Notes under the pieces: generated by a model
What the model saw: only the letters and a program-made list of their open reading frames with translations
Database searches by the model: none
Told to the model about the DNA's origin: nothing
Part shown: positions 1-64,000 of the stretch, one piece after another
Layout: each line of letters starts with the position of its first letter
Numbering within the stretch: position 1 is the first letter of the stretch
Assembly: GCA_903887375.1 (NCBI GenBank)
Contig: CAISPN010000022.1
Span: forward strand, 1-64,000
Length of the DNA stretch: 64,000 nt
Reading direction: 5' to 3'
Origin: an uncultured cyanobacterium
GTDB lineage: Bacteria; Cyanobacteriota; Cyanobacteriia; Cyanobacteriales; Microcystaceae
Translations under genes and position numbers: made by a program

Positions 1-63
1 CAAAGAATAACTTATTTTTGTTATACTTTTCTTAAAATATCTTTACATTTACTTTTGTGTTAC

Positions 64-570
64 ATGAAAAAACTCTTTAGCTATCTGAGCGTCCTTATAG
101 TTCTTTGGAGTATAGCCTTTCCCTTAAATGCTTGGGCAGCTAGTTCTTCTTCGGTTACCTCAATCAACACTAGTTTTGAAGATAAAGCTCTAATAGGGGA
201 AGACTTTACAAGTCAAGTCCTACAAGAAGCTCAATTTACTAACGTAGATCTTAGTTCGGCTAATTTTAGCGGGGTGAATTTAATAGGGGCAGTGTTTAAT
301 GGAGCTCTTTTAGAGGGGGCAAAACTGCATGGAGCTGATTTATCCTATGCCATATCCTATGTTTCCAGTTTTAAAGGCGCAGATCTCTCGGATGCCATTT
401 TAGTTGGCGCTATCCTTAAGCGCACTACTTTTGTCGATGTAGATATCACTGGCGCTGATTTTACCGATGCCTCTTTAGATCCAGCAGAGATAATCAGATT
501 ATGTAAAATTGCTACAGGAGTTAATTCTCGCACTCAAGTAGCGACCAAAGAATCTCTAGAGTGCAGATAA
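64..570 (+). CDS. Secreted pentapeptide-repeat protein
   Basis: The first about 25 residues (MKKLFSYLSVLIVLWSIAFP then LNAWA) form a basic start, a hydrophobic core and an AWA-type signal peptidase site, so the product is probably exported to the periplasm or thylakoid lumen. Residues roughly 40-140 carry repeated A(D/N)LxxA-like pentads (for example VDLSSANFSGVNLIGAVFNG), as expected for a right-handed pentapeptide beta-helix. The C-terminal 35 residues contain two cysteines and no repeats. An in-frame TTG lies three codons upstream at 55, but the ATG at 64 begins the signal peptide and is preferred. purK follows after 14 bases on the same strand. Lumenal pentapeptide proteins are common in cyanobacteria and their biochemical role is mostly unknown. 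Confidence 0.85.
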   Translation: MKKLFSYLSVLIVLWSIAFPLNAWAASSSSVTSINTSFEDKALIGEDFTSQVLQEAQFTNVDLSSANFSGVNLIGAVFNGALLEGAKLHGADLSYAISYVSSFKGADLSDAILVGAILKRTTFVDVDITGADFTDASLDPAEIIRLCKIATGVNSRTQVATKESLECR

Positions 571-584
571 TAAAGTCAAAATAA

Positions 585-1703
585 ATGTTGGTGCAAGATT
601 TAGGTATCATCGGTGGAGGTCAACTAGCTTGGATGATGGCTGGTGCCGCTTCCAAATTAGGGGTGAATCTATATATTCAAACTCCCAAGGCTGATGATCC
701 TGCTGTCAAAATTGCCAAAGATGTAGTTTTAGCAGATATCTCTGATTCACAAGCAACAGAGAAATTAGCCAATTTTGCTAAAGTAATCACCTTTGAGAAT
801 GAATTTGTTGATTTAGAATCTCTAGAAGCTCTAGAAAATAATGGAGTCTGTTTTCACCCGTCTATTTCCTCTCTAAAGCCACTATTAGATAAACTTCAAC
901 AGAGAGAATTTTTGCGCTCACAAGGAATCCCCACCCCGCAATTTGAGCCATTTACCTCTCTAGATCAAGTTTTAGATTATCCACTAGTGCTCAAAGCTCG
1001 CCGCGGTGGTTATGACGGGCAGGGTACTTTTATAATTCGAGATGTCAATCAATTAAAAGCCAAGAGCCAACAACTTCAAAATATCCCTTTTTTAGTTGAG
1101 CAATATATTCCTTTTACCAAAGAATTAGCAGTCATTGCCGCTCGCTCTGTAACTGGAGAGATTGCTGTATACCCAGTGGTTGAGACTTTTCAAGAAAACC
1201 AAGTCTGCCGCTGGGTCTATGCGCCAGCCCAAATCAGTCAGGATATTTCCCAACAGGTAGAAATAATCGCCAGTAAGCTATTGACCGCACTTTCCTATAT
1301 AGGAGTAATGGGTATTGAGTTTTTCTTGAATAATGATGGACAGGTTTTAGTCAATGAGATAGCCCCGCGTACTCACAATAGCGGACACTATAGCCTAAAT
1401 GCTTGCAGTTGTTCCCAATTTGAAATGCAACTTAGAGCCATATTAGGGATGCCATTAGGCTCAAGTAAGTTAAAAAGTGACTCTGCTTTGATGGTTAATC
1501 TGCTAGGTTATGAAACAAGTTACTCGGACTATCGAGCAAAACGCCTAGAGCTTGCCAAAATAGCTAACGCGCATATATATTGGTACGACAAAACTCAATC
1601 CAAGCCTGGGCGCAAACTAGGACATGTCACAATTACTCCTGTTGAAGATCAAAATCCTCTAAAACTAGTTGAACAGATAGAAGCTATTTGGCGCTCTAAT
1701 TGA
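585..1703 (+). CDS. purK: N5-carboxyaminoimidazole ribonucleotide synthase
   Basis: PurK carries out the ATP- and bicarbonate-dependent carboxylation of aminoimidazole ribonucleotide in de novo purine synthesis. The 372-residue length is normal. The N terminus has the family signature GIIGGGQLAWMM, followed by an ATP-grasp domain with the glycine-rich loop KARRGGYDGQGT (about residue 140) and the metal/ATP site EFFLNNDGQVLVNEIAPRTHNSGH. The product is cytoplasmic. The ATG at 585 lies 14 bases after the pentapeptide-repeat gene, so co-transcription is possible. Its last 8 bases overlap the end of the convergent YrdC-family gene. In several cyanobacteria the 6S RNA gene lies near purK, but the upstream gap here is too short to hold one. 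Confidence 0.95.
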   Translation: MLVQDLGIIGGGQLAWMMAGAASKLGVNLYIQTPKADDPAVKIAKDVVLADISDSQATEKLANFAKVITFENEFVDLESLEALENNGVCFHPSISSLKPLLDKLQQREFLRSQGIPTPQFEPFTSLDQVLDYPLVLKARRGGYDGQGTFIIRDVNQLKAKSQQLQNIPFLVEQYIPFTKELAVIAARSVTGEIAVYPVVETFQENQVCRWVYAPAQISQDISQQVEIIASKLLTALSYIGVMGIEFFLNNDGQVLVNEIAPRTHNSGHYSLNACSCSQFEMQLRAILGMPLGSSKLKSDSALMVNLLGYETSYSDYRAKRLELAKIANAHIYWYDKTQSKPGRKLGHVTITPVEDQNPLKLVEQIEAIWRSN

Positions 1704-2337
1704 GATATAGATTTTTTTGTAGCTCTTGCCAGCCTTTGCCTTTACGAACTAGTGTTGGAGTATCAGTAGTAAAATCAATAATACTAGAAGTAATACCCAT
1801 AGGGGTAATAGAACCATCATCGATGATCAAATCTACTTGGCTCTCTAGCGCATCAAAAAGAGAATATAGATCTACAAAATTCTCCATTTGATCTGGTAAA
1901 TGAGCAGATGTGGAAATTATAGGATTACCGAGAGCTTCTAAAAGAGCTTGAGAAATTGGATGATCTGGCACACGAATTCCGGTGGTCTTGCGCTTAGGAT
2001 TCATTACCAATTTAGGTACCAGTTTTGTTGCTGGCAAAATGAAAGTATAAGGTCCAGGTATCAGCCTTTTCATCACCCGATAAGCCCCATCAGAAACTAG
2101 AGCATAACTGGCAATCTTGGAAAGAGAAGGACTCAGAAAAGTCAAAGGCTTATCACTAGAGAGCCTTTTAAGATTTCTCACTTTCTCAATGGCGGATTTG
2201 ACGCTCAAATCACAACCTATGGCGTAAACTGTATCTGTAGGATAGAGCATGATTGCTCCATTTCTGAGCGCTTGAACAATTTTATTAATTCGATCAGCTT
2301 GAGGATTTTCCGGATGTAAGGAGTAGAGGGTTGCCAT
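1696..2337 (-). CDS. tsaC: Sua5/YciO/YrdC-family threonylcarbamoyl-AMP synthase
   Basis: A 213-residue YrdC-fold protein. Members make L-threonylcarbamoyl-AMP from threonine, bicarbonate and ATP for t6A37 modification of ANN-decoding tRNAs. Visible signatures are the nucleotide-binding LYPTDTVYAIGCDL (about residues 31-44), KPLTFLSPSL, the stretch GIRVPDHPISQALLEALGNP and PIISTSAHLPD. It lacks the C-terminal Sua5 domain, so it is the short form. YciO paralogues look alike and their role is less certain, so the symbol is tentative. The start codon overlaps that of divergent larC within one CATG, so its promoter must lie inside larC. I see no clear Shine-Dalgarno sequence. The 3' end overlaps purK by 8 bases. 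Confidence 0.85.
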   Translation of the reverse strand: MATLYSLHPENPQADRINKIVQALRNGAIMLYPTDTVYAIGCDLSVKSAIEKVRNLKRLSSDKPLTFLSPSLSKIASYALVSDGAYRVMKRLIPGPYTFILPATKLVPKLVMNPKRKTTGIRVPDHPISQALLEALGNPIISTSAHLPDQMENFVDLYSLFDALESQVDLIIDDGSITPMGITSSIIDFTTDTPTLVRKGKGWQELQKNLYLN

Positions 2338-3535
2338 GAGTCAAATAGCCTATTTGGAATGTAAAACAGGGATATCCGGAGATATGTGCCTAGGCGCTCT
2401 AGTAGATCTCGGTGTCCCCTTGCAATATCTCCAAACACAACTTTCTAGTCTCAGTCTAGATCACGAATACCGCCTTTGGTCAGAGCCAGTTTCTCGTGGG
2501 CAACAAATCGTCACTAAAGTTCATGTAGATTTATTGGAAGATGCCCATCATCACCATCGCCACTTACCTCAAATTGAAAATTTAATTCTCCAAGGTGCCT
2601 TTTCCCCTAGGGTTAAACAGTGGAGTTTGGAAATTTTTCGACAATTGGCTATAGCTGAAGGCGCTGTTCACGGGATCTCCCCGGAAATGGTAGCCTTCCA
2701 TGAGGTGGGAGCTACAGATGCCCTTGTTGATATTATTGGAACCTGTTTGGGCTTTGATTGGCTCAATATCGATGAGATACACTGCTCAGCTTTGCCTACT
2801 GGTGGGGGACTAGTTAAGGCGAGCCATGGTATATTGACTGTTCCTACCCCTGCTGTGCTCAAGCTTTGGCAATCGCGCTCTGTTCCAGTTTATAGCAATG
2901 GCATTGAGAAAGAGTTAGTTACTCCTACTGGCGCTGCTATAGTAGTTGCCCTGTGCAAGGGTTTTGGTCCTATTCCGGCTATGTCAGTACAAAAAGTTGG
3001 CTTAGGTGCTGGTACACGGGATTTAGAAATTCCCAATGTACTCAGGCTTTGGTTGGGTGAGATAGAGCAAACTACCTCTAGAGATACAGTCACTTTGCTA
3101 GAAACCCAAATTGACGATCTCAATCCCCAAGCAATTGGCTACCTCTATCCTTTGTTACTGCAAGCAGGGGCTCTAGATGTTTTTACCAGTGCTATTGTGA
3201 TGAAAAAATCACGTCCTGGACTACTTTTGAGCGTTGTTTGTCCAAGTGAAAAGCTCGAAGATTGTCAAAAAATTATCTTCCGAGAGACAACAACCCTTGG
3301 TATCAGGTACTCTCAACAGCAGCGCTCAATCCTAGAAAGAGAAAGCTTAACTGTTGATACTATATATGGGCCAGTGCAGATAAAAATTGGCCGGCATTTG
3401 GGCTCTATAGTCAATCTCCAGCCCGAATATGAAGACTGCGCTCAAATAGCTCAAAAAGTAGACAAGCCCTGGCGCTATATCCATCAATTAGCCCTATTAG
3501 AAGCTAATAAGCTGGGGATTTGGGAGAATTTTTAA
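2336..3535 (+). CDS. larC: Nickel-pincer cofactor biosynthesis protein LarC
   Basis: LarC is the cyclometallase that inserts nickel into the pyridinium pincer cofactor used by lactate racemase-type enzymes. The protein opens with the family signature CKTGISGDMCLGALVDLG. It has a histidine cluster (DAHHHHRHLP, about residues 64-73) suited to metal binding, then FHEVGATDALVDIIGTCLG and the C-terminal domain with TQIDDLNPQAIGYL. At 399 residues both halves are fused in one frame, unlike Lactobacillus plantarum, where a programmed frameshift joins them. An AAGGAG at 2318-2323 is a plausible ribosome site inside the divergent YrdC-family gene. No larA, larB or larE is in this window, so the client enzyme is unknown. 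The 3' end overlaps the DUF308 gene by 32 bases. Confidence 0.9.
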   Translation: MSQIAYLECKTGISGDMCLGALVDLGVPLQYLQTQLSSLSLDHEYRLWSEPVSRGQQIVTKVHVDLLEDAHHHHRHLPQIENLILQGAFSPRVKQWSLEIFRQLAIAEGAVHGISPEMVAFHEVGATDALVDIIGTCLGFDWLNIDEIHCSALPTGGGLVKASHGILTVPTPAVLKLWQSRSVPVYSNGIEKELVTPTGAAIVVALCKGFGPIPAMSVQKVGLGAGTRDLEIPNVLRLWLGEIEQTTSRDTVTLLETQIDDLNPQAIGYLYPLLLQAGALDVFTSAIVMKKSRPGLLLSVVCPSEKLEDCQKIIFRETTTLGIRYSQQQRSILERESLTVDTIYGPVQIKIGRHLGSIVNLQPEYEDCAQIAQKVDKPWRYIHQLALLEANKLGIWENF

Positions 3536-4046
3536 ATATCATCAGAAGACTAAGTCCAGTTGTCAATAAGTTAATACCAACTAACAGTCCCAGAATTTGC
3601 AGCGAATCAGCAGGCCAATTACTCCAGATCAAAATCCCCAAAATAATGCCAGAGATTCCACTAGCTAACATCCAGCCCCAATTTTTAGTTGGCTTTAATT
3701 CAAAGGCATGAATCACTTGAATAGCCCCTTCAATAAAAAATAAAATACCTATCAATAAAGTTAGATTCAGTATTGATAAAATTGGATTTCTCAGTATGAT
3801 TAAGCCAGAAGCTATGTAGAAAAAGCCGCAAAGGGTATTTAAAATAAAAGGTCCAATTTGTCCTCGGAGGGTTTGAAATGCATATATTAATTGCAAAACC
3901 CCAAACACTAACAAGATAAAACCTAAAATATTGGAGGCTACTACACTAGCAAAAAATGGGTGAATGATTGCCAATAGTCCCAGTATAATCATCGAGATAG
4001 ATACTACTATGCCGATTTTGCTATTTTGAATATCTAAATTAAACAT
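3504..4046 (-). CDS. DUF308/HdeD-family membrane protein
   Basis: A 180-residue integral membrane protein made of about six hydrophobic helices arranged as three similar hairpins, as in the HdeD/DUF308 family. Examples are IGIVVSISMIILGLLAIIHP near the N terminus and ASGISGIILGILIWSNWP with a tryptophan-proline end, typical of the family. E. coli HdeD is linked to acid resistance; cyanobacterial relatives have no settled function. A strong TAAGGAG precedes the start. The last 32 bases overlap the 3' end of convergent larC, so read-through from either side would produce antisense RNA. The role is inferred from the family only. Confidence 0.8.
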   Translation of the reverse strand: MFNLDIQNSKIGIVVSISMIILGLLAIIHPFFASVVASNILGFILLVFGVLQLIYAFQTLRGQIGPFILNTLCGFFYIASGLIILRNPILSILNLTLLIGILFFIEGAIQVIHAFELKPTKNWGWMLASGISGIILGILIWSNWPADSLQILGLLVGINLLTTGLSLLMIFKNSPKSPAY

Positions 4047-4163
4047 AATTATTCTCCTTACATTAATATTGATTTTCTCAGAAGAATTAAATAAATCTAG
4101 CTATTTTTACAAAATTTAAGATAAAATACTACATAAATTAAGACTAAAAACTTTGATAAAACA

Positions 4164-4700
4164 ATGAATACACAGTCTTTTACGGATCTTTTGTCCCAAG
4201 GTAAAACCACAATTGAACAGGCCTTATCTCTCTTTGATAGTTTAGAACCAGTAGATCTAGAGTTTATGATTGGCCGTTGGCAAGGCTCAGGTCTTCATAC
4301 GGGACATCCAATGGATGGCTTACTAGAGGCATCTAATTGGTATGGAAAAGAGTTTATAGATTCCGAAAATGTGCATCCTCTATTGTTTGCTAATCAACAA
4401 GGTGAGATTTTCAAAGTTGCCCCAAATCCCACAGCTATGAGCTGGGTTTTAAGTTTACCAATTCCTAAAAATGACTCTGTAAAACCATTATTAATGATGA
4501 TTAATAGTTTGCTTAAAACAGAAAAAAGCCAAGCCAGATTGAGAATGATGGAATATCGAGGTAAGGTTACTGCCACGATGATTTATGATTATTTGCCAAT
4601 CAATGATTCTTTTCGTAAGGTAGATAAAAATACAGTATTCGGTATTATGGACTATAAAGATATAGCCCAACCTTTCTTTTTTGTACTTAAGAGAGTTTAG
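4164..4700 (+). CDS. GXWXG/DUF4334 domain protein
   Basis: A 178-residue soluble protein. Near residue 37 it has the GXWXG motif (FMIGRWQGSGLHTGHPMDG) that names the N-terminal domain. The rest (NWYGKEFID, then LRMMEYRGKVTATMIYDYLPINDSFRKVD and NTVFGIMDYK) matches the DUF4334 half. The family has a small beta-barrel, lipocalin-like look, and no enzyme activity is established to my knowledge. It has no signal peptide or membrane segment. It stands alone between two minus-strand membrane-protein genes, with an AT-rich upstream region shared with the divergent DUF308 gene. Confidence 0.8.
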   Translation: MNTQSFTDLLSQGKTTIEQALSLFDSLEPVDLEFMIGRWQGSGLHTGHPMDGLLEASNWYGKEFIDSENVHPLLFANQQGEIFKVAPNPTAMSWVLSLPIPKNDSVKPLLMMINSLLKTEKSQARLRMMEYRGKVTATMIYDYLPINDSFRKVDKNTVFGIMDYKDIAQPFFFVLKRV

Positions 4701-4753
4701 AACAGCTTCAGTAGCTTCAAAGAATGTTAACAGATAAAGCACAAATATACTAG

Positions 4754-5614
4754 CTATATCAGTCTAGAATTTGAACCATATTTTTTACTATAAATCTTGG
4801 TAAACTCAGCCCCAAAATACAGAATCTGGGCTGAATAATAAGTCCAAACCAATACAATCACAAGAGAGCTAGCCGCCCCATAAGTTGAACTAAAAAAATT
4901 ATTACCTAAATATAATCCAATAAAATATTGTCCCATAACAAACAATAAAGCGGTTATTATTGCACCAACACTTACATCTGTCCAAGTTATTTTTACATCA
5001 GGTAGGTATTTGTAAATCATGGCAAAAAGTAAGGTAATGACGCTAAATGAAACCATAAGATTAACTAGATCAAATAAAAGATCTAGTCCGGGGAATAATT
5101 GCGTAGTAATGTTACTAATAACCGCTAAAAGAGCACTTATGACTAAAGAAATTAAAAATAAAATTACGATTACTACAATCATGGCAAAAGTTAATAGTCG
5201 TTTGCGAATAAATTCTATAAACCCAAATTTTGACTTATGCTCAATTTCCCAGATTGTATTTAGGGCATCTTGAAGTTCAATAAACATTCCGGAAGCTCCA
5301 ACCATTAGTATAAAAACACTTATAAATGAGGCGATAGTCCCTTCATTTGAATTAGGTTTAGCTGCATTCTGGATGATTGCTTGTATTGCCTCTGCACTTT
5401 TTTGTCCTACTAACCCTTGAATCTGTCCAATAATTTCTCCCCGTGCAGCATTTTCACCGAAAACGGAACTACCAATAGCTATGACAATAATTAGTAAAGG
5501 AGCGACGGAAAATATAGTGTAATAAGATAAAGCTGCCGCCAAACGAAATACCTTGTCCTTTTTCCATTGGTCAAAAGTTTCTTTGAGTAATCTCCAAATT
5601 TGTTTTAAGCTCAT
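4754..5614 (-). CDS. YihY/virulence factor BrkB family membrane protein
   Basis: A 286-residue inner-membrane protein with six or more predicted helices. It matches the YihY/BrkB family (formerly called RNase BN). Visible hallmarks are the N-terminal FRLAAALSYYTIFSVAPLLIIVIAI, the amphipathic cytoplasmic-type stretch after it, LQDALNTIWEIE and the C-terminal VWTYYSAQILYFGAEFTK. The function is unclear; a transport or envelope role is often assumed. A strong AGGAGG lies just upstream of the ATG. The 154-base gap to the next upstream gene holds an unusual set of inverted repeats (5662-5758), which may be its leader or the terminator of the upstream gene. Confidence 0.85.
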   Translation of the reverse strand: MSLKQIWRLLKETFDQWKKDKVFRLAAALSYYTIFSVAPLLIIVIAIGSSVFGENAARGEIIGQIQGLVGQKSAEAIQAIIQNAAKPNSNEGTIASFISVFILMVGASGMFIELQDALNTIWEIEHKSKFGFIEFIRKRLLTFAMIVVIVILFLISLVISALLAVISNITTQLFPGLDLLFDLVNLMVSFSVITLLFAMIYKYLPDVKITWTDVSVGAIITALLFVMGQYFIGLYLGNNFFSSTYGAASSLVIVLVWTYYSAQILYFGAEFTKIYSKKYGSNSRLI

Positions 5615-5661
5615 AAAAGACCTCCTTTTTAAAAACTTATTTCTCGCATGTCAAATGTCAA

Positions 5662-5758
5662 CTATCTTGATAGGTTGGCGACGATTATGATGAGGAGTTA
5701 ACCGTCATTTTCCATCCATTGAGATAAAATGCGCCTCGTCAAGCTGTCATCATAATCG
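5662..5758. repeat. Nested inverted-repeat element between two minus-strand genes
   Basis: Two perfect 12-base arms, CGATTATGATGA (5682-5693) and TCATCATAATCG (5747-5758), enclose a second inverted pair, CATTTT (5706-5711) and AAAATG (5726-5731). A further small hairpin, CTATC-TT-GATAG, lies at 5662-5673. Outside the 12-base arms GTTG-type sequence is partly matched as well. There is no T-run at the end on either strand, so a simple intrinsic terminator is not the best reading. It could be a folded leader of the YihY gene, an RNA processing site, or a small dispersed repeat. I saw no second copy in this window. Confidence 0.5.
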
Positions 5759-5768
5759 GCAACAATTG

Positions 5769-8216
5769 TTAATTTTTCGGTTTAGGAATACTTTTGAGAA
5801 TATTGATTCCTTGAAAAATATGACCGCGCAAAATATCTGTTACTCCCTGTAGTAAACGTATTTCTCGGACCTGACTACCAGCAATTGTCCTAAGAGCAGC
5901 CTCAGCAGCGGCGCTATCCCACTTATAAAGATTAACAACTGCCAAATAGGCATGAAGATAGGGGTTATCTCTTTGCAATGTAATCAACTTTTGCAAAACT
6001 GGAATTGCTTTATCTGCATCCTGCTGGAGAACTCTCGCTAACAAAATACCATAAAGGTATTGCACAGTTTGAGTAGGATTTAATTTCTCATTATCCAAAC
6101 GATAGCTCAGAGTCTGAGCAGCTTGCTCTAAATAATCCTGCCTGGGATCATATTGGTTTAAACGGGCAACTTGGAGAAAAACTCGATCTAGTCCCTTGAT
6201 TCCCTCTTGTAGTGAAAGTGATAGCAATCTTAATTGACTGACCCTATCTAAAACTGGAGAATCAATAGAAGCAGCGCTAGAGGAAATTTTGAGATTAACT
6301 GAAGAAGGACTATTAATCTTACGAGTAAATTTTGTTTTGGGATTGATATAGGTAATGACTGGATGATAATCACCAAGTACATCTGAAGGCAACATAGCCG
6401 TTTTTTCAATGACTTCTAGGGATTCATCCCCAGAACCATAAAGCTCACCCATCCCGACAGCGTGATCATTAATCCATCCTACTTCCCCTTTGTTATTTTG
6501 CCAAGAAATCAAGACCAAGCCATTTTTTAAATCACTCTTTGCTCCAGCCCAATGATAAGTTACAGGAACTGGAACATTAGCAGGAGCACTTTCTGGAACG
6601 ATGACTTCTAGTAATTCAACTTGTTTACTACTAGATCCTGAAGTAACAGAAACTAAAGGATTTTTACGATGATAGAGTTTAAGATTGCTTTTATCAGGTA
6701 AAGTCCAGTTTTTAATCAAATTAAAATTGGTATCTCTAGCTAATTGATCTGCCAAATCTAGTTGAGCTTTACGAGCAAAAGCATTATCACCCGTTTTGGT
6801 AATAAACCAATCCAGAGATTGACCATCTTGTTTAACTTGCTCAGTTTTTGAACCTAGTTCTCTACCGTAGACCTGAAAATCAGCTAAAGCGCCATAGTAA
6901 TTGAGCGTATTGTGATTGATCTCGGCAGTATTGGGAATCACCCCCAAAGTAGCCTGAAGATTAGGTGTTGTTTTGGTAATGGTTTCTATAACTTCGGATA
7001 AGGGCCAAGTTTGACCACGATAGGGATAATTGATTGCATTAGGGCTGAAGATTTGGGAAATTTGGCTAAGTAAAGCAATCTGGTAAAGATTTCCCAGCAT
7101 CAGCAATAGAGCAAGAGCAATAGTCCCCAATTGTACTTTTTGCCATTTACCTCGCCATTGCACCAGTCCATAGGCTAAAAAAATTGCCAGAACTGGTAGG
7201 TAGGGCATGATATAGCGCTCGTTTTTATTAATATTTAAGGTACAAATCAAATAACCCGCCAGACAATAAAAAGCAAGCCAAAGCAAACCACCTTTAAATC
7301 TTGGCTTATCCTTGTTGGGAAAAAATCCCGACCAATTCAAAATTAAGCCAACTAATGGAACTAGAAGTAAAGGCCAAGAAATAGCAGCAGGTAAATCCTG
7401 CCAGTAATAAATCCAAGAAGCTAGAGTATTAATAGGCGCGTTGCCTTGGAGAGCAGCAGGTGAAGTTACTGAGCTAGAATAAGTACCAAAAGAATAGATC
7501 CAATTAGCCCCGTACCATGGCCACCAAATCAAACAAGAGACAATAAAACTAACTAAAATTTGTATCAATCTAAGCCATTGTCTGTGATATGAAAATTCAA
7601 CAATCACCCACACAAGAGGCCCTATTAAAAAAAACATCACACTTTGCTTAGCTAATAGTGCCAAACCCCAGAAAACTCCAAAAATAAGAGCATAGAGCCA
7701 TTGAGATTGTTTATTTTGTTTCTCTATTTTCCAAAAAGTTAAGCTAGTAAAAGCAGCAATAGTTAAAGCTAGCAAGAGATTATCAGTTAGATAAAATAAC
7801 CTTTGCAAATAAAGCCTAGGAAAAACCACAGAGAAAAAAGTAGCTAGAATAGCAACTCTTTTATTGAAAAATACATTAGCCAGTAGATAAACCGCTGGAA
7901 TTAAAATAGCACTAGATAGAAAATTAACAGCTAAAGCTTGATCATTGCCCTTAGAGAATATTTGCTGAAAAGGAGCAGAAGCAATATAGCTTAAGGGTGG
8001 ATACTTAGATGACAATCGCCAAAAATCTAGCCACCAAGAACCATTAAATAGTTCAATTTTTTGTAGAGCTTGGAGATAATTAAGTGAGCCAGTTAAATGA
8101 TTACTCTGATCCCAACCTGGTACACTATTATCTAAAGAGAGCCATAATCTATCAGAAAAATTGCTCAAAAGCCAAATCCCTAACAAATAGAGCCAGATCT
8201 TAGAAAACTTTTGCAT
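5769..8216 (-). CDS. GT39-like membrane glycosyltransferase with soluble C-terminal region
   Basis: An 815-residue protein. Residues about 1-380 contain roughly 11-12 hydrophobic helices with the GT-C pattern. An acidic loop after the first helix (SVPGWDQSNHLTGSLNYLQ) resembles the catalytic loop of dolichyl/undecaprenyl-phosphate sugar transferases. The KYPPLSYIASAPFQ and QRLFYLTDNLLLALT stretches also fit GT39/ArnT-type enzymes. Residues about 400-815 are largely soluble and end in a TPR-like helical region (RDNPYLHAYLAVVNLYKWDS). Substrate and acceptor are unknown; transfer of a lipid-linked sugar on the periplasmic side is expected for the family. Its ATG overlaps the stop of the upstream coiled-coil gene as TGATG, which suggests coupled translation. 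Confidence 0.75.
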   Translation of the reverse strand: MQKFSKIWLYLLGIWLLSNFSDRLWLSLDNSVPGWDQSNHLTGSLNYLQALQKIELFNGSWWLDFWRLSSKYPPLSYIASAPFQQIFSKGNDQALAVNFLSSAILIPAVYLLANVFFNKRVAILATFFSVVFPRLYLQRLFYLTDNLLLALTIAAFTSLTFWKIEKQNKQSQWLYALIFGVFWGLALLAKQSVMFFLIGPLVWVIVEFSYHRQWLRLIQILVSFIVSCLIWWPWYGANWIYSFGTYSSSVTSPAALQGNAPINTLASWIYYWQDLPAAISWPLLLVPLVGLILNWSGFFPNKDKPRFKGGLLWLAFYCLAGYLICTLNINKNERYIMPYLPVLAIFLAYGLVQWRGKWQKVQLGTIALALLLMLGNLYQIALLSQISQIFSPNAINYPYRGQTWPLSEVIETITKTTPNLQATLGVIPNTAEINHNTLNYYGALADFQVYGRELGSKTEQVKQDGQSLDWFITKTGDNAFARKAQLDLADQLARDTNFNLIKNWTLPDKSNLKLYHRKNPLVSVTSGSSSKQVELLEVIVPESAPANVPVPVTYHWAGAKSDLKNGLVLISWQNNKGEVGWINDHAVGMGELYGSGDESLEVIEKTAMLPSDVLGDYHPVITYINPKTKFTRKINSPSSVNLKISSSAASIDSPVLDRVSQLRLLSLSLQEGIKGLDRVFLQVARLNQYDPRQDYLEQAAQTLSYRLDNEKLNPTQTVQYLYGILLARVLQQDADKAIPVLQKLITLQRDNPYLHAYLAVVNLYKWDSAAAEAALRTIAGSQVREIRLLQGVTDILRGHIFQGINILKSIPKPKN

Positions 8217-8791
8217 CAGCTCTTCCTCTTTAGATCTCGCAGCATTTCATCTATTTCCAGCTCTTTAAATTTCTGCTCTAGATCATCTAAAGAATTATAG
8301 TTTGTTGAATTTTCCCAACCTCTGGTTTGATAATCAGTAGTTTTTTGAGTTTGCTGCTGCTGCTGCTGCTGGTTAGCTTTTTGTTGTTTATATTTAGCGT
8401 CAACTTCATCTTTTCTTTTTTGAATCTGTAGAAGCAATTCTTGTGATTTTTTTATTCTTTCTTTAACCCCTATCATCCTGCCCCAGGTTTGATTGCCTTG
8501 GCGCAAAAGAGCAGCTTCTCTCTCTTGAGCAGCTTGGGCTAAATCAACCCTATTGGCTTGAACTGCCTTATCTATTCTTTCATGCCATAATTTAATTTGC
8601 TCACCAAGAGAGAGAATATCTTTTTCAAGCTGAGTTTTATCCATTTCCAGTTGGGCGATGAGACTTTTAGTATCTTTTTCCTGCTCTTCTAACTGCTCAA
8701 TAAGAATCTGAATCTGCAAATTAGGGTGCTGTTTCAAAAACTCTTCCAGACGGGTTTCTAAAAATTGATTAAAATTTTCAAATATGCTCAT
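8216..8791 (-). CDS. TIGR04376-family coiled-coil protein
   Basis: A 191-residue protein that is almost entirely heptad-rich coiled coil (about residues 20-140), with no signal peptide or membrane helix. The N-terminal IFENFNQFLETRLEEFLKQH and the stretch AQAAQEREAALLRQGNQTWG match the cyanobacterial family TIGR04376, whose general look is PspA-like. The linker near residue 140 carries seven consecutive glutamines encoded mostly by a CAG run. The C terminus (LDDLEQKFKELEIDEMLRDL) forms another short helix. It sits between the GspC/PilP-like gene and the GT39 gene, overlapping the latter's start by one base. The function is unknown; a scaffolding role is only a guess. Confidence 0.8.
   Translation of the reverse strand: MSIFENFNQFLETRLEEFLKQHPNLQIQILIEQLEEQEKDTKSLIAQLEMDKTQLEKDILSLGEQIKLWHERIDKAVQANRVDLAQAAQEREAALLRQGNQTWGRMIGVKERIKKSQELLLQIQKRKDEVDAKYKQQKANQQQQQQQTQKTTDYQTRGWENSTNYNSLDDLEQKFKELEIDEMLRDLKRKS
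8352..8371. repeat. CAG/CTG trinucleotide microsatellite inside a gene
   Basis: A run of six perfect CTG/CAG units followed by one CAA encodes a seven-glutamine tract in the TIGR04376-family coiled-coil gene. Changes by whole units would stay in frame and alter only linker length. Confidence 0.8.
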
Positions 8792-8803
8792 TTTATTAAT
8801 TTA

Positions 8804-9436
8804 CTAGAAAGTTTGACCTACTTCAATATAACGAATATTGCCTTGTTTAGAAATTAAGATTTTTTGCTGATTAACTCGCTGAAATATCCAACCAGTTTCA
8901 GCAATATTATCACCAATTTGCAAACGTTTGACAACTCCTTGTATATCAAATAAAGCGGCAGAATGATCTCCAGAATCTAAAATACCTATCAACTTGATAT
9001 TGTTGTTATCAGTTAAGATTTCACTAGGAGGATTAACTGGTCTCGGTGGCAATGGGATAGAGGTAATTTGAATAGAATTTTTTATAGAAACAGGAATTGG
9101 CAAGTTTTTTGACTTGTGAGTGATTTTATTGGCTATCTTGGCAGTAGAATAGATGGGAACATAGACCTTCTCTATAATAGGATGTGATGTTGCAACAGTT
9201 TGCTGATGTTTAGGAGTTTGTTTAATTACCTTAAGAGACTGTTGCAAATAAAACATAAATTGGCTATTGGATATATTAGAAGCATTGTTTTTATGCTCCA
9301 AGAGAGAATATTTTAATTTTATAGGTCTATTAATCCAATAAATAACAAATATTAAATATAAAAGTGACAAGATAAAAAATACTTTGTCAATATGTTTGAA
9401 AATTTTATTTTTTGGAATATTAGATGAATTCTCCAT
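8804..9436 (-). CDS. Membrane-anchored GspC/PilP-like protein
   Basis: A 210-residue protein with one N-terminal membrane helix (FFILSLLYLIFVIYWINRP, about residues 21-39). A low-complexity, proline-containing periplasmic linker follows (to about 140, ending PLPPRPVNPPSEI). The C-terminal domain of about 65 residues (IKLIGILDSGDHSAALFDIQ then VKRLQIGDNIAETGW) has the short beta-barrel pattern of the homology region of type II secretion GspC/PulC and pilus PilP. In those systems this domain bridges the inner-membrane platform and the outer-membrane secretin. No other pilus or secretion gene is present here. It is upstream of, and 12 bases from, the TIGR04376 gene, so a pilus or secretion link for that cluster is possible but inferred. 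Confidence 0.65.
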   Translation of the reverse strand: MENSSNIPKNKIFKHIDKVFFILSLLYLIFVIYWINRPIKLKYSLLEHKNNASNISNSQFMFYLQQSLKVIKQTPKHQQTVATSHPIIEKVYVPIYSTAKIANKITHKSKNLPIPVSIKNSIQITSIPLPPRPVNPPSEILTDNNNIKLIGILDSGDHSAALFDIQGVVKRLQIGDNIAETGWIFQRVNQQKILISKQGNIRYIEVGQTF

Positions 9437-9501
9437 TGTTAGCGCAATTTAATATAATTAAGGAGATGTTATACAATAGATAATGGTCTGTCAATCCCTT
9501 T

Positions 9502-9909
9502 ATGAATAATATGATAACCGAACCTATTCAAAAAACAACGGAGTTGAAACCTAGCTACAACATACCACTGGTTTTAATCTTGAGCTCACTGGTAATATAC
9601 CTGTTTCAAGCTTGGCTAGGTTTAGCTGTAGGCCTCTTTGGAATATTTCTTTTAGTACAGGCTTATACCCTTAGACTGAATTTTACCGCTGATTCACTAA
9701 AAATATACAGAGGAGAGAAACTGATCCGAGATTTTCCCTATAGCCAATGGGAATATTCTGAAATATTTTGGTCAAGATTACCGGTACTATTTTATTTTAG
9801 GGAAGTCAATAGTATTCACTTTTTGCCAATTATCTTTAATGCAAAAATGTTGAGAGATTCTTTAGAACAAAATCCCTGTCATTTAAAAATAAATAATCCT
9901 TCTATTTAA
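9502..9909 (+). CDS. DUF3119 family protein
   Basis: A 135-residue protein with a hydrophobic hairpin at about residues 23-55 (IPLVLILSSLVIYLFQAWLG then LAVGLFGIFLLVQAY). A compact domain follows with RLNFTADSLKIYRGEKLIRD, FPYSQWEYSEIFW and FYFREVNSIHFLPIIFN. This matches DUF3119, a family found in cyanobacteria and plastid-bearing plants. No function is established. It is the first gene of a plus-strand run with DUF3086, plsY, the TldD/PmbA-like gene and a small membrane protein. DUF3119 and DUF3086 are 10 bases apart and probably share a transcript. Confidence 0.85.
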   Translation: MNNMITEPIQKTTELKPSYNIPLVLILSSLVIYLFQAWLGLAVGLFGIFLLVQAYTLRLNFTADSLKIYRGEKLIRDFPYSQWEYSEIFWSRLPVLFYFREVNSIHFLPIIFNAKMLRDSLEQNPCHLKINNPSI

Positions 9910-9919
9910 TGAGCTTGCA

Positions 9920-10894
9920 ATGAACCAAGACGAAATTAATATTGTTAATCCATTCGCCGATGAATTAACCAGCTTAGAGCAGAGAAAAAAAGAATTAGAA
10001 GAAGAAATCCAAGCCCTAGAAGAAAAAAAGCAAGAACAAATTAATCAGACAACAGAAATCATCGCTCAGCTTCTCAAAGACGGACTAGGTGAACTCGAAT
10101 CGCGCAGAGGCAAACTAGAACTCTCCATTGGACAGCTAGAAAAAAGGCGTGAGAAGATTAGAGAAGAGATGCGCAGCACATTTGCAGGTGCATCCCAAGA
10201 TCTAGCAATTAGAGTACAAGGATTCAAGGATTATTTGGTGGGCAGTTTGCAAGATTTAGCTGCTGCTGCCGAAAAATTGGAACTGACTCCCAAATTAGTA
10301 GATGTAGAGATACCTATCAATCGAAAACCCAAAGAAGAAAATACTCCCACACAAAAAGGATTTGCTGAGCATAGCAGAACAATTAAAGCTTTATTAGAAC
10401 AGTATCGAAACAGTCCAGACTACTATGGACCGCCTTGGCAACTGAGAAGAACCTTTGAGCCAATTCATGCTGAGCGAGTACAAAAATGGTTTTTTAATCA
10501 AAGTGGTCGAGGGACAATAAGAACCACAGGTAGCAAGTTGCAAAATATCCTGATAGCCTCAGCCATCATTGCTATTGCTCATAGAATTTATGGAGAAAAA
10601 GCTAGAGCGCTAATTTTAGTTAGCTATCCTGAAAGATTAGGAGAATGGAGACGTGGATTACAAGATTGCCTAGGAATCTCTAGGGCTGATTTTGGACCAG
10701 AAAGAGGCATAGTTTTGTTTGAAGCACCTGAACCACTAATTCAAAAAGCTGAAAGATTGATTGATGATGGATTGATGCCAATTGTCATCTTGGATGAAAC
10801 TGAAGAACAGGTCAATGTAGGCTTACTACAATTTCCTCTCTGGTTAGCCTTTTCCATCGATCCACAGCAGCAATCTTCCAGTTTTAACTACTAA
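9920..10894 (+). CDS. DUF3086 domain protein
   Basis: A 324-residue protein. Residues about 10-100 form a charged coiled coil (LEQRKKELEEEIQALEEKKQ), followed by a conserved segment (FAGASQDLAIRVQGFKDYLV). The globular C-terminal half contains WQLRRTFEPIHAERVQKWFF and PIVILDETEEQVN, the latter Walker-B-like in appearance although no Walker A is visible. This is the cyanobacterial DUF3086 family of unknown function. It is soluble and lies 12 bases upstream of plsY, in what looks like one operon with DUF3119. Confidence 0.85.
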   Translation: MNQDEINIVNPFADELTSLEQRKKELEEEIQALEEKKQEQINQTTEIIAQLLKDGLGELESRRGKLELSIGQLEKRREKIREEMRSTFAGASQDLAIRVQGFKDYLVGSLQDLAAAAEKLELTPKLVDVEIPINRKPKEENTPTQKGFAEHSRTIKALLEQYRNSPDYYGPPWQLRRTFEPIHAERVQKWFFNQSGRGTIRTTGSKLQNILIASAIIAIAHRIYGEKARALILVSYPERLGEWRRGLQDCLGISRADFGPERGIVLFEAPEPLIQKAERLIDDGLMPIVILDETEEQVNVGLLQFPLWLAFSIDPQQQSSSFNY

Positions 10895-10906
10895 GGGGAA
10901 GTTAAT

Positions 10907-11548
10907 ATGTCTTGGCTGATTGTCGGATTACTACTAATATCTGGCTATCTTATAGGATCGATAGCGACAGGATACTGGCTAGGTAAAGCTCTCAAACAAA
11001 TCGATATTAGAGAAGTAGGCTCTGGCTCTACTGGGGCAACCAATGTCTTGAGAACGCTAGGAGTACCATATGGAATTTTTGTCCTTGTTGTAGATGTAGC
11101 AAAAGGAGTTTTAGCAGCAAGCCTGTTCAAACTTTTACCAGTTGAACTAGCCAATCAAATTCCCAGCCAATGGCAAAGCTGGCTAATTGTAGGAACTTCT
11201 TTAGCGGCAATTTTGGGACATAGCAAATCAATTTTTCTAAATTTTACGGGAGGCAAATCTGTTGCCACCGCCTTGGGAGTATTTCTGGCAATCACTCCAA
11301 CAGTAGGTCTGATTGCTTTGGGAAGTTTCCTTCTGGTTTTAGCTCTTACTAGAATAGTTTCACTAGGTTCAATCATTGCTGCTGTAAGCCTGACAATCTT
11401 TATGTTCGTATTAAAAGAACCTTTAGCCTACAGCCTGCTTGGTTTAATCACATCAAGCTATATCATAGTCAGACATAGAAGCAATATTGAAAGATTGCTA
11501 AATGGCAGTGAGCCAAAAATTGGGCAAAAGCCGCAAGAGAATATATGA
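10907..11548 (+). CDS. plsY: Glycerol-3-phosphate acyltransferase PlsY
   Basis: PlsY transfers an acyl group from acyl phosphate to glycerol-3-phosphate, the first step of phosphatidic acid and membrane lipid synthesis. The 213-residue protein has about seven hydrophobic helices. It carries the three family motifs: GSGSTGATNVLRTLG (about residues 38-52), GHSKSIFLNFTGGKSVATALG, and the late hydrophobic segment before VRHRSNIERLLNGSEPK. AAGGGGAAG precedes the ATG. The end overlaps the TldD/PmbA-like gene by four bases (ATGA), which implies translational coupling. Confidence 0.95.
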   Translation: MSWLIVGLLLISGYLIGSIATGYWLGKALKQIDIREVGSGSTGATNVLRTLGVPYGIFVLVVDVAKGVLAASLFKLLPVELANQIPSQWQSWLIVGTSLAAILGHSKSIFLNFTGGKSVATALGVFLAITPTVGLIALGSFLLVLALTRIVSLGSIIAAVSLTIFMFVLKEPLAYSLLGLITSSYIIVRHRSNIERLLNGSEPKIGQKPQENI

Positions 11549-12873
11549 GCAATAAACTAAATTCACTAGAAAATGCCTTAGAAATAGTTGAGTCAGTGAT
11601 CAAGGATTCTCAAGCAGAGCAAGTATTTGTCAATCTGCAAATGAGCGAATCTTCTTTGAGTCGCTTTAGCGAGAATCAAATGAGCCAAAACTTAGCTAAA
11701 AACCGCTTCAATTTAACTATTACAAGTTATTATGGACAAAAAAGTGCGACGAGTTCAATTTCCCAAAACAATCCCGAAGCGATAAAAGATGCTTTGAGAA
11801 ATTGCGAGACTTTAGCTAAACTGGCACCTAATGATCCTGAATGGATACCTCTACTGCCACCTCAACAATACGATATTCAGATAAATAATCAAGACCATCC
11901 AAGCATATCACCATTAGCAAATGGACAAAAAATTCAACAAATCTGCCAGCAGTGTGATTTAGCCAAAGTACAAGGCTCTGGAACTTTAAGTAGCACAAAT
12001 AGCTTAAATGTAATAGGAAGTTCTACTGGTTTAAGAGCTAATTCAAGAGAAACCAAAGCTGATTTTAGTATCACAGCCAAATATCAAGATGGTTCAAGTT
12101 GGAGCTCTGGAAGTGCCAATTACTTAGATGAGCTAGAAATAATGAATTTAACAGCAAAAACCATAGAACGCTGCTTAGATTCAGTTAAGCCCCAAGAAAT
12201 AAAACCTGGAACTTATCCTGTAGTTTTAGAATCTGCAGCTTTTGCCAATCTTCTACCTTGGGTTATCTTTAGTATGGATGCCCGCAGCAGTGATGAGGGT
12301 CGCTCTTTTATGTCAATTCTAGATAACTCTGGAAAATTAATTGGCAATCGAATTGGGCAAGAGATATTCAGCAAAATTGTACAAGTTAAAAGAGGATTTA
12401 ATCACCCATTACTTCAAACTAGTAGTTTTCTAGAAGATGGTTTGCCTAATCACTCAATAGACATTATTAAAGAGGGAATTCCACAATCTCTTAGCTATTC
12501 TCGCTACTGGGCTAATAAACAACAAAAACAAGCAACTGGTGGATTTTTTCCCATCGTCATGGAAGGCTCTAACCGAAGTATGCAAGATCTAATTAGCCAA
12601 ACAGAAAAAGGGATCTTTATCAGCCGAACTTGGTATGTTAACTATGTCAACCCTCGTACATTAGAGGTTACAGGTATGACAAGAGATGGTACTTTTTGGA
12701 TTGAAAATGGGCAAATATCTCACCCAATCAAAAATTTGCGATTTAATCAAGAATTACCACTAGCGCTCAAAGATATAGAAGATGTGAGTAAGCCAGAGCG
12801 CCATGGGAACAACATTATCCCTGGTGTAAAAATTAAAAACTTCCACTTTAGCTCAATTACAGAGAGTATATGA
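11545..12873 (+). CDS. TldD/PmbA-family metalloprotease-like protein
   Basis: A 442-residue protein of the TldD/PmbA (TldE) family. In E. coli TldD and TldE form a heterodimeric protease that processes modified peptides and the CcdA antitoxin. The N-terminal half (SESSLSRFSENQMSQNLAK) and the stretch GIFISRTWYVNYVNPRTLEV then TGMTRDGTFWIENGQI fit the family. I do not see the HEXXXH zinc motif of TldD, so this copy resembles the non-catalytic TldE/PmbA-type partner. No TldD partner is in the window. It overlaps plsY and the next gene by ATGA on both sides. Confidence 0.8.
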   Translation: MSNKLNSLENALEIVESVIKDSQAEQVFVNLQMSESSLSRFSENQMSQNLAKNRFNLTITSYYGQKSATSSISQNNPEAIKDALRNCETLAKLAPNDPEWIPLLPPQQYDIQINNQDHPSISPLANGQKIQQICQQCDLAKVQGSGTLSSTNSLNVIGSSTGLRANSRETKADFSITAKYQDGSSWSSGSANYLDELEIMNLTAKTIERCLDSVKPQEIKPGTYPVVLESAAFANLLPWVIFSMDARSSDEGRSFMSILDNSGKLIGNRIGQEIFSKIVQVKRGFNHPLLQTSSFLEDGLPNHSIDIIKEGIPQSLSYSRYWANKQQKQATGGFFPIVMEGSNRSMQDLISQTEKGIFISRTWYVNYVNPRTLEVTGMTRDGTFWIENGQISHPIKNLRFNQELPLALKDIEDVSKPERHGNNIIPGVKIKNFHFSSITESI

Positions 12874-13265
12874 AAGAAGGACTATTTTGGCTTACATTAC
12901 TGCTAGTTTTTACGCTGTTAGCTTGGGCAGGACGCAGGGAGTTTCAAAAGGTTGAAGCATACCGACAATGGTCTGGTTCATTTACTAACGCTAAATATGA
13001 TATTTATTCTGTTTTGGGAATAAAAGATAATACTTTAGTATATGGCAAGCCTACCAATAAAGGAATTATCCAAGAAAAAAGCATTTCAATTGATAGGATT
13101 AGCTCAGTAACTTTAGAACAAAAAGAAAAACCAACTTTAATTTTCTCTTTAAAAGATTCCCAAGATAAAATAACAATCCCCTTTACAGAAATAAACCTCG
13201 CCCAGCAATGGGAAAGGTTTATTAGAGAACTATTAGTAGAAGGTAAAAATGATCTACCCAAATAA
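12870..13265 (+). CDS. Membrane-anchored conserved hypothetical protein
   Basis: A 131-residue protein with one N-terminal membrane helix (LFWLTLLLVFTLLAWAG) and a small, probably beta-rich domain. That domain begins REFQKVEAYRQWSGSFTNAK and includes YDIYSVLGIKDNTLVYGKPT. I have an impression of similar short proteins in other cyanobacteria but do not recognise a named family. It starts inside the stop of the TldD/PmbA-like gene (ATGA). The 141-base gap that follows is AT-rich with only a weak 6-base hairpin. Confidence 0.7.
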   Translation: MKEGLFWLTLLLVFTLLAWAGRREFQKVEAYRQWSGSFTNAKYDIYSVLGIKDNTLVYGKPTNKGIIQEKSISIDRISSVTLEQKEKPTLIFSLKDSQDKITIPFTEINLAQQWERFIRELLVEGKNDLPK

Positions 13266-13406
13266 CTTTGGAGAGGACAAAACATAACTGAAATTAAAAC
13301 TAGACTCACCTAATAATTTTTTTCTATCATCACCCTAATAGACCTATTATCTCAGTTAAATAAAAATATCTCAATCAAAATTATCACTAACAAGATGTGA
13401 TCTTGA

Positions 13407-14015
13407 TCAGCATTTAGTTAAAACAAAGACACTACCTTCATTACCTCTCCCTATTCTAAGGTCTTGATCGAGGTATGTTATCTCCAGCCAGCCTCTTTGC
13501 TCTCGATTGGCAATTGAAAAATCCAAGGGAGGAAAAGATTTTTCTTGCTCAATTAAATCAATAAATTGGCTAGGGGATTGATAATTAATCAATTTTTGCA
13601 ATCCTATTATGGAGCGCTCAAATTTCACATCTACCCTAGTTTCAGTAACAGGCGAAAAGGTTGCACAGACACTAACTATAGCTTCAAGATAGGGAATACC
13701 CAAAATTTCGGCAATATTGTAAATCTTTGAATTTTTAGTACGAATAGATTGATAGATTTGGCCTATCTTAAAAGCAGGGAAGCGATCCAATCCTAATAAA
13801 CCCTTACTGGTGGTATAGAGAAGTCTCCAGTCACCTTCTAAAAGTGAGCTAGCTGCCAGAGCAAGAGGATTAGGATTTAATTTTTCTAAATTCTCGATGG
13901 CTACCAAAATGGCAAGTCGGTCAGCTTCAGTAGCTAATAGTCCGCGGTTTTTACCTGCAATTATCTGTAAAAGCTCAGTTTTTTCTTTCATAATCTGCTG
14001 CCTCCAATTGTTCAC
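13407..14015 (-). CDS. PAP/fibrillin family protein
   Basis: A 202-residue soluble protein of the plastid-lipid-associated protein (fibrillin) family, found in cyanobacteria and chloroplasts. Family features are the N-terminal helix ending NRGLLATEADRLAILVAIEN, the strand segment LEGDWRLLYTTSKGLLGLDR, IGQIYQSI, and the closing WLEITYLDQDLRIGRGNEGS then VFVLTKC. These proteins have a lipocalin-like fold and associate with thylakoid membranes or plastoglobules to bind lipophilic metabolites. It is divergent from the DUF3134 gene with about 50 bases between starts, so the promoters must overlap. Confidence 0.9.
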   Translation of the reverse strand: MNNWRQQIMKEKTELLQIIAGKNRGLLATEADRLAILVAIENLEKLNPNPLALAASSLLEGDWRLLYTTSKGLLGLDRFPAFKIGQIYQSIRTKNSKIYNIAEILGIPYLEAIVSVCATFSPVTETRVDVKFERSIIGLQKLINYQSPSQFIDLIEQEKSFPPLDFSIANREQRGWLEITYLDQDLRIGRGNEGSVFVLTKC

Positions 14016-14068
14016 TAGTGTATCTGATGCACGCTAAAATATATATCTGTAATTATGTTAGAAAAACA

Positions 14069-14326
14069 ATGTACAACCCATCTGTACGACAAGAAGCTCG
14101 TTACGAACCAGCTAGTGTTATTCCCCTCAAGACAGATTCTTCCATCTTAGAATGGTTACGCAATAGCGGAAGGATGATGCAGCGCGATGATAAAGAGGAA
14201 GAAGAAAAAACCAGAATAGTTTTAGATGAAGATATAGATATATCTGGACTTATCGATGATGAATCTAGTTATGATGATGGACTAGATCTAGGTTTAGACG
14301 AGGATGATTTTGAAGAGGAACTCTAA
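14069..14326 (+). CDS. DUF3134 family protein
   Basis: An 85-residue acidic protein beginning MYNPSVRQEARYEPASVIPL, the characteristic start of the cyanobacterial DUF3134 family, then SSILEWLRNSGRMMQRD. The C-terminal third is nearly all Asp and Glu (DLGLDEDDFEEEL) and is probably disordered. An in-frame GTG at 14018 would add 17 residues with no family match, so the ATG at 14069 is chosen. mraY starts 6 bases downstream and is likely co-transcribed. Function unknown. Confidence 0.8.
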   Translation: MYNPSVRQEARYEPASVIPLKTDSSILEWLRNSGRMMQRDDKEEEEKTRIVLDEDIDISGLIDDESSYDDGLDLGLDEDDFEEEL

Positions 14327-14332
14327 GAAATA

Positions 14333-15391
14333 ATGTCGATTACAGGGCAATCTCTGTTTGTTTTATTGACCTTGATATTATTTGGTTTAACAGTTGGACT
14401 GAGCTCTTTAGTTCAACTGTTGCTGTTGCCCTTAATTATCTCTGCTCTTGTCAGCTTGCTCCTAGGCTTATTAGTAATTCCCTATTTAAGGAGATTAAAG
14501 GCATCTCAAATAATTCAAGAAGACGGACCCCAAAGTCATTTAAAAAAAGCAGGAACTCCTACCATGGGTGGGATTTTTTTTGTGCCTGTAGCTTTGCTGG
14601 TTTCTCTAGCATTTTCTCATTTAAATTCAGACGTATTGGCAGTCTGTTTAGTTAGCTTAGGCTATATGGCAATAGGCTGGTATGACGATTGGGTGATATT
14701 GCGCAAACGCTCAAATAAGGGAATTTCCCCTAAAACCAAACTGTTTTTACAGATATTGGTTGCTACACTTTTTATTGTCTATCTTTATTTGAGTAAAAGT
14801 AGCTCTCTAGAACAAATTACGAGTGTTAATTTACCAGGCAAAATAATATTACCGCTAGGAGTGCTTTTTTGGCCTTTAGCAGGTTTTGCTATGACTGCAG
14901 AAAGTAATGCCACCAATTTAACAGATGGAGTAGATGGTCTAGCTGGAGGAACTGGAGCAATTGCTTTTATTGGCTTAGCCTTACTTATTGTCCCAAATCA
15001 ACCCAATTTGGCAATATTTTGTGCTTGCTTTGCTGGAGCTTGTTTAGGCTTTATTTGGCACAATCGACACCCTGCCAAGGTATTTATGGGAGATACCGGA
15101 TCTTTGACTTTGGGAGGAGCATTAGCTGCAGTTGCCATCTTGAGCGGACAACTTTGGGGACTTTTAATAATCAGTGGAATTTTTTTTGCAGAGTCAATCA
15201 GTGTAATTGCCCAAGTAAGCTATTACAAGCTAACCAAAGGTCCTGATGGCAAAGGGAAGAGACTTTTAAAAATGGCACCACTTCATCATCATTTCGAGCT
15301 GAGTGGATGGCAGGAAACTCAAGTAGTGGGTGTGTTCTATCTAGTAAATACTCTTTTAGTTCTTCTGGCTATTTTCACAGCCATAAAATAG
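14333..15391 (+). CDS. mraY: Phospho-N-acetylmuramoyl-pentapeptide transferase
   Basis: MraY transfers phospho-MurNAc-pentapeptide to undecaprenyl phosphate to form lipid I in peptidoglycan synthesis. The 352-residue length and about ten membrane helices are normal. Active-site motifs are visible: GWYDDWVILRKRSNKGISPK (the DD pair), ATNLTDGVDGLAGG, KVFMGDTGSLTLGG and the diagnostic MAPLHHHFELSGW near the C terminus. The ATG is 6 bases after the DUF3134 gene. The gene ends before a strong inverted repeat facing dxs. Confidence 0.97.
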   Translation: MSITGQSLFVLLTLILFGLTVGLSSLVQLLLLPLIISALVSLLLGLLVIPYLRRLKASQIIQEDGPQSHLKKAGTPTMGGIFFVPVALLVSLAFSHLNSDVLAVCLVSLGYMAIGWYDDWVILRKRSNKGISPKTKLFLQILVATLFIVYLYLSKSSSLEQITSVNLPGKIILPLGVLFWPLAGFAMTAESNATNLTDGVDGLAGGTGAIAFIGLALLIVPNQPNLAIFCACFAGACLGFIWHNRHPAKVFMGDTGSLTLGGALAAVAILSGQLWGLLIISGIFFAESISVIAQVSYYKLTKGPDGKGKRLLKMAPLHHHFELSGWQETQVVGVFYLVNTLLVLLAIFTAIK

Positions 15392-15416
15392 TATATAAGA
15401 ACCTTATAGTGTACTA

Positions 15417-15474
15417 AGTGGAGCAGAGGCGGTAATAATATATGATTTTCCTATTTTATTTTGTCTGCTCCACT
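15417..15474. terminator. Inverted repeat between convergent mraY and dxs
   Basis: Perfect 11-base arms AGTGGAGCAGA (15417-15427) and TCTGCTCCACT (15464-15474) flank an AT-rich 36-base spacer. Its position between two convergent stop codons suggests a bidirectional transcription terminator. The loop is long and the T-run is weak, so an alternative is a paired 3'-end protecting structure. Confidence 0.55.
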
Positions 15475-15482
15475 GCTCCAGT

Positions 15483-17405
15483 TTAAGAGTGTTTTTGTTC
15501 TAGCTCTTTAGAGGCAACTTGAGAAAAATAGATCTGGATAATTTCTTGGGCTATTTGAGAACCAGTCAAACCTAAACTTTGATAAGATTGCTCAGGTTTA
15601 GCATGTTCAACTAAAATATCAGGAACACCAAAACGCTTGAGAGGAACCAAGATATTATTATCCAAAAGTGCTTCAGCTACTGCCGAGCCAAATCCTCCCA
15701 TCAAGCAGCCTTCTTCTAGTGTGACTACTTTGCCAATTCGCTCGGCTAAAGGAATTATCAATTCGCTATCTAGCGGTTTGACAAACCTGGCGTTAATCAC
15801 AGTTGTCTCAATACCATGTTCACTCAGTATTTCTGCCGCTTGCAGAGCAACATAGACCATGGTTCCATAACCGATAAACAACAAATCTTCTCCAGTGCGG
15901 AGTATTTCAGATTTACCAATTTCTATTGGCTCCCAACCTTCTTCCATCAGGGGAACTCCAAAACCATTGCCCCTAGGATAGCGCATAGCAATTGGTCCAG
16001 AAGTATGATTAATTCCTGTAACTATCATACGTTGTAATTCTGCCTCATCTTTAGGAGACATTATTACCATATTAGGAATACATCTTAGGTATGATATGTC
16101 ATACATCCCCTGATGCGTCGGGCCATCAGCGCCTACAATTCCAGCTCGATCTAAACAGAAAAAGACAGGTAGGTTTTGAATGGCAACATCGTGAATAATC
16201 TGGTCATAGGCTCGTTGTAAGAATGTTGAATAGATAGCTACAACAGGGCGCATTCCCTCACAGGCTAACCCAGCAGCTAAGGTAACTGCATGTTGTTCAG
16301 CAATTCCAACATCTATATATTGTTTAGGAAGTTTGGCTTGTAATTTATCAAGTCCTGTTCCAGTAGCCATTGCCGCGGTGATACCAATAATTTTAGGATT
16401 ATTGCTGGCTAATGATGTTAGAGCATGGGCAAAAACTTTCGAGTAGGAAGGAGGTTTTGGTTTGCTTGAGGGAATAGCTTTACCATTAGCTAAATTAAAG
16501 GGATTTTGAGCATGATAACCTACTTGATCTTTTTCAGCTATGTCATAACCCTTGCCCTTGATAGTAGCTACATGGACGAAAACTGGACCTTTAACTTTGC
16601 CAGCTTGTTTGAAGGTATCAATTAGCTCTTCAATATTATGTCCATCTACAGGACCAAAATAGGTAAAACCTAATTCCTCAATCACTGCGCCTACTTTTGG
16701 AACAGCTAAACGTTTCATTCCCTCTTTTACTCTTTCCATCTCTGGTGTGAGAGAATCTCCAAAAAATGGTAAATGCTTGAGCTGCTCTTCAATATTTCCT
16801 GAAATAAATTGCACAGGCCCACTTAGTCTGACTTTATTAAGGTAGCGAGAAATTGCTCCAACGTTCGGTGATATAGACATATCATTGTCATTGAGAATTA
16901 CCATTACGTTGGTATTAGGTAAATGTCCCGCATGGTTGATTGCCTCTAATGCCATCCCTCCAGTCAAAGCGCCATCCCCAATTATGGCAATACATTTAAA
17001 ATCTTCTCCTTTGGCATCTCGAGCAAGGGCCATTCCCAAAGCAGCTGAGATACTAGTAGAAGCATGACCTGCTCCAAAGTGATCAAATTTGTTTTCACAT
17101 CTTTTAAGATAGCCAGCAATTCCATCTTTTTGTCTGAGGGTATGGAAGTCTTTGAATCTTCCTGTGAGCAACTTGTGAGGATAGGCTTGGTGACCAACAT
17201 CCCAAATTACTTTATCTTTATCTAAATCAAGAGTGAAATACAATGCGATAGTCAGTTCTACTACACCCAATCCTGGACCTAAATGCCCCCCAGTTGCCGC
17301 TACAGTTTGCAGATGTTTTTCGCGAATCTGACGTGCTATATCTTCTAATTCACGAACTGATAGGGTATGTAACTGGTTTGGATGCGTAATTTCGCTTAAT
17401 TGCAT
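15483..17405 (-). CDS. dxs: 1-deoxy-D-xylulose-5-phosphate synthase
   Basis: DXS condenses pyruvate and glyceraldehyde-3-phosphate with thiamine diphosphate. This is the entry step of the MEP isoprenoid pathway that supplies carotenoids, phytol and quinone tails. The 640-residue protein has the expected order. The TPP domain carries [33 protein letters not shown] and the [18 protein letters not shown] to [14 protein letters not shown] motif. The transketolase pyrimidine domain has [20 protein letters not shown] and [20 protein letters not shown]-terminal transketolase domain has [16 protein letters not shown]. It is cytoplasmic and convergent to mraY. Confidence 0.97.
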
Positions 17406-17509
17406 GTTACTTGTATGAGTTTAAATCGTTGAATGCTTAAGGTTAATTGTGAAAAACGACAATATCACAAAAGAGATTTCTAATATTATAGGCTATTGCA
17501 GTTTAGGCT

Positions 17510-17896
17510 TTAGATTGCTAGCCTGAACCAACGACTATAAAAATTTGCTATTCTCTGCCAAATAAAGGCTTTGGGAAAATTTTTTTCTGTTTCTTTGTAG
17601 TTCATAATTATTTTTTTGCCCAAGGGTGTTAATCTAAAACTATCGGTTAAACCTTGGCCATCTACTTCTCTTCTTAGAACCCCAGTTTGAATCAACCAGT
17701 CAAGTTCACTATCGACCGATATTTCACTCATCTTTTTTTTGGTATATCCATGGTTGAGACCATTGCTCCCAGCAATTGAAAAAAGAGAAACACTCCCTTC
17801 CAACATGCTTGCGAATAATGCTAAGCAAAAAGGAGAACAGATCAAAGAGCGCTTAGCTCTTTCTATTGTGGTTTCTGCGTTAATGCTAATTTGCAC
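17510..17896 (-). CDS. Npun_F0494 family protein
   Basis: A 128-residue soluble basic protein. The segments ERAKRSLICSPFCLALFASM, HGYTKKKMSEISVDSELDWL and IQTGVLRREVDGQGLTDSFR then LTPLGKKI give it a winged-helix-like appearance. They match my recollection of the small cyanobacterial Npun_F0494 family. A DNA-binding role is suggested only by this layout. It is divergent from argS with a 63-base AT-rich gap between starts. Confidence 0.7.
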   Translation of the reverse strand: MQISINAETTIERAKRSLICSPFCLALFASMLEGSVSLFSIAGSNGLNHGYTKKKMSEISVDSELDWLIQTGVLRREVDGQGLTDSFRLTPLGKKIIMNYKETEKNFPKAFIWQRIANFYSRWFRLAI

Positions 17897-17959
17897 AGAT
17901 GTAAATCTTGAGAAAATGTTAAGAAATATTATACTATGTAATTTAGGCTAAAAGATACA

Positions 17960-19723
17960 ATGCGCTCGCTTATTAAACAATTAAATCAAAAATTTATCAT
18001 AGCAATTGAAAAGTACCATAGTATTGGGCTAGATTTGCCTGAGAACCTGGTTTTTCCTGCCTCTAATCCCCAATTCGGTGACTATCAATGTAATATTGCT
18101 CTTTCTCTTGCTAAAAAAGTGGGAGATAAGCCGAGAAATATTGCTCAAAAAATTATCGATAATTTGGAAATAGATGAATTTTGTTTACCTCCTGAAATAG
18201 CTGGTGCTGGATTTATTAATTTAACTTTAAAAAAAGAATATTTAGAAAATTCCTTAGAGCAATTGTTAAAAACATCTCTTGCTCAAGCAATCGATAAAGT
18301 TGATATTCCTCAAAAAATAATTGTAGATTTTTCTAGTCCCAATATAGCTAAAGAAATGCATGTTGGACATTTGAGATCAACGATTATAGGAGATTGTTTA
18401 GCTAGAGTATTGGAATTTAGAGGACATGATGTTCTGCGGCTCAATCATGTTGGAGATTGGGGTACTCAATTTGGGATGCTCATAGCCTATTTAACAGAGG
18501 CTTATCCCGATGCTTTAACTAAGCCTGACGCGTTAGATCTAGGAGATTTAGTTAATTTTTATAAAAAAGCAAAAGAGAGATTTGATCATGATGAACCTTT
18601 TAAAGAAATTGCCAGATTAGAAGTAGTTAAATTGCAATCTGGGGATAGTAATAGTCTTAAAGCTTGGAATTTACTTTGTCAGCAATCTCGCCAAGAGTTT
18701 CAAAAAATCTATAATATTTTAGATATCAGTTTAATAGAAAGGGGTGAATCTTTTTATAATCCTTATCTAGGGCATATTATTGAACTTTTACGCTCCCAAC
18801 AATTATTAGAAGAAAATCAAGGCGCTCATTGTGTATTTCTAGAAGGCTTTAATAATAAAGATGGCCAACCACTTCCTTTGATTGTTCAAAAATCTGATGG
18901 TGGTTATAACTATGCCACAACAGATCTAGCAGCTTTGGAATATAGAGTACTAAAAGATGGCGTAGATAAAATTATATATGTTACTGATGCTGGTCAGTGC
19001 GATCATTTTGCACAAGTTTTTCAAGTTGCCAAAAAAGCCAAAATCCTAACGCAAAAGGTAGAAGCGATACATGTTCCTTTTGGTTTAGTCCAGGGTGAAG
19101 ATGGTAAAAAATTAAAAACCCGCTCAGGAGAAACTGTCAAATTAAAAGATTTACTCACCGAGGCAGTTAAAAGAGCTCGAGATGATCTGCAAACTAGATT
19201 GCTTGAAGAAAATAGAACTGAGACTCAAGATTTTATCGATGAAGTAGCGCAAAAAGTTGGAATTGGTGCGGTCAAATATGCTGATTTGAGCCAAAATCGT
19301 ATCAGTAATTATATATTTAGTTTTGATAAAATGCTTGCCCTGCAAGGGAATACTGCTCCTTATATGCTCTATGCCTATGCTAGGATTCAGGGTATTAATA
19401 GAGAGAACCAAGTCAATCAACAGTTTATTACTACCTCTTCTCCACAAATTATCCTTGAAGATGAAACTGAGGTTATTCTAGCTAAAGCTCTATTAGAATT
19501 ACCAGAGGTTTTAGAGCAAGTAGAAAGAGAACTGCAACCTAATCGACTTTGCGAGTACCTCTATGAGCTCAGTAGAAAGTTTAATAAATTTTATGAAAAT
19601 TGTCAAGTACTCAAATCAAACGAGCCACTTCGATCTTCTCGTTTGGGTTTATGTTATCTAACTGCCAATACCTTACGCCTTGGACTTTCACTCCTAGGAA
19701 TCAAGACACTAGAAAGAATGTAA
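17960..19723 (+). CDS. argS: Arginyl-tRNA synthetase
   Basis: A class I synthetase that charges tRNA-Arg. The 587-residue protein has the N-terminal Add-1 domain, then the HIGH-type motif in [20 protein letters not shown] (about residue 130) and [17 protein letters not shown]. The catalytic domain includes [18 protein letters not shown] and [20 protein letters not shown], where many ArgRS lack a canonical KMSK. The C-terminal DALR anticodon domain starts near [20 protein letters not shown]. The pgm gene follows after 36 bases and may be co-transcribed. Confidence 0.97.
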
Positions 19724-21394
<1,671 letters not shown>

Positions 21395-21399
21395 CTAGT

Positions 21400-21435
21400 A
21401 AGTTATGCTTCAGCTAACAAACTGAGGCATAACTT
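21400..21435. terminator. Hairpin spanning the pgm/oxidoreductase convergent junction
   Basis: Arms AAGTTATGCTTCAG (21400-21413) and CTGAGGCATAACTT (21422-21435) pair over 14 positions, with one U-G wobble on the plus strand, around the 8-base loop CTAACAAA. It lies 5 bases after the pgm stop, so it could terminate pgm transcription, although no T-run follows. The minus-strand gene's stop codon and last codons are inside the same hairpin. Confidence 0.6.
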
Positions 21436-22402
21436 CTGCTGCTGTGAAAACTCCGTAAATTTGTCTTTGTTGTAGGGCTATGCCACTTTTTAAATAGCCA
21501 AAAGCCGGTCCACAGACATTGGCTGCCATGCTGGTTTCATCCCCTAGGATAAAAGTATGAGTTGAAATTTTGCCTTCAAAGGTTCTGCCAGTCACCTTGA
21601 CATTGGTGCTCAGGGGTTTTTTGGCATTGCGGGTATCTACCACTCCACCTACTTTGACTTGATCTCGTGAGCAAATTCCCAATCTCTCTAGCATCAAATC
21701 ATCTGCATGTTCCATATTTTCTAGCTTGAGAATGCCATTTGTCGATTCAAGTAGCGCCTCTACTTCTTGATCGCTCATGGTTCTAGCTTGTTCTATGTTA
21801 TAGCCTGCCAAATGTCCAATATCCTCGCGTATGGTGGCTCTATAGGATTCCCAATTGGCAATTCCTACACCGAAAGTAATTTCAACTTGATGTACTTCAC
21901 TATAACTTTGGGCTGCAATAGTTGCTACAGCAGTCAATAGCCCTGGAGTAGCACCACAACCTGAAAGATAGGTAATCCCGGCTTTTTGTAAGCTTTCTTG
22001 CTTGAGCAACATCAATTCTAAAGCGCTAGTTCTCTTGAGGGCATCTACCAAAACTCCGCGCCAGCCTAATGCTTGAAAAAGATCTACCACATCGGAGATG
22101 AATGTGTTGGGTAAATTAGGCAGAGCCATGAAATAGCCATCTACATCTGCTATTTGAATCAACTCTTTAATCGAATCAGTACTAAGTTTACCCAAATGTC
22201 CAATCGTACCTCTTTCACGATGCGCTTTAATTGCCAGTTCAGCGTCGATTCCCTCTTTTTGGTATAGATAGCCATGCAAATCAGCTGTGGCTACGAACTT
22301 CATCTGTTTTTTGCCATATAAAACCCTAGCTGCTGCCTGTCCCAGTCCGCCAAAACCTAGCACACCGACTTTAATTGGTTCTTTACTGTCTAATTTGCTC
22401 AT
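21410..22402 (-). CDS. Saccharopine dehydrogenase-like oxidoreductase
   Basis: A 330-residue Rossmann-fold oxidoreductase. The nucleotide-binding loop is at the N terminus ([19 protein letters not shown]), followed by [18 protein letters not shown] and [21 protein letters not shown] central [20 protein letters not shown] segment is likely part of the active-site region. Cyanobacterial homologues are generally annotated as saccharopine dehydrogenase-like. The true substrate is not known to me, and lysine-pathway function should not be assumed. Its 3' terminal codons are part of the junction hairpin with pgm. Confidence 0.8.
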
Positions 22403-22455
22403 TTTCTAACTAGATTGCGCAACAAACTAATTATAAGTCTCAGCCGGGTTATTTT

Positions 22456-23790
22456 TTAAGCAGCTTTTTCTAGCAGTTGCAGAAATTCTCTTTCAAAAAC
22501 TACTTGGGAGCGATTAGTCTTGCCCCCAATATAAATTGAGTTACCTTCTTGCAAAATCCAGATTTGTGAATAGGAAAGATAGCTCATCACTACGCCCAAC
22601 ATCAGCAGTGCAAAGCCTAAATAAACCAGAGGAACTCCAGGATCTCCTTTAATCTGCAATCCCGTACTACCTACTAATTCTACTAATTTGACATTGACTC
22701 CATTAATTGGGAGTATCATCCCCTCACGCATAGCACTGACTAGTTGCCCCTTGCCATCATAGACGACAACTGTTCCTTGCAAATCTTTGGCAATTAGGGA
22801 AATTCCTTCACTCAAATCAGTCTTAGTTGGTACCCAGGTTCCCCAAATTTGTCCTTCGTTATTTTTGGTTTTAAGCGGGGCCATTGGTAGTTGAAAAATT
22901 GGACTGTTATTGAGTTGCACTTTGACTCCGGCAATGGACCAGTTAGTTTGATAGAAGGTTACACCTTTGTACCTTAAAGGTTCATTGACCTTGATGGTTT
23001 TGCGATCTAGCTCCTTGCCATCAGGATCGACTACAGATAAATCAGAGTAAAACTGCTCAATATTGCCATTGGCTCCGTAATCAATCCAAAAGCGATTAAC
23101 CTTGATTGCTATATCTTTGGGCAGATATGAGCTAGAAAAGACGCCATATTTAAAAATATTTTTAATCTCAAAAGTTTGTCCACTTGGGATCATCTCTTGG
23201 GCCACAAAACCAGTTAAAATTCCCATAATAGCTCCAGCTATTATAACCAGCATGGCAATATGCACAATAATAGGTCCCACTTTACCCAAAATCCCTTTAT
23301 GAGCATAGAAAGAGTTATTTTCCTGGAATGTTTTATAGCCACTTTTTTTTAAAATTTGCTCAATTGATTCAATATTGCCATTGTCAATTTGGCTACTGAA
23401 AGCTAGCTTTTGAAATTGACGTACTTGCCGGTAGAATTTCCAGTTTTTAGTGGCTTTTAGAGCAGGTAATTGTCTTGTAAAGGTGCAGGTTGTCAAGCTT
23501 AGAGCAAAAAGCACTAGGATAGAGATAAACCAAAAGGTACTATATACATGGTTTAATCCCAAAAAAAGAATCACTTTCCAGCTTAAAAAACCAAAAAGAG
23601 CTGGATTTTCTGGATAATTTTGCTGATAAAAGCTCTGGCTCTCACTTTGCTCGATCACAGTACCACTGATACTGAATAGGGCAATAATCAGCAATAGGGC
23701 AATTGCTAGTCTGAGATCGGCAACTAACTTGATTATTGAGAAAAAACTATTTTTTAAAAAAGGAGTAGGGGAATTTTTAACAGCAGCCAT
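22456..23790 (-). CDS. ccs1: Cytochrome c biogenesis protein Ccs1 (ResB-like)
   Basis: Ccs1/CcsB is the ResB-type partner of CcsA in system II cytochrome c maturation, which relays heme across the thylakoid or plasma membrane for cytochromes f and c6. The 444-residue protein begins with a cytoplasmic stretch and a helix ([20 protein letters not shown]), then [17 protein letters not shown] second pair of helices and a third ([20 protein letters not shown], with a conserved His) follow. A large lumenal domain comes next ([40 protein letters not shown]), and the last helix is [20 protein letters not shown]. ccsA is not in the window. Confidence 0.95.
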
Positions 23791-23955
23791 TGAGAACCGG
23801 TCAAATTAGAGCTATACCCCTATATTGTATATCTGGGCAAGTTAATATTTGGCTCCCTTGAAGGTCAATTAGCTTGTCAAAATGTTCAAATACGCACTGT
23901 TTTAGGCTTCCAGACTAAAGTAAAATGGCATATTGAATATTTTTAAAAGGTACCT

Positions 23956-25158
23956 ATGGGTCGCGCTAATAAAGTAGTTTTGGCATATTCAGGTGGAGTA
24001 GACACCTCTGTCTGTATTCCTTATCTTAAACACCAATGGGGTGTAGAAGAAATTATCACCCTAGCTGCAGATTTAGGACAAGGTGATGAACTTGGTCCTA
24101 TTCAAGAAAAAGCCCTTCGCTGCGGTGCGATAGAGTCCCTAGTAGAAAACGCGCAGGAAGATTTTGTTAGAAATTATGCTTTTCCTGCCATTAGAGCTAA
24201 TGCTCTTTACGAAAATCGTTATCCCCTTTCTACAGCTTTGGCTCGTCCTTTGATTGCCAAATTGTTAGTAAGTGCGGCTGAAAAATATGGAGCTGATGCC
24301 GTTGCCCATGGTTGTACAGGCAAAGGAAATGATCAAGTCAGATTTGATTTGGGCATCACCGCGCTCAATCCCAATTTAAAAATTTTGGCTCCCGCTAGAG
24401 AATGGGGAATGAGCCGTGAAGAGACAATAGCTTATGGTGAGAAATTTGGCGTTGAATCTCCTGTAAAAAAATCTTCTCCCTTTAGTATTGATCGCAATTT
24501 GCTAGGTAGAAGTATTGAGGCTGGACCTTTAGAAGATCCTTATACTGAACCACCAGAAGAAATTTATTTGATGACCAAAGCCATCAAAGACACTCCAGAT
24601 GAACCTGAATATGTCGAAATAGGTTTTGAAGGTGGCTATCCTGTCAGCCTAAATGGTCAAGCCCTCGATCCAGTTCAACTGATAACTCAGCTTAATGAAA
24701 AAGTAGGCAATCACGGTATCGGTCGACTGGATATGATCGAAAATCGGGTAGTCGGGATCAAGTCTCGCGAGATTTATGAAGCGCCTGCTTTACTTGTACT
24801 GATTGATGCTCACCGAGACATAGAAAGCCTTACCCTCACTGGAGATGTAACCCAGTATAAAAGGGGAATTGAAGATACATACGGTCAATTGATTTATCGT
24901 GGACTTTGGTATAGTCCGCTTAAAGAGGCTTTAGATGCCTTTATTGAAGAGACCCAAAAGCGCGTTACCGGCACAGTGCGTATTAAACTATTTAAGGGCA
25001 ATGCTCAAGTAGTTGGTCGCTTTTCCGAAAATTCAATCTATGCTCCAGATCTGGCAACCTATGGTTCAGATGATCAATTTGATCACAAAGCAGCAGAAGG
25101 CTTCATCTATATTTGGGGATTGCCTACCCGCGTTTGGTCACAAAAAACCAGAGGTTAA
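23956..25158 (+). CDS. argG: Argininosuccinate synthase
   Basis: Catalyses ATP-dependent joining of citrulline and aspartate in arginine synthesis. The 400-residue protein has the N-type ATP pyrophosphatase P-loop [17 protein letters not shown] near the start. It also carries [20 protein letters not shown] and [17 protein letters not shown], typical of the family, and ends [12 protein letters not shown]. Upstream is a 165-base gap shared with divergent ccs1; AAAGGT precedes the ATG. A short hairpin follows the stop, then upp. Confidence 0.97.
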
Positions 25159-25165
25159 GCATTTT

Positions 25166-25190
25166 GGGAATAGCTAGATTGACTATTCCC
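25166..25190 (+). terminator. Hairpin after argG
   Basis: GGGAATAG (25166-25173) pairs with CTATTCCC (25183-25190) around a 9-base loop, 8 bases after the argG stop and before upp. The downstream sequence is AT-rich but lacks a clean T-run, so it is a weak intrinsic terminator or an intercistronic stem that tunes read-through. Confidence 0.5.
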
Positions 25191-25215
25191 TCTAAATTAT
25201 TCCCTATATTTCTCT

Positions 25216-25872
25216 ATGTCCATACAACTACGTGTCTATGTTCCAGAACATCCACTTATTAAGCATTGGCTAGCAGTAGCTAGGGATAAATACAGTCCGA
25301 CTCCTCTATTTAAAACGGCAATGGTGGAGTTGGGCCGTTGGTTAACCTATGAGGCTACACGCCATTGGTTAACTACGGTAGATACCGAACTAGAGACTCC
25401 TTTGTCCATAGCTCAAGCTACTGTAATTGATCCTAGAATCAAACCTGTTATTGTTCCTATTTTGCGCGCAGGGTTATCTTTCTTAGAAGGTGTTCAATCT
25501 GTTGTGCCTTTTAGTAATGCTCCTGTTTATCATTTCGGTTTGGTCAGAGATGAAAATACATTAGAAAATACTTGCTATCTCAATAAATTACCAACGCAGT
25601 TTACTCCAGAGAGCCATATTTTAGTTCTTGAGCCTATGTTGGCTACCGGGGGCTCTCTGGCTCGTTGCCTCCAAGAAATCTCCAATAGAGCAGGACAAAT
25701 AGAAAATATCAGAGTAATTTCGGCTATTGCTTCCCATCAAGCCTTACAAAAATTAGCGAAAGAATACCCCGATTTGCAGATACATCTGGCTATGATTGAT
25801 CCAGAGCTAGATGAAAATGGTTTTATCGTTCCTGGTCTAGGGGATGCAGGTGATCGCGCATTTGGCACTTAA
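25216..25872 (+). CDS. upp: Uracil phosphoribosyltransferase
   Basis: Salvages uracil to UMP with PRPP. The 218-residue protein has the PRPP-binding loop ILVLEPMLATGGSLARCLQ (about residues 136-154; many bacterial enzymes have DPMLATGGS, here the first acid is Glu). It also has the uracil-binding tail LDENGFIVPGLGDAGDRAFG, and VPILRAGLSFLEGVQSVVP. The product is cytoplasmic. It is followed by a small membrane-anchored gene 24 bases downstream. Confidence 0.95.
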   Translation: MSIQLRVYVPEHPLIKHWLAVARDKYSPTPLFKTAMVELGRWLTYEATRHWLTTVDTELETPLSIAQATVIDPRIKPVIVPILRAGLSFLEGVQSVVPFSNAPVYHFGLVRDENTLENTCYLNKLPTQFTPESHILVLEPMLATGGSLARCLQEISNRAGQIENIRVISAIASHQALQKLAKEYPDLQIHLAMIDPELDENGFIVPGLGDAGDRAFGT

Positions 25873-25896
25873 ATTAATAAAGGGATATTATAGATA

Positions 25897-26175
25897 ATGA
25901 GTGGAGAAGGGAAGTTTGCAGGTGGATTTTTAGTAGGCGCTATTTTTGGTTCAGTCCTAGGCGGGGTATTTGCTATCGCTTGGCAGAAAAATTTACCAGA
26001 GGGTGAGGATATAAGCTTACTAAAGTTTAAGCGAGAAAAACAAGGGAGTAATCCCCGGCGCAACCTAGAAGACCAGATTGCTCAGATTCGCTCTTCTATG
26101 GACGATATGAATGAACAACTCGGAGCGGTTATAGAACAATCCGCTCAAGCGGCTAAATCTCAAGCAGAGCAATAG
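25897..26175 (+). CDS. Small YtxH-like membrane protein
   Basis: A 92-residue protein with one glycine-rich N-terminal helix (FAGGFLVGAIFGSVLGGVFA, about residues 7-26) and a charged, helical tail (NLEDQIAQIRSSMDDMNEQL). The layout is that of YtxH/gas-vesicle-protein-like small proteins, many of which are stress-linked. No specific function can be claimed. It sits 24 bases from upp and 23 bases before the helicase gene in the same direction. Confidence 0.65.
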   Translation: MSGEGKFAGGFLVGAIFGSVLGGVFAIAWQKNLPEGEDISLLKFKREKQGSNPRRNLEDQIAQIRSSMDDMNEQLGAVIEQSAQAAKSQAEQ

Positions 26176-26198
26176 ATCTGTCCAATTATTATAGTTAA

Positions 26199-29084
26199 AT
26201 GATTACCTCTAATCTTCCTCCTTTGGATCCCAAAGAGATTTTTCCCTTTAAATTAGACAAGTTTCAAGAAAAAGCAATAGCTTGTTTAGATGAGGGAAAA
26301 TCGGTGGTAGTTTGCGCTCCTACTGGTTCGGGTAAAACTGTAATTGGTGAGTATGCCATCTACCGAGCGATTAGTTGTGGTAAAAGGTTATTTTATACAA
26401 CACCTCTTAAAGCCCTTTCTAATCAAAAATTTCGAGATTTTCAAACCCATTTTGAAAATTCTCATAAAGTAGGATTGATCACTGGCGATATTTTGATTAA
26501 TCCTGATGCTCCTATCGTTGTAATGACCACAGAGATTTTTCGCAATATGCTCTACGAAACTCCTATAGGTCAGGTAGGAACCTCCTTAGAAGATGTGGGT
26601 ATAGTAGTTCTTGATGAGTGTCATTACATCAGTGATCGTGGCAGAGGTACTGTCTGGGAAGAATCGATCATCTACTGCCCAAAAACTATTCAGATATTGG
26701 CCCTATCAGCAAGTGTTGGCAATCCAGAAGAATTAACAGACTGGATCAATAGAGTAAGGCTACAGGGCAAATCTAATCAAGCTGAAAATAGTTGTGAATT
26801 AGTAAATTCAGATTTTCGACCAGTACCTTTACAGTTTTTATTCAGTACAAAAGAAGGATTATATCCCCTTTTAGATAATAAGAATAACAAGCTCAATCCT
26901 AAATTAAAGGCAAAAATACCAAAAGGAAGAAGATTAAGAAGGGATGACTGTCCCAGCGTCAGCACAATCATTGAGCAGCTCAGAGCTAGAAATTTATTGC
27001 CTGCTATCTATGTGATATTTAGTCGCAGGGGATGCGAACAGGCTCTTAAAGAAATTAATACTCTCGATTTAGTCAATGAAAATGAAGCTAAAGAATTGAT
27101 CTATCATTTGCTCAATTTCTTTTTGGAGGAGAATATTGAACTGCAAGATAAAATCCTCACATTTTTACAAGAGAATTCTTCTCCTTTGTACCCTAAATTA
27201 ATGGATTTTTTAGCTAATCCTTTTGAGGCTCGCGAACAACTGCTGGATTTTTTGCAAGAAAATCTCTCAATCAAACAGGGGCTTTTTCATCTGATTGTCA
27301 AAAATACCGAATTTGTCAGACTAGAGCAATTAGAATCTCTCTCTAGAGGGATCGCTATGCATCATGCTGGTGTTTTGCCAGTTTGGAAAGAATTAGTAGA
27401 AAAGCTTTTTGAAATTGGATTGGTTAAGGTAGTATTTGCCACAGCTACTCTTTCAGCCGGGATAAATATGCCAGCAAGAACTACAGTCATCTCAGCGCTT
27501 TCTAAAAGAACTGATGATGGACATAGTATGCTCACAGCTTCTGAATTTGTCCAAATTGCCGGTAGAGCTGGCAGAAGGGGAAAAGATGAGGTTGGCTATG
27601 TTGTTACTATTCAATCTCCCTATGAAGGAGTTAGAGAAGCCTCTTACCTGGCAACGGCTAAAGTAGAACCTCTCAAAAGCTGTTTTACCCCCTCTTATGG
27701 TATGGTTCTCAATCTGCTACAAAAACACAGCATTGAAGAGGCAAAAGATCTTCTAGAAAGTAGTTTTGCTGAATATCTATCGGGCTTGCGCCTAGAGCCT
27801 CAAAGACAGTCGATTAATGAGTTGAATACCGCTCTAGCTAAGCTCAATGTGGAATTAGCTGGTACTGCTCCTGAGGAATTTAGCAGCTATGAAAAATTAA
27901 AAGAAAGAATTAGGATTGAAGAGCATATATTCAAACTACTCAAGCAGCAAGCCCAAGAACTCCTAGCTCAAGAAACTATTTCGCAAGTTGGTAAACTTGC
28001 CTTGGGCAGTATTGTTTATCTCAAGGGTAAACATATCCCTTTAAAAGAGCCGGTTGCTGCAGTATTAATAGCCAGACGCCATGGTTCAGGCTTAGGAGAT
28101 GATCTAATTTGTTTGGGAAGTGATAATCGCTGGTATATTGCGCCAGCATCAGATGTTTTAGAGATTATTCCCTCTAATATTCCACTTTCTTTGATTGAGC
28201 AAATTTTTCTGCCAGATCTTGAAAGTCTCAATCTTGGCCCAGGGCCGCGTAGTGATGAAAGTACCATTTTTGTGATAGAAAAGTTGGCTCAATTAAACTT
28301 AAATAGAGCCCCTATGCCACCAGAAGTAATCCAACAGAGAGAAAGTCTTCTATCAGTTCAAGCTCAATTAGAAAAGCATCCCCTTTCTAAGCGTAAAAAT
28401 CCAGGACGTCTTTTAAAAATTCATCATCAAAGGTTACTTTTGCGCGAACAACTTCACCAAGAGCAGATCAACTTCAAAAAACACCAGTCTCGTAAATCTT
28501 ACTATTGGGAAGAGTTTCTAAATTTGATTGAAATCTTGAGACAGTTTAAGGCCTTAGATGGTTATTTACCTACTAGTTTGGGCGAAGCTGCTGCTGCTAT
28601 CAGGGGAGAAAATGAACTGTGGGTAGGTTTGGCTTTGGCTTCAGGAGCCTTTGATAATCTAGAAGCTCCTCATTTGGCTGCTGCACTTAGTGCTCTAATT
28701 ACCGAACCTCTGCGCCCTGAAACTTGGACTAATTACCAATGCTCTGTGGAGGTATTAGATTGTTTTAAAACTTCTTTATCAAATCATCCTGATTTGACTT
28801 TAAGAGAGATTCGCCGTAAATTGTATCAAGCCCAGAGTCATCATGATATTACTATACCGGTGTGGTTAGAGACTCAATTACTTGGTCTAGTTGAGCAATG
28901 GGCAATGGGTCTTGAGTGGCAGCAACTGCTAGAAAATACCAGTCTCGATGAGGGAGATTTAGTCAGGTTATTTAGAAGAACTATTGATGTACTCTGGCAA
29001 ATTCCCCAGATTCCCCATATTCCTTCTTCTTTGATTGGTAAAGCAAGAGAGGCTATCACCTTGCTCAAAAGATTTCCAATTTAA
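26199..29084 (+). CDS. Ski2-like DEAD/DEAH-box RNA helicase
   Basis: A 961-residue superfamily 2 helicase. RecA1 has the Walker A APTGSGKTVIGEYAIYRA (about residue 40), motif Ia YTTPLKALSNQKFRDFQ, motif II VLDECHYISDRGRGTVWEES and motif III ALSASVGN. RecA2 has FATATLSAGINMPARTTVIS and motif VI QIAGRAGRRGKDEVG. A long insertion with Leu/Glu-rich helices lies between motifs III and IV (about residues 210-380). The C terminus matches a DSHCT-type region (NLNRAPMPPEVIQQ onward), as in Mtr4/Ski2 and chloroplast ISE2. RNA processing or decay is the expected role by family, but the substrates are unknown. Confidence 0.88.
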   Translation: MITSNLPPLDPKEIFPFKLDKFQEKAIACLDEGKSVVVCAPTGSGKTVIGEYAIYRAISCGKRLFYTTPLKALSNQKFRDFQTHFENSHKVGLITGDILINPDAPIVVMTTEIFRNMLYETPIGQVGTSLEDVGIVVLDECHYISDRGRGTVWEESIIYCPKTIQILALSASVGNPEELTDWINRVRLQGKSNQAENSCELVNSDFRPVPLQFLFSTKEGLYPLLDNKNNKLNPKLKAKIPKGRRLRRDDCPSVSTIIEQLRARNLLPAIYVIFSRRGCEQALKEINTLDLVNENEAKELIYHLLNFFLEENIELQDKILTFLQENSSPLYPKLMDFLANPFEAREQLLDFLQENLSIKQGLFHLIVKNTEFVRLEQLESLSRGIAMHHAGVLPVWKELVEKLFEIGLVKVVFATATLSAGINMPARTTVISALSKRTDDGHSMLTASEFVQIAGRAGRRGKDEVGYVVTIQSPYEGVREASYLATAKVEPLKSCFTPSYGMVLNLLQKHSIEEAKDLLESSFAEYLSGLRLEPQRQSINELNTALAKLNVELAGTAPEEFSSYEKLKERIRIEEHIFKLLKQQAQELLAQETISQVGKLALGSIVYLKGKHIPLKEPVAAVLIARRHGSGLGDDLICLGSDNRWYIAPASDVLEIIPSNIPLSLIEQIFLPDLESLNLGPGPRSDESTIFVIEKLAQLNLNRAPMPPEVIQQRESLLSVQAQLEKHPLSKRKNPGRLLKIHHQRLLLREQLHQEQINFKKHQSRKSYYWEEFLNLIEILRQFKALDGYLPTSLGEAAAAIRGENELWVGLALASGAFDNLEAPHLAAALSALITEPLRPETWTNYQCSVEVLDCFKTSLSNHPDLTLREIRRKLYQAQSHHDITIPVWLETQLLGLVEQWAMGLEWQQLLENTSLDEGDLVRLFRRTIDVLWQIPQIPHIPSSLIGKAREAITLLKRFPI

Positions 29085-29270
29085 ATTATTTAAGTAAAAA
29101 AAGATTTTTCTATCTCGCAATCCTTGACTGGCCTAAAATTGCACCATGAGATTGACAAAAACATTGTAAGACTGTTAATTTAGTACCATAAAGCATATAA
29201 CGTAAGTACATATTTCAATGAAAAAATCAATATTCTTAGTAACAAATCTTTTAATTTCTTTAATAGAAGG

Positions 29271-29972
29271 CTAGGACGGAACCAAACTGATAATAGTATT
29301 CAGAAAAATTGAAAAAACAGTTGAGAAGAAAATAAATGAAAAAAAACTTTGTACTATAATAATTCCTCTCATTGCTGTTTTATTTGCATTTACATCACTG
29401 ACAGAATACCCTAAAGAAACGGTGAATGCTAGATAGAAAAAGTCTAAATAGCATGGAAGATTGGTTCCTGGAAAAATTAAACCTCCATGTATACCATTTT
29501 CATAAGGGATCCCATTTTTATCTTTGACATCATAGAAAAGCCGACAATAATAAATTGCAAATTTAGTGGTTATTATTAACCAGGACAATATTATGGCAAG
29601 AATACTAAGTGAGAATGGGAATATATAATCAACTATATCCTTTCGATGGTGTATCAAGGAATTAAGTAGTACGCCGACACCCAAAAGGCTAAGCAATGTC
29701 ATTATAGCTACCATTAAAATCAATAGCTTTAGTTTTGATTTAAGGTTTAAATTTTTTCTCTTAGTAAACTCTCCATCGACGGTCAATATCAATGTAAATG
29801 CCAATACTAGGTAAAAAATACTACCAATCACCCATGACAATAATAAGGATATTTTCCAACCTAATGGATCTAGAAATATTAAAAATACAAAAATAGAAGT
29901 AATTACAAAAATTAAGAATCGATTTTCTTCACTAAGGTTTAAAGCATATCTTCGGAATTTATTTATCTTCAT
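29271..29972 (-). CDS. DUF1345 family membrane protein
   Basis: A 233-residue protein with about six hydrophobic helices. The C-terminal half has the family pattern: FAIYYCRLFYDVKD, GGLIFPGTNLPCYLDFFYLA, FTVSLGYSVSDVNANKTAMR and a final helix. This resembles DUF1345 proteins, in which the SDV...MR segment and a preceding FPG...P.Y.DF.Y are conserved. A two-pore-channel-like topology has been suggested by appearance only. Upstream is a 176-base AT-rich gap before the divergent FUSC gene. The 186 bases downstream, to the helicase, hold no gene. Confidence 0.75.
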   Translation of the reverse strand: MKINKFRRYALNLSEENRFLIFVITSIFVFLIFLDPLGWKISLLLSWVIGSIFYLVLAFTLILTVDGEFTKRKNLNLKSKLKLLILMVAIMTLLSLLGVGVLLNSLIHHRKDIVDYIFPFSLSILAIILSWLIITTKFAIYYCRLFYDVKDKNGIPYENGIHGGLIFPGTNLPCYLDFFYLAFTVSLGYSVSDVNANKTAMRGIIIVQSFFSFIFFSTVFSIFLNTIISLVPS

Positions 29973-30148
29973 AAAATTTACATAAAGATTAATTATTACT
30001 TTAATTAGCAGTTAATACTATTTTTTATCTTATACATAAATACTAATTCTGAATAGATATTTTTCGTCAACTTCATGATAAGTTTAAGTGAACGATGAGA
30101 GTGAACTAGTAGTTTGATTTAGGTTTGCTCAAGAAACCTCTAGATAAT

Positions 30149-32344
30149 ATGAAGTACTTTTTATCTGTTCTTCGTCTTGATTTGAGTAATCTAAGACTCA
30201 CCCAGGGAATCTTGGGGGGTATTGCTTTTGCTCTGCCTTTGTTAGTTGGTCAAATTACTGGATATTTGAGCCTCAGTATCTTGCCTTCCTTGGCTGCTTT
30301 TTTCATTTACCTTTTCCTTGGCAGCATCGCTAGCAGTTATCGAGATAAGTTCATGTCAATAGTAATTGCAACACTAGGATGCGCAGTTGCAATGGGGTTA
30401 GGAAGCATGAGTACTAATATTCCTTGGCTATTTATTTTTTTAACCTTCTTATTGGTGTGGAGCATAACCTTACTAAGTATTTATGGAAATATTGTAACTG
30501 CTATTGGACAACCGATTATTATCTTTTGGTTAATCTCGAATCACTTTCCTAGCAATCTGGAGATTGCAGCAGAGAGATTCTGGTTGATTTTGCTCTCTGG
30601 TATGTGGGGACTGCTCCTCTCCTTAACAGCATGGTTTTTAAATCCTTACAGACCTGTTAAGGAGGCGCTTATTACCAGCTACCGCAGCCTTACTAATTTT
30701 CTAGAAACTATCATACAAGCACAAATAGCTGATGACAATGGACAGTGGGAGGTAGTAACGTCTCAAGCTCAGTATAAAACTGGAGAGGCAATCGCCAAAA
30801 CTCGCGATCTGTGGAAACAGGTTCATAAGACTCAATTAATCTCTCAATCTCAAAGCGAATGGTTTCTCTTGCTGATTCAAGAGATAACTGAATTGTATCG
30901 GGAAATGATTGCTTTGACGCAATTGATTGTGACGTTAGGCAAGATGCCTCAGTTTGCTGAGATTCGACTTGATCTACAAGAGACACTCCAAGCTTTTAAA
31001 AAAGCTATTAAAACTCTTGATCAGGTTCTTCAGTTAAGGGATCTCGAAGATCGCCAAAAAGTTGCTAAAGAGACTAAAACAGCATTGACTACTATCAATC
31101 TAGAGATGCAGGACTTAACTAAGAAGTTATACCAGTGGAAGAATTCTCAGCACTCAATGGCGCTCCATCTACCGCAAATCCTCGACTCTCTGAAAAATCT
31201 GGTAAAGGAGGTTGATTATACGATTAATCTGCTTCTTGATCCAGGTCGGACAGTGAAAACTTCTCTAAAATCAGTTCCCTTTACTTCATCTACACCCTCT
31301 TTTTGGAAAACTTTGCAGAGTAACTGGACGTTTGAGTCTATTCCCTTTAATCATGCCCTGCGTCTGGCAACTGTCATCACTTTAACAATGTTACTAGAAC
31401 TTAGCCTACATTGGCAAAGAGGCTATTGGGCGGCTCTAACGGTTTTGTTTATCTTCAAACCAGATTATGGTGCAACTATACAGACTGTTGTACAACGTCT
31501 TATTGGAACGGTGTTTGGAGCGATCCTGACGACTGGTTTGGTTAAATACGTTCAAGACATCAGAATACTTCTGACAATTTTGATTGGTGTGGCTGCCCTT
31601 ACGATTGCGATCCGTTTTGTGAATTATGCTTTCTACGTCCTTCTGCTGACCATGATGATTTTAGTTATGCTTTACGCAGCTTTACCCAAGGCTGGGTTAC
31701 TGGCTGAGACAAGGGTCTTCCAAACCTTGGTTGGGGGAGTTGTGGCTATCATTAGTTACTATCTTTGGCCGATTTGGCAGAGGCGATCCCTTCCCCGACA
31801 ACTCACAATTTTGCTGCAATCAAGCTTAATTTATTTTCAAACGGTTGGAGCTGCTTATCAAGGACAAGAGCAAAGTACAAAAACACTGGACTTAAGTCGT
31901 CGTAAAGCCGAATTAGCCAATGCCAATGCTTTTGCTGCTGCCGAGCGAATGAGTAAGGAACCCAAGCGAGTTCAGGCGGATGTGGGAGAAACGATGGAGT
32001 TAATAATTAATGTAAGTAGTTTTATTAATGGAGTGACTAGCCTTGGACAAAGACTCAATGAATTTCGTCCATCTAAACCCATTTCTGGATTGGATCAGTT
32101 CATTAAACAGGTGAGCGACACATTACAGAATTTGATTGAGATTCAGCAAACGGGAGCCCATCTTTTACCACTGCCTGATTTTACTCAGAGCTTAGATTTA
32201 ACTGCGGATTATTTAAAAACTCTTCAAGAAAGTCAATCTAAAGAATTGCAGGCAGTGACTTTTATTATTGCCGAGCTGAATCACCTTGCGGATAAAGTCA
32301 AGGGAATGTATAGAGCGATCACTCATAATTATCTCCTCCCCTAG
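30149..32344 (+). CDS. FUSC-family membrane transporter-like protein
   Basis: A protein of about 731 residues with two membrane blocks separated by a long helical cytoplasmic region. The first (ILGGIAFALPLLVGQITGYL to about residue 165) and second (about 410-540; RGYWAALTVLFIFKPDYGAT and FGAILTTGLVKYVQDIRILL) show the duplicated FUSC/YccS/aromatic-acid-exporter layout. The coiled stretch between them is about 240 residues, and another helical tail follows the second block. Efflux of organic acids is the family guess. A TTG at 30125 would extend the start by eight residues; neither site has a clear Shine-Dalgarno. It is convergent to the DUF1254 gene. Confidence 0.8.
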   Translation: MKYFLSVLRLDLSNLRLTQGILGGIAFALPLLVGQITGYLSLSILPSLAAFFIYLFLGSIASSYRDKFMSIVIATLGCAVAMGLGSMSTNIPWLFIFLTFLLVWSITLLSIYGNIVTAIGQPIIIFWLISNHFPSNLEIAAERFWLILLSGMWGLLLSLTAWFLNPYRPVKEALITSYRSLTNFLETIIQAQIADDNGQWEVVTSQAQYKTGEAIAKTRDLWKQVHKTQLISQSQSEWFLLLIQEITELYREMIALTQLIVTLGKMPQFAEIRLDLQETLQAFKKAIKTLDQVLQLRDLEDRQKVAKETKTALTTINLEMQDLTKKLYQWKNSQHSMALHLPQILDSLKNLVKEVDYTINLLLDPGRTVKTSLKSVPFTSSTPSFWKTLQSNWTFESIPFNHALRLATVITLTMLLELSLHWQRGYWAALTVLFIFKPDYGATIQTVVQRLIGTVFGAILTTGLVKYVQDIRILLTILIGVAALTIAIRFVNYAFYVLLLTMMILVMLYAALPKAGLLAETRVFQTLVGGVVAIISYYLWPIWQRRSLPRQLTILLQSSLIYFQTVGAAYQGQEQSTKTLDLSRRKAELANANAFAAAERMSKEPKRVQADVGETMELIINVSSFINGVTSLGQRLNEFRPSKPISGLDQFIKQVSDTLQNLIEIQQTGAHLLPLPDFTQSLDLTADYLKTLQESQSKELQAVTFIIAELNHLADKVKGMYRAITHNYLLP

Positions 32345-32395
32345 AGGGAAGCGAGATAAAATTGAACTGCCCAATTCAGGAGCAGTTCCTCAAAA

Positions 32396-33949
32396 TTATG
32401 GTTGAAGTTCGATCTCTCCCGGACGCCAGGTCTTGTTGAACCAAGGCTCCAATGGACCATAAAGGCGCAGTATCATGAACCAGCCCTTGCCTGGAATTGT
32501 CTGCACCCAATTATTCTTCATGCCAGACGGGGCTTTTGGTCCGAACCAAATGTCTGCTGAGCCATCGGCATTGGCTTTGAAGCCCTTGTCTTGGCTGCTC
32601 ACACTGGGCGCTTTTTGGTTGGTCTGTAGCATTGAGCGCGTCTGGTTATCATAGACGATTACCGACCAGAAGTCCTTCACTGGGATGTTTGGTGGCAAGT
32701 GCAGCTTGTATGTTTTACCACCATCAAAGGGGTTGCCCTTCGAGTCTAGGGGCGACCATGGGTACTGTGAGCCTTTGCCGACTATTTTCTCTTCCATCGC
32801 TGGAGTCACACCAGTAGCGAAATAGTAGTAGAAAGCAGCTCCATCAAGATTATTGATGCCTGGGGCTACTTGAAATTTGTAGCCACCAAAAAACGGTAAG
32901 CGCCATGAGCTGTTTGGGTAGAAGAATGCTCCAGGCTCACGGATCTTGAAAGCTAGTGTTCGCGCTGTCACTGCACCAATATTGGCAGCGTCGGTCAGGA
33001 TCTTCTTCATTCGATCGTCAGGATTGAAGGGCTTGCCTTTGACGATACCAATCGAAGCGAACAGTCCAAGTGTAGTTGGGTCAGAACCCTCTGGCGGTTC
33101 TTCCTGGATTACTTGGTTTAGCAAAGTCCAGAACGAATAGTCACCTGGGGCAACAAAGTTCGTTGGCAAGCCTGAAGCATTGGCAAACTTGATAGGTGGC
33201 GGATTATTTGCCTCGGACAATTGATAGATCTTCAAGTGCTTCTTGACTGACTCAACTCCAGGCTCGGTTGCACCGTTAACGAGAAAAGATCTAAAGAACA
33301 TCCAGTTGCCGTAGGTTTTCGGACGTATGATGAAATAACCTTCTGGGATTTCGCCTTTGTAGCCTGGTGGAAGAATCAGATACTTGCCGCCCTCTCCTTT
33401 GTCGGCACCCGTGATGCCGATATCGGCCGCCCAGCGATACCAAAAGTCATTGATTGCTCCCAACACTTTGGGAGGAACTTCGACAACTAACGGACCTTTC
33501 TTTGTATCGATCCAAATGAAGCTATAAATTGTGTTGTCGTTAGCTGTTAGCTCCACGGTCTTGGGATCAACTAGGTTTTCCCAGATCACGTTGGTTTTGT
33601 TATCGGGTCCGAACTTGCGTAGCGAATCACGCATACCTGCCTGATTGACGATCGCAATGGCTAGTAGATAAGCCTGCAGAGCACGCGAGCGGTCAAGATT
33701 GTCATAGATTTTCTCAACGGTGTCAGGCAATGGAAAGCCATCGCTCAAGTTCAGTGTACCGATGGAGGTATCAAGCTGGTTGGGTATCGCAACCCCAGGC
33801 GGGATAGGGGTAGAATATTTAAAACTGTCTGGTTGCATTCTTTTCTCAATTGGTTGGGCTTGCACTTGGCTGATTGAATGACTGGCTAGTACAAGACTAA
33901 ACAATGTTGTGAGTGTAAGCAATTGTGTCTTAGTTTTCTTTATTGACAT
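32396..33949 (-). CDS. DUF1254/DUF1214 secreted protein
   Basis: A 517-residue protein with an N-terminal signal peptide (LLTLTTLFSLVLASHSISQV then QAQ). An N-terminal DUF1254 domain (about residues 60-200: EKIYDNLDRSRALQAYLLAI, VVEVPPKVLGAINDFWYRWA) is followed by a C-terminal DUF1214 domain (about 380-505: DFWSVIVYDNQTRSMLQTNQ, GWFMILRLYGPLEPWFNKTW). Function is unknown. The gene is noticeably GC-richer than its surroundings: the line 32401-32460 has 32 G+C of 60, against 21 of 60 at 29401-29460 in DUF1345. It is divergent from the sulfatase with a 182-base gap holding an inverted repeat. Horizontal acquisition is inferred. Confidence 0.85.
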   Translation of the reverse strand: MSIKKTKTQLLTLTTLFSLVLASHSISQVQAQPIEKRMQPDSFKYSTPIPPGVAIPNQLDTSIGTLNLSDGFPLPDTVEKIYDNLDRSRALQAYLLAIAIVNQAGMRDSLRKFGPDNKTNVIWENLVDPKTVELTANDNTIYSFIWIDTKKGPLVVEVPPKVLGAINDFWYRWAADIGITGADKGEGGKYLILPPGYKGEIPEGYFIIRPKTYGNWMFFRSFLVNGATEPGVESVKKHLKIYQLSEANNPPPIKFANASGLPTNFVAPGDYSFWTLLNQVIQEEPPEGSDPTTLGLFASIGIVKGKPFNPDDRMKKILTDAANIGAVTARTLAFKIREPGAFFYPNSSWRLPFFGGYKFQVAPGINNLDGAAFYYYFATGVTPAMEEKIVGKGSQYPWSPLDSKGNPFDGGKTYKLHLPPNIPVKDFWSVIVYDNQTRSMLQTNQKAPSVSSQDKGFKANADGSADIWFGPKAPSGMKNNWVQTIPGKGWFMILRLYGPLEPWFNKTWRPGEIELQP

Positions 33950-34006
33950 AATTCTCCTGTAAAGCTTTTGTTAAGCGCATCAACCTATATATGATAAGCA
34001 TGATAG

Positions 34007-34046
34007 ACTGTACGATGAATGAAAAATAGATTAAAACTGGTACAGT
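34007..34046. promoter_or_regulatory. Inverted repeat in the DUF1254/sulfatase divergent promoter region
   Basis: ACTGTAC (34007-34013) and GTACAGT (34040-34046) are perfect 7-base inverted copies separated by 26 bases, between two divergent start codons. This is a candidate operator for a regulator serving both genes. It is not a textbook NtcA or PhoB site, and the repeat alone does not prove regulation. Confidence 0.35.
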
Positions 34047-34131
34047 AGAAGTGTGCCTATTTGATCTTGAAAAAGTAGTTTTCCTTTGATAACTATACAA
34101 CCAAAACATTGTACTTAGTCATTTGCTATCT

Positions 34132-36666
34132 ATGTTAAAGCGACTGCTTTCTAAACTACTGGAACCATTCCAGCTTAGTATGCTATGCCTGTTGATATTG
34201 ATCGGGATTGGCATCGGTTTTGGTCCAGTAATTGCTCAACAAATCAACGGTACTCCTGGTTCACCCAGTGCCACGATATCTATTAATGGAAACCAATTAC
34301 CACCTCCTCCTGGAAAATTTGCTGGAGTGATCAAGCCCAGTGCTATGCAATCCAAACCCTATTGGCAACCGCGAGTTGTACCACCCAAGGGAGCACCTAA
34401 TGTTTTGTTGATCATGACCGATGATTCTGGTTTTGGTGTTCCCAGCACGTTTGGTGGAGTGATTCCCACTCCTACCCTTGATTGGGTTGCCCAAAACGGC
34501 TTGCGCTATACAAACTTCAATTCCACAGCGCTGTGTTCTCCCACCCGTGCCGCCTTGCTCACTGGACGCAATCACCATTCTGTAGGCTTTGGGGTAATCT
34601 CAGAACAATCTACAGGATTTCCTGGCTATGACTCGATTATCACCCGAGATAAAGCAACTATCGGCAGAATTCTAAAGGATAATGGTTACTGGACATCTTG
34701 GTTCGGCAAGGATCACAATGTTCCAGCTTTTCAATCAAGTCAGGCGGGTCCTTTTGATCAGTGGCCTAGTGGCATGGGTTTCGATTACTTTTATGGTTTT
34801 GTTGGTGGTGATGCAAACCAGTGGCAACCCAACCTGTTTCGTAATACAACTGCTATCTATCCCTACGTTGGCAACCCAAAATGGAATTTGATCACAGCTC
34901 AGGCGGATGACGCAATCCAACAAATGAGAAGAGTTCGCGCTGCGAATCCAGATCAACCACTTTTTGTTCATTTTGTACCTGGTGGTACTCATGCACCCCA
35001 CCACCCTACCCCAGAATGGATAGACAAGATTAGTAAACTGCATCTGTTTGACCAAGGGTGGAACAAATTACGTGAGCAAATTTTTGAAAAGCAGAAAAAG
35101 CTAGGGGTGATTCCTCAAGATGCCCAATTAACTCCATGGCCTAAGGATCTTCTAAAGGAATGGGACCAGCTTACTCCTGATGATAAAAAAATGTTCATTC
35201 GCCAGGCAGACGTTTTTGCTGCCTATACTGCCTATACCGATCACGAAATTGGTCGGGTAATTCAGGAATTAGATAAAATGGGTGAACTGGAAAACACCCT
35301 GATCGTCTATATTAACGGCGATAACGGCAGCAGCGCCGAAGGCACAATGGTGGGAACACCTAACGAAGTTGCTATTTTTAACGGGGTTGAGGTTTCCGTT
35401 GAAGATCAGCTTAAGTACTTTTATGATGCTTGGGGATCTGATAAAACTTATCCACATATGGCAATCGGCTGGGCTTGGGCTTTTGATACCCCCTTCTCTT
35501 GGACTAAGCAGGTTGCCTCACACTTTGGCGGAGTACGACAGGGAATGGCAATCTCTTGGCCTGCCCGTATCAAAGACAAAGGTGGCATCCGTAATCAATT
35601 CCACCACGTCATTGACATTTTGCCGACAATCCTAGAAGTCTCAGGTATCAGTCAGCCAGAGGTGGTAGATGGTATTCGACAGAGCCCGATTGAAGGGGTT
35701 AGTCTCGCTTACACTTTTGATAAGTCGAACACTAACACCCCATCAAAACATAAAACCCAATACTTTGAGATGTTTGGTGATCGTGCTCTGTACCATGATG
35801 GTTGGATTGCCAGCACTAAAGTTGTCCGTCCACCATGGCAGACGATTAAGCCAGCTCCTGCACCGCTTGAATATCCCTGGGAACTCTATAAAGTTACCAA
35901 AGACTGGACACAAAATGAGAATGTCGCTGACAAATATCCTGAAAAACTTAAGGAGTTGCAGAATCTCTTCCTACAGGAAGCGGAGAAATATCAAGTACTG
36001 CCACTGGACAATACGGTTTTTACCAGATTACTTGCCCCGCGTCCTAGCTTTGCTGCTGGTCGCAATGTGTTTACCTACTCTGGAGTAATCACTGGAACTC
36101 CTCATGGCGATGCACCCAACATTCTTGACTCGTCTTATAACTTTAAAGCCGATGTAGATATTCCCTCCCAGGGTGGTGATGGCATGATTGTTACTCAGGG
36201 TGGTCGCTTTGGTGGCTATGGCTTCTATATGTTGAAAGGCAAACCAGTCTTTGTCTGGAACCTGTTCAATCTTCAACGCATTCGCTGGGAAGGGACAGAG
36301 ACATTACCACCAGGCAAGCATACGCTGGAGTTCGACTTCCACTATGATGGTCTGGGCGCAGAAACATTAGCCTTCAATCAGCTCAGTGGTGTTGGGGCTA
36401 GTGGTACGGGCGTCTTAAAGGTGGACCAAAAGACCGTCGCAACTCAGAAAATGGATCACACTGTACCGTTTACTGTGGCATGGGACGAGAATTTTGATGT
36501 CGGCGCAGACACGATTACCTCGGTGGACGATAAAGACTATCAAATACCATTCCAATTCAATGGACAACTTAATAAACTGGTATTGACGATTGATCGACCG
36601 AAGCTATCACCTGCCGATATTAAAAAACTTGAGCAGAGTCAGCGCAATAATCGCGTCTCTGAGTAA
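34132..36666 (+). CDS. Formylglycine-type arylsulfatase
   Basis: An 844-residue sulfatase. The signal peptide comprises MLKRLLSKLL, a hydrophobic stretch and VIAQQ. The alkaline-phosphatase-fold catalytic domain starts at NVLLIMTDDSGFGVPSTFGG (metal-binding Asp pair). It carries CSPTRAALLTGRNHHSVGFG, in which Cys135 is the residue to be oxidised to formylglycine, and VYINGDNGSSAEG. The C-terminal about 220 residues (from YSGVITGTPHGDAPNI) are beta-rich and may bind ligand. The substrate, an alkyl or aryl sulfate or a sulfated sugar, cannot be told. No formylglycine-generating enzyme is in this window. A TTG three codons upstream is an alternative start. Divergent from the DUF1254 gene. Confidence 0.9.
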   Translation: MLKRLLSKLLEPFQLSMLCLLILIGIGIGFGPVIAQQINGTPGSPSATISINGNQLPPPPGKFAGVIKPSAMQSKPYWQPRVVPPKGAPNVLLIMTDDSGFGVPSTFGGVIPTPTLDWVAQNGLRYTNFNSTALCSPTRAALLTGRNHHSVGFGVISEQSTGFPGYDSIITRDKATIGRILKDNGYWTSWFGKDHNVPAFQSSQAGPFDQWPSGMGFDYFYGFVGGDANQWQPNLFRNTTAIYPYVGNPKWNLITAQADDAIQQMRRVRAANPDQPLFVHFVPGGTHAPHHPTPEWIDKISKLHLFDQGWNKLREQIFEKQKKLGVIPQDAQLTPWPKDLLKEWDQLTPDDKKMFIRQADVFAAYTAYTDHEIGRVIQELDKMGELENTLIVYINGDNGSSAEGTMVGTPNEVAIFNGVEVSVEDQLKYFYDAWGSDKTYPHMAIGWAWAFDTPFSWTKQVASHFGGVRQGMAISWPARIKDKGGIRNQFHHVIDILPTILEVSGISQPEVVDGIRQSPIEGVSLAYTFDKSNTNTPSKHKTQYFEMFGDRALYHDGWIASTKVVRPPWQTIKPAPAPLEYPWELYKVTKDWTQNENVADKYPEKLKELQNLFLQEAEKYQVLPLDNTVFTRLLAPRPSFAAGRNVFTYSGVITGTPHGDAPNILDSSYNFKADVDIPSQGGDGMIVTQGGRFGGYGFYMLKGKPVFVWNLFNLQRIRWEGTETLPPGKHTLEFDFHYDGLGAETLAFNQLSGVGASGTGVLKVDQKTVATQKMDHTVPFTVAWDENFDVGADTITSVDDKDYQIPFQFNGQLNKLVLTIDRPKLSPADIKKLEQSQRNNRVSE

Positions 36667-36679
36667 CCAACTAGCAATC

Positions 36680-36707
36680 GGGCTTTCTTTCTAATGATGG
36701 AAAGCCC
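36680..36707 (+). terminator. Hairpin after the sulfatase gene
   Basis: GGGCTTTC (36680-36687) pairs with GAAAGCCC (36700-36707) around a 12-base loop, 13 bases after the stop. No long T-run follows, so the assignment is moderate. The 12-base palindrome AGCATGCATGCT lies further on at 36743-36754 in the same intergenic gap. Confidence 0.55.
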
Positions 36708-36806
36708 TTAAAGGTTGATGGAAAATGGTTTTAGATTATGCAAGCATGCATGCTAATTAACGTCAGTTCAAAGCATTGCATTGACCAAAACATTGAGGTT
36801 ATTTAA

Positions 36807-37127
36807 TTATTTGTTTTCTACAATATTATTCATCTCTTGCCACAACTGATCTTGTTCTTTTTTAAGTTCAGCTAGTCTTTTGACAATTTCAGCCAAGCGG
36901 TCTTCTTGCACTGTTGAACTTTTGTGGGGAATTTTGAAAATTTTGCGTATTGCACTTAGTATTAATTCGCTTAGTTTAACGGGGAAGTGCAATAAGGCTA
37001 CCCAGAACTTCTCACTCAGATTGGCAATGACCTTGAGCAATCCTGCCAATAGTAGCCAAAGTAGCGGGAGCATGAGTATTGATACTAAAGGATGACTAAT
37101 TAACCAGTTCTGCAGTATTTCTTCCAT
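36807..37127 (-). CDS. Small conserved hypothetical membrane protein
   Basis: A 106-residue protein with an N-terminal hydrophobic helix (LVSILMLPLLWLLLAGLLKV, about residues 14-33). An amphipathic stretch follows, then a charged C-terminal coiled coil (LAEIVKRLAELKKEQDQLWQ). I recognise no named family. It is the last gene of the long minus-strand run and starts 5 bases after the TM2 gene, so it is very likely co-transcribed with it. Confidence 0.6.
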   Translation of the reverse strand: MEEILQNWLISHPLVSILMLPLLWLLLAGLLKVIANLSEKFWVALLHFPVKLSELILSAIRKIFKIPHKSSTVQEDRLAEIVKRLAELKKEQDQLWQEMNNIVENK

Positions 37128-37132
37128 TGATT

Positions 37133-37576
37133 TTAAATATCAAAATAATATCTCACCGCTCCTGTTACTGGATCATTATCAACATAAGCTAAATCCAATC
37201 TCAGGGCCTCTATTAACAAGTTTCGAGTTTCTTCTGGTGCTAGATTAGTGCTAATAATAGCTTGACTCAAAGAGAGCACATTGCCATTTTGTTTGGCAGC
37301 TTTGAGTAATTGACGCATAGGATGATTATCCTGCAGGTAAAGATCTTCTTTGGCAATATCTCTTAATTCTCTATTTCTCTCTTTGACCATACTGGGTATC
37401 AAAAAAGGATCAATAAGATATTGGCCTATAAAAAAACCACCAAAGCTAAAAAACCAGATCACTGCGCTAATTGGCTTATTTAAATAAAAGCGGTGCATTC
37501 CGCAAATTCCAAAAAAGCCCAAACCCCAGAGTAGGTAAGCAACAATCAGATTTGAAGGACTCTTTGATACAGTCAT
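37133..37576 (-). CDS. TM2 domain protein
   Basis: A 147-residue protein. Residues about 8-60 form the TM2 domain: a first helix (VAYLLWGLGFFGICGMHRFY, with the conserved G..G.HRFYL signature) and a second (ISAVIWFFSFGGFFIGQYLI) ending in DPFLIP. The soluble remainder (about 85 residues) includes LYLQDNHPMRQLLKAAKQNG and a helical segment. Eukaryotic TM2 proteins are signalling-related, while the bacterial role is unknown. It lies 13 bases downstream of the alcohol dehydrogenase-like gene. Confidence 0.85.
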   Translation of the reverse strand: MTVSKSPSNLIVAYLLWGLGFFGICGMHRFYLNKPISAVIWFFSFGGFFIGQYLIDPFLIPSMVKERNRELRDIAKEDLYLQDNHPMRQLLKAAKQNGNVLSLSQAIISTNLAPEETRNLLIEALRLDLAYVDNDPVTGAVRYYFDI

Positions 37577-37589
37577 TTATCCTGAATTA

Positions 37590-38663
37590 TCATCCTAAAA
37601 TTTTATGATTAACCGTAGTTGAGACCATGGCACTGACCAGTTGCTCAGGAGATACGCTAAAAGGTAATCGGTGAAGATCTGATCCTTGTTGACAAATTAG
37701 CTCGGCAATTTTTCTCAATTCGCTCAAGCTGATATCTTTGAGTGAGAGTTCTTCTAAGCTTTTGGGTAATCCTATTGTTTCATAAAATTTTAGCAATTGG
37801 AGGCGAGATGATTGTGCAAGTTGATTATCTTGAATGATTTCTTCTAGTCTTAGCTGCACTAGTATGCCATAGGCAACTTTTTCACCATGGAGAATTCCAT
37901 GAGTTTGCTCAAGGTGTGTTAAGCCATTGTGTACAGCATGGGCTGCCACAGTACGACATCTGGCTCCTCCTATGCCACCTATGACCCCTGCTACTAAAAT
38001 AGTGGCATCTACAACTTCCTGCCATACACCACTGCCTGGGTTATCAAGAGCATCTACTGATTTTTGTAAGAGAATATCCCTAAGTACCCTGGCACTTTGT
38101 ACTGCTGTAATGGTCAGGCTATCTGTTGAAGTGCCACTACTGATTGAAGATTCGTACCACTTGGCAATGGCATCTCCAATTCCAGCTACTAAAGTTCTTC
38201 TTGGCGCTGTTTCAATTAATTGATAATCTAGTATTAATAAATCTGGACATTTTCTCAGAGTGACATCGTAGAGAAAAGCTCCCTGGTCTGAGTAAATATT
38301 CGATAGAGCGCTCCAGCCGGCGCAAGTAGCAGCGCAAGTCGGTATAGTCACTACTGGCAAGTTACAATAGTGAGCTAAAACTTTAGCAGTATCTAGAGCT
38401 TTGCCACCGCCTACCCCGACAATGAGATCATGGTTTGCCTGCTTGACTATATTTTCTAATCTTGCTAGCGATGCTTGCGAGCAGTCTGGACTATAAAGAG
38501 CCTCCGGAAGATTGCCAAGATATGATTTAACTAAAGAAAGACTATTGATGCCACCAACTATTAAGGGATTGTTTCCCAATTGAGTGATTTGCTCTAGAGA
38601 GAGAATACCTCTGCCCCTGATTACTTGATTAGGGGCAACTGATATAAAGGCGCTCTGGGTCAT
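37590..38663 (-). CDS. Iron-containing alcohol dehydrogenase family (GldA-like)
   Basis: A 357-residue NAD(P)-dependent, metal-type dehydrogenase of the glycerol dehydrogenase-like branch. Visible motifs are the nucleotide loop GVGGGKALDTAKVLAHYCN (about residues 101-119), PTCAATCAGWSALSNIYSDQ and the metal-binding pair of histidines in HAVHNGLTHLEQTHGILHGE. The natural substrate is not determined by sequence; glycerol dehydrogenase or a small-aldehyde reductase is possible. The upstream ycf51 gene ends 11 bases before it, suggesting an operon. Confidence 0.85.
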   Translation of the reverse strand: MTQSAFISVAPNQVIRGRGILSLEQITQLGNNPLIVGGINSLSLVKSYLGNLPEALYSPDCSQASLARLENIVKQANHDLIVGVGGGKALDTAKVLAHYCNLPVVTIPTCAATCAGWSALSNIYSDQGAFLYDVTLRKCPDLLILDYQLIETAPRRTLVAGIGDAIAKWYESSISSGTSTDSLTITAVQSARVLRDILLQKSVDALDNPGSGVWQEVVDATILVAGVIGGIGGARCRTVAAHAVHNGLTHLEQTHGILHGEKVAYGILVQLRLEEIIQDNQLAQSSRLQLLKFYETIGLPKSLEELSLKDISLSELRKIAELICQQGSDLHRLPFSVSPEQLVSAMVSTTVNHKILG

Positions 38664-38674
38664 TGTTGGATTCT

Positions 38675-39169
38675 TTATTTTTTACTAAATGAGCTATCTT
38701 GGAAAACTTCTATTTCATTTTGATTACTGTGGGGAGTTCTTTTAATTTGCCCAAGGTAGAGCGGCTGGGATACCCCTGGTTGAGGATGAACCAACGTACG
38801 GGCGCGAATTACCAGTTCGGATTCACCACTGATTCTGCCGTAAGAAAAAAGTCTATTGGCGGCCTGTTTAAGAGTAGCTTCTAGTTCTGATGGGCTGATA
38901 TCTCCAGCTACAGAGATAACTGAGTTGGTTCCTCCATTGTCATAGACTACTGAATAGGGAACTGAGCCGGGAACTTGCACGTTTTTAAAAAGCCCTAAGC
39001 TAAGTCCAAATAACCCGCCTGTTAAAACCAGCAGAAATCCGGTAACACCAACTAGGCGAAACCTGATTCCCCAGCGAACCAAAAATGCAACTAAACTCAA
39101 GGTAAAAAAAAGCGCAGTCGCAATGGCAGACCACTTGGTGTAGGTACCAAAATCAAGATAATTTTCCAT
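38675..39169 (-). CDS. ycf51: Ycf51 family protein
   Basis: A 164-residue protein conserved in cyanobacteria and some red-lineage plastids. Two N-terminal membrane helices (WSAIATALFFTLSLVAFLVR; LVGVTGFLLVLTGGLFGLSL) precede a stroma- or lumen-facing domain (NVQVPGSVPYSVVYDNGGTN, RLFSYGRISGESELVIRART). Function is unsettled. An upstream ATG at 39193 would add eight residues, but MENYLDFGTYTKWSA is the family-like start. The 5' end overlaps the end of the SPINDLY-type gene by 17 bases, so it belongs to that transcript. Confidence 0.85.
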   Translation of the reverse strand: MENYLDFGTYTKWSAIATALFFTLSLVAFLVRWGIRFRLVGVTGFLLVLTGGLFGLSLGLFKNVQVPGSVPYSVVYDNGGTNSVISVAGDISPSELEATLKQAANRLFSYGRISGESELVIRARTLVHPQPGVSQPLYLGQIKRTPHSNQNEIEVFQDSSFSKK

Positions 39170-42020
39170 GTTTTTTATTATAAGTGTTTTCATAGAAGGA
39201 TTCTAGATCTGCTATGGGGCTAAGATCTTCAAAAATCAGCTCTTTGTTTTGTCTCATTTTTTCTTGGATACTTTCACGCCATTGTCTATCTAAACCCAGT
39301 CTTGCTGCAATTTTTACATATTCAGCAGAATTTTCGGCAATTGTCTCATCTATGTTTAAACGTTTTAGCAAGGCGTAAGCTTGGCGACCACGCATCATCT
39401 CTCCTGGAGAGCTTACCAAAACAAGTGAGCAAAAAGTAGCTTCTATACCAGTAATGCCCCCAGACCAAGCAAAACTATCTAAAAAAACATCACATTGAGA
39501 GATAAATTCTAAATATTGCTCATAAGGTAGACTAGAGTAGAATTTGCAGTAATCTTGCCAATTGAGCTCAAATTTGCCAAAAACTCTTTCTAATCTATTT
39601 TGAAACTCGAGGGTGACTCCTTGGCCATGATGGCTAAAAAAAACAAAATGGGCATTGCTAACAACTTTGGCAATTTGGGGCCAGACATCATCATACTGGG
39701 GAAGATACTTCCAAAGTGACTGCGAGCATAGATAAATAATTTTCTCTTGAGCTAGTCCAAAATCATCTCTGGTTTTGTTTTTTTCTGTTAGTTGAGGATG
39801 GGATAAGACCATCCCTAAATTGCTAAGAAGTACTAGCTTTTCTCTGTAATGCTCTTGGGCATTAGTAGGCTCCATTAAACTGGAAGATATATAGTAGTCA
39901 ATCGTTGGTAAACCAGAGGTTACCGGATGTCCCCAGCCCATACATTGAATCGGGGCTAATTTTAAGCCTGCTAATTGAAGAGGTAGTGGGTGCATTCCCA
40001 AATCCAGATAGACCAAAATATCTAGTTGATCTGCCAAGATTTGCTCTGCCACTATTTCTAAGTTGAGGGGAATATGATAAAAATAATCACAATATTGTTT
40101 GAACTGTTCAGTGATGATATCTTGTACCGATTCAACATGATATCCATAGATCTCAAATTTTGTTCTATTGTGGTGCTTGAGCCAGCCTAATGAGTATTTG
40201 GTTACTGAATGTGAGTATATATAGGCAGAAATATAGCCAACTTTTATTTTTTGATTATTGGTTTTATAGTTATCTTGGTAAATATAATGAGGATAATTAG
40301 CCTGCATTATCTTATGAATCAATTCACCATATTGAGTTTGTAGTTCTAGATCATTGAGCCCTTGATAGGCTAAAAAAAAATTGGTATGGTGCCCTAAAGC
40401 TTCTTTGGCAGATATTTTTTCTTCAATATTATCTAGCTTGATCGCTTCTGTTAATTTTTCGAGCTCTCTAGTAAATCTTGATCTATATATATCTATTTCT
40501 TCACTTGTTTGATAGATTAAATGAAGTAATCTTTGATTTTCAAATTTTAACTTGAGATTGTCTGGATTATTATTTATAGCTATTTGAGCTGCTTGGATCG
40601 CCCCTTCAATATCGCCAATATTTTTTTGTAGATTACTAATTAATAAAAAATTGAGATTGAAATCTTTAGGATATTTAGCTAAACCTGCTCTATAAATTTT
40701 ATCTGCCTGTTGTTCTTTTTTTATTGCTTCATAGCATTGACCTAATCTTTTGTAAATAACACTATCTGCTTGATCTTGTTTTATTAAAATTTCATAACCA
40801 GCTATTGCCTGCTCAAAGACTTTTCTTTGGTAAAAATAATTTGCTCGATACTTAGTTGCCTCAGTTGAAGATTTTAAGCAATATTCTGCTATTTTTAAGT
40901 TTTCTGTGATTTCCTTTCTCTCTGGCGTTAAAGCATTAGCTCTCTGGTAATGACTGATAGCTTCTGCTATTTTTCCTTGGACTAAAAGAGTATTTCCTAA
41001 ATTAATCAAAATACTTACAAAATTAGGCGCTATTTTATTGCCCTCTCGATAGATAATTTCAGCTTGTTCTATATCTCCTATTTGATAGTAGAGATTTCCC
41101 AGTTGATTATAAACTTCACTCAAATTAGTTTGTAATGTTAAACTATTTTTGTAAGCTTCAATTGCAAGATCTGTTCTTTTGAGCTTTTGCCAAATTAACC
41201 CTAATTGATAGTGATATAAACTTTCATTGGGATTTAGCTCAATTGACTTAATCAACATATTGAGAGCTTCTTGAACTTGCCCATTTTGACTATATAAAAG
41301 AGCAAGATTAAACCAAGAGGGGGCTATTTTAGGATTTAGATTAATTGCTTGCCAATAAGATTCTTGAGCTTTTATAATTTCACCATTTAGATGATATTCT
41401 TGCGCCTTGTTATAGAGCGATTCGATTATCTCATTTTCTATTTGAGATATTTTGAGTAGTAAATTATTTTCTTTGATTTCTGAGTAATTAGCCTGTTTAT
41501 ATTGCTGAGAGTCCCAAGCTATCAAATAATAGAGCTCTTTATGGTTAAAATATTCTAAGCTTGCTTCAGGATTGAGTAAGAGAAAATCGTTCACTGCTTG
41601 CCTAACGCTGCTGTAATGACCACCATCGGCTATGATCACTGCTTGCTTTGCTAGAAAAGGCCTTGTTAGTTGTAATCCCAACAATTGAAGGCGATAATCA
41701 GCAGAGCCTTGGGATATATAAAGACCAATTTTGGTCTCACTTTGATAGTTTCTCAGATCACTAAAAAATTCTTCTGTACTTTGTTGGAAAAAATTAACCC
41801 ATTCAGGATAATCTGCCAATTCTTCTAGCTCAATATCTAGATCTGGTTCGATTAAATATGCGCTTATTTCCTGAGAATGTTCAGAGATTAAATTTTCAGC
41901 AAACTTGCTACCCAATTGACAGTAGATTTCATCTTGCTCTAGATAAAATAAGGCTAAATTTACCAGATTCTTGATGGATATTTCTTGTTTTAACTGTTCT
42001 AACAAACTCAAAAGATTCAT
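39153..42020 (-). CDS. TPR protein with SPINDLY/O-GlcNAc transferase domain
   Basis: A 955-residue protein. The N-terminal about 190 residues are helical without a clear family. Residues about 200-470 are TPRs (for example APSWFNLALLYSQNGQVQEA and LSEVYNQLGNLYYQIGDIEQ). The C-terminal half is a GT41 domain like plant SPINDLY and bacterial O-GlcNAc transferases: KVGYISAYIYSHSVTKYSLG, VYLDLGMHPLPLQLAGLKLA, QCMGWGHPVTSG and DVFLDSFAWSGGITGIEATF. It should transfer a sugar (GlcNAc or fucose) to Ser/Thr of cytoplasmic proteins or to another acceptor; the target is unknown. The start overlaps the cinA stop by four bases (ATGA). Confidence 0.9.
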   Translation of the reverse strand: MNLLSLLEQLKQEISIKNLVNLALFYLEQDEIYCQLGSKFAENLISEHSQEISAYLIEPDLDIELEELADYPEWVNFFQQSTEEFFSDLRNYQSETKIGLYISQGSADYRLQLLGLQLTRPFLAKQAVIIADGGHYSSVRQAVNDFLLLNPEASLEYFNHKELYYLIAWDSQQYKQANYSEIKENNLLLKISQIENEIIESLYNKAQEYHLNGEIIKAQESYWQAINLNPKIAPSWFNLALLYSQNGQVQEALNMLIKSIELNPNESLYHYQLGLIWQKLKRTDLAIEAYKNSLTLQTNLSEVYNQLGNLYYQIGDIEQAEIIYREGNKIAPNFVSILINLGNTLLVQGKIAEAISHYQRANALTPERKEITENLKIAEYCLKSSTEATKYRANYFYQRKVFEQAIAGYEILIKQDQADSVIYKRLGQCYEAIKKEQQADKIYRAGLAKYPKDFNLNFLLISNLQKNIGDIEGAIQAAQIAINNNPDNLKLKFENQRLLHLIYQTSEEIDIYRSRFTRELEKLTEAIKLDNIEEKISAKEALGHHTNFFLAYQGLNDLELQTQYGELIHKIMQANYPHYIYQDNYKTNNQKIKVGYISAYIYSHSVTKYSLGWLKHHNRTKFEIYGYHVESVQDIITEQFKQYCDYFYHIPLNLEIVAEQILADQLDILVYLDLGMHPLPLQLAGLKLAPIQCMGWGHPVTSGLPTIDYYISSSLMEPTNAQEHYREKLVLLSNLGMVLSHPQLTEKNKTRDDFGLAQEKIIYLCSQSLWKYLPQYDDVWPQIAKVVSNAHFVFFSHHGQGVTLEFQNRLERVFGKFELNWQDYCKFYSSLPYEQYLEFISQCDVFLDSFAWSGGITGIEATFCSLVLVSSPGEMMRGRQAYALLKRLNIDETIAENSAEYVKIAARLGLDRQWRESIQEKMRQNKELIFEDLSPIADLESFYENTYNKKHGKLS

Positions 42021-43279
42021 GGTCTTTTTTGTTCAATAAGTAAACGTCTGAGCTGATCTAGGGCACCAGATGCGCTCAGCTGGCGGATAGTTTGGCGATC
42101 TTTGTTGCTGCCGAATTTATATTCAAAGCTTTTGAGAATTTCTCTTTGGTTTGCTATACCTATATAGACCAATCCAACAGGTTTGCTGCTTTTGCCTCCA
42201 CTGGGACCTGCAATACCGGTGATACTGATTGCCCAGTCGCTATTGGTTTTTTCTACCGCGCCTTTAGCCATTTCAAGGGCAACTTGCTTACTAACTGCCC
42301 CATATTCTTCTATAGTTTTGGGATTTACTCCTAATAAATTGATTTTGCACTGGTTGGCATAGGTAATAAATCCTCCTTGGAAATAAAGTGAGCTACCTGC
42401 AGTAGAAGTAATCAACTCACCTAAGGCTCCACCAGTACAAGATTCGGCAATTGATATTGTCTGTTTAGATTGAAGCAGTAGATTGCCAACAACCGATGAA
42501 ATAGTATCTTCATCGCAACCATAGTAATCTAGCCCGGCTATTGCCTTGATTTGCTCTGCTACAGGTTCAATAAGTTCATTAGCCCTTTTTTCTGATGAGG
42601 CTTTAGCGCTGATGCGAAGTCTGACCTCTCCTTTAGAGACATAGGGGGCTACTGTCGGCTCTTTGAGCTCAAAAAAAGGAGCAATTTTAGCAGCTAGGGT
42701 GGATTCTCCAATTCCCAAAAAACGTAGCATTTTGCTATGGATGACCTGCTTGCCCCAACCTAATTTTTTAAGGTAAGGTATGGCTGTCTGCTGCCACATA
42801 GCCATCATTTCGTAGGGAACTCCCGGAAAAGTCAACAATAAAAGATTACTGCGCACATGCCAAATTATACCGGGGGCTGTTCCTTTGGGGTTGGGCAGTA
42901 TTTGGGCTCCTTCTGGTAAAAGGGCTTGTTTGCAATTGTTGTTGCTCATTGGTAAAGAGCGCTCAGCAAATTTTTGGCTGATATTTGCTAGAATTTCTTG
43001 GTTTTCTACCAGGGGTGTCTGGAAATATTCGGCAATTGCAGCAGTAGTTAGATCATCTGGAGTAGGTCCTAATCCTCCAGTAAAAATTAAGATCCTTGCT
43101 CCTCTATTGATCGCAATATCAATTACTTGAGCTATTCGCTCTTTGTTATCGCCAACTACGTTTTGGTAGTAGTGAGCAATACCTAGATGTGCTAATTGTT
43201 CTGCTAGATACTGGGAATTGGTATTAGTAATTTCTCCTAAAAGTAGTTCAGTTCCTACGGATATAATTTCAGCTGTCAT
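42017..43279 (-). CDS. cinA: CinA-family protein (competence/damage-inducible)
   Basis: A 420-residue two-domain protein. The N-terminal MoCF/MoaB-type domain starts EIISVGTELLLGEITNTNSQ and carries FTGGLGPTPDDLTTAAIAEY. The C-terminal CinA domain carries SIAESCTGGALGELITSTAG and ITGIAGPSGGKSSKPVGLVY, the nicotinamide-mononucleotide deamidase (PncC) signature. CinA proteins recycle NMN and can have ADP-ribose pyrophosphatase activity; the competence name is historical. It lies between the WecA-like gene (3 bases upstream) and the SPINDLY-type gene, with an ATGA overlap to the latter. Confidence 0.93.
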   Translation of the reverse strand: MTAEIISVGTELLLGEITNTNSQYLAEQLAHLGIAHYYQNVVGDNKERIAQVIDIAINRGARILIFTGGLGPTPDDLTTAAIAEYFQTPLVENQEILANISQKFAERSLPMSNNNCKQALLPEGAQILPNPKGTAPGIIWHVRSNLLLLTFPGVPYEMMAMWQQTAIPYLKKLGWGKQVIHSKMLRFLGIGESTLAAKIAPFFELKEPTVAPYVSKGEVRLRISAKASSEKRANELIEPVAEQIKAIAGLDYYGCDEDTISSVVGNLLLQSKQTISIAESCTGGALGELITSTAGSSLYFQGGFITYANQCKINLLGVNPKTIEEYGAVSKQVALEMAKGAVEKTNSDWAISITGIAGPSGGKSSKPVGLVYIGIANQREILKSFEYKFGSNKDRQTIRQLSASGALDQLRRLLIEQKRP

Positions 43280-43282
43280 TTT

Positions 43283-44344
43283 TTATCCTTGGTTTATTGA
43301 TCTCTCTCGCCAGATTTGCCATCCAACATAGAGCAAGATAATGGTTGACGCCACCGCAAAACCCCAACCACTAGGAACATTGGAAAATCCTAGAGCAAGG
43401 CTACCTACCCAAAAAGTCAGAGCATATATGAAAAGAACGGTAGATTTTTGAGAGATACCAGCATTGAGCAGTCGGTGATGAAGGTGGCGTTTGTCTGCTA
43501 GAAAAGGAGAGCGCCCTTGACTAATGCGAGAGAGAATCACAAAGGTCATATCCACTATTGGGACTGCCAAAATCAGGTAAGGAAGCAAAATTGCAGTTAC
43601 AGCTAAGCTTTTAACTAGTCCTATAGTTCCTAGTCCAGCTAAAGTAAATCCCATAAAATAGGATCCGCCATCACCCATAAATATTTGAGCAGGGTTGAAA
43701 TTGTAGCGTAAAAAACCTAAAGCAGCGCCAGCTAGAGATGCTGCAATCAAAGCTGCGCCAGCGCCTCCTTCTCTACCTACAAAGAGGGTGACAATAAGCA
43801 TAACTACAGCTGAAATACCAGATACTCCTGCAGCTAATCCATCTACCCCATCAATCCAGTTGATAGCATTGGCCATGCCAACTAACCAAACTATGGTCAA
43901 AGGTGCACCGAACCAGCCTAGATCTATAATTCCAATAAATGGTAAGGAGATAAAGTCTATCTTGACACCCCAGTACCAAGCAAGGCTAGCGACTACTATC
44001 TGCAAAAAAAGACGAACTGAGGGAGAAAGAGAGAAAAGATCATCAGCCAGTCCTATAAAAAAGAATAGCAGCGCTCCTATTAATAATCCTAAAATCTCCA
44101 TTTTTTTCTCAGGAGCTGGAGTTCCAAAGGCTCCTAGTAACCATACCAGAGATACAGCCACAATGAAACCTAGGAAGATTGCTACTCCTCCTAGTCTCAC
44201 CATTGGCCTGTTATGAATTTTGCGCTCTCCCGGTTGATCTACGTAACCTGTCAAGTGGCCAATATGATTGACGATGGGAGTTGAGATCAAAACAACAACC
44301 AACGATACCACAAAAGCCGTTATATAGTATAAATCGCCAGGCAT
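43283..44344 (-). CDS. WecA/TagO-like undecaprenyl-phosphate sugar-1-phosphate transferase
   Basis: A 353-residue polytopic membrane enzyme of the MraY/WecA/TagO superfamily with about ten helices. The acidic motifs are present: ADDLFSLSPSVRLFLQIVVA (DD pair), NAINWIDGVDGLAAGVSG, QIFMGDGGSYFMGFTLAGLG and the loop ISQGRSPFLADKRHLHHRLL, which marks WecA/RgpG-type members rather than MraY. It likely starts a cell-surface polysaccharide by loading GlcNAc-1-P onto undecaprenyl phosphate. It is separated from glyA by 19 bases and from cinA by 3 bases. Confidence 0.88.
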   Translation of the reverse strand: MPGDLYYITAFVVSLVVVLISTPIVNHIGHLTGYVDQPGERKIHNRPMVRLGGVAIFLGFIVAVSLVWLLGAFGTPAPEKKMEILGLLIGALLFFFIGLADDLFSLSPSVRLFLQIVVASLAWYWGVKIDFISLPFIGIIDLGWFGAPLTIVWLVGMANAINWIDGVDGLAAGVSGISAVVMLIVTLFVGREGGAGAALIAASLAGAALGFLRYNFNPAQIFMGDGGSYFMGFTLAGLGTIGLVKSLAVTAILLPYLILAVPIVDMTFVILSRISQGRSPFLADKRHLHHRLLNAGISQKSTVLFIYALTFWVGSLALGFSNVPSGWGFAVASTIILLYVGWQIWRERSINQG

Positions 44345-44363
44345 GAGTAGGGGGATATAGTGA

Positions 44364-45644
44364 TTAGGCGATCGCCATTGGTAATTGTTGGTGAGGATAA
44401 AGCGGGAATCGATTACAAAGACTTGCTACTCTTTGTATACAGTTCCTCTTTATTGCTTCATCTTCAGGGTTTAAGAGACGATCTGCAATAATATTAGCAA
44501 TTTCTGTGAATTCTTCTACTGCTAAACCTCTAGTTGTCATGGCTGCTGAACCTAAACGTAATCCACTAGTGACAAAGGGCGATTCTGGATCAAAAGGTAC
44601 AGTATTTTTATTGGCGGTGATATTTACTTGACTTACCAACTGGTCTGCTACTTTTCCTGTGAGGTTGATTGAGCGCAAATCAACTAGTAAAAGATGATTG
44701 TCAGTGCCACCAGAGACGATTTTTAAGCCTCTTTTGCTCAGTTGATTGGCCAATTCCTGGGCATTAGCAATAACATTAGCGCAATAATCTTTAAATGCAG
44801 GTTCAAGCGCCTCACCAAAGGCTACGGCTTTAGCTGCGATAACGTGCTCTAGGGGACCACCTTGGGTGCCAGGAAAGACTGCTTTGTCAAACTTTTTGCC
44901 TAATTCTACATCTCTAGTTAAAATGAGCCCACCTCTAGGACCTCTGAGTGTTTTATGGGTGGTAGTTGTGACAACATCACAATATGGTAAAGGGTTGGGA
45001 TGGTGTCCAGAGGCAACTAGTCCAGCTATATGGGCCATATCGGCCATTAAATAAGCGCCTATTTCATCGGCAATAGAGCGAAATTTTTCAAAATCGATAA
45101 TTCTTGGATAGGCTGAATAACCACAGATCAAAAGTTTTGGTTTTTCTTTGAGGGCAAGTTGGCGAATTTGCTCATAGTCTAAGACTTCTGTTTCTGGAGA
45201 AACGCCATAATGAGCGACTTTGAACCATTTACCAGATACATTAACCGGTGAGCCATGGGTTAAATGTCCACCATGAGAGAGATCCATGCCCATGATAGTA
45301 TCGCCCGGTTCTAGTAAACTGAGAAAAACAGCAAAGTTAGCTTGAGCTCCTGAATGTGGTTGGACGTTAGCTGAGGCTGCTCCAAAGAGAGCTTTTGCTC
45401 TTTCAATTGCCAAGCTTTCCATCTGGTCGATGAATTCACAGCCGCCATAGTAGCGTTTGCCGGGTAGACCTTCGGCATATTTGTTGGTTAAAACTGAACC
45501 TTGGGCTGCCATTACGGCTTCAGATGCAAAGTTTTCACTAGCAATTAATTCTAGGTGATCTCTTTGTCTTTGTAGTTCTCGCTGTATAATTTCGGCAACG
45601 GTTGGATCTGATTGTCTCAAAAAGTCCAATTGGTTTTTGCTCAT
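44364..45644 (-). CDS. glyA: Serine hydroxymethyltransferase
   Basis: A PLP enzyme converting serine and tetrahydrofolate to glycine and 5,10-methylene-THF. It serves one-carbon metabolism and also works in the reverse direction of photorespiratory glycine handling. The 426-residue protein has the N-terminal [20 protein letters not shown] segment, [30 protein letters not shown] and the PLP lysine in [27 protein letters not shown] lies upstream of the start. The divergent neighbour is the LpxB-related gene, 67 bases away. A HIP1-like GGCGATCGCC sits at its 3' end (44367-44376). Confidence 0.97.
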
Positions 45645-45711
45645 TTCTTGTTTCCTGATGCGTAGAATTTGTCGGTTTGTTTTTTCATTATCGCAATATT
45701 TATAGTTTACA

Positions 45712-46926
45712 ATGGCAATTCTTTGTCTCAGTAATGGTCATGGGGAAGATATCATTGCCCTAAGAGTGATAGAACAATTACAGCGTTGTTACCCCAATCT
45801 TTCTATTGCTGCTCTGCCTTTGGTTGGGCAAGGTCATGCCTATAGCTCTTCTGGGGTTTCGATAGTTGGACCTGTTCAACAGATGCCCTCTGGTGGCTTT
45901 ATCTACATGGATCCAAGACAACTGCTTCGTGATCTAAGTGGTGGATTGTTTGGCCTTACTTTGGCTCAATATCAGGTGGTGCGTGAGCATGCCAAAGCTG
46001 GTGGTCATATACTCGCTGTCGGGGATATAGTTCCTCTACTATTTGCTTTTTTAAGTGGCGCTGATTATGCCTTTATCGGCACTGCCAAATCAGAATATTA
46101 TCTCAGAGATGAAACAGGTTGGCTGATAAATGCCAAATCTTCAGAAAAGATCTGGGGAAGCGTCTATCTGCCTTGGGAGCGTTTTTTACTCTCATCGGCT
46201 AGGTGCCGAGCTGTTTTTGCTCGCGATAGCCTCACTAGTGAAATACTCCAATCTTTGGGGGTTGGTTGTAGTGATCTCGGCAATCCCATGATGGATGCTT
46301 TAGATCCTGACTGTAGTGATCCCAATACTTTAACTGTATTGCTCCTGCCAGGTTCTCGCTCGCCTGAAGCTCAGAATAACTGGAAATTAATACTACAGGC
46401 AATTGAGCAACTGAGCTTTGAAAAAATTACCTTTCTAGCTGCTTTGAGTCCTTCTCTAGAAAAAGTGGCTTTTGAAAGCTCTCTAATAGAATTTGCTTGG
46501 CAGCAAGACGGTGATTCTAGATATCAGAAGGAAAATTCACAATTAATTCTCAGCCAAAACTCTTATAGTCACTATCTTGCAATTTCCAATATAGCTATAG
46601 CAATGGCCGGAACGGCTACTGAACAATTTGTAGGACTTGGTAAACCTGTAATTTCTATAGTAGGAACAGGTCCCCAGTTTACCTATGCCTTTGCTGAAGC
46701 TCAGACTCGTCTTTTGGGCTGTTCTGTGACTTTGGTTGGAGAACCTAATCAAGTACCTGAAATTTTAAAAGGTATAGTCAATGACCCTTCTTTTTTAGCA
46801 AAAATTGCCAAAAATGGTAAACGTAGACTAGGTAATCCTGGGGCTGCTGCTAGAATAGCTAAGCATCTGGGTAGCATTTTTGATCCTACAATTCCTGATT
46901 ATGGGATAAATACTCACTGCAAATAG
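45712..46926 (+). CDS. LpxB-related (lipid-A-disaccharide synthase-related) protein
   Basis: A 404-residue protein of the TIGR03492 lipid-A-disaccharide synthase-related group, with a GT-B-like arrangement. The start [20 protein letters not shown] is distinctive, as are [20 protein letters not shown] and [20 protein letters not shown]. The C-terminal half has [39 protein letters not shown] and [20 protein letters not shown]. It is not the classical LpxB, and lipid A synthesis should not be assumed. Its last 41 bases overlap the end of the convergent WD40 gene. Confidence 0.85.
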
Positions 46927-48517
46927 GAATACCCCAAATCTTAATAGTGCCGTCACTACTTCCACTGATAATTAACTGACTATCTTGAATTAATGTCACT
47001 GAATAAACCGAATCCCTATGACCTTCAAGTGTTCTCAAGCATTGATCTGTATTTCTATCCCATATCTTGATAGACTTATTCTCACTACTAGTGATAATAG
47101 ATTGTTTATCTGGATTGATTGCTGCTGAGTAAACATTAATTGAATAATCTTGAAAAGTTTTTATGCATTCACCTGTACTAATGCTCCATAGTTTGGTCTT
47201 ATCATCACTTCTACTGGTAATAGTTTGACCATCGGCAGAGATAGCCAATGAATTAACTTTATAAATATGACCTTCCAAGGTTCTTGTGCATTCACCTGTT
47301 TTAGTATTCCATAATTTAATAGTTCTGTCCCAACTACCACTAGCAATAGTTTGACTATCTGGGGAGATAGCTATTGAATGAGCGTCATATTTATGACCTC
47401 TAAGTGTTCTTGTATTTTTACCAGTGTTGATATCCCATAACTTGATAGTCTTGTCATCACTACTACTGACAATAGTTTGACTATCTGGGGAGATAGCTAT
47501 TGAATTAACTTTATATCTGTGACCTTTAAGTGTTCTCAAGGATTTACCAGTAATGATATCCCATAGCTTGATGGTCTTATCACTACTACCACTGATAATA
47601 GTCTGACCATCGCTACTGATAGCTATTGAACAAACAGTACTTGAATGACCTTTAAGTGTTCTCAAAGATTTACCAGTAAAGATATCCCACAGTTTGATAG
47701 TCATGTCACCACTGCCACTGACAATAGTCTGACCATCACTACTAATAGCCAATGTATAAACCGATTCTGAATGACCATCTAAAGTTTTTAGGCATTTGCC
47801 AGTAGTGATATCCCACAATTTAATAGTCATATCTCCACTACCACTGACAATAGTCTGACCATCGCTACTGATAGCCAATGTATAAACCGATTCTGAATGA
47901 CCATCTAGAGTTTTTAGGCATCTGCCAGTAGTGATATCCCACAATTTAATAGTCATATCTCCACTGCCACTGACAATAGTGTGACCATCGCTACTGATAG
48001 CCAATGTATAAACTGATTCTGAATGACCATCTAGAGTTTTTAGGCATCTGCCAGTAGTGATATCCCACAATTTAATAGTCATATCTCCACTGCCACTGAC
48101 AATAGTGTGACCATCGCTACTGATAGCCAATGTATAAACTGGTTCTGTATGACCTTTTGTTTGTATTGTTCTCAGGCATTCGTATAGAGAATAAACATTA
48201 AACTCTTTAAGAGCTTGCAATACCTTTGGTTCTTGTTTTTTTCTGAGGAGTTGATAAGCATTTAGTTTTAGATCTGGATCTTCTAATGCACTAATCAGTA
48301 GATCAAGTCCTGGTTCTCCATAATTTAAAGCTTTTGGGAGTGCTGCTAAGCGATCTTGTTTAGGGTTGTTTTTAAGGCAAAATTTAACCCCTTCAAGACC
48401 ACCTAAAACTGCAGCATTGGTTAGATCTGCTCTATAGTCGCCCAATACAGCATCATGTAGTCTAGGTTTTCTGGTTTCTTCAAATGAGGTTGCCATTGCG
48501 TTTATAGCACTATACAT
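46886..48517 (-). CDS. HEAT-like plus ten-WD40-repeat protein
   Basis: A 543-residue protein. The N-terminal about 110 residues (TNAAVLGGLEGVKFCLKNNP, KALNYGEPGLDLLISALEDP) form HEAT-like helices of a kind often fused to cyanobacterial WD40 proteins. About ten WD40 repeats follow, each of about 42 residues with GH at the start and IKLWDI at the end. Repeats 1-4 are nearly identical, while 5-10 are diverged (repeat 8 lacks one residue; repeat 9 lacks the GH start). This is likely a seven-bladed propeller plus extra blades, used as a protein-interaction scaffold. The partner is unknown. A start 21 bases downstream is possible. Confidence 0.88.
   Translation of the reverse strand: MYSAINAMATSFEETRKPRLHDAVLGDYRADLTNAAVLGGLEGVKFCLKNNPKQDRLAALPKALNYGEPGLDLLISALEDPDLKLNAYQLLRKKQEPKVLQALKEFNVYSLYECLRTIQTKGHTEPVYTLAISSDGHTIVSGSGDMTIKLWDITTGRCLKTLDGHSESVYTLAISSDGHTIVSGSGDMTIKLWDITTGRCLKTLDGHSESVYTLAISSDGQTIVSGSGDMTIKLWDITTGKCLKTLDGHSESVYTLAISSDGQTIVSGSGDMTIKLWDIFTGKSLRTLKGHSSTVCSIAISSDGQTIISGSSDKTIKLWDIITGKSLRTLKGHRYKVNSIAISPDSQTIVSSSDDKTIKLWDINTGKNTRTLRGHKYDAHSIAISPDSQTIASGSWDRTIKLWNTKTGECTRTLEGHIYKVNSLAISADGQTITSRSDDKTKLWSISTGECIKTFQDYSINVYSAAINPDKQSIITSSENKSIKIWDRNTDQCLRTLEGHRDSVYSVTLIQDSQLIISGSSDGTIKIWGIPICSEYLSHNQEL
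47769..48146. repeat. Tandem 126-bp repeat units (WD40 expansion)
   Basis: Three consecutive 126-base units encode the first WD40 repeats. 47895-48020 and 48021-48146 differ at only one base (A versus G near the end). The neighbour 47769-47894 differs at about five positions. Near identity at silent sites indicates a recent duplication or gene conversion in this array. Confidence 0.85.
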
Positions 48518-48612
48518 CTTTTAATAAAATTCAATCTGAGCTAAATGAATAATTAATAACGTCACAGTAATTTGTTTTGTTTTTAAAAACAAGTGACCAA
48601 GAGCCTCTAAGG

Positions 48613-48654
48613 TCATAGGACTGGTCCTCTTTTTTCATAGAAATAGTCCTATGA
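48613..48654. repeat. Inverted repeat in the WD40/YbjQ-set intergenic region
   Basis: TCATAGGACT (48613-48622) is the exact reverse complement of AGTCCTATGA (48645-48654). With two G-U and two A-U pairs the plus-strand stem extends to 14 pairs and is followed by a short T-run. The palindrome AGGACTGGTCCT overlaps the left arm. It could be a terminator for an unseen transcript or a regulatory hairpin. Confidence 0.5.
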
Positions 48655-48676
48655 TTTTAGATATAAAAAAATCAGA

Positions 48677-48692
48677 ATTGCCTTATGGCAAT
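48677..48692 (-). terminator. Small minus-strand hairpin followed by a T-run
   Basis: ATTGCC (48677-48682) and GGCAAT (48687-48692) flank a TTAT loop. Read on the minus strand, five bases and then seven T residues (A-run at 48665-48671) follow the hairpin. The five-base gap before the T-run makes a true terminator uncertain, and no minus-strand gene is known upstream of it. Confidence 0.35.
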
Positions 48693-48941
48693 CTTTACAG
48701 CCCTTGAACTAATTTTTAATTAAAAATATTAAGTAACAATTCTTTATATAAGTTTTTATCCTGCGGGGGGTGACAAGAACAGATGAAGTTGTAAACAAGA
48801 TTCCTTTGTCCTTGTACTTTTTCTAACAGATGACGAAATGTGATCTCATTCAGGGTCAAAAAGCTGCTAGACTGTAATGATTAAAAGTACTGCAGCAATC
48901 TGTATTTCTTAATTCGGAACACCACAGAAAACTAACCTAAA

Positions 48942-49010
48942 ATGAGTCGCCAAGGCAGTAAAACCCGCTGTGGCATGAAAAAGGGTAAAAAGAATGGAAA
49001 ACCAGTTTGA
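48942..49010 (+). CDS. Possible 22-residue basic small ORF or leader peptide
   Basis: An ATG at 48942 opens a 22-codon frame (MSRQGSKTRC then GMKKGKKNGKPV) ending in TGA at 49008-49010. It overlaps the start of the next gene (48994) by 17 bases in a different frame. The peptide is strongly basic, with eight Lys or Arg. There is no clear Shine-Dalgarno, and I do not know a matching family. It may be a leader or small protein, or chance. Existence as a gene is unproven. Confidence 0.25.
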   Translation: MSRQGSKTRCGMKKGKKNGKPV

Positions 49011-49398
49011 TCAGGCATTAGAAGTAGATGTCTTAGCAGCAGCGCTGAGGCAAAACAACCAAGAATCAGGGGATTTACTTGAATTTCTATCCCAAAAACT
49101 AGAACAATCTCTCTCTAGCAATACAACAGTGACCAGAACTGGTTGGCTCCTTTCCAAAGAGCGGCCAGTACAGAAAATTGTTGTTGATTTTGAGGATTAC
49201 CATTATCAAATTAGTCGACAAAAAAATGGTACGCTCTCTGCTAGTGTTGTTAAGCTAGGACGAGGAATTATACTTAAAACAACCACAATTCCTGTAGAGC
49301 AATGGATCAATGAAATTGCTCAAGAGATTGTAAGATTTGCCCAAACTAGTGAACAAACTCGAAAAGCGCTCAATCGTTTTGTTTTGGGAGAATTTTGA
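48994..49398 (+). CDS. Hypothetical protein, first gene of the YbjQ-like set
   Basis: A 134-residue acidic soluble protein. It has an N-terminal helix (ALEVDVLAAALRQNNQESGD), a central beta-rich domain (VQKIVVDFEDYHYQISRQKN, LKTTTIPVEQWINEIAQEIV) and a C-terminal helix ending LNRFVLGEF. No signal peptide or membrane segment is visible. I recognise no family. Its stop overlaps the ATG of the next gene by one base (TGATG), so the two are translationally coupled. The function is probably tied to the two YbjQ-like proteins. Confidence 0.7.
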   Translation: MENQFDQALEVDVLAAALRQNNQESGDLLEFLSQKLEQSLSSNTTVTRTGWLLSKERPVQKIVVDFEDYHYQISRQKNGTLSASVVKLGRGIILKTTTIPVEQWINEIAQEIVRFAQTSEQTRKALNRFVLGEF

Positions 49399-50336
49399 TG
49401 CCATTTTGGAAAGAATCAACAGAAGATAAACAACGCAAAGAAAATAACGAAGCCTCACAACGTGCACTTGAAGAGGGTCAAATTCCGCCAATTGCCAGAC
49501 ACAGAATAGCAATGCAGCAGAAGGAAACTTCTCGTTTTTTTACCAGCGACCTCAGCAGCAATGAACATCTATTAACTAGAGAGGCAGGCTATGAACCGAT
49601 AGGCTTAGTAATGGGCAGCGCCTTTTATAAGGTGAGCTTTTGGGGCTATTACAATAGTTATTACCTCAGTAGTGGTGAGCTTTCTGTTTTGAGCCAAGCT
49701 CAAATGGCTGCCCGCTCATTAGCACTAAACAGGCTACAGCAAGAAGCCTCCCTACTCGGTGCCCATGGGGTTATAGGTGTTAGACTAAAAATTGGTCAAT
49801 ATGATCGCAATACCCGCAGTGTCGAATTTACTGCAATCGGAACTGCCATCAGGATTACTCAAAGACCACCAGAAAAAATTCCCTTTACAAGCGCGCTGAG
49901 TGGTCAAGAGTTTTGGCAATTATATCAAGCAGGTTACTATCCGCGTGGACTAGTTTTTGGTGCCTGTTCTTACTATATACATACTGATTGGAATACCAGA
50001 AATATCACCAGTGGTGGACTCTTTGGTATGTTTGCCTTTCAAAATCAAGAAATCGCCCAATATACCAATGGATTTCTCAAAGCAAGACATCTAGCTATGA
50101 GTAGGCTTTCTAATGATACTCAAAAGCTTGGAGCCGATGGTGCTATTGGTACAAAAATCGAAATGGAAATTGAGGATATTGAATATGAAGTCAATGAGAC
50201 CACTTACCGAGATCTTTTGATTCATTTTTTGGCTTTGGGCACTGCCATAGCCAGTGATCACCATGTAGATAAACCTACTGCCAAAAGTCCCTTATTATAT
50301 TTGGATCTTGCTACTGGAAAAACCAATAGAATTTAA
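49398..50336 (+). CDS. Double YbjQ-like (heavy-metal-binding-fold) domain protein
   Basis: A 312-residue soluble protein. After a charged N-terminal helix (about residues 1-46) come two copies of a domain of about 110-125 residues. Copy 1 (about 48-152) has FFTSDLSSNEHLLTREAGYE, the arginine/alanine helix AARSLALNRLQQEASLLGAH, GVIGVRLKIGQYD and EFTAIGTAIR. Copy 2 (about 162-290) has IPFTSALSGQEFWQLYQAGY, LAMSRLSNDTQKLGADGAIG and FLALGTAIA. The helix plus G(A/V)xGV and GTA pattern is that of the YbjQ/PF01906 fold, whose metal-binding label is putative. The ATG at 49398 is preferred over the TTG one codon earlier. Confidence 0.75.
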   Translation: MPFWKESTEDKQRKENNEASQRALEEGQIPPIARHRIAMQQKETSRFFTSDLSSNEHLLTREAGYEPIGLVMGSAFYKVSFWGYYNSYYLSSGELSVLSQAQMAARSLALNRLQQEASLLGAHGVIGVRLKIGQYDRNTRSVEFTAIGTAIRITQRPPEKIPFTSALSGQEFWQLYQAGYYPRGLVFGACSYYIHTDWNTRNITSGGLFGMFAFQNQEIAQYTNGFLKARHLAMSRLSNDTQKLGADGAIGTKIEMEIEDIEYEVNETTYRDLLIHFLALGTAIASDHHVDKPTAKSPLLYLDLATGKTNRI

Positions 50337-50379
50337 GACTAAATAACGTATAAATATTGTCAATAAAAGGAAAAAACAT

Positions 50380-51201
50380 ATGAATTCTAAATCATTTAAC
50401 GATCTGCCAACTCATGCTAATGAACGCCTAAAAGAAATGATGGGTAAAGATCCTAGCCATCGTCGTTTGTTTACTAGCGATCTTTCTGTCAATGAGTTTC
50501 TATTAGTCAAGGAAGCTGGCTTTGAACCGGTCGGTATGGTAGTTGGCTGTTCTATGTATCATATTGGCTATCAATGGGCTGGGGTCAATCAAAGTATGGA
50601 AATGACTGTATTAACTCAAGCGATGTACCATGCTAGGGAATTGGCGATGAGCAGAATGGAGGAAGAGGCTGATGCTTTAGGAGCTGATGGAATTGTAGCG
50701 GTTCGTTTGAGCGCAAGACATATGGAATGGGAGCCAAATATGGCTGAATTTGTGGCAATCGGTACTGCCGTTCGGGCTACTAATCGCGATATATCCTATA
50801 GAACATTGGATAATAAACCCTTCACCAGTGATCTATCTGGCCAAGATTTTTGGACATTGTTGCGTGCTGGTTATCGCCCTTTGGGTATGGTCATGGGCAA
50901 TTGTGTATACCATGTAGCTTATCAAGGTCTAGGTCAGTGGTTTAAGAATTTGGGCAAAAATACAGAAATGACTAATTTTACCCAAGCTCTCTATGATGCG
51001 CGCGAATTGGCAATGGAACGAATGCAATCTGAAGCGATCCATCTCAAGGCCGAGGGGATTGTAGGAGTTCAATTAAAAGAAGGACGATACTCTTGGAGCG
51101 CTCATGTGATAGAGTTTTTTGCTATCGGAACAGCGGTATTGCCAATTCGAGACGATCATCATATTCCCACTCCCCAATTGATGCTTTCCCTGAATGATTG
51201 A
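50380..51201 (+). CDS. Second double YbjQ-like domain protein
   Basis: A 273-residue soluble protein, a paralogue of the preceding gene without its long charged N terminus. Copy 1 (about residues 31-131) has FTSDLSVNEFLLVKEAGFEP, ARELAMSRMEEEADALGADG and MAEFVAIGTAVR. Copy 2 (about 147-262) has KPFTSDLSGQDFWTLLRAGY, ARELAMERMQSEAIHLKAEG and HVIEFFAIGTAVLP. The four copies in two genes share the (F/P)FTSxLS opening, AGYxPxG(M/L)VxG and EF.AIGTA. AGGAAAA precedes the start, 43 bases after the upstream gene. Function is unknown. Confidence 0.75.
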   Translation: MNSKSFNDLPTHANERLKEMMGKDPSHRRLFTSDLSVNEFLLVKEAGFEPVGMVVGCSMYHIGYQWAGVNQSMEMTVLTQAMYHARELAMSRMEEEADALGADGIVAVRLSARHMEWEPNMAEFVAIGTAVRATNRDISYRTLDNKPFTSDLSGQDFWTLLRAGYRPLGMVMGNCVYHVAYQGLGQWFKNLGKNTEMTNFTQALYDARELAMERMQSEAIHLKAEGIVGVQLKEGRYSWSAHVIEFFAIGTAVLPIRDDHHIPTPQLMLSLND

Positions 51202-51206
51202 TTAGA

Positions 51207-52856
51207 TTAGTCATAATCTTTCCCAAATTTGCCAAGTTGGTCCATTTTGCAAAAGCTTCCATCCATTTTTAAATATTCTGGCTGAGGGACCTTCATCGGT
51301 AGGGCAACATATTTAACTTGGAATTTTCTGAGATATTTAGTCGGATCAGAAACAACATCATCATATTTTTTTGCAAGAGACTCTAAAAGCTGTTGACGTT
51401 TTTTTGGATCTCTACCCCAAGGTCCCCAGTTCATGGATATATATTGATTCATCATTGGTTGAAGTTGTGAACGATTCAAACCCAAAAGATAAAAATTTAA
51501 AACTTGTCTTTCATTGTATGCAGCATTATCAACTGATGGACTAAGATTAACCGTATAACCAAATAAAGGACGTTGATTATCTGCAATAATACCAATGCTA
51601 GAAAATTTATCATCACCAGCTATTACAGATTTTGGTTCTAAGCTGACTCTACTGGATTTCTGCTCAAGATATTCATGATATATAGTATTATAGTTGACAA
51701 AGTTAGAAGCTTGGGATGCTTTATTCCATAGCCAAATACTGGTAATAAGATAAAAAGATGATACGGTGCCATAAACATATTTCCAGTGGAAGTTTTGAAT
51801 TTGCAATCCTGTAATTATTTGGTGATTATTTAATATAACTCCTGAACATATTAATGTCCACAAGTAAATAAGATCTTTGCGCTTTAATACAACATAAAAA
51901 AAACTTAAAACCAACAAAATCAAGACGATTTTGGGTATCATTAACTCACTAAAGTGTGGAATAGGTAAGAAATTGTCAGTTCTTGGTAGCCAATCACTAT
52001 TTGTTCTAGCTTTAATTGAAGCATTGATGATTATTGATGGCAAACCCACTACAAGACCTAGAAACCCTACAAACAAATATGTTTTGCGATTTTTAAAATC
52101 TATCAGTATAGCAATTAACATAGCTAGGGTTGCTGTTGTCCAATAATAAAAATAAACATAGAATAATAATCCATAACCAACTCCAGCTAATAAAATACGA
52201 GCTTTATTTGGTCTATTTAAAGAAAACCGCAGTGACCAAATATGAATCAACAAAAAGCTCAAGGAAAGACCGGGAGTAATCAGACGCCACTGTGTTAAAG
52301 GAAAATAAGGATATTCTAGTCCTGTTGGAAAATGGATGGGTGTATTAGTTATGATGTTTTTAATATCTCCCAAATATCTATAAAAAAGAGTTCCATGAAC
52401 CATCCCTCTATCTGTCATCAAAATCAAGACTATTACTGATGCTAACCAAGTATTTTTTAAATATAATCTTGCTAAAATAAACCAAGCTATAGAGATACTT
52501 AATCCGGCCCAAAATCGCCAAATGATATTAATATAACCAGTTCCCAAACCTAGTACCTTAGTAAGCAGAACTCCAGGTATAAACTGAAGCCAAGGATACA
52601 TCGTATCTCCACCTTCTTTAAGGACAGGATCGCTCAGATAAAATGGATGATTGAAGTAGGCATCGGCTGCATATGCTAAATAGAGCTTGTCATCCTTATC
52701 AGATAATACTAAGGGGCTGCCAGTTTTTAAAAACCATAAGATATGAGGCAATTCCGATAGAATAATCCCAATAATTGCTAACACAATCATGGCTATTACG
52801 TCATTGCGATAAAGTCTTAGGTATTGCATCAAGCGAGGCATATATTTTTGAAACAT
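51207..52856 (-). CDS. Polytopic membrane protein, GT-C-like
   Basis: A 549-residue protein with roughly ten or more membrane helices. After the first helix comes a charged/aromatic loop (LSDKDDKLYLAYAADAYFNH) with acidic residues like those in GT-C catalytic loops. Later helices (VIALI-type) are followed by a soluble C-terminal part (about residues 400-549) with DRNLSP-like and RKFQVKYVALPMKVPQPEYL segments. It may be a lipid-linked sugar transferase, but I cannot name the family. A TTG at 52871 would extend the start; the ATG at 52856 is preferred. It is convergent to the YbjQ set, 5 bases away. Confidence 0.6.
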   Translation of the reverse strand: MFQKYMPRLMQYLRLYRNDVIAMIVLAIIGIILSELPHILWFLKTGSPLVLSDKDDKLYLAYAADAYFNHPFYLSDPVLKEGGDTMYPWLQFIPGVLLTKVLGLGTGYINIIWRFWAGLSISIAWFILARLYLKNTWLASVIVLILMTDRGMVHGTLFYRYLGDIKNIITNTPIHFPTGLEYPYFPLTQWRLITPGLSLSFLLIHIWSLRFSLNRPNKARILLAGVGYGLLFYVYFYYWTTATLAMLIAILIDFKNRKTYLFVGFLGLVVGLPSIIINASIKARTNSDWLPRTDNFLPIPHFSELMIPKIVLILLVLSFFYVVLKRKDLIYLWTLICSGVILNNHQIITGLQIQNFHWKYVYGTVSSFYLITSIWLWNKASQASNFVNYNTIYHEYLEQKSSRVSLEPKSVIAGDDKFSSIGIIADNQRPLFGYTVNLSPSVDNAAYNERQVLNFYLLGLNRSQLQPMMNQYISMNWGPWGRDPKKRQQLLESLAKKYDDVVSDPTKYLRKFQVKYVALPMKVPQPEYLKMDGSFCKMDQLGKFGKDYD

Positions 52857-52957
52857 AAATCCAAACAACAATAAATATTGAATATTAATCGATTACTACG
52901 CTTGTTAGTCCAATCTATGGGTATAATGATTAAGCCAGTGGACTACCACCATCATAT

Positions 52958-54535
52958 ATGTCTTCCGACTCAGTCAATAAAGAAACGCAATCTAGTTCTA
53001 GTTTAGAAGGAATTCGAGCCACCCGGATAGCCAAAGTCGAACAGCTCAAACAGCAGGGATTTAACCCCTACGCCTATCAGTGGCAATGCAGCACTTCAAC
53101 TAAATCACTGCAAGAAAAATATCAATCTCTAGAAAATGGACAAGAAGTAGCAGTAGAAGTATCCCTAGCTGGTCGCATTCTCAATCGAAGGGTTATGGGC
53201 AAGCTAGCTTTTTTTACCCTACAAGATGAAACTGGTGCAATTCAACTTTATCTAGAAAAGCAAAAGATTGTCTCTAGTATGGGTGAAACTGCTTTTAATA
53301 ACTTAACTAAATTAACTGATAGCGGCGATATCCTCGGTGTCAAAGGAACTATCAAGCGCACCGAAAAAGGAGAGCTCTCAGTTTACGTTAGTTTCTACGA
53401 ATTGTTAACCAAGTCGCTTCTTCCACTACCTGATAAATGGGCAGGATTGACCGATACAGAAAAACGTTATCGTCAGCGCTACCTCGATCTTATCGTCAAT
53501 CCATCTGTCAGAGAAACTTTTCGGCGCCGCTCCTTGATTATCTCGGCGATTAGACATTACCTGGAAAAGCTTGGCTTTATCGAAATAGAAACCCCCGTGC
53601 TCCAATCAGAAGCCGGGGGAGCAGATGCTAGGCCTTTTATCACCTATCACAATACCCTGGAGATGGAGCTATATCTGCGCATTGCTACAGAGCTTCATCT
53701 CAAAAGATTGATTGTAGGCGGATTTGAAAAGATCTTTGAAATTGGCAGAATCTTTAGAAACGAGGGAATCTCAACGCGACATAATCCAGAATTTACCTCA
53801 ATAGAGCTCTACCAAGCCTATGCAGACTATCAAGACATGATGCGCTTAACCGAAGAGCTCATAGCCAAAGTTGCTCTTGAGATTACTGGTAGTCATATAG
53901 TTTTTTACCAAGGTCAAGAAATTGACTTATCACCCCCTTGGAAAAGGGTGACTATGCACAGCGCTGTATACGAAGTAACCGGTTTAGATTTTGAAAAATT
54001 TAGCAATTTAGAGCAAGCAAAAGAAGCAGTAATTCAAGCAGGTTATGAGCTTAAAAACGACTGTCAAACGCTCGGTAAACTCCTGAGTGAATTATTTGAA
54101 CAGACAGTAGAAAGCAGTCTAATTCAGCCAACTTTTATTTTGGACTTTCCACTAGAAATTTCTCCATTAGCTAAGCCTCACCGCTCTAGGGTTGGATTAG
54201 TAGAGCGCTTTGAGTTATATGTAGTTGGACGAGAACTGGCCAATAGTTTTTCTGAGTTGACTGATCCACTAGATCAAAGAGCCAGATTAGAAGCCCAAGC
54301 AGCTCAAAAGGCAGCAGGGGATTTAGAAGCAATGAGCGTCGATGAAGACTTCTTAACAGCCCTTGAATATGGCATGCCACCAACAGGAGGGCTAGGAATA
54401 GGAATAGATCGTTTGGTCATGCTATTGACCAATTCTGCTAGTATTCGAGATGTGATCGCCTTTCCTCTTTTGAAAAATCAACTCAAAGCAGAGGATTCTG
54501 TTACAAATGAGACAACAGAGAAAGGTCAAAATTAG
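52958..54535 (+). CDS. lysS: Lysyl-tRNA synthetase (class II)
   Basis: Charges tRNA-Lys. The 525-residue protein has an N-terminal OB-fold anticodon domain ([34 protein letters not shown]). The class II core follows: motif 1 near [20 protein letters not shown], motif 2 [20 protein letters not shown] and motif 3 [20 protein letters not shown]. The C-terminal tail of about 20 residues beyond motif 3 is slightly longer than in some bacterial enzymes. The aminotransferase gene follows after 41 bases. Confidence 0.97.
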
Positions 54536-54576
54536 CTATGACTAGAAGCTGGGAGAATTTCTGAGGATTTGTACTT

Positions 54577-55740
54577 ATGAGACTAGCTAAAAGAGTGAGT
54601 TTGGTTAGCCCATCTATCACATTGATCATCTCGGCTAAAGCCAAAGCCATGCGGGATCAAGGTGTAGATGTTATTAACTTTACAGCTGGAGAGCCAGATT
54701 TTGATACCCCAGAAGAAATCAAAGAAGCCGCCAAAAAAGCTCTAGATCAAGGTAAAACCAAGTACGGACCAGCAGCAGGAGAACCTCAACTTAAAAAAGC
54801 AATTGTCAAAAAATTTGAACGTGACTCCCAACTAAAATTCTCCTTAGAGAATATCATGGTCACCAATGGTGGAAAGCATTCCCTGTTTAATCTAATGTTG
54901 GCTTTGATTGAACAAGGCGATGAAGTAATAATTCCCTCACCCTATTGGCTCAGTTATCCAGAAATGGTTAATTTAGTTGGGGGTAAACCCATAATTGTAC
55001 CAACATCAGCAGCTAACAACTATAAAATCACAGCAGAACAGCTAACTTCGGCAATTAGTCCTAATACTAAGCTTTTAATTCTCAACTCGCCTTCTAACCC
55101 TACTGGCAGTGTTTATAGTAAAGAGGAATTAGAAGCAATAGCCGAAGTAATCCTCAAACATGAAATCTATGTTGTTTCAGATGAGATTTACGAAAAAATT
55201 CTCTACGAAGGAACAAAACATGTGAGTATTGCCACCTTGGGAGAAGATATCTTACAAAGAACGATTATCAGTAACGGTTTTGCCAAAAGCTATGCCATGA
55301 CAGGATGGCGTGTGGGCTATATGGCCGCGCCTGTGGAATTAACCAAGGTAATGACTACTATACAGAGCCATAGCACATCTAATGTCTGCACCTTTGCTCA
55401 ATATGGCGCAATCGAAGCGCTAGAAAACGAGGAAGATTTTATCGTTCCAATGCTCAAGGAATTTAGTCAAAGAAGAAAAATAATGTTAGAAGGCCTTGAA
55501 ACAATTCCAAGTATCACTTCAACCAAGCCCTTGGGCGCTTTCTATGTTTTTCTAGATGTTAGTTCTACTGGATTAGATTCTCTTCAATTCTGCCAAGCTC
55601 TTCTTGAACAAGAGCAAGTAGCCGCTATTCCTGGCGGGGCTTTTGGAGCAAATAACTGTGTTCGTCTTTCCTATACTACTGATTCAAACTCAATTAAAGA
55701 GGGGATGCGCCGTTTGAAAAATTTTGTTGATTCCCTATAA
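54577..55740 (+). CDS. aspC: PLP-dependent aspartate-type aminotransferase
   Basis: A 387-residue class I aminotransferase, probably exchanging amino groups between aspartate/glutamate and 2-oxo acids. Visible features are [60 protein letters not shown] and the PLP-lysine region [20 protein letters not shown]. The substrate arginine is in the C-terminal [12 protein letters not shown]. Some members also act in prephenate transamination, so the symbol is provisional. A 76-base AT-rich gap separates it from kdpA. Confidence 0.88.
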
Positions 55741-55816
55741 AAAATTATAAAACTTACAGTTTTAATTTATTGTTATCATTATTTAAATAAACAAAGTTTT
55801 TGATTATATTTAAATT

Positions 55817-57547
55817 ATGCTGCAAGGATTGCTGCAAATTGCTTTGACGCTCTTAATCATAGTAGCCATCACTCCTATATTTGGCGAATATATGGCTAAA
55901 GTATTCCAGCAAGAAAGAACCATTCTGGATTCATTGTTAAATCCCTTCGAGCAATTTATCTATAACCTTTCTGGAATTCAGCCTAAGCAAAATATGAACG
56001 GCTGGCAATATGCTAGATCTGTTCTTTTTAGCAATTTAGCTATGGCTCTTTTAGTTGCTTTTATCCTTTTTAATCAAGCTAGGTTACCTTTTAATCCCAC
56101 AAATTTATCTTCTGTCAGTTGGGATACCAATTTTCATACTATTGTTTCGTTTCTTACTAATACAGATCAGCAGCATTATTCTGGTGAGAATACTTATAGC
56201 TATTTTGCCCAGTTTGCCGGACTAGGTTTTATGTTCTTTACCTCGGCTGCTACTGGTTTAGCCGTTGGCATAGCTTTTATTAGGGGGTTAACTGGTAGAG
56301 GGCTTGGTAATTTTTATGTAGATCTAGTCAGGTCCATCACCCGTATACTTTTGCCATTGAGTATTGTTGGAGGAATTTTATTACTAGTTTCAGGAGTACC
56401 TGAAACTTTAAACCCTACTGCAATAGTCCCAACTCTGGAAAATTCTCGCATTTCTCAAGCAATTGCCCTTGGACCTGTTGCCCATTTTGAAATTATTAAA
56501 CAACTTGGGGAAAATGGTGGTGGTTTTTTTGCTGCCAACTCAGCGCACCCTTTTGAAAACCCCAATCCCTTTACTAATCTGCTAGAAACTGTGGCTATGG
56601 TGGCAATTCCATCTTCTCTTATCTACACCTATGGGGTGATCTCCAACAACCGTAAACAGGCCTGGCTTCTCTATGGCATGGTTCTGGCTATCAGCATTGT
56701 CTTTATCTGTATTAATTTTCAAGGGGAATATCAAGGTAATCCTCTAGTGAATAAATTACTAGGTGGAAATTTTGGCAACCTAGAAGGTAAAGAAGTAAGG
56801 TTTGGTATTGCTCAATCGGCTCTTTTTTCTACCCTGACTACTGGCACTATGACTGGGGCAGTTAATGCTATGCATGACTCTTATATGCCTAGCGCAATTT
56901 TCGTAAATTTAGCCAATATGTTTTTACAGATAGTCTGGGGTGGTCAAGGAACTGGGACAGCTTATCTGTTTGCCTATCTAATTTTGGCAGTCTTTGTCAC
57001 CGGCTTGATGGTAGGGCGTACCCCTGAATTTTTAGGGCGCAAAATTGAAAAAAGGGAAGTAGTGCTTTCTAGTTTTCTGATTCTGCTGGTTCATCCTTTA
57101 GCAATCTTGATTCCAGGAGCAATTACCATGCTCTTTCCTTCTGCAGTAGATTCTGTAACAACTCAAGGCTTTTACAATGGAATCTCTAATCCAGGTTTTC
57201 ACGGATTAATTCAAGTACTTTATGAATACACATCGGCGGCTGCCAATAATGGCTCTGGCTTAGCTGGTTTGGGCAATTCTCAACCCTCACCATCGGCTCT
57301 GTGGTGGAATTTAAGTTGTATCTTTAGTCTCTTATTAGGCCGTTATGTCCCTATTGTTTCTTTACTTTTACTGGCTGATAGCATGTCTAACAAGCAGCCC
57401 GTGCCAGCAAATGTAGGCACATTGCGTACTGACACATTGCTCTTTACAGGTATTACTGCAGGAATAATTTTAATTATGGGAGCATTGACTTTCTTTCCTA
57501 TCTTGGCATTAGGTCCTATTGCTGAAGCTTTTCAACTAGCTAGATAA
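55817..57547 (+). CDS. kdpA: Potassium-transporting ATPase subunit A
   Basis: KdpA forms the potassium channel-like part of the high-affinity Kdp pump in the plasma membrane. The 576-residue length is usual. About ten helices are visible, with selectivity-filter-like loops: [60 protein letters not shown] and [12 protein letters not shown]. kdpB begins 7 bases after its stop, then kdpF/G and kdpC. The 76 bases upstream are AT-rich and too short for a large riboswitch. Confidence 0.97.
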
Positions 57548-57554
57548 ATAATTT

Positions 57555-59606
57555 ATGGTTATGGTCTCATCTAAAAGAAGCAAGAAAGTAAATCTAAGTG
57601 GACTTTATCAAAGAGCAATCAAAGAATCATTCTTTAAGCTCAATCCAGCTCATCAGGTAAAAAATCCAGTAATGTTCATAGTTTGGGTAGGCACAATTGT
57701 GACTTTGTTGGTCACTATTGAACCTAATCTCTTTGGCAATGTGCAGGGACAGCCCAATCAACAAAGACTGTTAAATGCCTTGATTACCTTGATCCTTTTT
57801 TTTACCCTCCTTTTTGCCAACTTTGCCGAAGCAGTAGCAGAGGGTAGAGGGAAAGCTCAAGCTGAAAGCTTAAGGGCAACTAGATCTGATACTACAGCCC
57901 GTCTTTTATTACCCAATGGAGAAATTCAACAAGTTAGCTCTACCCAATTGCGCAAAGGAGACCTTATTCAAGTAATAGCTGGAGATACTATTCCTGCTGA
58001 TGCGGAAGTCATTCAAGGTATGGCTTCGGTCAACGAATCTGCTATTACTGGAGAATCTGCACCGGTTCTCAAACAGCCTGGTACAGATATTATGAGCTCA
58101 GTGACTGGAGGCACTAAGATTATTTCAGACCAATTGACCTTAAGAATAACCTCAGATCCAGGAGCAGGATTTATCGATAGAATGATTGCCTTGGTAGAAG
58201 GGGCCCAGCGCACTAAAACTCCCAATGAAATTGCCCTGACAGTTTTACTAACCGTTTTGACCATTGTATTTTTGATTGTAGTTGCCACTGTCACGCCACT
58301 TGCCAACTATGTTAAAGCGCCTACTACTATTGCTATTTTGATTTCACTACTAGTGGCATTAATTCCTACCACAATTGGCGCTCTCTTAAGTGCAATTGGT
58401 ATAGCAGGAATGGATAGGGTTGCTAAATTCAATGTTATTGCTACTTCAGGACGCGCAGTTGAGGCTTGTGGGGATATAAATACGCTGGTTTTAGATAAAA
58501 CAGGAACAATCACCCTAGGTAATCGACTAGCCAATGAATTTATTCCAGTTGGTCAGCATACGGTAGAAGATTTAGCCCAAGTTTCTTTAGAGGCAAGTGT
58601 CTTTGATGAAACCCCAGAAGGCAGATCAATTGTCAGCCTAGCTCAACGCTATCAAGCCAAGCCAGATTTTTCTGTTGAAAGCGCTAAAGGGGTTGAGTTC
58701 ACAGCTAGAACCCGAATGAGTGGTACGGATTTGCCAGATGGTCAAGAAATCCGCAAAGGCGCAGTCGATGCAATCAAGAGCTTTATCAAATCTCGAGGCG
58801 GTGATATTCCCGCTGAACTTGATCAGGCTTTTGAAAAGGTTTCTCGTCTTGGTGGCACTCCCCTAGCAGTCTGCAAAGGAAATCAAGTCTATGGAGTGAT
58901 TTACTTAAAAGATATTGTCAAAGCAGGACTGCGCGATCGCTTTGATCAGCTAAGGCGCATGGGAGTTAAAACAATCATGCTCACTGGAGACAATAAAATA
59001 ACCGCTTCAGTGATTGCCCAAGAAGCTGGAGTAGATGATTTTATTGCTGAAGCTACTCCTGAAGATAAAATTCAAGTAATCCGACAAGAGCAAGCATTGG
59101 GCAAATTGGTGGCCATGACAGGTGATGGTACGAATGATGCTCCTGCTCTAGCCCAGGCTAATGTTGGGGTTGCCATGAACTCTGGAACCCAAGCAGCCAA
59201 AGAAGCTGCCAATATGGTTGATTTGGATTCTGACCCTACTAAGCTAATAGATTTAGTAGCAATCGGCAAACAATTACTCATTACCAGAGGAGCTCTGACT
59301 ACTTTTTCTGTAGCTAATGATATCGCTAAATATTTTGCAATCATTCCGACAATTTTTGCTCAAGCTGGTATTGGATCGCTCAATATCATGGGCTTAAAGA
59401 GCGCGCAATCTGCAATTATTTCAGCTCTTATATATAACGCGTTGATTATCCCTGCTTTGATTCCTCTAGCTCTTAAGGGTGTCAAGTTTCGACCACTTAC
59501 TGCTGACCAGCTTCTCAAGCGCAATATCCTAATTTATGGATTAGGCGGGGTGATTGCTCCTTTTATTGCCATCAAGTTAATAGATCTGATAATTCCCTTT
59601 AGCTAA
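57555..59606 (+). CDS. kdpB: Potassium-transporting ATPase ATP-binding subunit B
   Basis: The P-type ATPase catalytic subunit of the Kdp pump, 683 residues. Hallmarks are the TGES loop ([17 protein letters not shown]), the phosphorylated aspartate in [15 protein letters not shown], the hinge [20 protein letters not shown] and membrane helices at both ends. It couples ATP hydrolysis to transport through KdpA. It is between kdpA and the small subunit gene, the latter 5 bases downstream. Confidence 0.97.
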
Positions 59607-59611
59607 AGACT

Positions 59612-59803
59612 ATGAAAATACGATTTTCAAGAACTTTATTTTTGATTTTTTGTTTCAATGGATTAATAACTCCTTGGGTTTTTGCTGCAAATTCCAGTCA
59701 GCTTACAGCTAGACAATCTTATTTTGTGGCGGCCTTGATTTTATTGACAATTGCTCTTTGTATCTATCTGTTTTTTGTAATGTTTTTTCCGGAGAAATTC
59801 TAG
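59612..59803 (+). CDS. kdpF: Small Kdp subunit (KdpF/KdpG-like)
   Basis: A 63-residue hydrophobic protein. An N-terminal signal-like part (TLFLIFCFNGLITPWVFA) is followed by QLTARQSYFVAALILLTIAL and a second hydrophobic run ending FFPEKF. Its place between kdpB and kdpC, and its small size, identify it as the KdpF counterpart, which stabilises the complex in E. coli. It is longer than the 29-residue E. coli protein. Cyanobacterial operons such as Anabaena's carry an analogous gene called kdpG. The stop TAG overlaps the GTG start of kdpC by one base. Confidence 0.8.
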   Translation: MKIRFSRTLFLIFCFNGLITPWVFAANSSQLTARQSYFVAALILLTIALCIYLFFVMFFPEKF

Positions 59804-60372
59804 TGAGTGTAGCACGTGAGGTTGGTAGAGCCATAAGATCTACTTTAGTACTTTGGTTGATCGTCGCTATTATTTACCCTTTGGCAATGATAGGCTTTGC
59901 TCAGATTGGTTTTCCCTATCAAGCCAATGGTAGTTTAATCAGAAATAAAGAAGGCAAATTAGTAGGCTCAGCCTTAATTGGCCAGCCTTTTAATTCGGAG
60001 CGTTACTTTAATGGTCGCCCTAGCAGTGTGGATTACAGTACAAACAAAAATATCGGAATTTCAGGTGGGAGCAACCTAGCCCCTAGCAATCCAGAGCTAC
60101 TGACTACTATCCAAAAAAAGATGGAATTGCTAAAACAATCACAAATCACTCCAAGTGCTTCTTTAGTATACTCTTCTGGCTCTGGCTTGGATCCTCATTT
60201 AACCCCAGAGGAAACTATTGCCCAAATCCCTAGAGTTGCTAAAGCCAGAGGACTCCAACCTTCCCAGCTCGAAAAATTAGTACTAAAGAACACTGATGGG
60301 CGCTTCTTGGGTATCTTTGGTGAACCTGGAGTCAATATCCTAAAGCTCAATCTGACTCTTGATGAGCTTTAG
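59803..60372 (+). CDS. kdpC: Potassium-transporting ATPase subunit C
   Basis: KdpC is the small auxiliary subunit that raises ATP affinity of KdpB. The 189-residue protein starts with SVAREVGRAIRSTLVLWLIV, a membrane helix, and carries GSALIGQPFNSERYFNGRPS, SSGSGLDPHLTPEETIAQIP and FGEPGVNILKLNLTL. The GTG at 59803 has a GGAGAA eight bases before it and overlaps the kdpF stop (TAGTG). A longer TTG start at 59758 is unlikely. No kdpD or kdpE follows; the convergent methyltransferase gene overlaps its last 26 bases. Confidence 0.95.
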   Translation: MSVAREVGRAIRSTLVLWLIVAIIYPLAMIGFAQIGFPYQANGSLIRNKEGKLVGSALIGQPFNSERYFNGRPSSVDYSTNKNIGISGGSNLAPSNPELLTTIQKKMELLKQSQITPSASLVYSSGSGLDPHLTPEETIAQIPRVAKARGLQPSQLEKLVLKNTDGRFLGIFGEPGVNILKLNLTLDEL

Positions 60373-61546
60373 ATAACATGATTAGTTGTCTGTCCTGTAA
60401 AGAGCGTACATTATCTAAATTTAATTCTCCCAAGATCTCTGCTATAGGTGTTCTGCCATCACAAGAGCGCATGAAATTGTACTGCGCATCACTCAAGCTG
60501 ACTGGTTGATATTCATAATCTAGAAAACTTTGTTCAGGCCAACCATAGAGGCAGGGATGAACCTCAGCAACAGCATTTTTTAGAACTAGATCATCAGACC
60601 AATCTGTTCGAGAAAGTGGTGGCCGTCCCAAGAAAAACTCATAGTGGGTGATATCAGGATCTAGCAACTCAATTAATTGATAGCGCTCTTTTAAAGATAA
60701 ATTTTCAGAAAGCTCCATCAGTTGAGGTGATTTACCAAGCAAGCGCTCTAGTTGCCAATATTGTGGATTGGAAAAGCCTAGAAATTCTAAATTAGCCGAA
60801 TCGATCAACTCAAAGAGCGTCTTGATACTGTAGTCAAACTCCAAAGGATGAACATACATATCAGCAAAGGACTGGTCCCAATGGTTTTCTAAAGCCCAGC
60901 GCTCTTTTTCTCTTTTGAGCAGACGGTTGTTTTCTGGAAGAGAAGCAAAGATATCTCTGCCAATAGAGACTCCAGCTTGATAGTCTTCTTTTTCTTTCTG
61001 GAGCAACTTGATTGCTTTTTGCATTAATTGAATTTCCCAGCGCCCCAAATCAGCATATACAAAGACATGAAGCAACCCTCCAGGAGCTAATTTAGCCGCC
61101 AGAGATTTTATACCTGCTATAGGATCAGGAAGATGATGCAAAACCCCCACACAGTTGATCAAGTTAAACTCACCTTCTAATTTATCTGCTTGCTCTATTT
61201 TGATATGTTGGAAAGTGACCTTGGGAGAGCGTCCTTTGAGTACACCAGAGCGCTCAGATCTCTGCTGAGCAATAGCTAAAGCCTTCTCGCTCAAGTCTAT
61301 AGCAACGACTTCTGCTGTTGGGTTGAGATATATCAAATATTCGGTACTAACTCCAGTTCCACAGCCAGCATCGAGAATTCTGATATTATTTTGTTTTGGT
61401 TTTTCTCCTAGGGCAAAATTGTGAGCTGCTTGCCAGTTCCATCGCCAATTATAACCAGGTGGCAAATCATCTGAGAGAGGATCGGGCGGAAATGGATAGG
61501 TATTATATAGTCGCTCGACCTTGGCTTGGTTGTAATCTTGATCCAT
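60347..61546 (-). CDS. Class I SAM-dependent methyltransferase
   Basis: A 399-residue cytoplasmic protein. The SAM-binding core near residue 55 has motif I NIRILDAGCGTGVSTEYL, then AEVVAIDLSEKALAIAQQ and LINCVGVLHHLPDPIAGIKS. The C-terminal about 200 residues resemble the regulatory part of cyanobacterial bi-domain methyltransferases (LELIDSANLEFLGF-like, then SDAQYNFMRSCDGRTPIAEI). The substrate is unknown. A TTG three codons upstream is rejected as the start. Its 3' 26 bases are antisense to the end of kdpC. Confidence 0.82.
   Translation of the reverse strand: MDQDYNQAKVERLYNTYPFPPDPLSDDLPPGYNWRWNWQAAHNFALGEKPKQNNIRILDAGCGTGVSTEYLIYLNPTAEVVAIDLSEKALAIAQQRSERSGVLKGRSPKVTFQHIKIEQADKLEGEFNLINCVGVLHHLPDPIAGIKSLAAKLAPGGLLHVFVYADLGRWEIQLMQKAIKLLQKEKEDYQAGVSIGRDIFASLPENNRLLKREKERWALENHWDQSFADMYVHPLEFDYSIKTLFELIDSANLEFLGFSNPQYWQLERLLGKSPQLMELSENLSLKERYQLIELLDPDITHYEFFLGRPPLSRTDWSDDLVLKNAVAEVHPCLYGWPEQSFLDYEYQPVSLSDAQYNFMRSCDGRTPIAEILGELNLDNVRSLQDRQLIMLSKAHQESD

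Positions 61547-64000
<2,454 letters not shown>

Follow-up and report, generated by a model that had tools for sequence, protein, structure and literature searches.

A DUF1254/DUF1214 gene and an S1 sulfatase gene stand back to back in the DNA of an uncultured cyanobacterium (64,000 nucleotides, the whole stretch analysed and hereafter the window). We lean, with modest confidence, towards reading this pair as the pared-down, locally assembled version of an extracytoplasmic module that is widely exchanged and processes sulfate esters, with the DUF1254 protein as an uncharacterised partner. The basis is threefold: a formylglycine (FGly) sulfatase with its catalytic residues, an adjoining DUF1254/DUF1214 protein of the VPA0735 fold, and a formylglycine-generating enzyme (FGE) encoded in the same genome. 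Both open reading frames, their strands, the gap between them, the length of the sulfatase and its CSPTR motif, all described in a sequence-only reading of the window, are confirmed on the sequence (Table 1).

Table 1. Coordinates of features in the window.
Feature	Position	Strand	Remarks
Remnant (first 15 codons) of a small secreted-protein gene of family c14, otherwise deleted	29218..29262	+	match in congener G004
DUF1254/DUF1214 (VPA0735-fold) gene	32396..33949	-	517 aa, hydrophobic N-terminal stretch; evidence from Pfam, PDB, AF2 and GC3
Divergent intergenic region	33950..34131		182 bases, 31.3% GC
Inverted repeat, 7 bp, ACTGTAC-N26-GTACAGT	34007..34046		probably chance
S1 FGly-type sulfatase gene	34132..36666	+	844 aa from ATG; evidence from PF00884, CSPTR and nearest structures

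The sulfatase, for which a TTG start at 34123 (847 aa) is also possible, matches PF00884 (Sulfatase) at 166.2 bits against a Pfam cut-off of 25; no NCBIfam equivalog reaches its cut-off for this protein. Its maturation signature (C/S-x-P-x-R) occupies residues 135-139, and it holds D97, D98, C135, R139, K193, H195, H287, D397, N398 and K459, which we take to be the catalytic residues (position 459 is R in two of the 17 rows of sulfatase alignment A2). The nearest solved structures, 7all and the arylsulfatase 4cxk/1hdh (presumably from Pseudomonas aeruginosa), have the sulfatase core and FGly site in common with it. However, they comprise 523-536 residues, whereas the window protein carries approximately 200 extra C-terminal residues that appear beta-rich in a low-confidence structure model (pLDDT only 59). 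The DUF1254 protein matches PF06863 (DUF1254, 95.6 bits) and PF06742 (DUF1214, 110.7 bits), both over the Pfam cut-off and in the expected order, as well as PDB 2p3y/3vb9 (E 4e-77). Its AF2 model (pLDDT 83.7) has the fold of VPA0735 from Vibrio parahaemolyticus (Z 43.4 to 3vb9, rmsd 2.4 over 454 residues), which is shared over most of its length at 34% identity; the VPA0735 entries (2p3y, 3vb9) are structural-genomics depositions with titles that give no function. Outside VPA0735, VPA0106 and 6ans, every match listed in the fold search has a Z below 6 (RetS sensor, adhesin, CBM-like sandwiches) and is given no weight, and a catalytic centre is not obvious from the conserved columns. Each N-terminus has a hydrophobic stretch (peak 15-residue Kyte-Doolittle means of 1.65 for the DUF1254 protein and 2.63 for the sulfatase), and both proteins are probably secreted.

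The sequence-only reading saw no FGE and concluded that activation must come from elsewhere. A search of the window's own genome found an FGE on another contig (G000:C44:1151-2056, 287.9 bits), which retains both catalytic cysteines, with GGSFLCAPSYCQRYR, and lies 40 bp from a second sulfatase: a genome devoid of maturase is thus ruled out, and "elsewhere" holds only in the sense of a different contig. In FGE and sulfatase gene pairs such as those of G000:C44, G084 and G299, a gap of roughly 10 to 100 bases separates the two genes; in the window, by contrast, the neighbour of the sulfatase is the DUF1254 gene. Among the loci of alignment A4 the type of maturase fits the type of sulfatase: all three Ser-type loci (L206, L207, L220) have an anSME over the TIGR03942 cut-off, and the 11 named Cys-type loci contain no member of the anSME-type radical-SAM cluster. 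Not every radical SAM neighbour is an anSME, an identity ruled out for L121 and L226 (best match GrrM/OscB). On the other side, FGE-like genes occur at only two of the 80 DUF1254 loci considered next (the best 80 of at least 576 confirmed).

The query that retrieved those 80 loci was an alignment built from 13 cyanobacterial DUF1254 proteins. Some flanks are short, and because open reading frames on the opposite strand mask DUF1254 at certain high-GC loci, tblastn matches were used to measure distances. An S1 sulfatase lies within 10 kb of DUF1254 at 24 of these best 80 of at least 576 loci (27 genes, many phyla), some of the 27 being distant paralogues of 26-35% identity. Sulfatases are densest in the first kilobase upstream of DUF1254 (10 genes, 136 per Mb, nine of them co-directional) and absent at 8-10 kb on either side; within the same best 80 the decay with distance is uneven, with four sulfatases 4-6 kb upstream and three at 6-8 kb downstream. 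Apart from further DUF1254 copies, the S1 sulfatase is also the commonest neighbouring family of this set (23 loci; the next real family reaches seven). Within cyanobacteria a sulfatase is present in 17 of 22 DUF1254-positive genomes and in 35 of 364 others, and it stands within 15 kb of DUF1254 in 15 of the 22 (counted by eye). The 386 genomes are even draws from the phylum, but the comparison is not phylogenetically independent, since 17 of the 22 positive genomes belong to one family, the window's genome is included, and the sulfatase matches extend to paralogues of 36-38% identity. In a comparison of 38 chosen loci, 13 of the 30 cyanobacterial genomes selected carry DUF1254, sulfatase and FGE together on a single stretch. 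Larger clusters of relatives also contain AraC-type regulators and outer-membrane channels, which in three relatives are of the FadL/TodX type.

The proximity of the two gene types in many unrelated bacteria suggests that DUF1254 works with sulfatases. The adjacency could alternatively be an accident of two separately mobile genes, the DUF1254 protein having nothing to do with sulfate esters. Consistent with this, 56 of the best 80 of at least 576 DUF1254 loci show no sulfatase in the flanks covered, some of them short, and the nearest relatives of the window's DUF1254 are mostly unlinked: the flanks covered for Defluviicoccus, G214 and the cyanobacterial MAG from LacPavin are free of sulfatases, and in Methylotetracoccus the one sulfatase in the flanks, 4.2 kb from DUF1254, is just 45-47% identical. 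Similarly, the same-clade sulfatases of G084, G049, G185 and G347 have no DUF1254 within the 19 kb fetched. In the literature searched (most subscription journals lie outside it) a DUF1254-sulfatase link was not found in print. However, an accident would account poorly for the over-representation of sulfatases just upstream of DUF1254, usually in its own orientation, for their top rank among neighbours across many phyla in the same best 80 loci, or for the recurrence of clusters with FGE or anSME, and we regard it as unlikely. The partnership is frequent, not obligatory; the suggestion that both proteins process one sulfated compound is plausible and backed by recurrent linkage, although unproven.

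Both genes depart from their same-family homologues, and horizontal transfer of both is therefore supported by the phylogenies: approximately unbiased (AU) tests reject a grouping with same-family homologues for DUF1254 (p 3e-53) and for the sulfatase (p 2e-7), and agreement with the species tree was not found. The horizontal origin proposed from the sequence is supported; the proposal that the pair arrived as a unit is not, because the nearest relatives differ. The closest grouping of DUF1254 is with Methylotetracoccus and Defluviicoccus (84-86%), and the sulfatase is nearest to sequences from another cyanobacterial family, Bradyrhizobium and Thiosymbion. AU tests also reject the two cross-groupings examined, one joining DUF1254 to Thiosymbion and B. 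guangdongense (p 2e-65) and the other joining the sulfatase to G214 (p 6e-43); the AU groups were chosen only once larger trees had been inspected. On these trees, the two genes were probably acquired along different routes. The careful trees used hand-picked rows (25 of 67 sulfatases, 30 of 123 DUF1254 proteins), and the 123-row DUF1254 tree is a FastTree tree with several long branches flagged. A six-row group of the quick sulfatase tree (SH-aLRT 97) does not recur as a starred set in the careful one (two rows, then 10), although both trees place the same rows nearest.

Entry of both genes together, from one donor and as a ready-made divergent unit, would fit their position outside the same-family groups, their high GC relative to the genome, and the divergent order, which is common to the window and the congener G004 and is seen again in L208. 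Yet the discordant trees with their strong AU rejections already disfavour it, and strong co-inheritance was not found among 19 chosen linked pairs, for which the identity matrices are weakly correlated (rho 0.13; 277 of 5000 permutations as high). The compositional signal is also unequal. GC is 48.1% in the DUF1254 gene, 46.0% in the sulfatase gene, 39.3% in the window and 29.8% in the DUF1345 gene, so that the contrast first drawn from sampled lines (53 against 35) was right in direction and wrong in its figures. Against 104 open reading frames of at least 300 aa, treated mechanically as genes and drawn from 238 kb of the 2.93-Mb genome, the GC3 of DUF1254 (51.8%; mean 32.6%, SD 5.1) ranks first, whereas that of the sulfatase (41.8%) has a z of 1.8 and falls at the 95th percentile. 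For 2-kb segments starting between 31501 and 34501 the tetranucleotide distance reaches the 94th-98th percentile; it is at the 91st for the start at 35001 and at the 18th for that at 36001. Of the pair, the sulfatase is the milder outlier. We consider joint entry improbable; a donor beyond the sampling that already held exactly this pair is possible.

The congener G004 has the divergent pair and also homologues of the DUF1345, FUSC and dehydrogenase genes that flank it in the window, which together rule out contamination of the contig. Positions 29105-29262 match the DNA of G004 at 85%; here the remnant of family c14 reads MKKSIFLVTNLLISL before its frame is broken. Intact c14 genes lie near the same pair in G004 and in the sulfatase clusters of G185 and G225; the family was recorded at loci L091, L132 and L133.

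The repeat between the genes, which had been put forward as a shared regulatory element, is present: its arms (34007-34013 and 34040-34046) are exact, it lies between both genes, and it is the sole site of its kind in the window. It is nevertheless probably due to chance, since dinucleotide shuffling of the 182 bases yields an equally good repeat (at least one of 7 bp, spacer up to 80) in 613 of 1000 cases (61%) and since it is absent from G004, which keeps the divergent pair but has lost the left arm and has ATGCAGT in place of the right one. At up to two mismatches the motif recurs at that spacing in eight of 100 shuffled windows, having been picked after it was seen. The right arm falls within a terminator-like stem-loop (34039-34057), a class of site nearly absent from shuffles of the region (mean 0.0, SD 0.2). 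However, G004 also lacks the stem pairs (alignment judged by eye), and the region contains one promoter-like site against 1.5 in shuffles. The shuffles and G004 speak against a shared operator, and we give very little credence to either the repeat or the stem-loop as a common control site.

Under the module reading favoured here, the FGE of C44 could convert Cys135 of the sulfatase to formylglycine; both proteins would be exported, and the sulfatase, acting beyond the cytoplasm, would split a sulfate ester into sulfate and the desulfated compound. The DUF1254 protein may bind, or further convert, either that ester or its product. The channels and AraC-type regulators of relatives hint weakly at a hydrophobic, gene-inducing substrate. 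The two genes would have come by separate phylogenetic routes, their adjacency being kept by selection for joint working. More tentatively, and with less confidence than we place in the reading of this locus, DUF1254/DUF1214 proteins may be dedicated partners of extracytoplasmic FGly sulfatases in general (a second enzyme on the desulfated product, or a substrate presenter), sulfatase and partner having moved between phyla many times and formed new pairs across lineages: the pairing would be conserved, the ancestry not.

S1 sulfatases in cyanobacteria have a precedent: sulfatase subfamily S1, perhaps of another clade than the one here, is reported from freshwater picocyanobacteria but not from marine ones (PMC9361551), in passages that mention neither DUF1254 nor FGE. 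For DUF1254/DUF1214, which has solved structures and no role assigned in the material seen, linkage with sulfatases offers a concrete, testable role, one that extends in part to the matching type of maturase (FGE or anSME). Cyanobacteria would thereby gain a candidate pathway for the use of organic sulfate esters.

The two divergent genes, which 182 bases separate, are real: Pfam confirms the DUF1254/DUF1214 and sulfatase domains proposed in the sequence-only reading. The DUF1254 protein matches VPA0735 of Vibrio parahaemolyticus (PDB 2p3y, 3vb9; E 4e-77), and its predicted structure (pLDDT 83.7) superposes on VPA0735 over 454 residues (Z 43.4, rmsd 2.4). No histidine or cysteine is invariant in an alignment of 30 DUF1254 rows, which is evidence against a His- or Cys-based centre; its role may be one of binding or acid/base chemistry. 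The sulfatase matches the arylsulfatases 7all and 4cxk/1hdh, and all ten catalytic positions examined are present, their roles being presumed, not computed.

Coordinates and members of the features discussed (G, sampled genomes; C, contigs; L, fetched loci; plain numbers, window positions)
Feature	Location	Strand	Remarks
DUF1254/DUF1214 gene	32396-33949	-	517 aa
Sulfatase gene	34132-36666	+	844 aa from ATG
Inverted repeat	ACTGTAC at 34007, GTACAGT at 34040		26 bases between arms
Terminator-like stem-loop	34039-34057		Between the divergent genes, upstream of sulfatase; includes right arm of repeat
c14 remnant	29105-29262		Only upstream DNA and first 15 codons; adjoins DUF1345
Formylglycine-generating enzyme (FGE)	C44:1151-2056		Better PF03781 match (287.9 bits); second sulfatase 40 bp away
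Genomes whose DUF1254, sulfatase and FGE share a stretch	G045, G047, G060, G182, G225, G227, G239, G259, G263, G299, G306, G322, G381
DUF2092 loci	L086, L087, L088, L097, L154, L170, L171, L186, L191, L206
c11, example	L132:11041-11610
Grr system, G299	L121:7886-10767
Grr system, G182	L122:7372-10439		By homology
Grr loci, Cyanobium and G014	L226:131-4090, L097:1740-2141
G042 sulfatase pieces	L089:9398-10280		Different frames

Linkage was surveyed across other bacteria in 80 named DUF1254 loci, the best 80 of 576. Within this set an S1 sulfatase lies at most 10 kb from DUF1254 in 24 loci, with 27 genes that include distant paralogues; the other 56 loci show no sulfatase nearby. Sulfatase density in the same best 80 peaks at 136 per Mb within 1 kb upstream of DUF1254, where nine of the ten genes are co-directional; it is 63 per Mb between 1 and 2 kb upstream and zero at 8-10 kb on either side. 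Four genes lie 4-6 kb upstream and three 6-8 kb downstream. Once extra DUF1254 copies are set aside (82 ORFs in 71 loci), the sulfatase ranks first among the neighbour families of these 80 (23 loci), ahead of AraC (7), c11 (6), and radical SAM, c4 and DUF2092 (5 each); one six-locus group consists, judged by position, of ORFs opposite DUF1254. FGE-like genes occur in just two of the 80 loci, and one locus each is divergent as in the window (L208) or convergent (L156). Among the nearest relatives of the window's DUF1254, most lack a linked sulfatase. Judged by gene neighbourhood, the partnership is frequent, not obligatory. Members of the c11 family (~190 aa, no Pfam match) lie repeatedly close to DUF1254 or a sulfatase, both in cyanobacteria and in Proteobacteria, and DUF2092 (PF09865, a predicted periplasmic protein) is a repeated DUF1254 neighbour.

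Of 386 cyanobacterial genomes, 22 contain DUF1254 (E at most 1e-60) and 52 the sulfatase, a count that includes paralogues and a broken copy in G042. Sulfatase is present in 17 of the 22 DUF1254-positive genomes, 17 of which come from one family and which include the window's own, vs 35 of the 364 others (Fisher p 2e-12). The two genes lie at most 15 kb apart in 15 of the 22 (counted by eye), and DUF1254, sulfatase and FGE share a single stretch in 13 of 30 genomes (a chosen set, 38 loci). In G084, G049, G185 and G347, the 19 kb fetched contain a same-clade sulfatase and no DUF1254. G299 has a Grr RiPP system (GrrA, GrrM, GrrP) placed between FGE/sulfatase and DUF1254, and so, by homology, does G182; one Cyanobium has GrrM and GrrP near DUF1254, and G014 a partial GrrM piece immediately upstream of it. 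Cyanobacteria of family f25 carry two to four consecutive DUF1254 genes (L101, L123-L127, L129-L131, L138, L139); most also encode an amine-oxidase-type flavoenzyme there, and some a transporter of the SBF (bile acid symporter) family.

The histories of the two genes were compared in sulfatase trees of 67 and, more carefully, 25 rows, and in DUF1254 trees of 123 (FastTree) and, more carefully, 30 rows. The window sulfatase groups first with that of the congener G004 (95% identity) and then, in the 67-row tree, with G185 and G225 (71%; different family, same order), Bradyrhizobium guangdongense and Ca. Thiosymbion (SH-aLRT 97); the 25-row tree has identical nearest rows, but its smallest starred group past G004 comprises ten. 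The window DUF1254 groups in both its trees (support 100/98 in the smaller) with Methylotetracoccus oryzae, Defluviicoccus, cyanobacterial G214 (other family, same class) and a cyanobacterial MAG, at 84-86% identity vs 50-63% to full-length same-family homologues beyond its genus. With groups picked after the larger trees had been seen, AU tests reject, for DUF1254, a grouping with Thiosymbion and B. guangdongense (p 2e-65) or with same-family rows (p 3e-53) and, for the sulfatase, one with G214 (p 6e-43) or with same-family rows (p 2e-7). For 19 selected pairs in which the genes are linked, the identities of DUF1254 and of the sulfatase show a weak correlation (rho 0.13, a value reached in 277 of 5000 permutations). 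Of the earlier proposal that the pair was acquired as a unit, a horizontal origin of both genes stands on these trees; a single unit does not on this evidence, given the discordant trees and AU rejections. This pairing recurs with partners of changing lineage.

Composition and congeners bear on the same question. GC is 48.1% in DUF1254, 46.0% in sulfatase, 39.3% in the window and 29.8% in DUF1345; in a 238-kb genome sample with 104 ORFs no shorter than 300 aa, GC3 of DUF1254 is highest (51.8%; mean 32.6%, SD 5.1) and that of sulfatase is at the 95th percentile. Tetranucleotide distance in 2-kb windows is at the 94th-98th percentile for starts 31501-34501 and at the 18th by 36001. The next-highest GC3 belongs to a second DUF1254 gene of this genome, on contig C87; the signal could therefore be in part a trait of the family and not of origin. 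G004 keeps the divergent order, with DUF1254 91% identical (294 residues); five genes near the window pair are 72-84% identical to G004, and the other two sulfatases of both genomes 88.5% and 90%, making the pair's contrast less striking. In the second congener, G005 (90% complete), neither gene has a close homologue. The small secreted-protein gene c14 lies near the G004 pair and in the G185 and G225 sulfatase clusters; a remnant persists in the window, so that the locus there represents a reduced and rearranged form. C-terminal DUF1254 pieces (68-92 residues, 67-74% identity) occur in same-family genomes G033, G023, G034, G026 and G049 (L045-L048, L058), a distribution that suggests repeated gain and decay. 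Only two adjoining pieces of the G042 sulfatase were found (residues 553-749, 78% identity; 750-847, 68%), its DUF1254 gene being an open frame on another contig.

The repeat between the genes was considered as a shared operator. No other 7-bp inverted repeat with a spacer of up to 80 occurs in the gap, but 613 of 1000 dinucleotide shuffles contain at least one, and in G004 the divergent pair is kept, but the left arm is absent and the right altered. The exact arrangement, a motif chosen after being seen, occurs with two mismatches allowed in 8 of 100 shuffled windows. We treat the repeat as probably due to chance and, on this evidence, do not read it as a shared operator. The terminator-like stem-loop that includes its right arm belongs to a class which shuffling the region almost never produces; by eye, the stem pairs are not conserved in G004.

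The sequence-only reading had seen no FGE and placed activation elsewhere. Two PF03781 matches lie in the same genome, and the FGE on contig C44 has two cysteines within GGSFLCAPSYCQRYR, presumably those with a role in FGE; the window sulfatase would therefore be activatable inside its own cell. Ser-type sulfatases make up three of 15 in the sulfatase alignment (L206, L207, L220), each with an anaerobic sulfatase maturase above the TIGR03942 cut-off; a fourth passing maturase is in L154, whose sulfatase is not part of the alignment. That radical-SAM cluster has no member in the 11 named Cys-type loci of the alignment. This match of maturase to sulfatase type supports the view that these loci encode working sulfatase systems.

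In the proposed mechanism, whose demonstrated parts are catalytic residues, FGE presence, fold and linkage, both proteins would be exported, the sulfatase would hydrolyse a sulfate ester outside the cytoplasm, and the DUF1254 protein would act on the same substrate or its product. Among the neighbours, FadL/TodX-type channels in L154, L170 and L220 (one cluster; the L170 copy identified individually) and AraC regulators that carry a ligand domain weakly suggest a hydrophobic inducing substrate. PMC9361551 describes S1 sulfatases in freshwater picocyanobacteria and none in marine strains, and PMC9723792 describes cyanobacterial sulfatases that are exported, as well as cycling of sulfated EPS in mats. 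A literature search, with most subscription journals outside it, found no paper naming both DUF1254 and sulfatase. The interest of the locus lies in the general DUF1254-sulfatase association, rather than in unit transfer or a shared operator.
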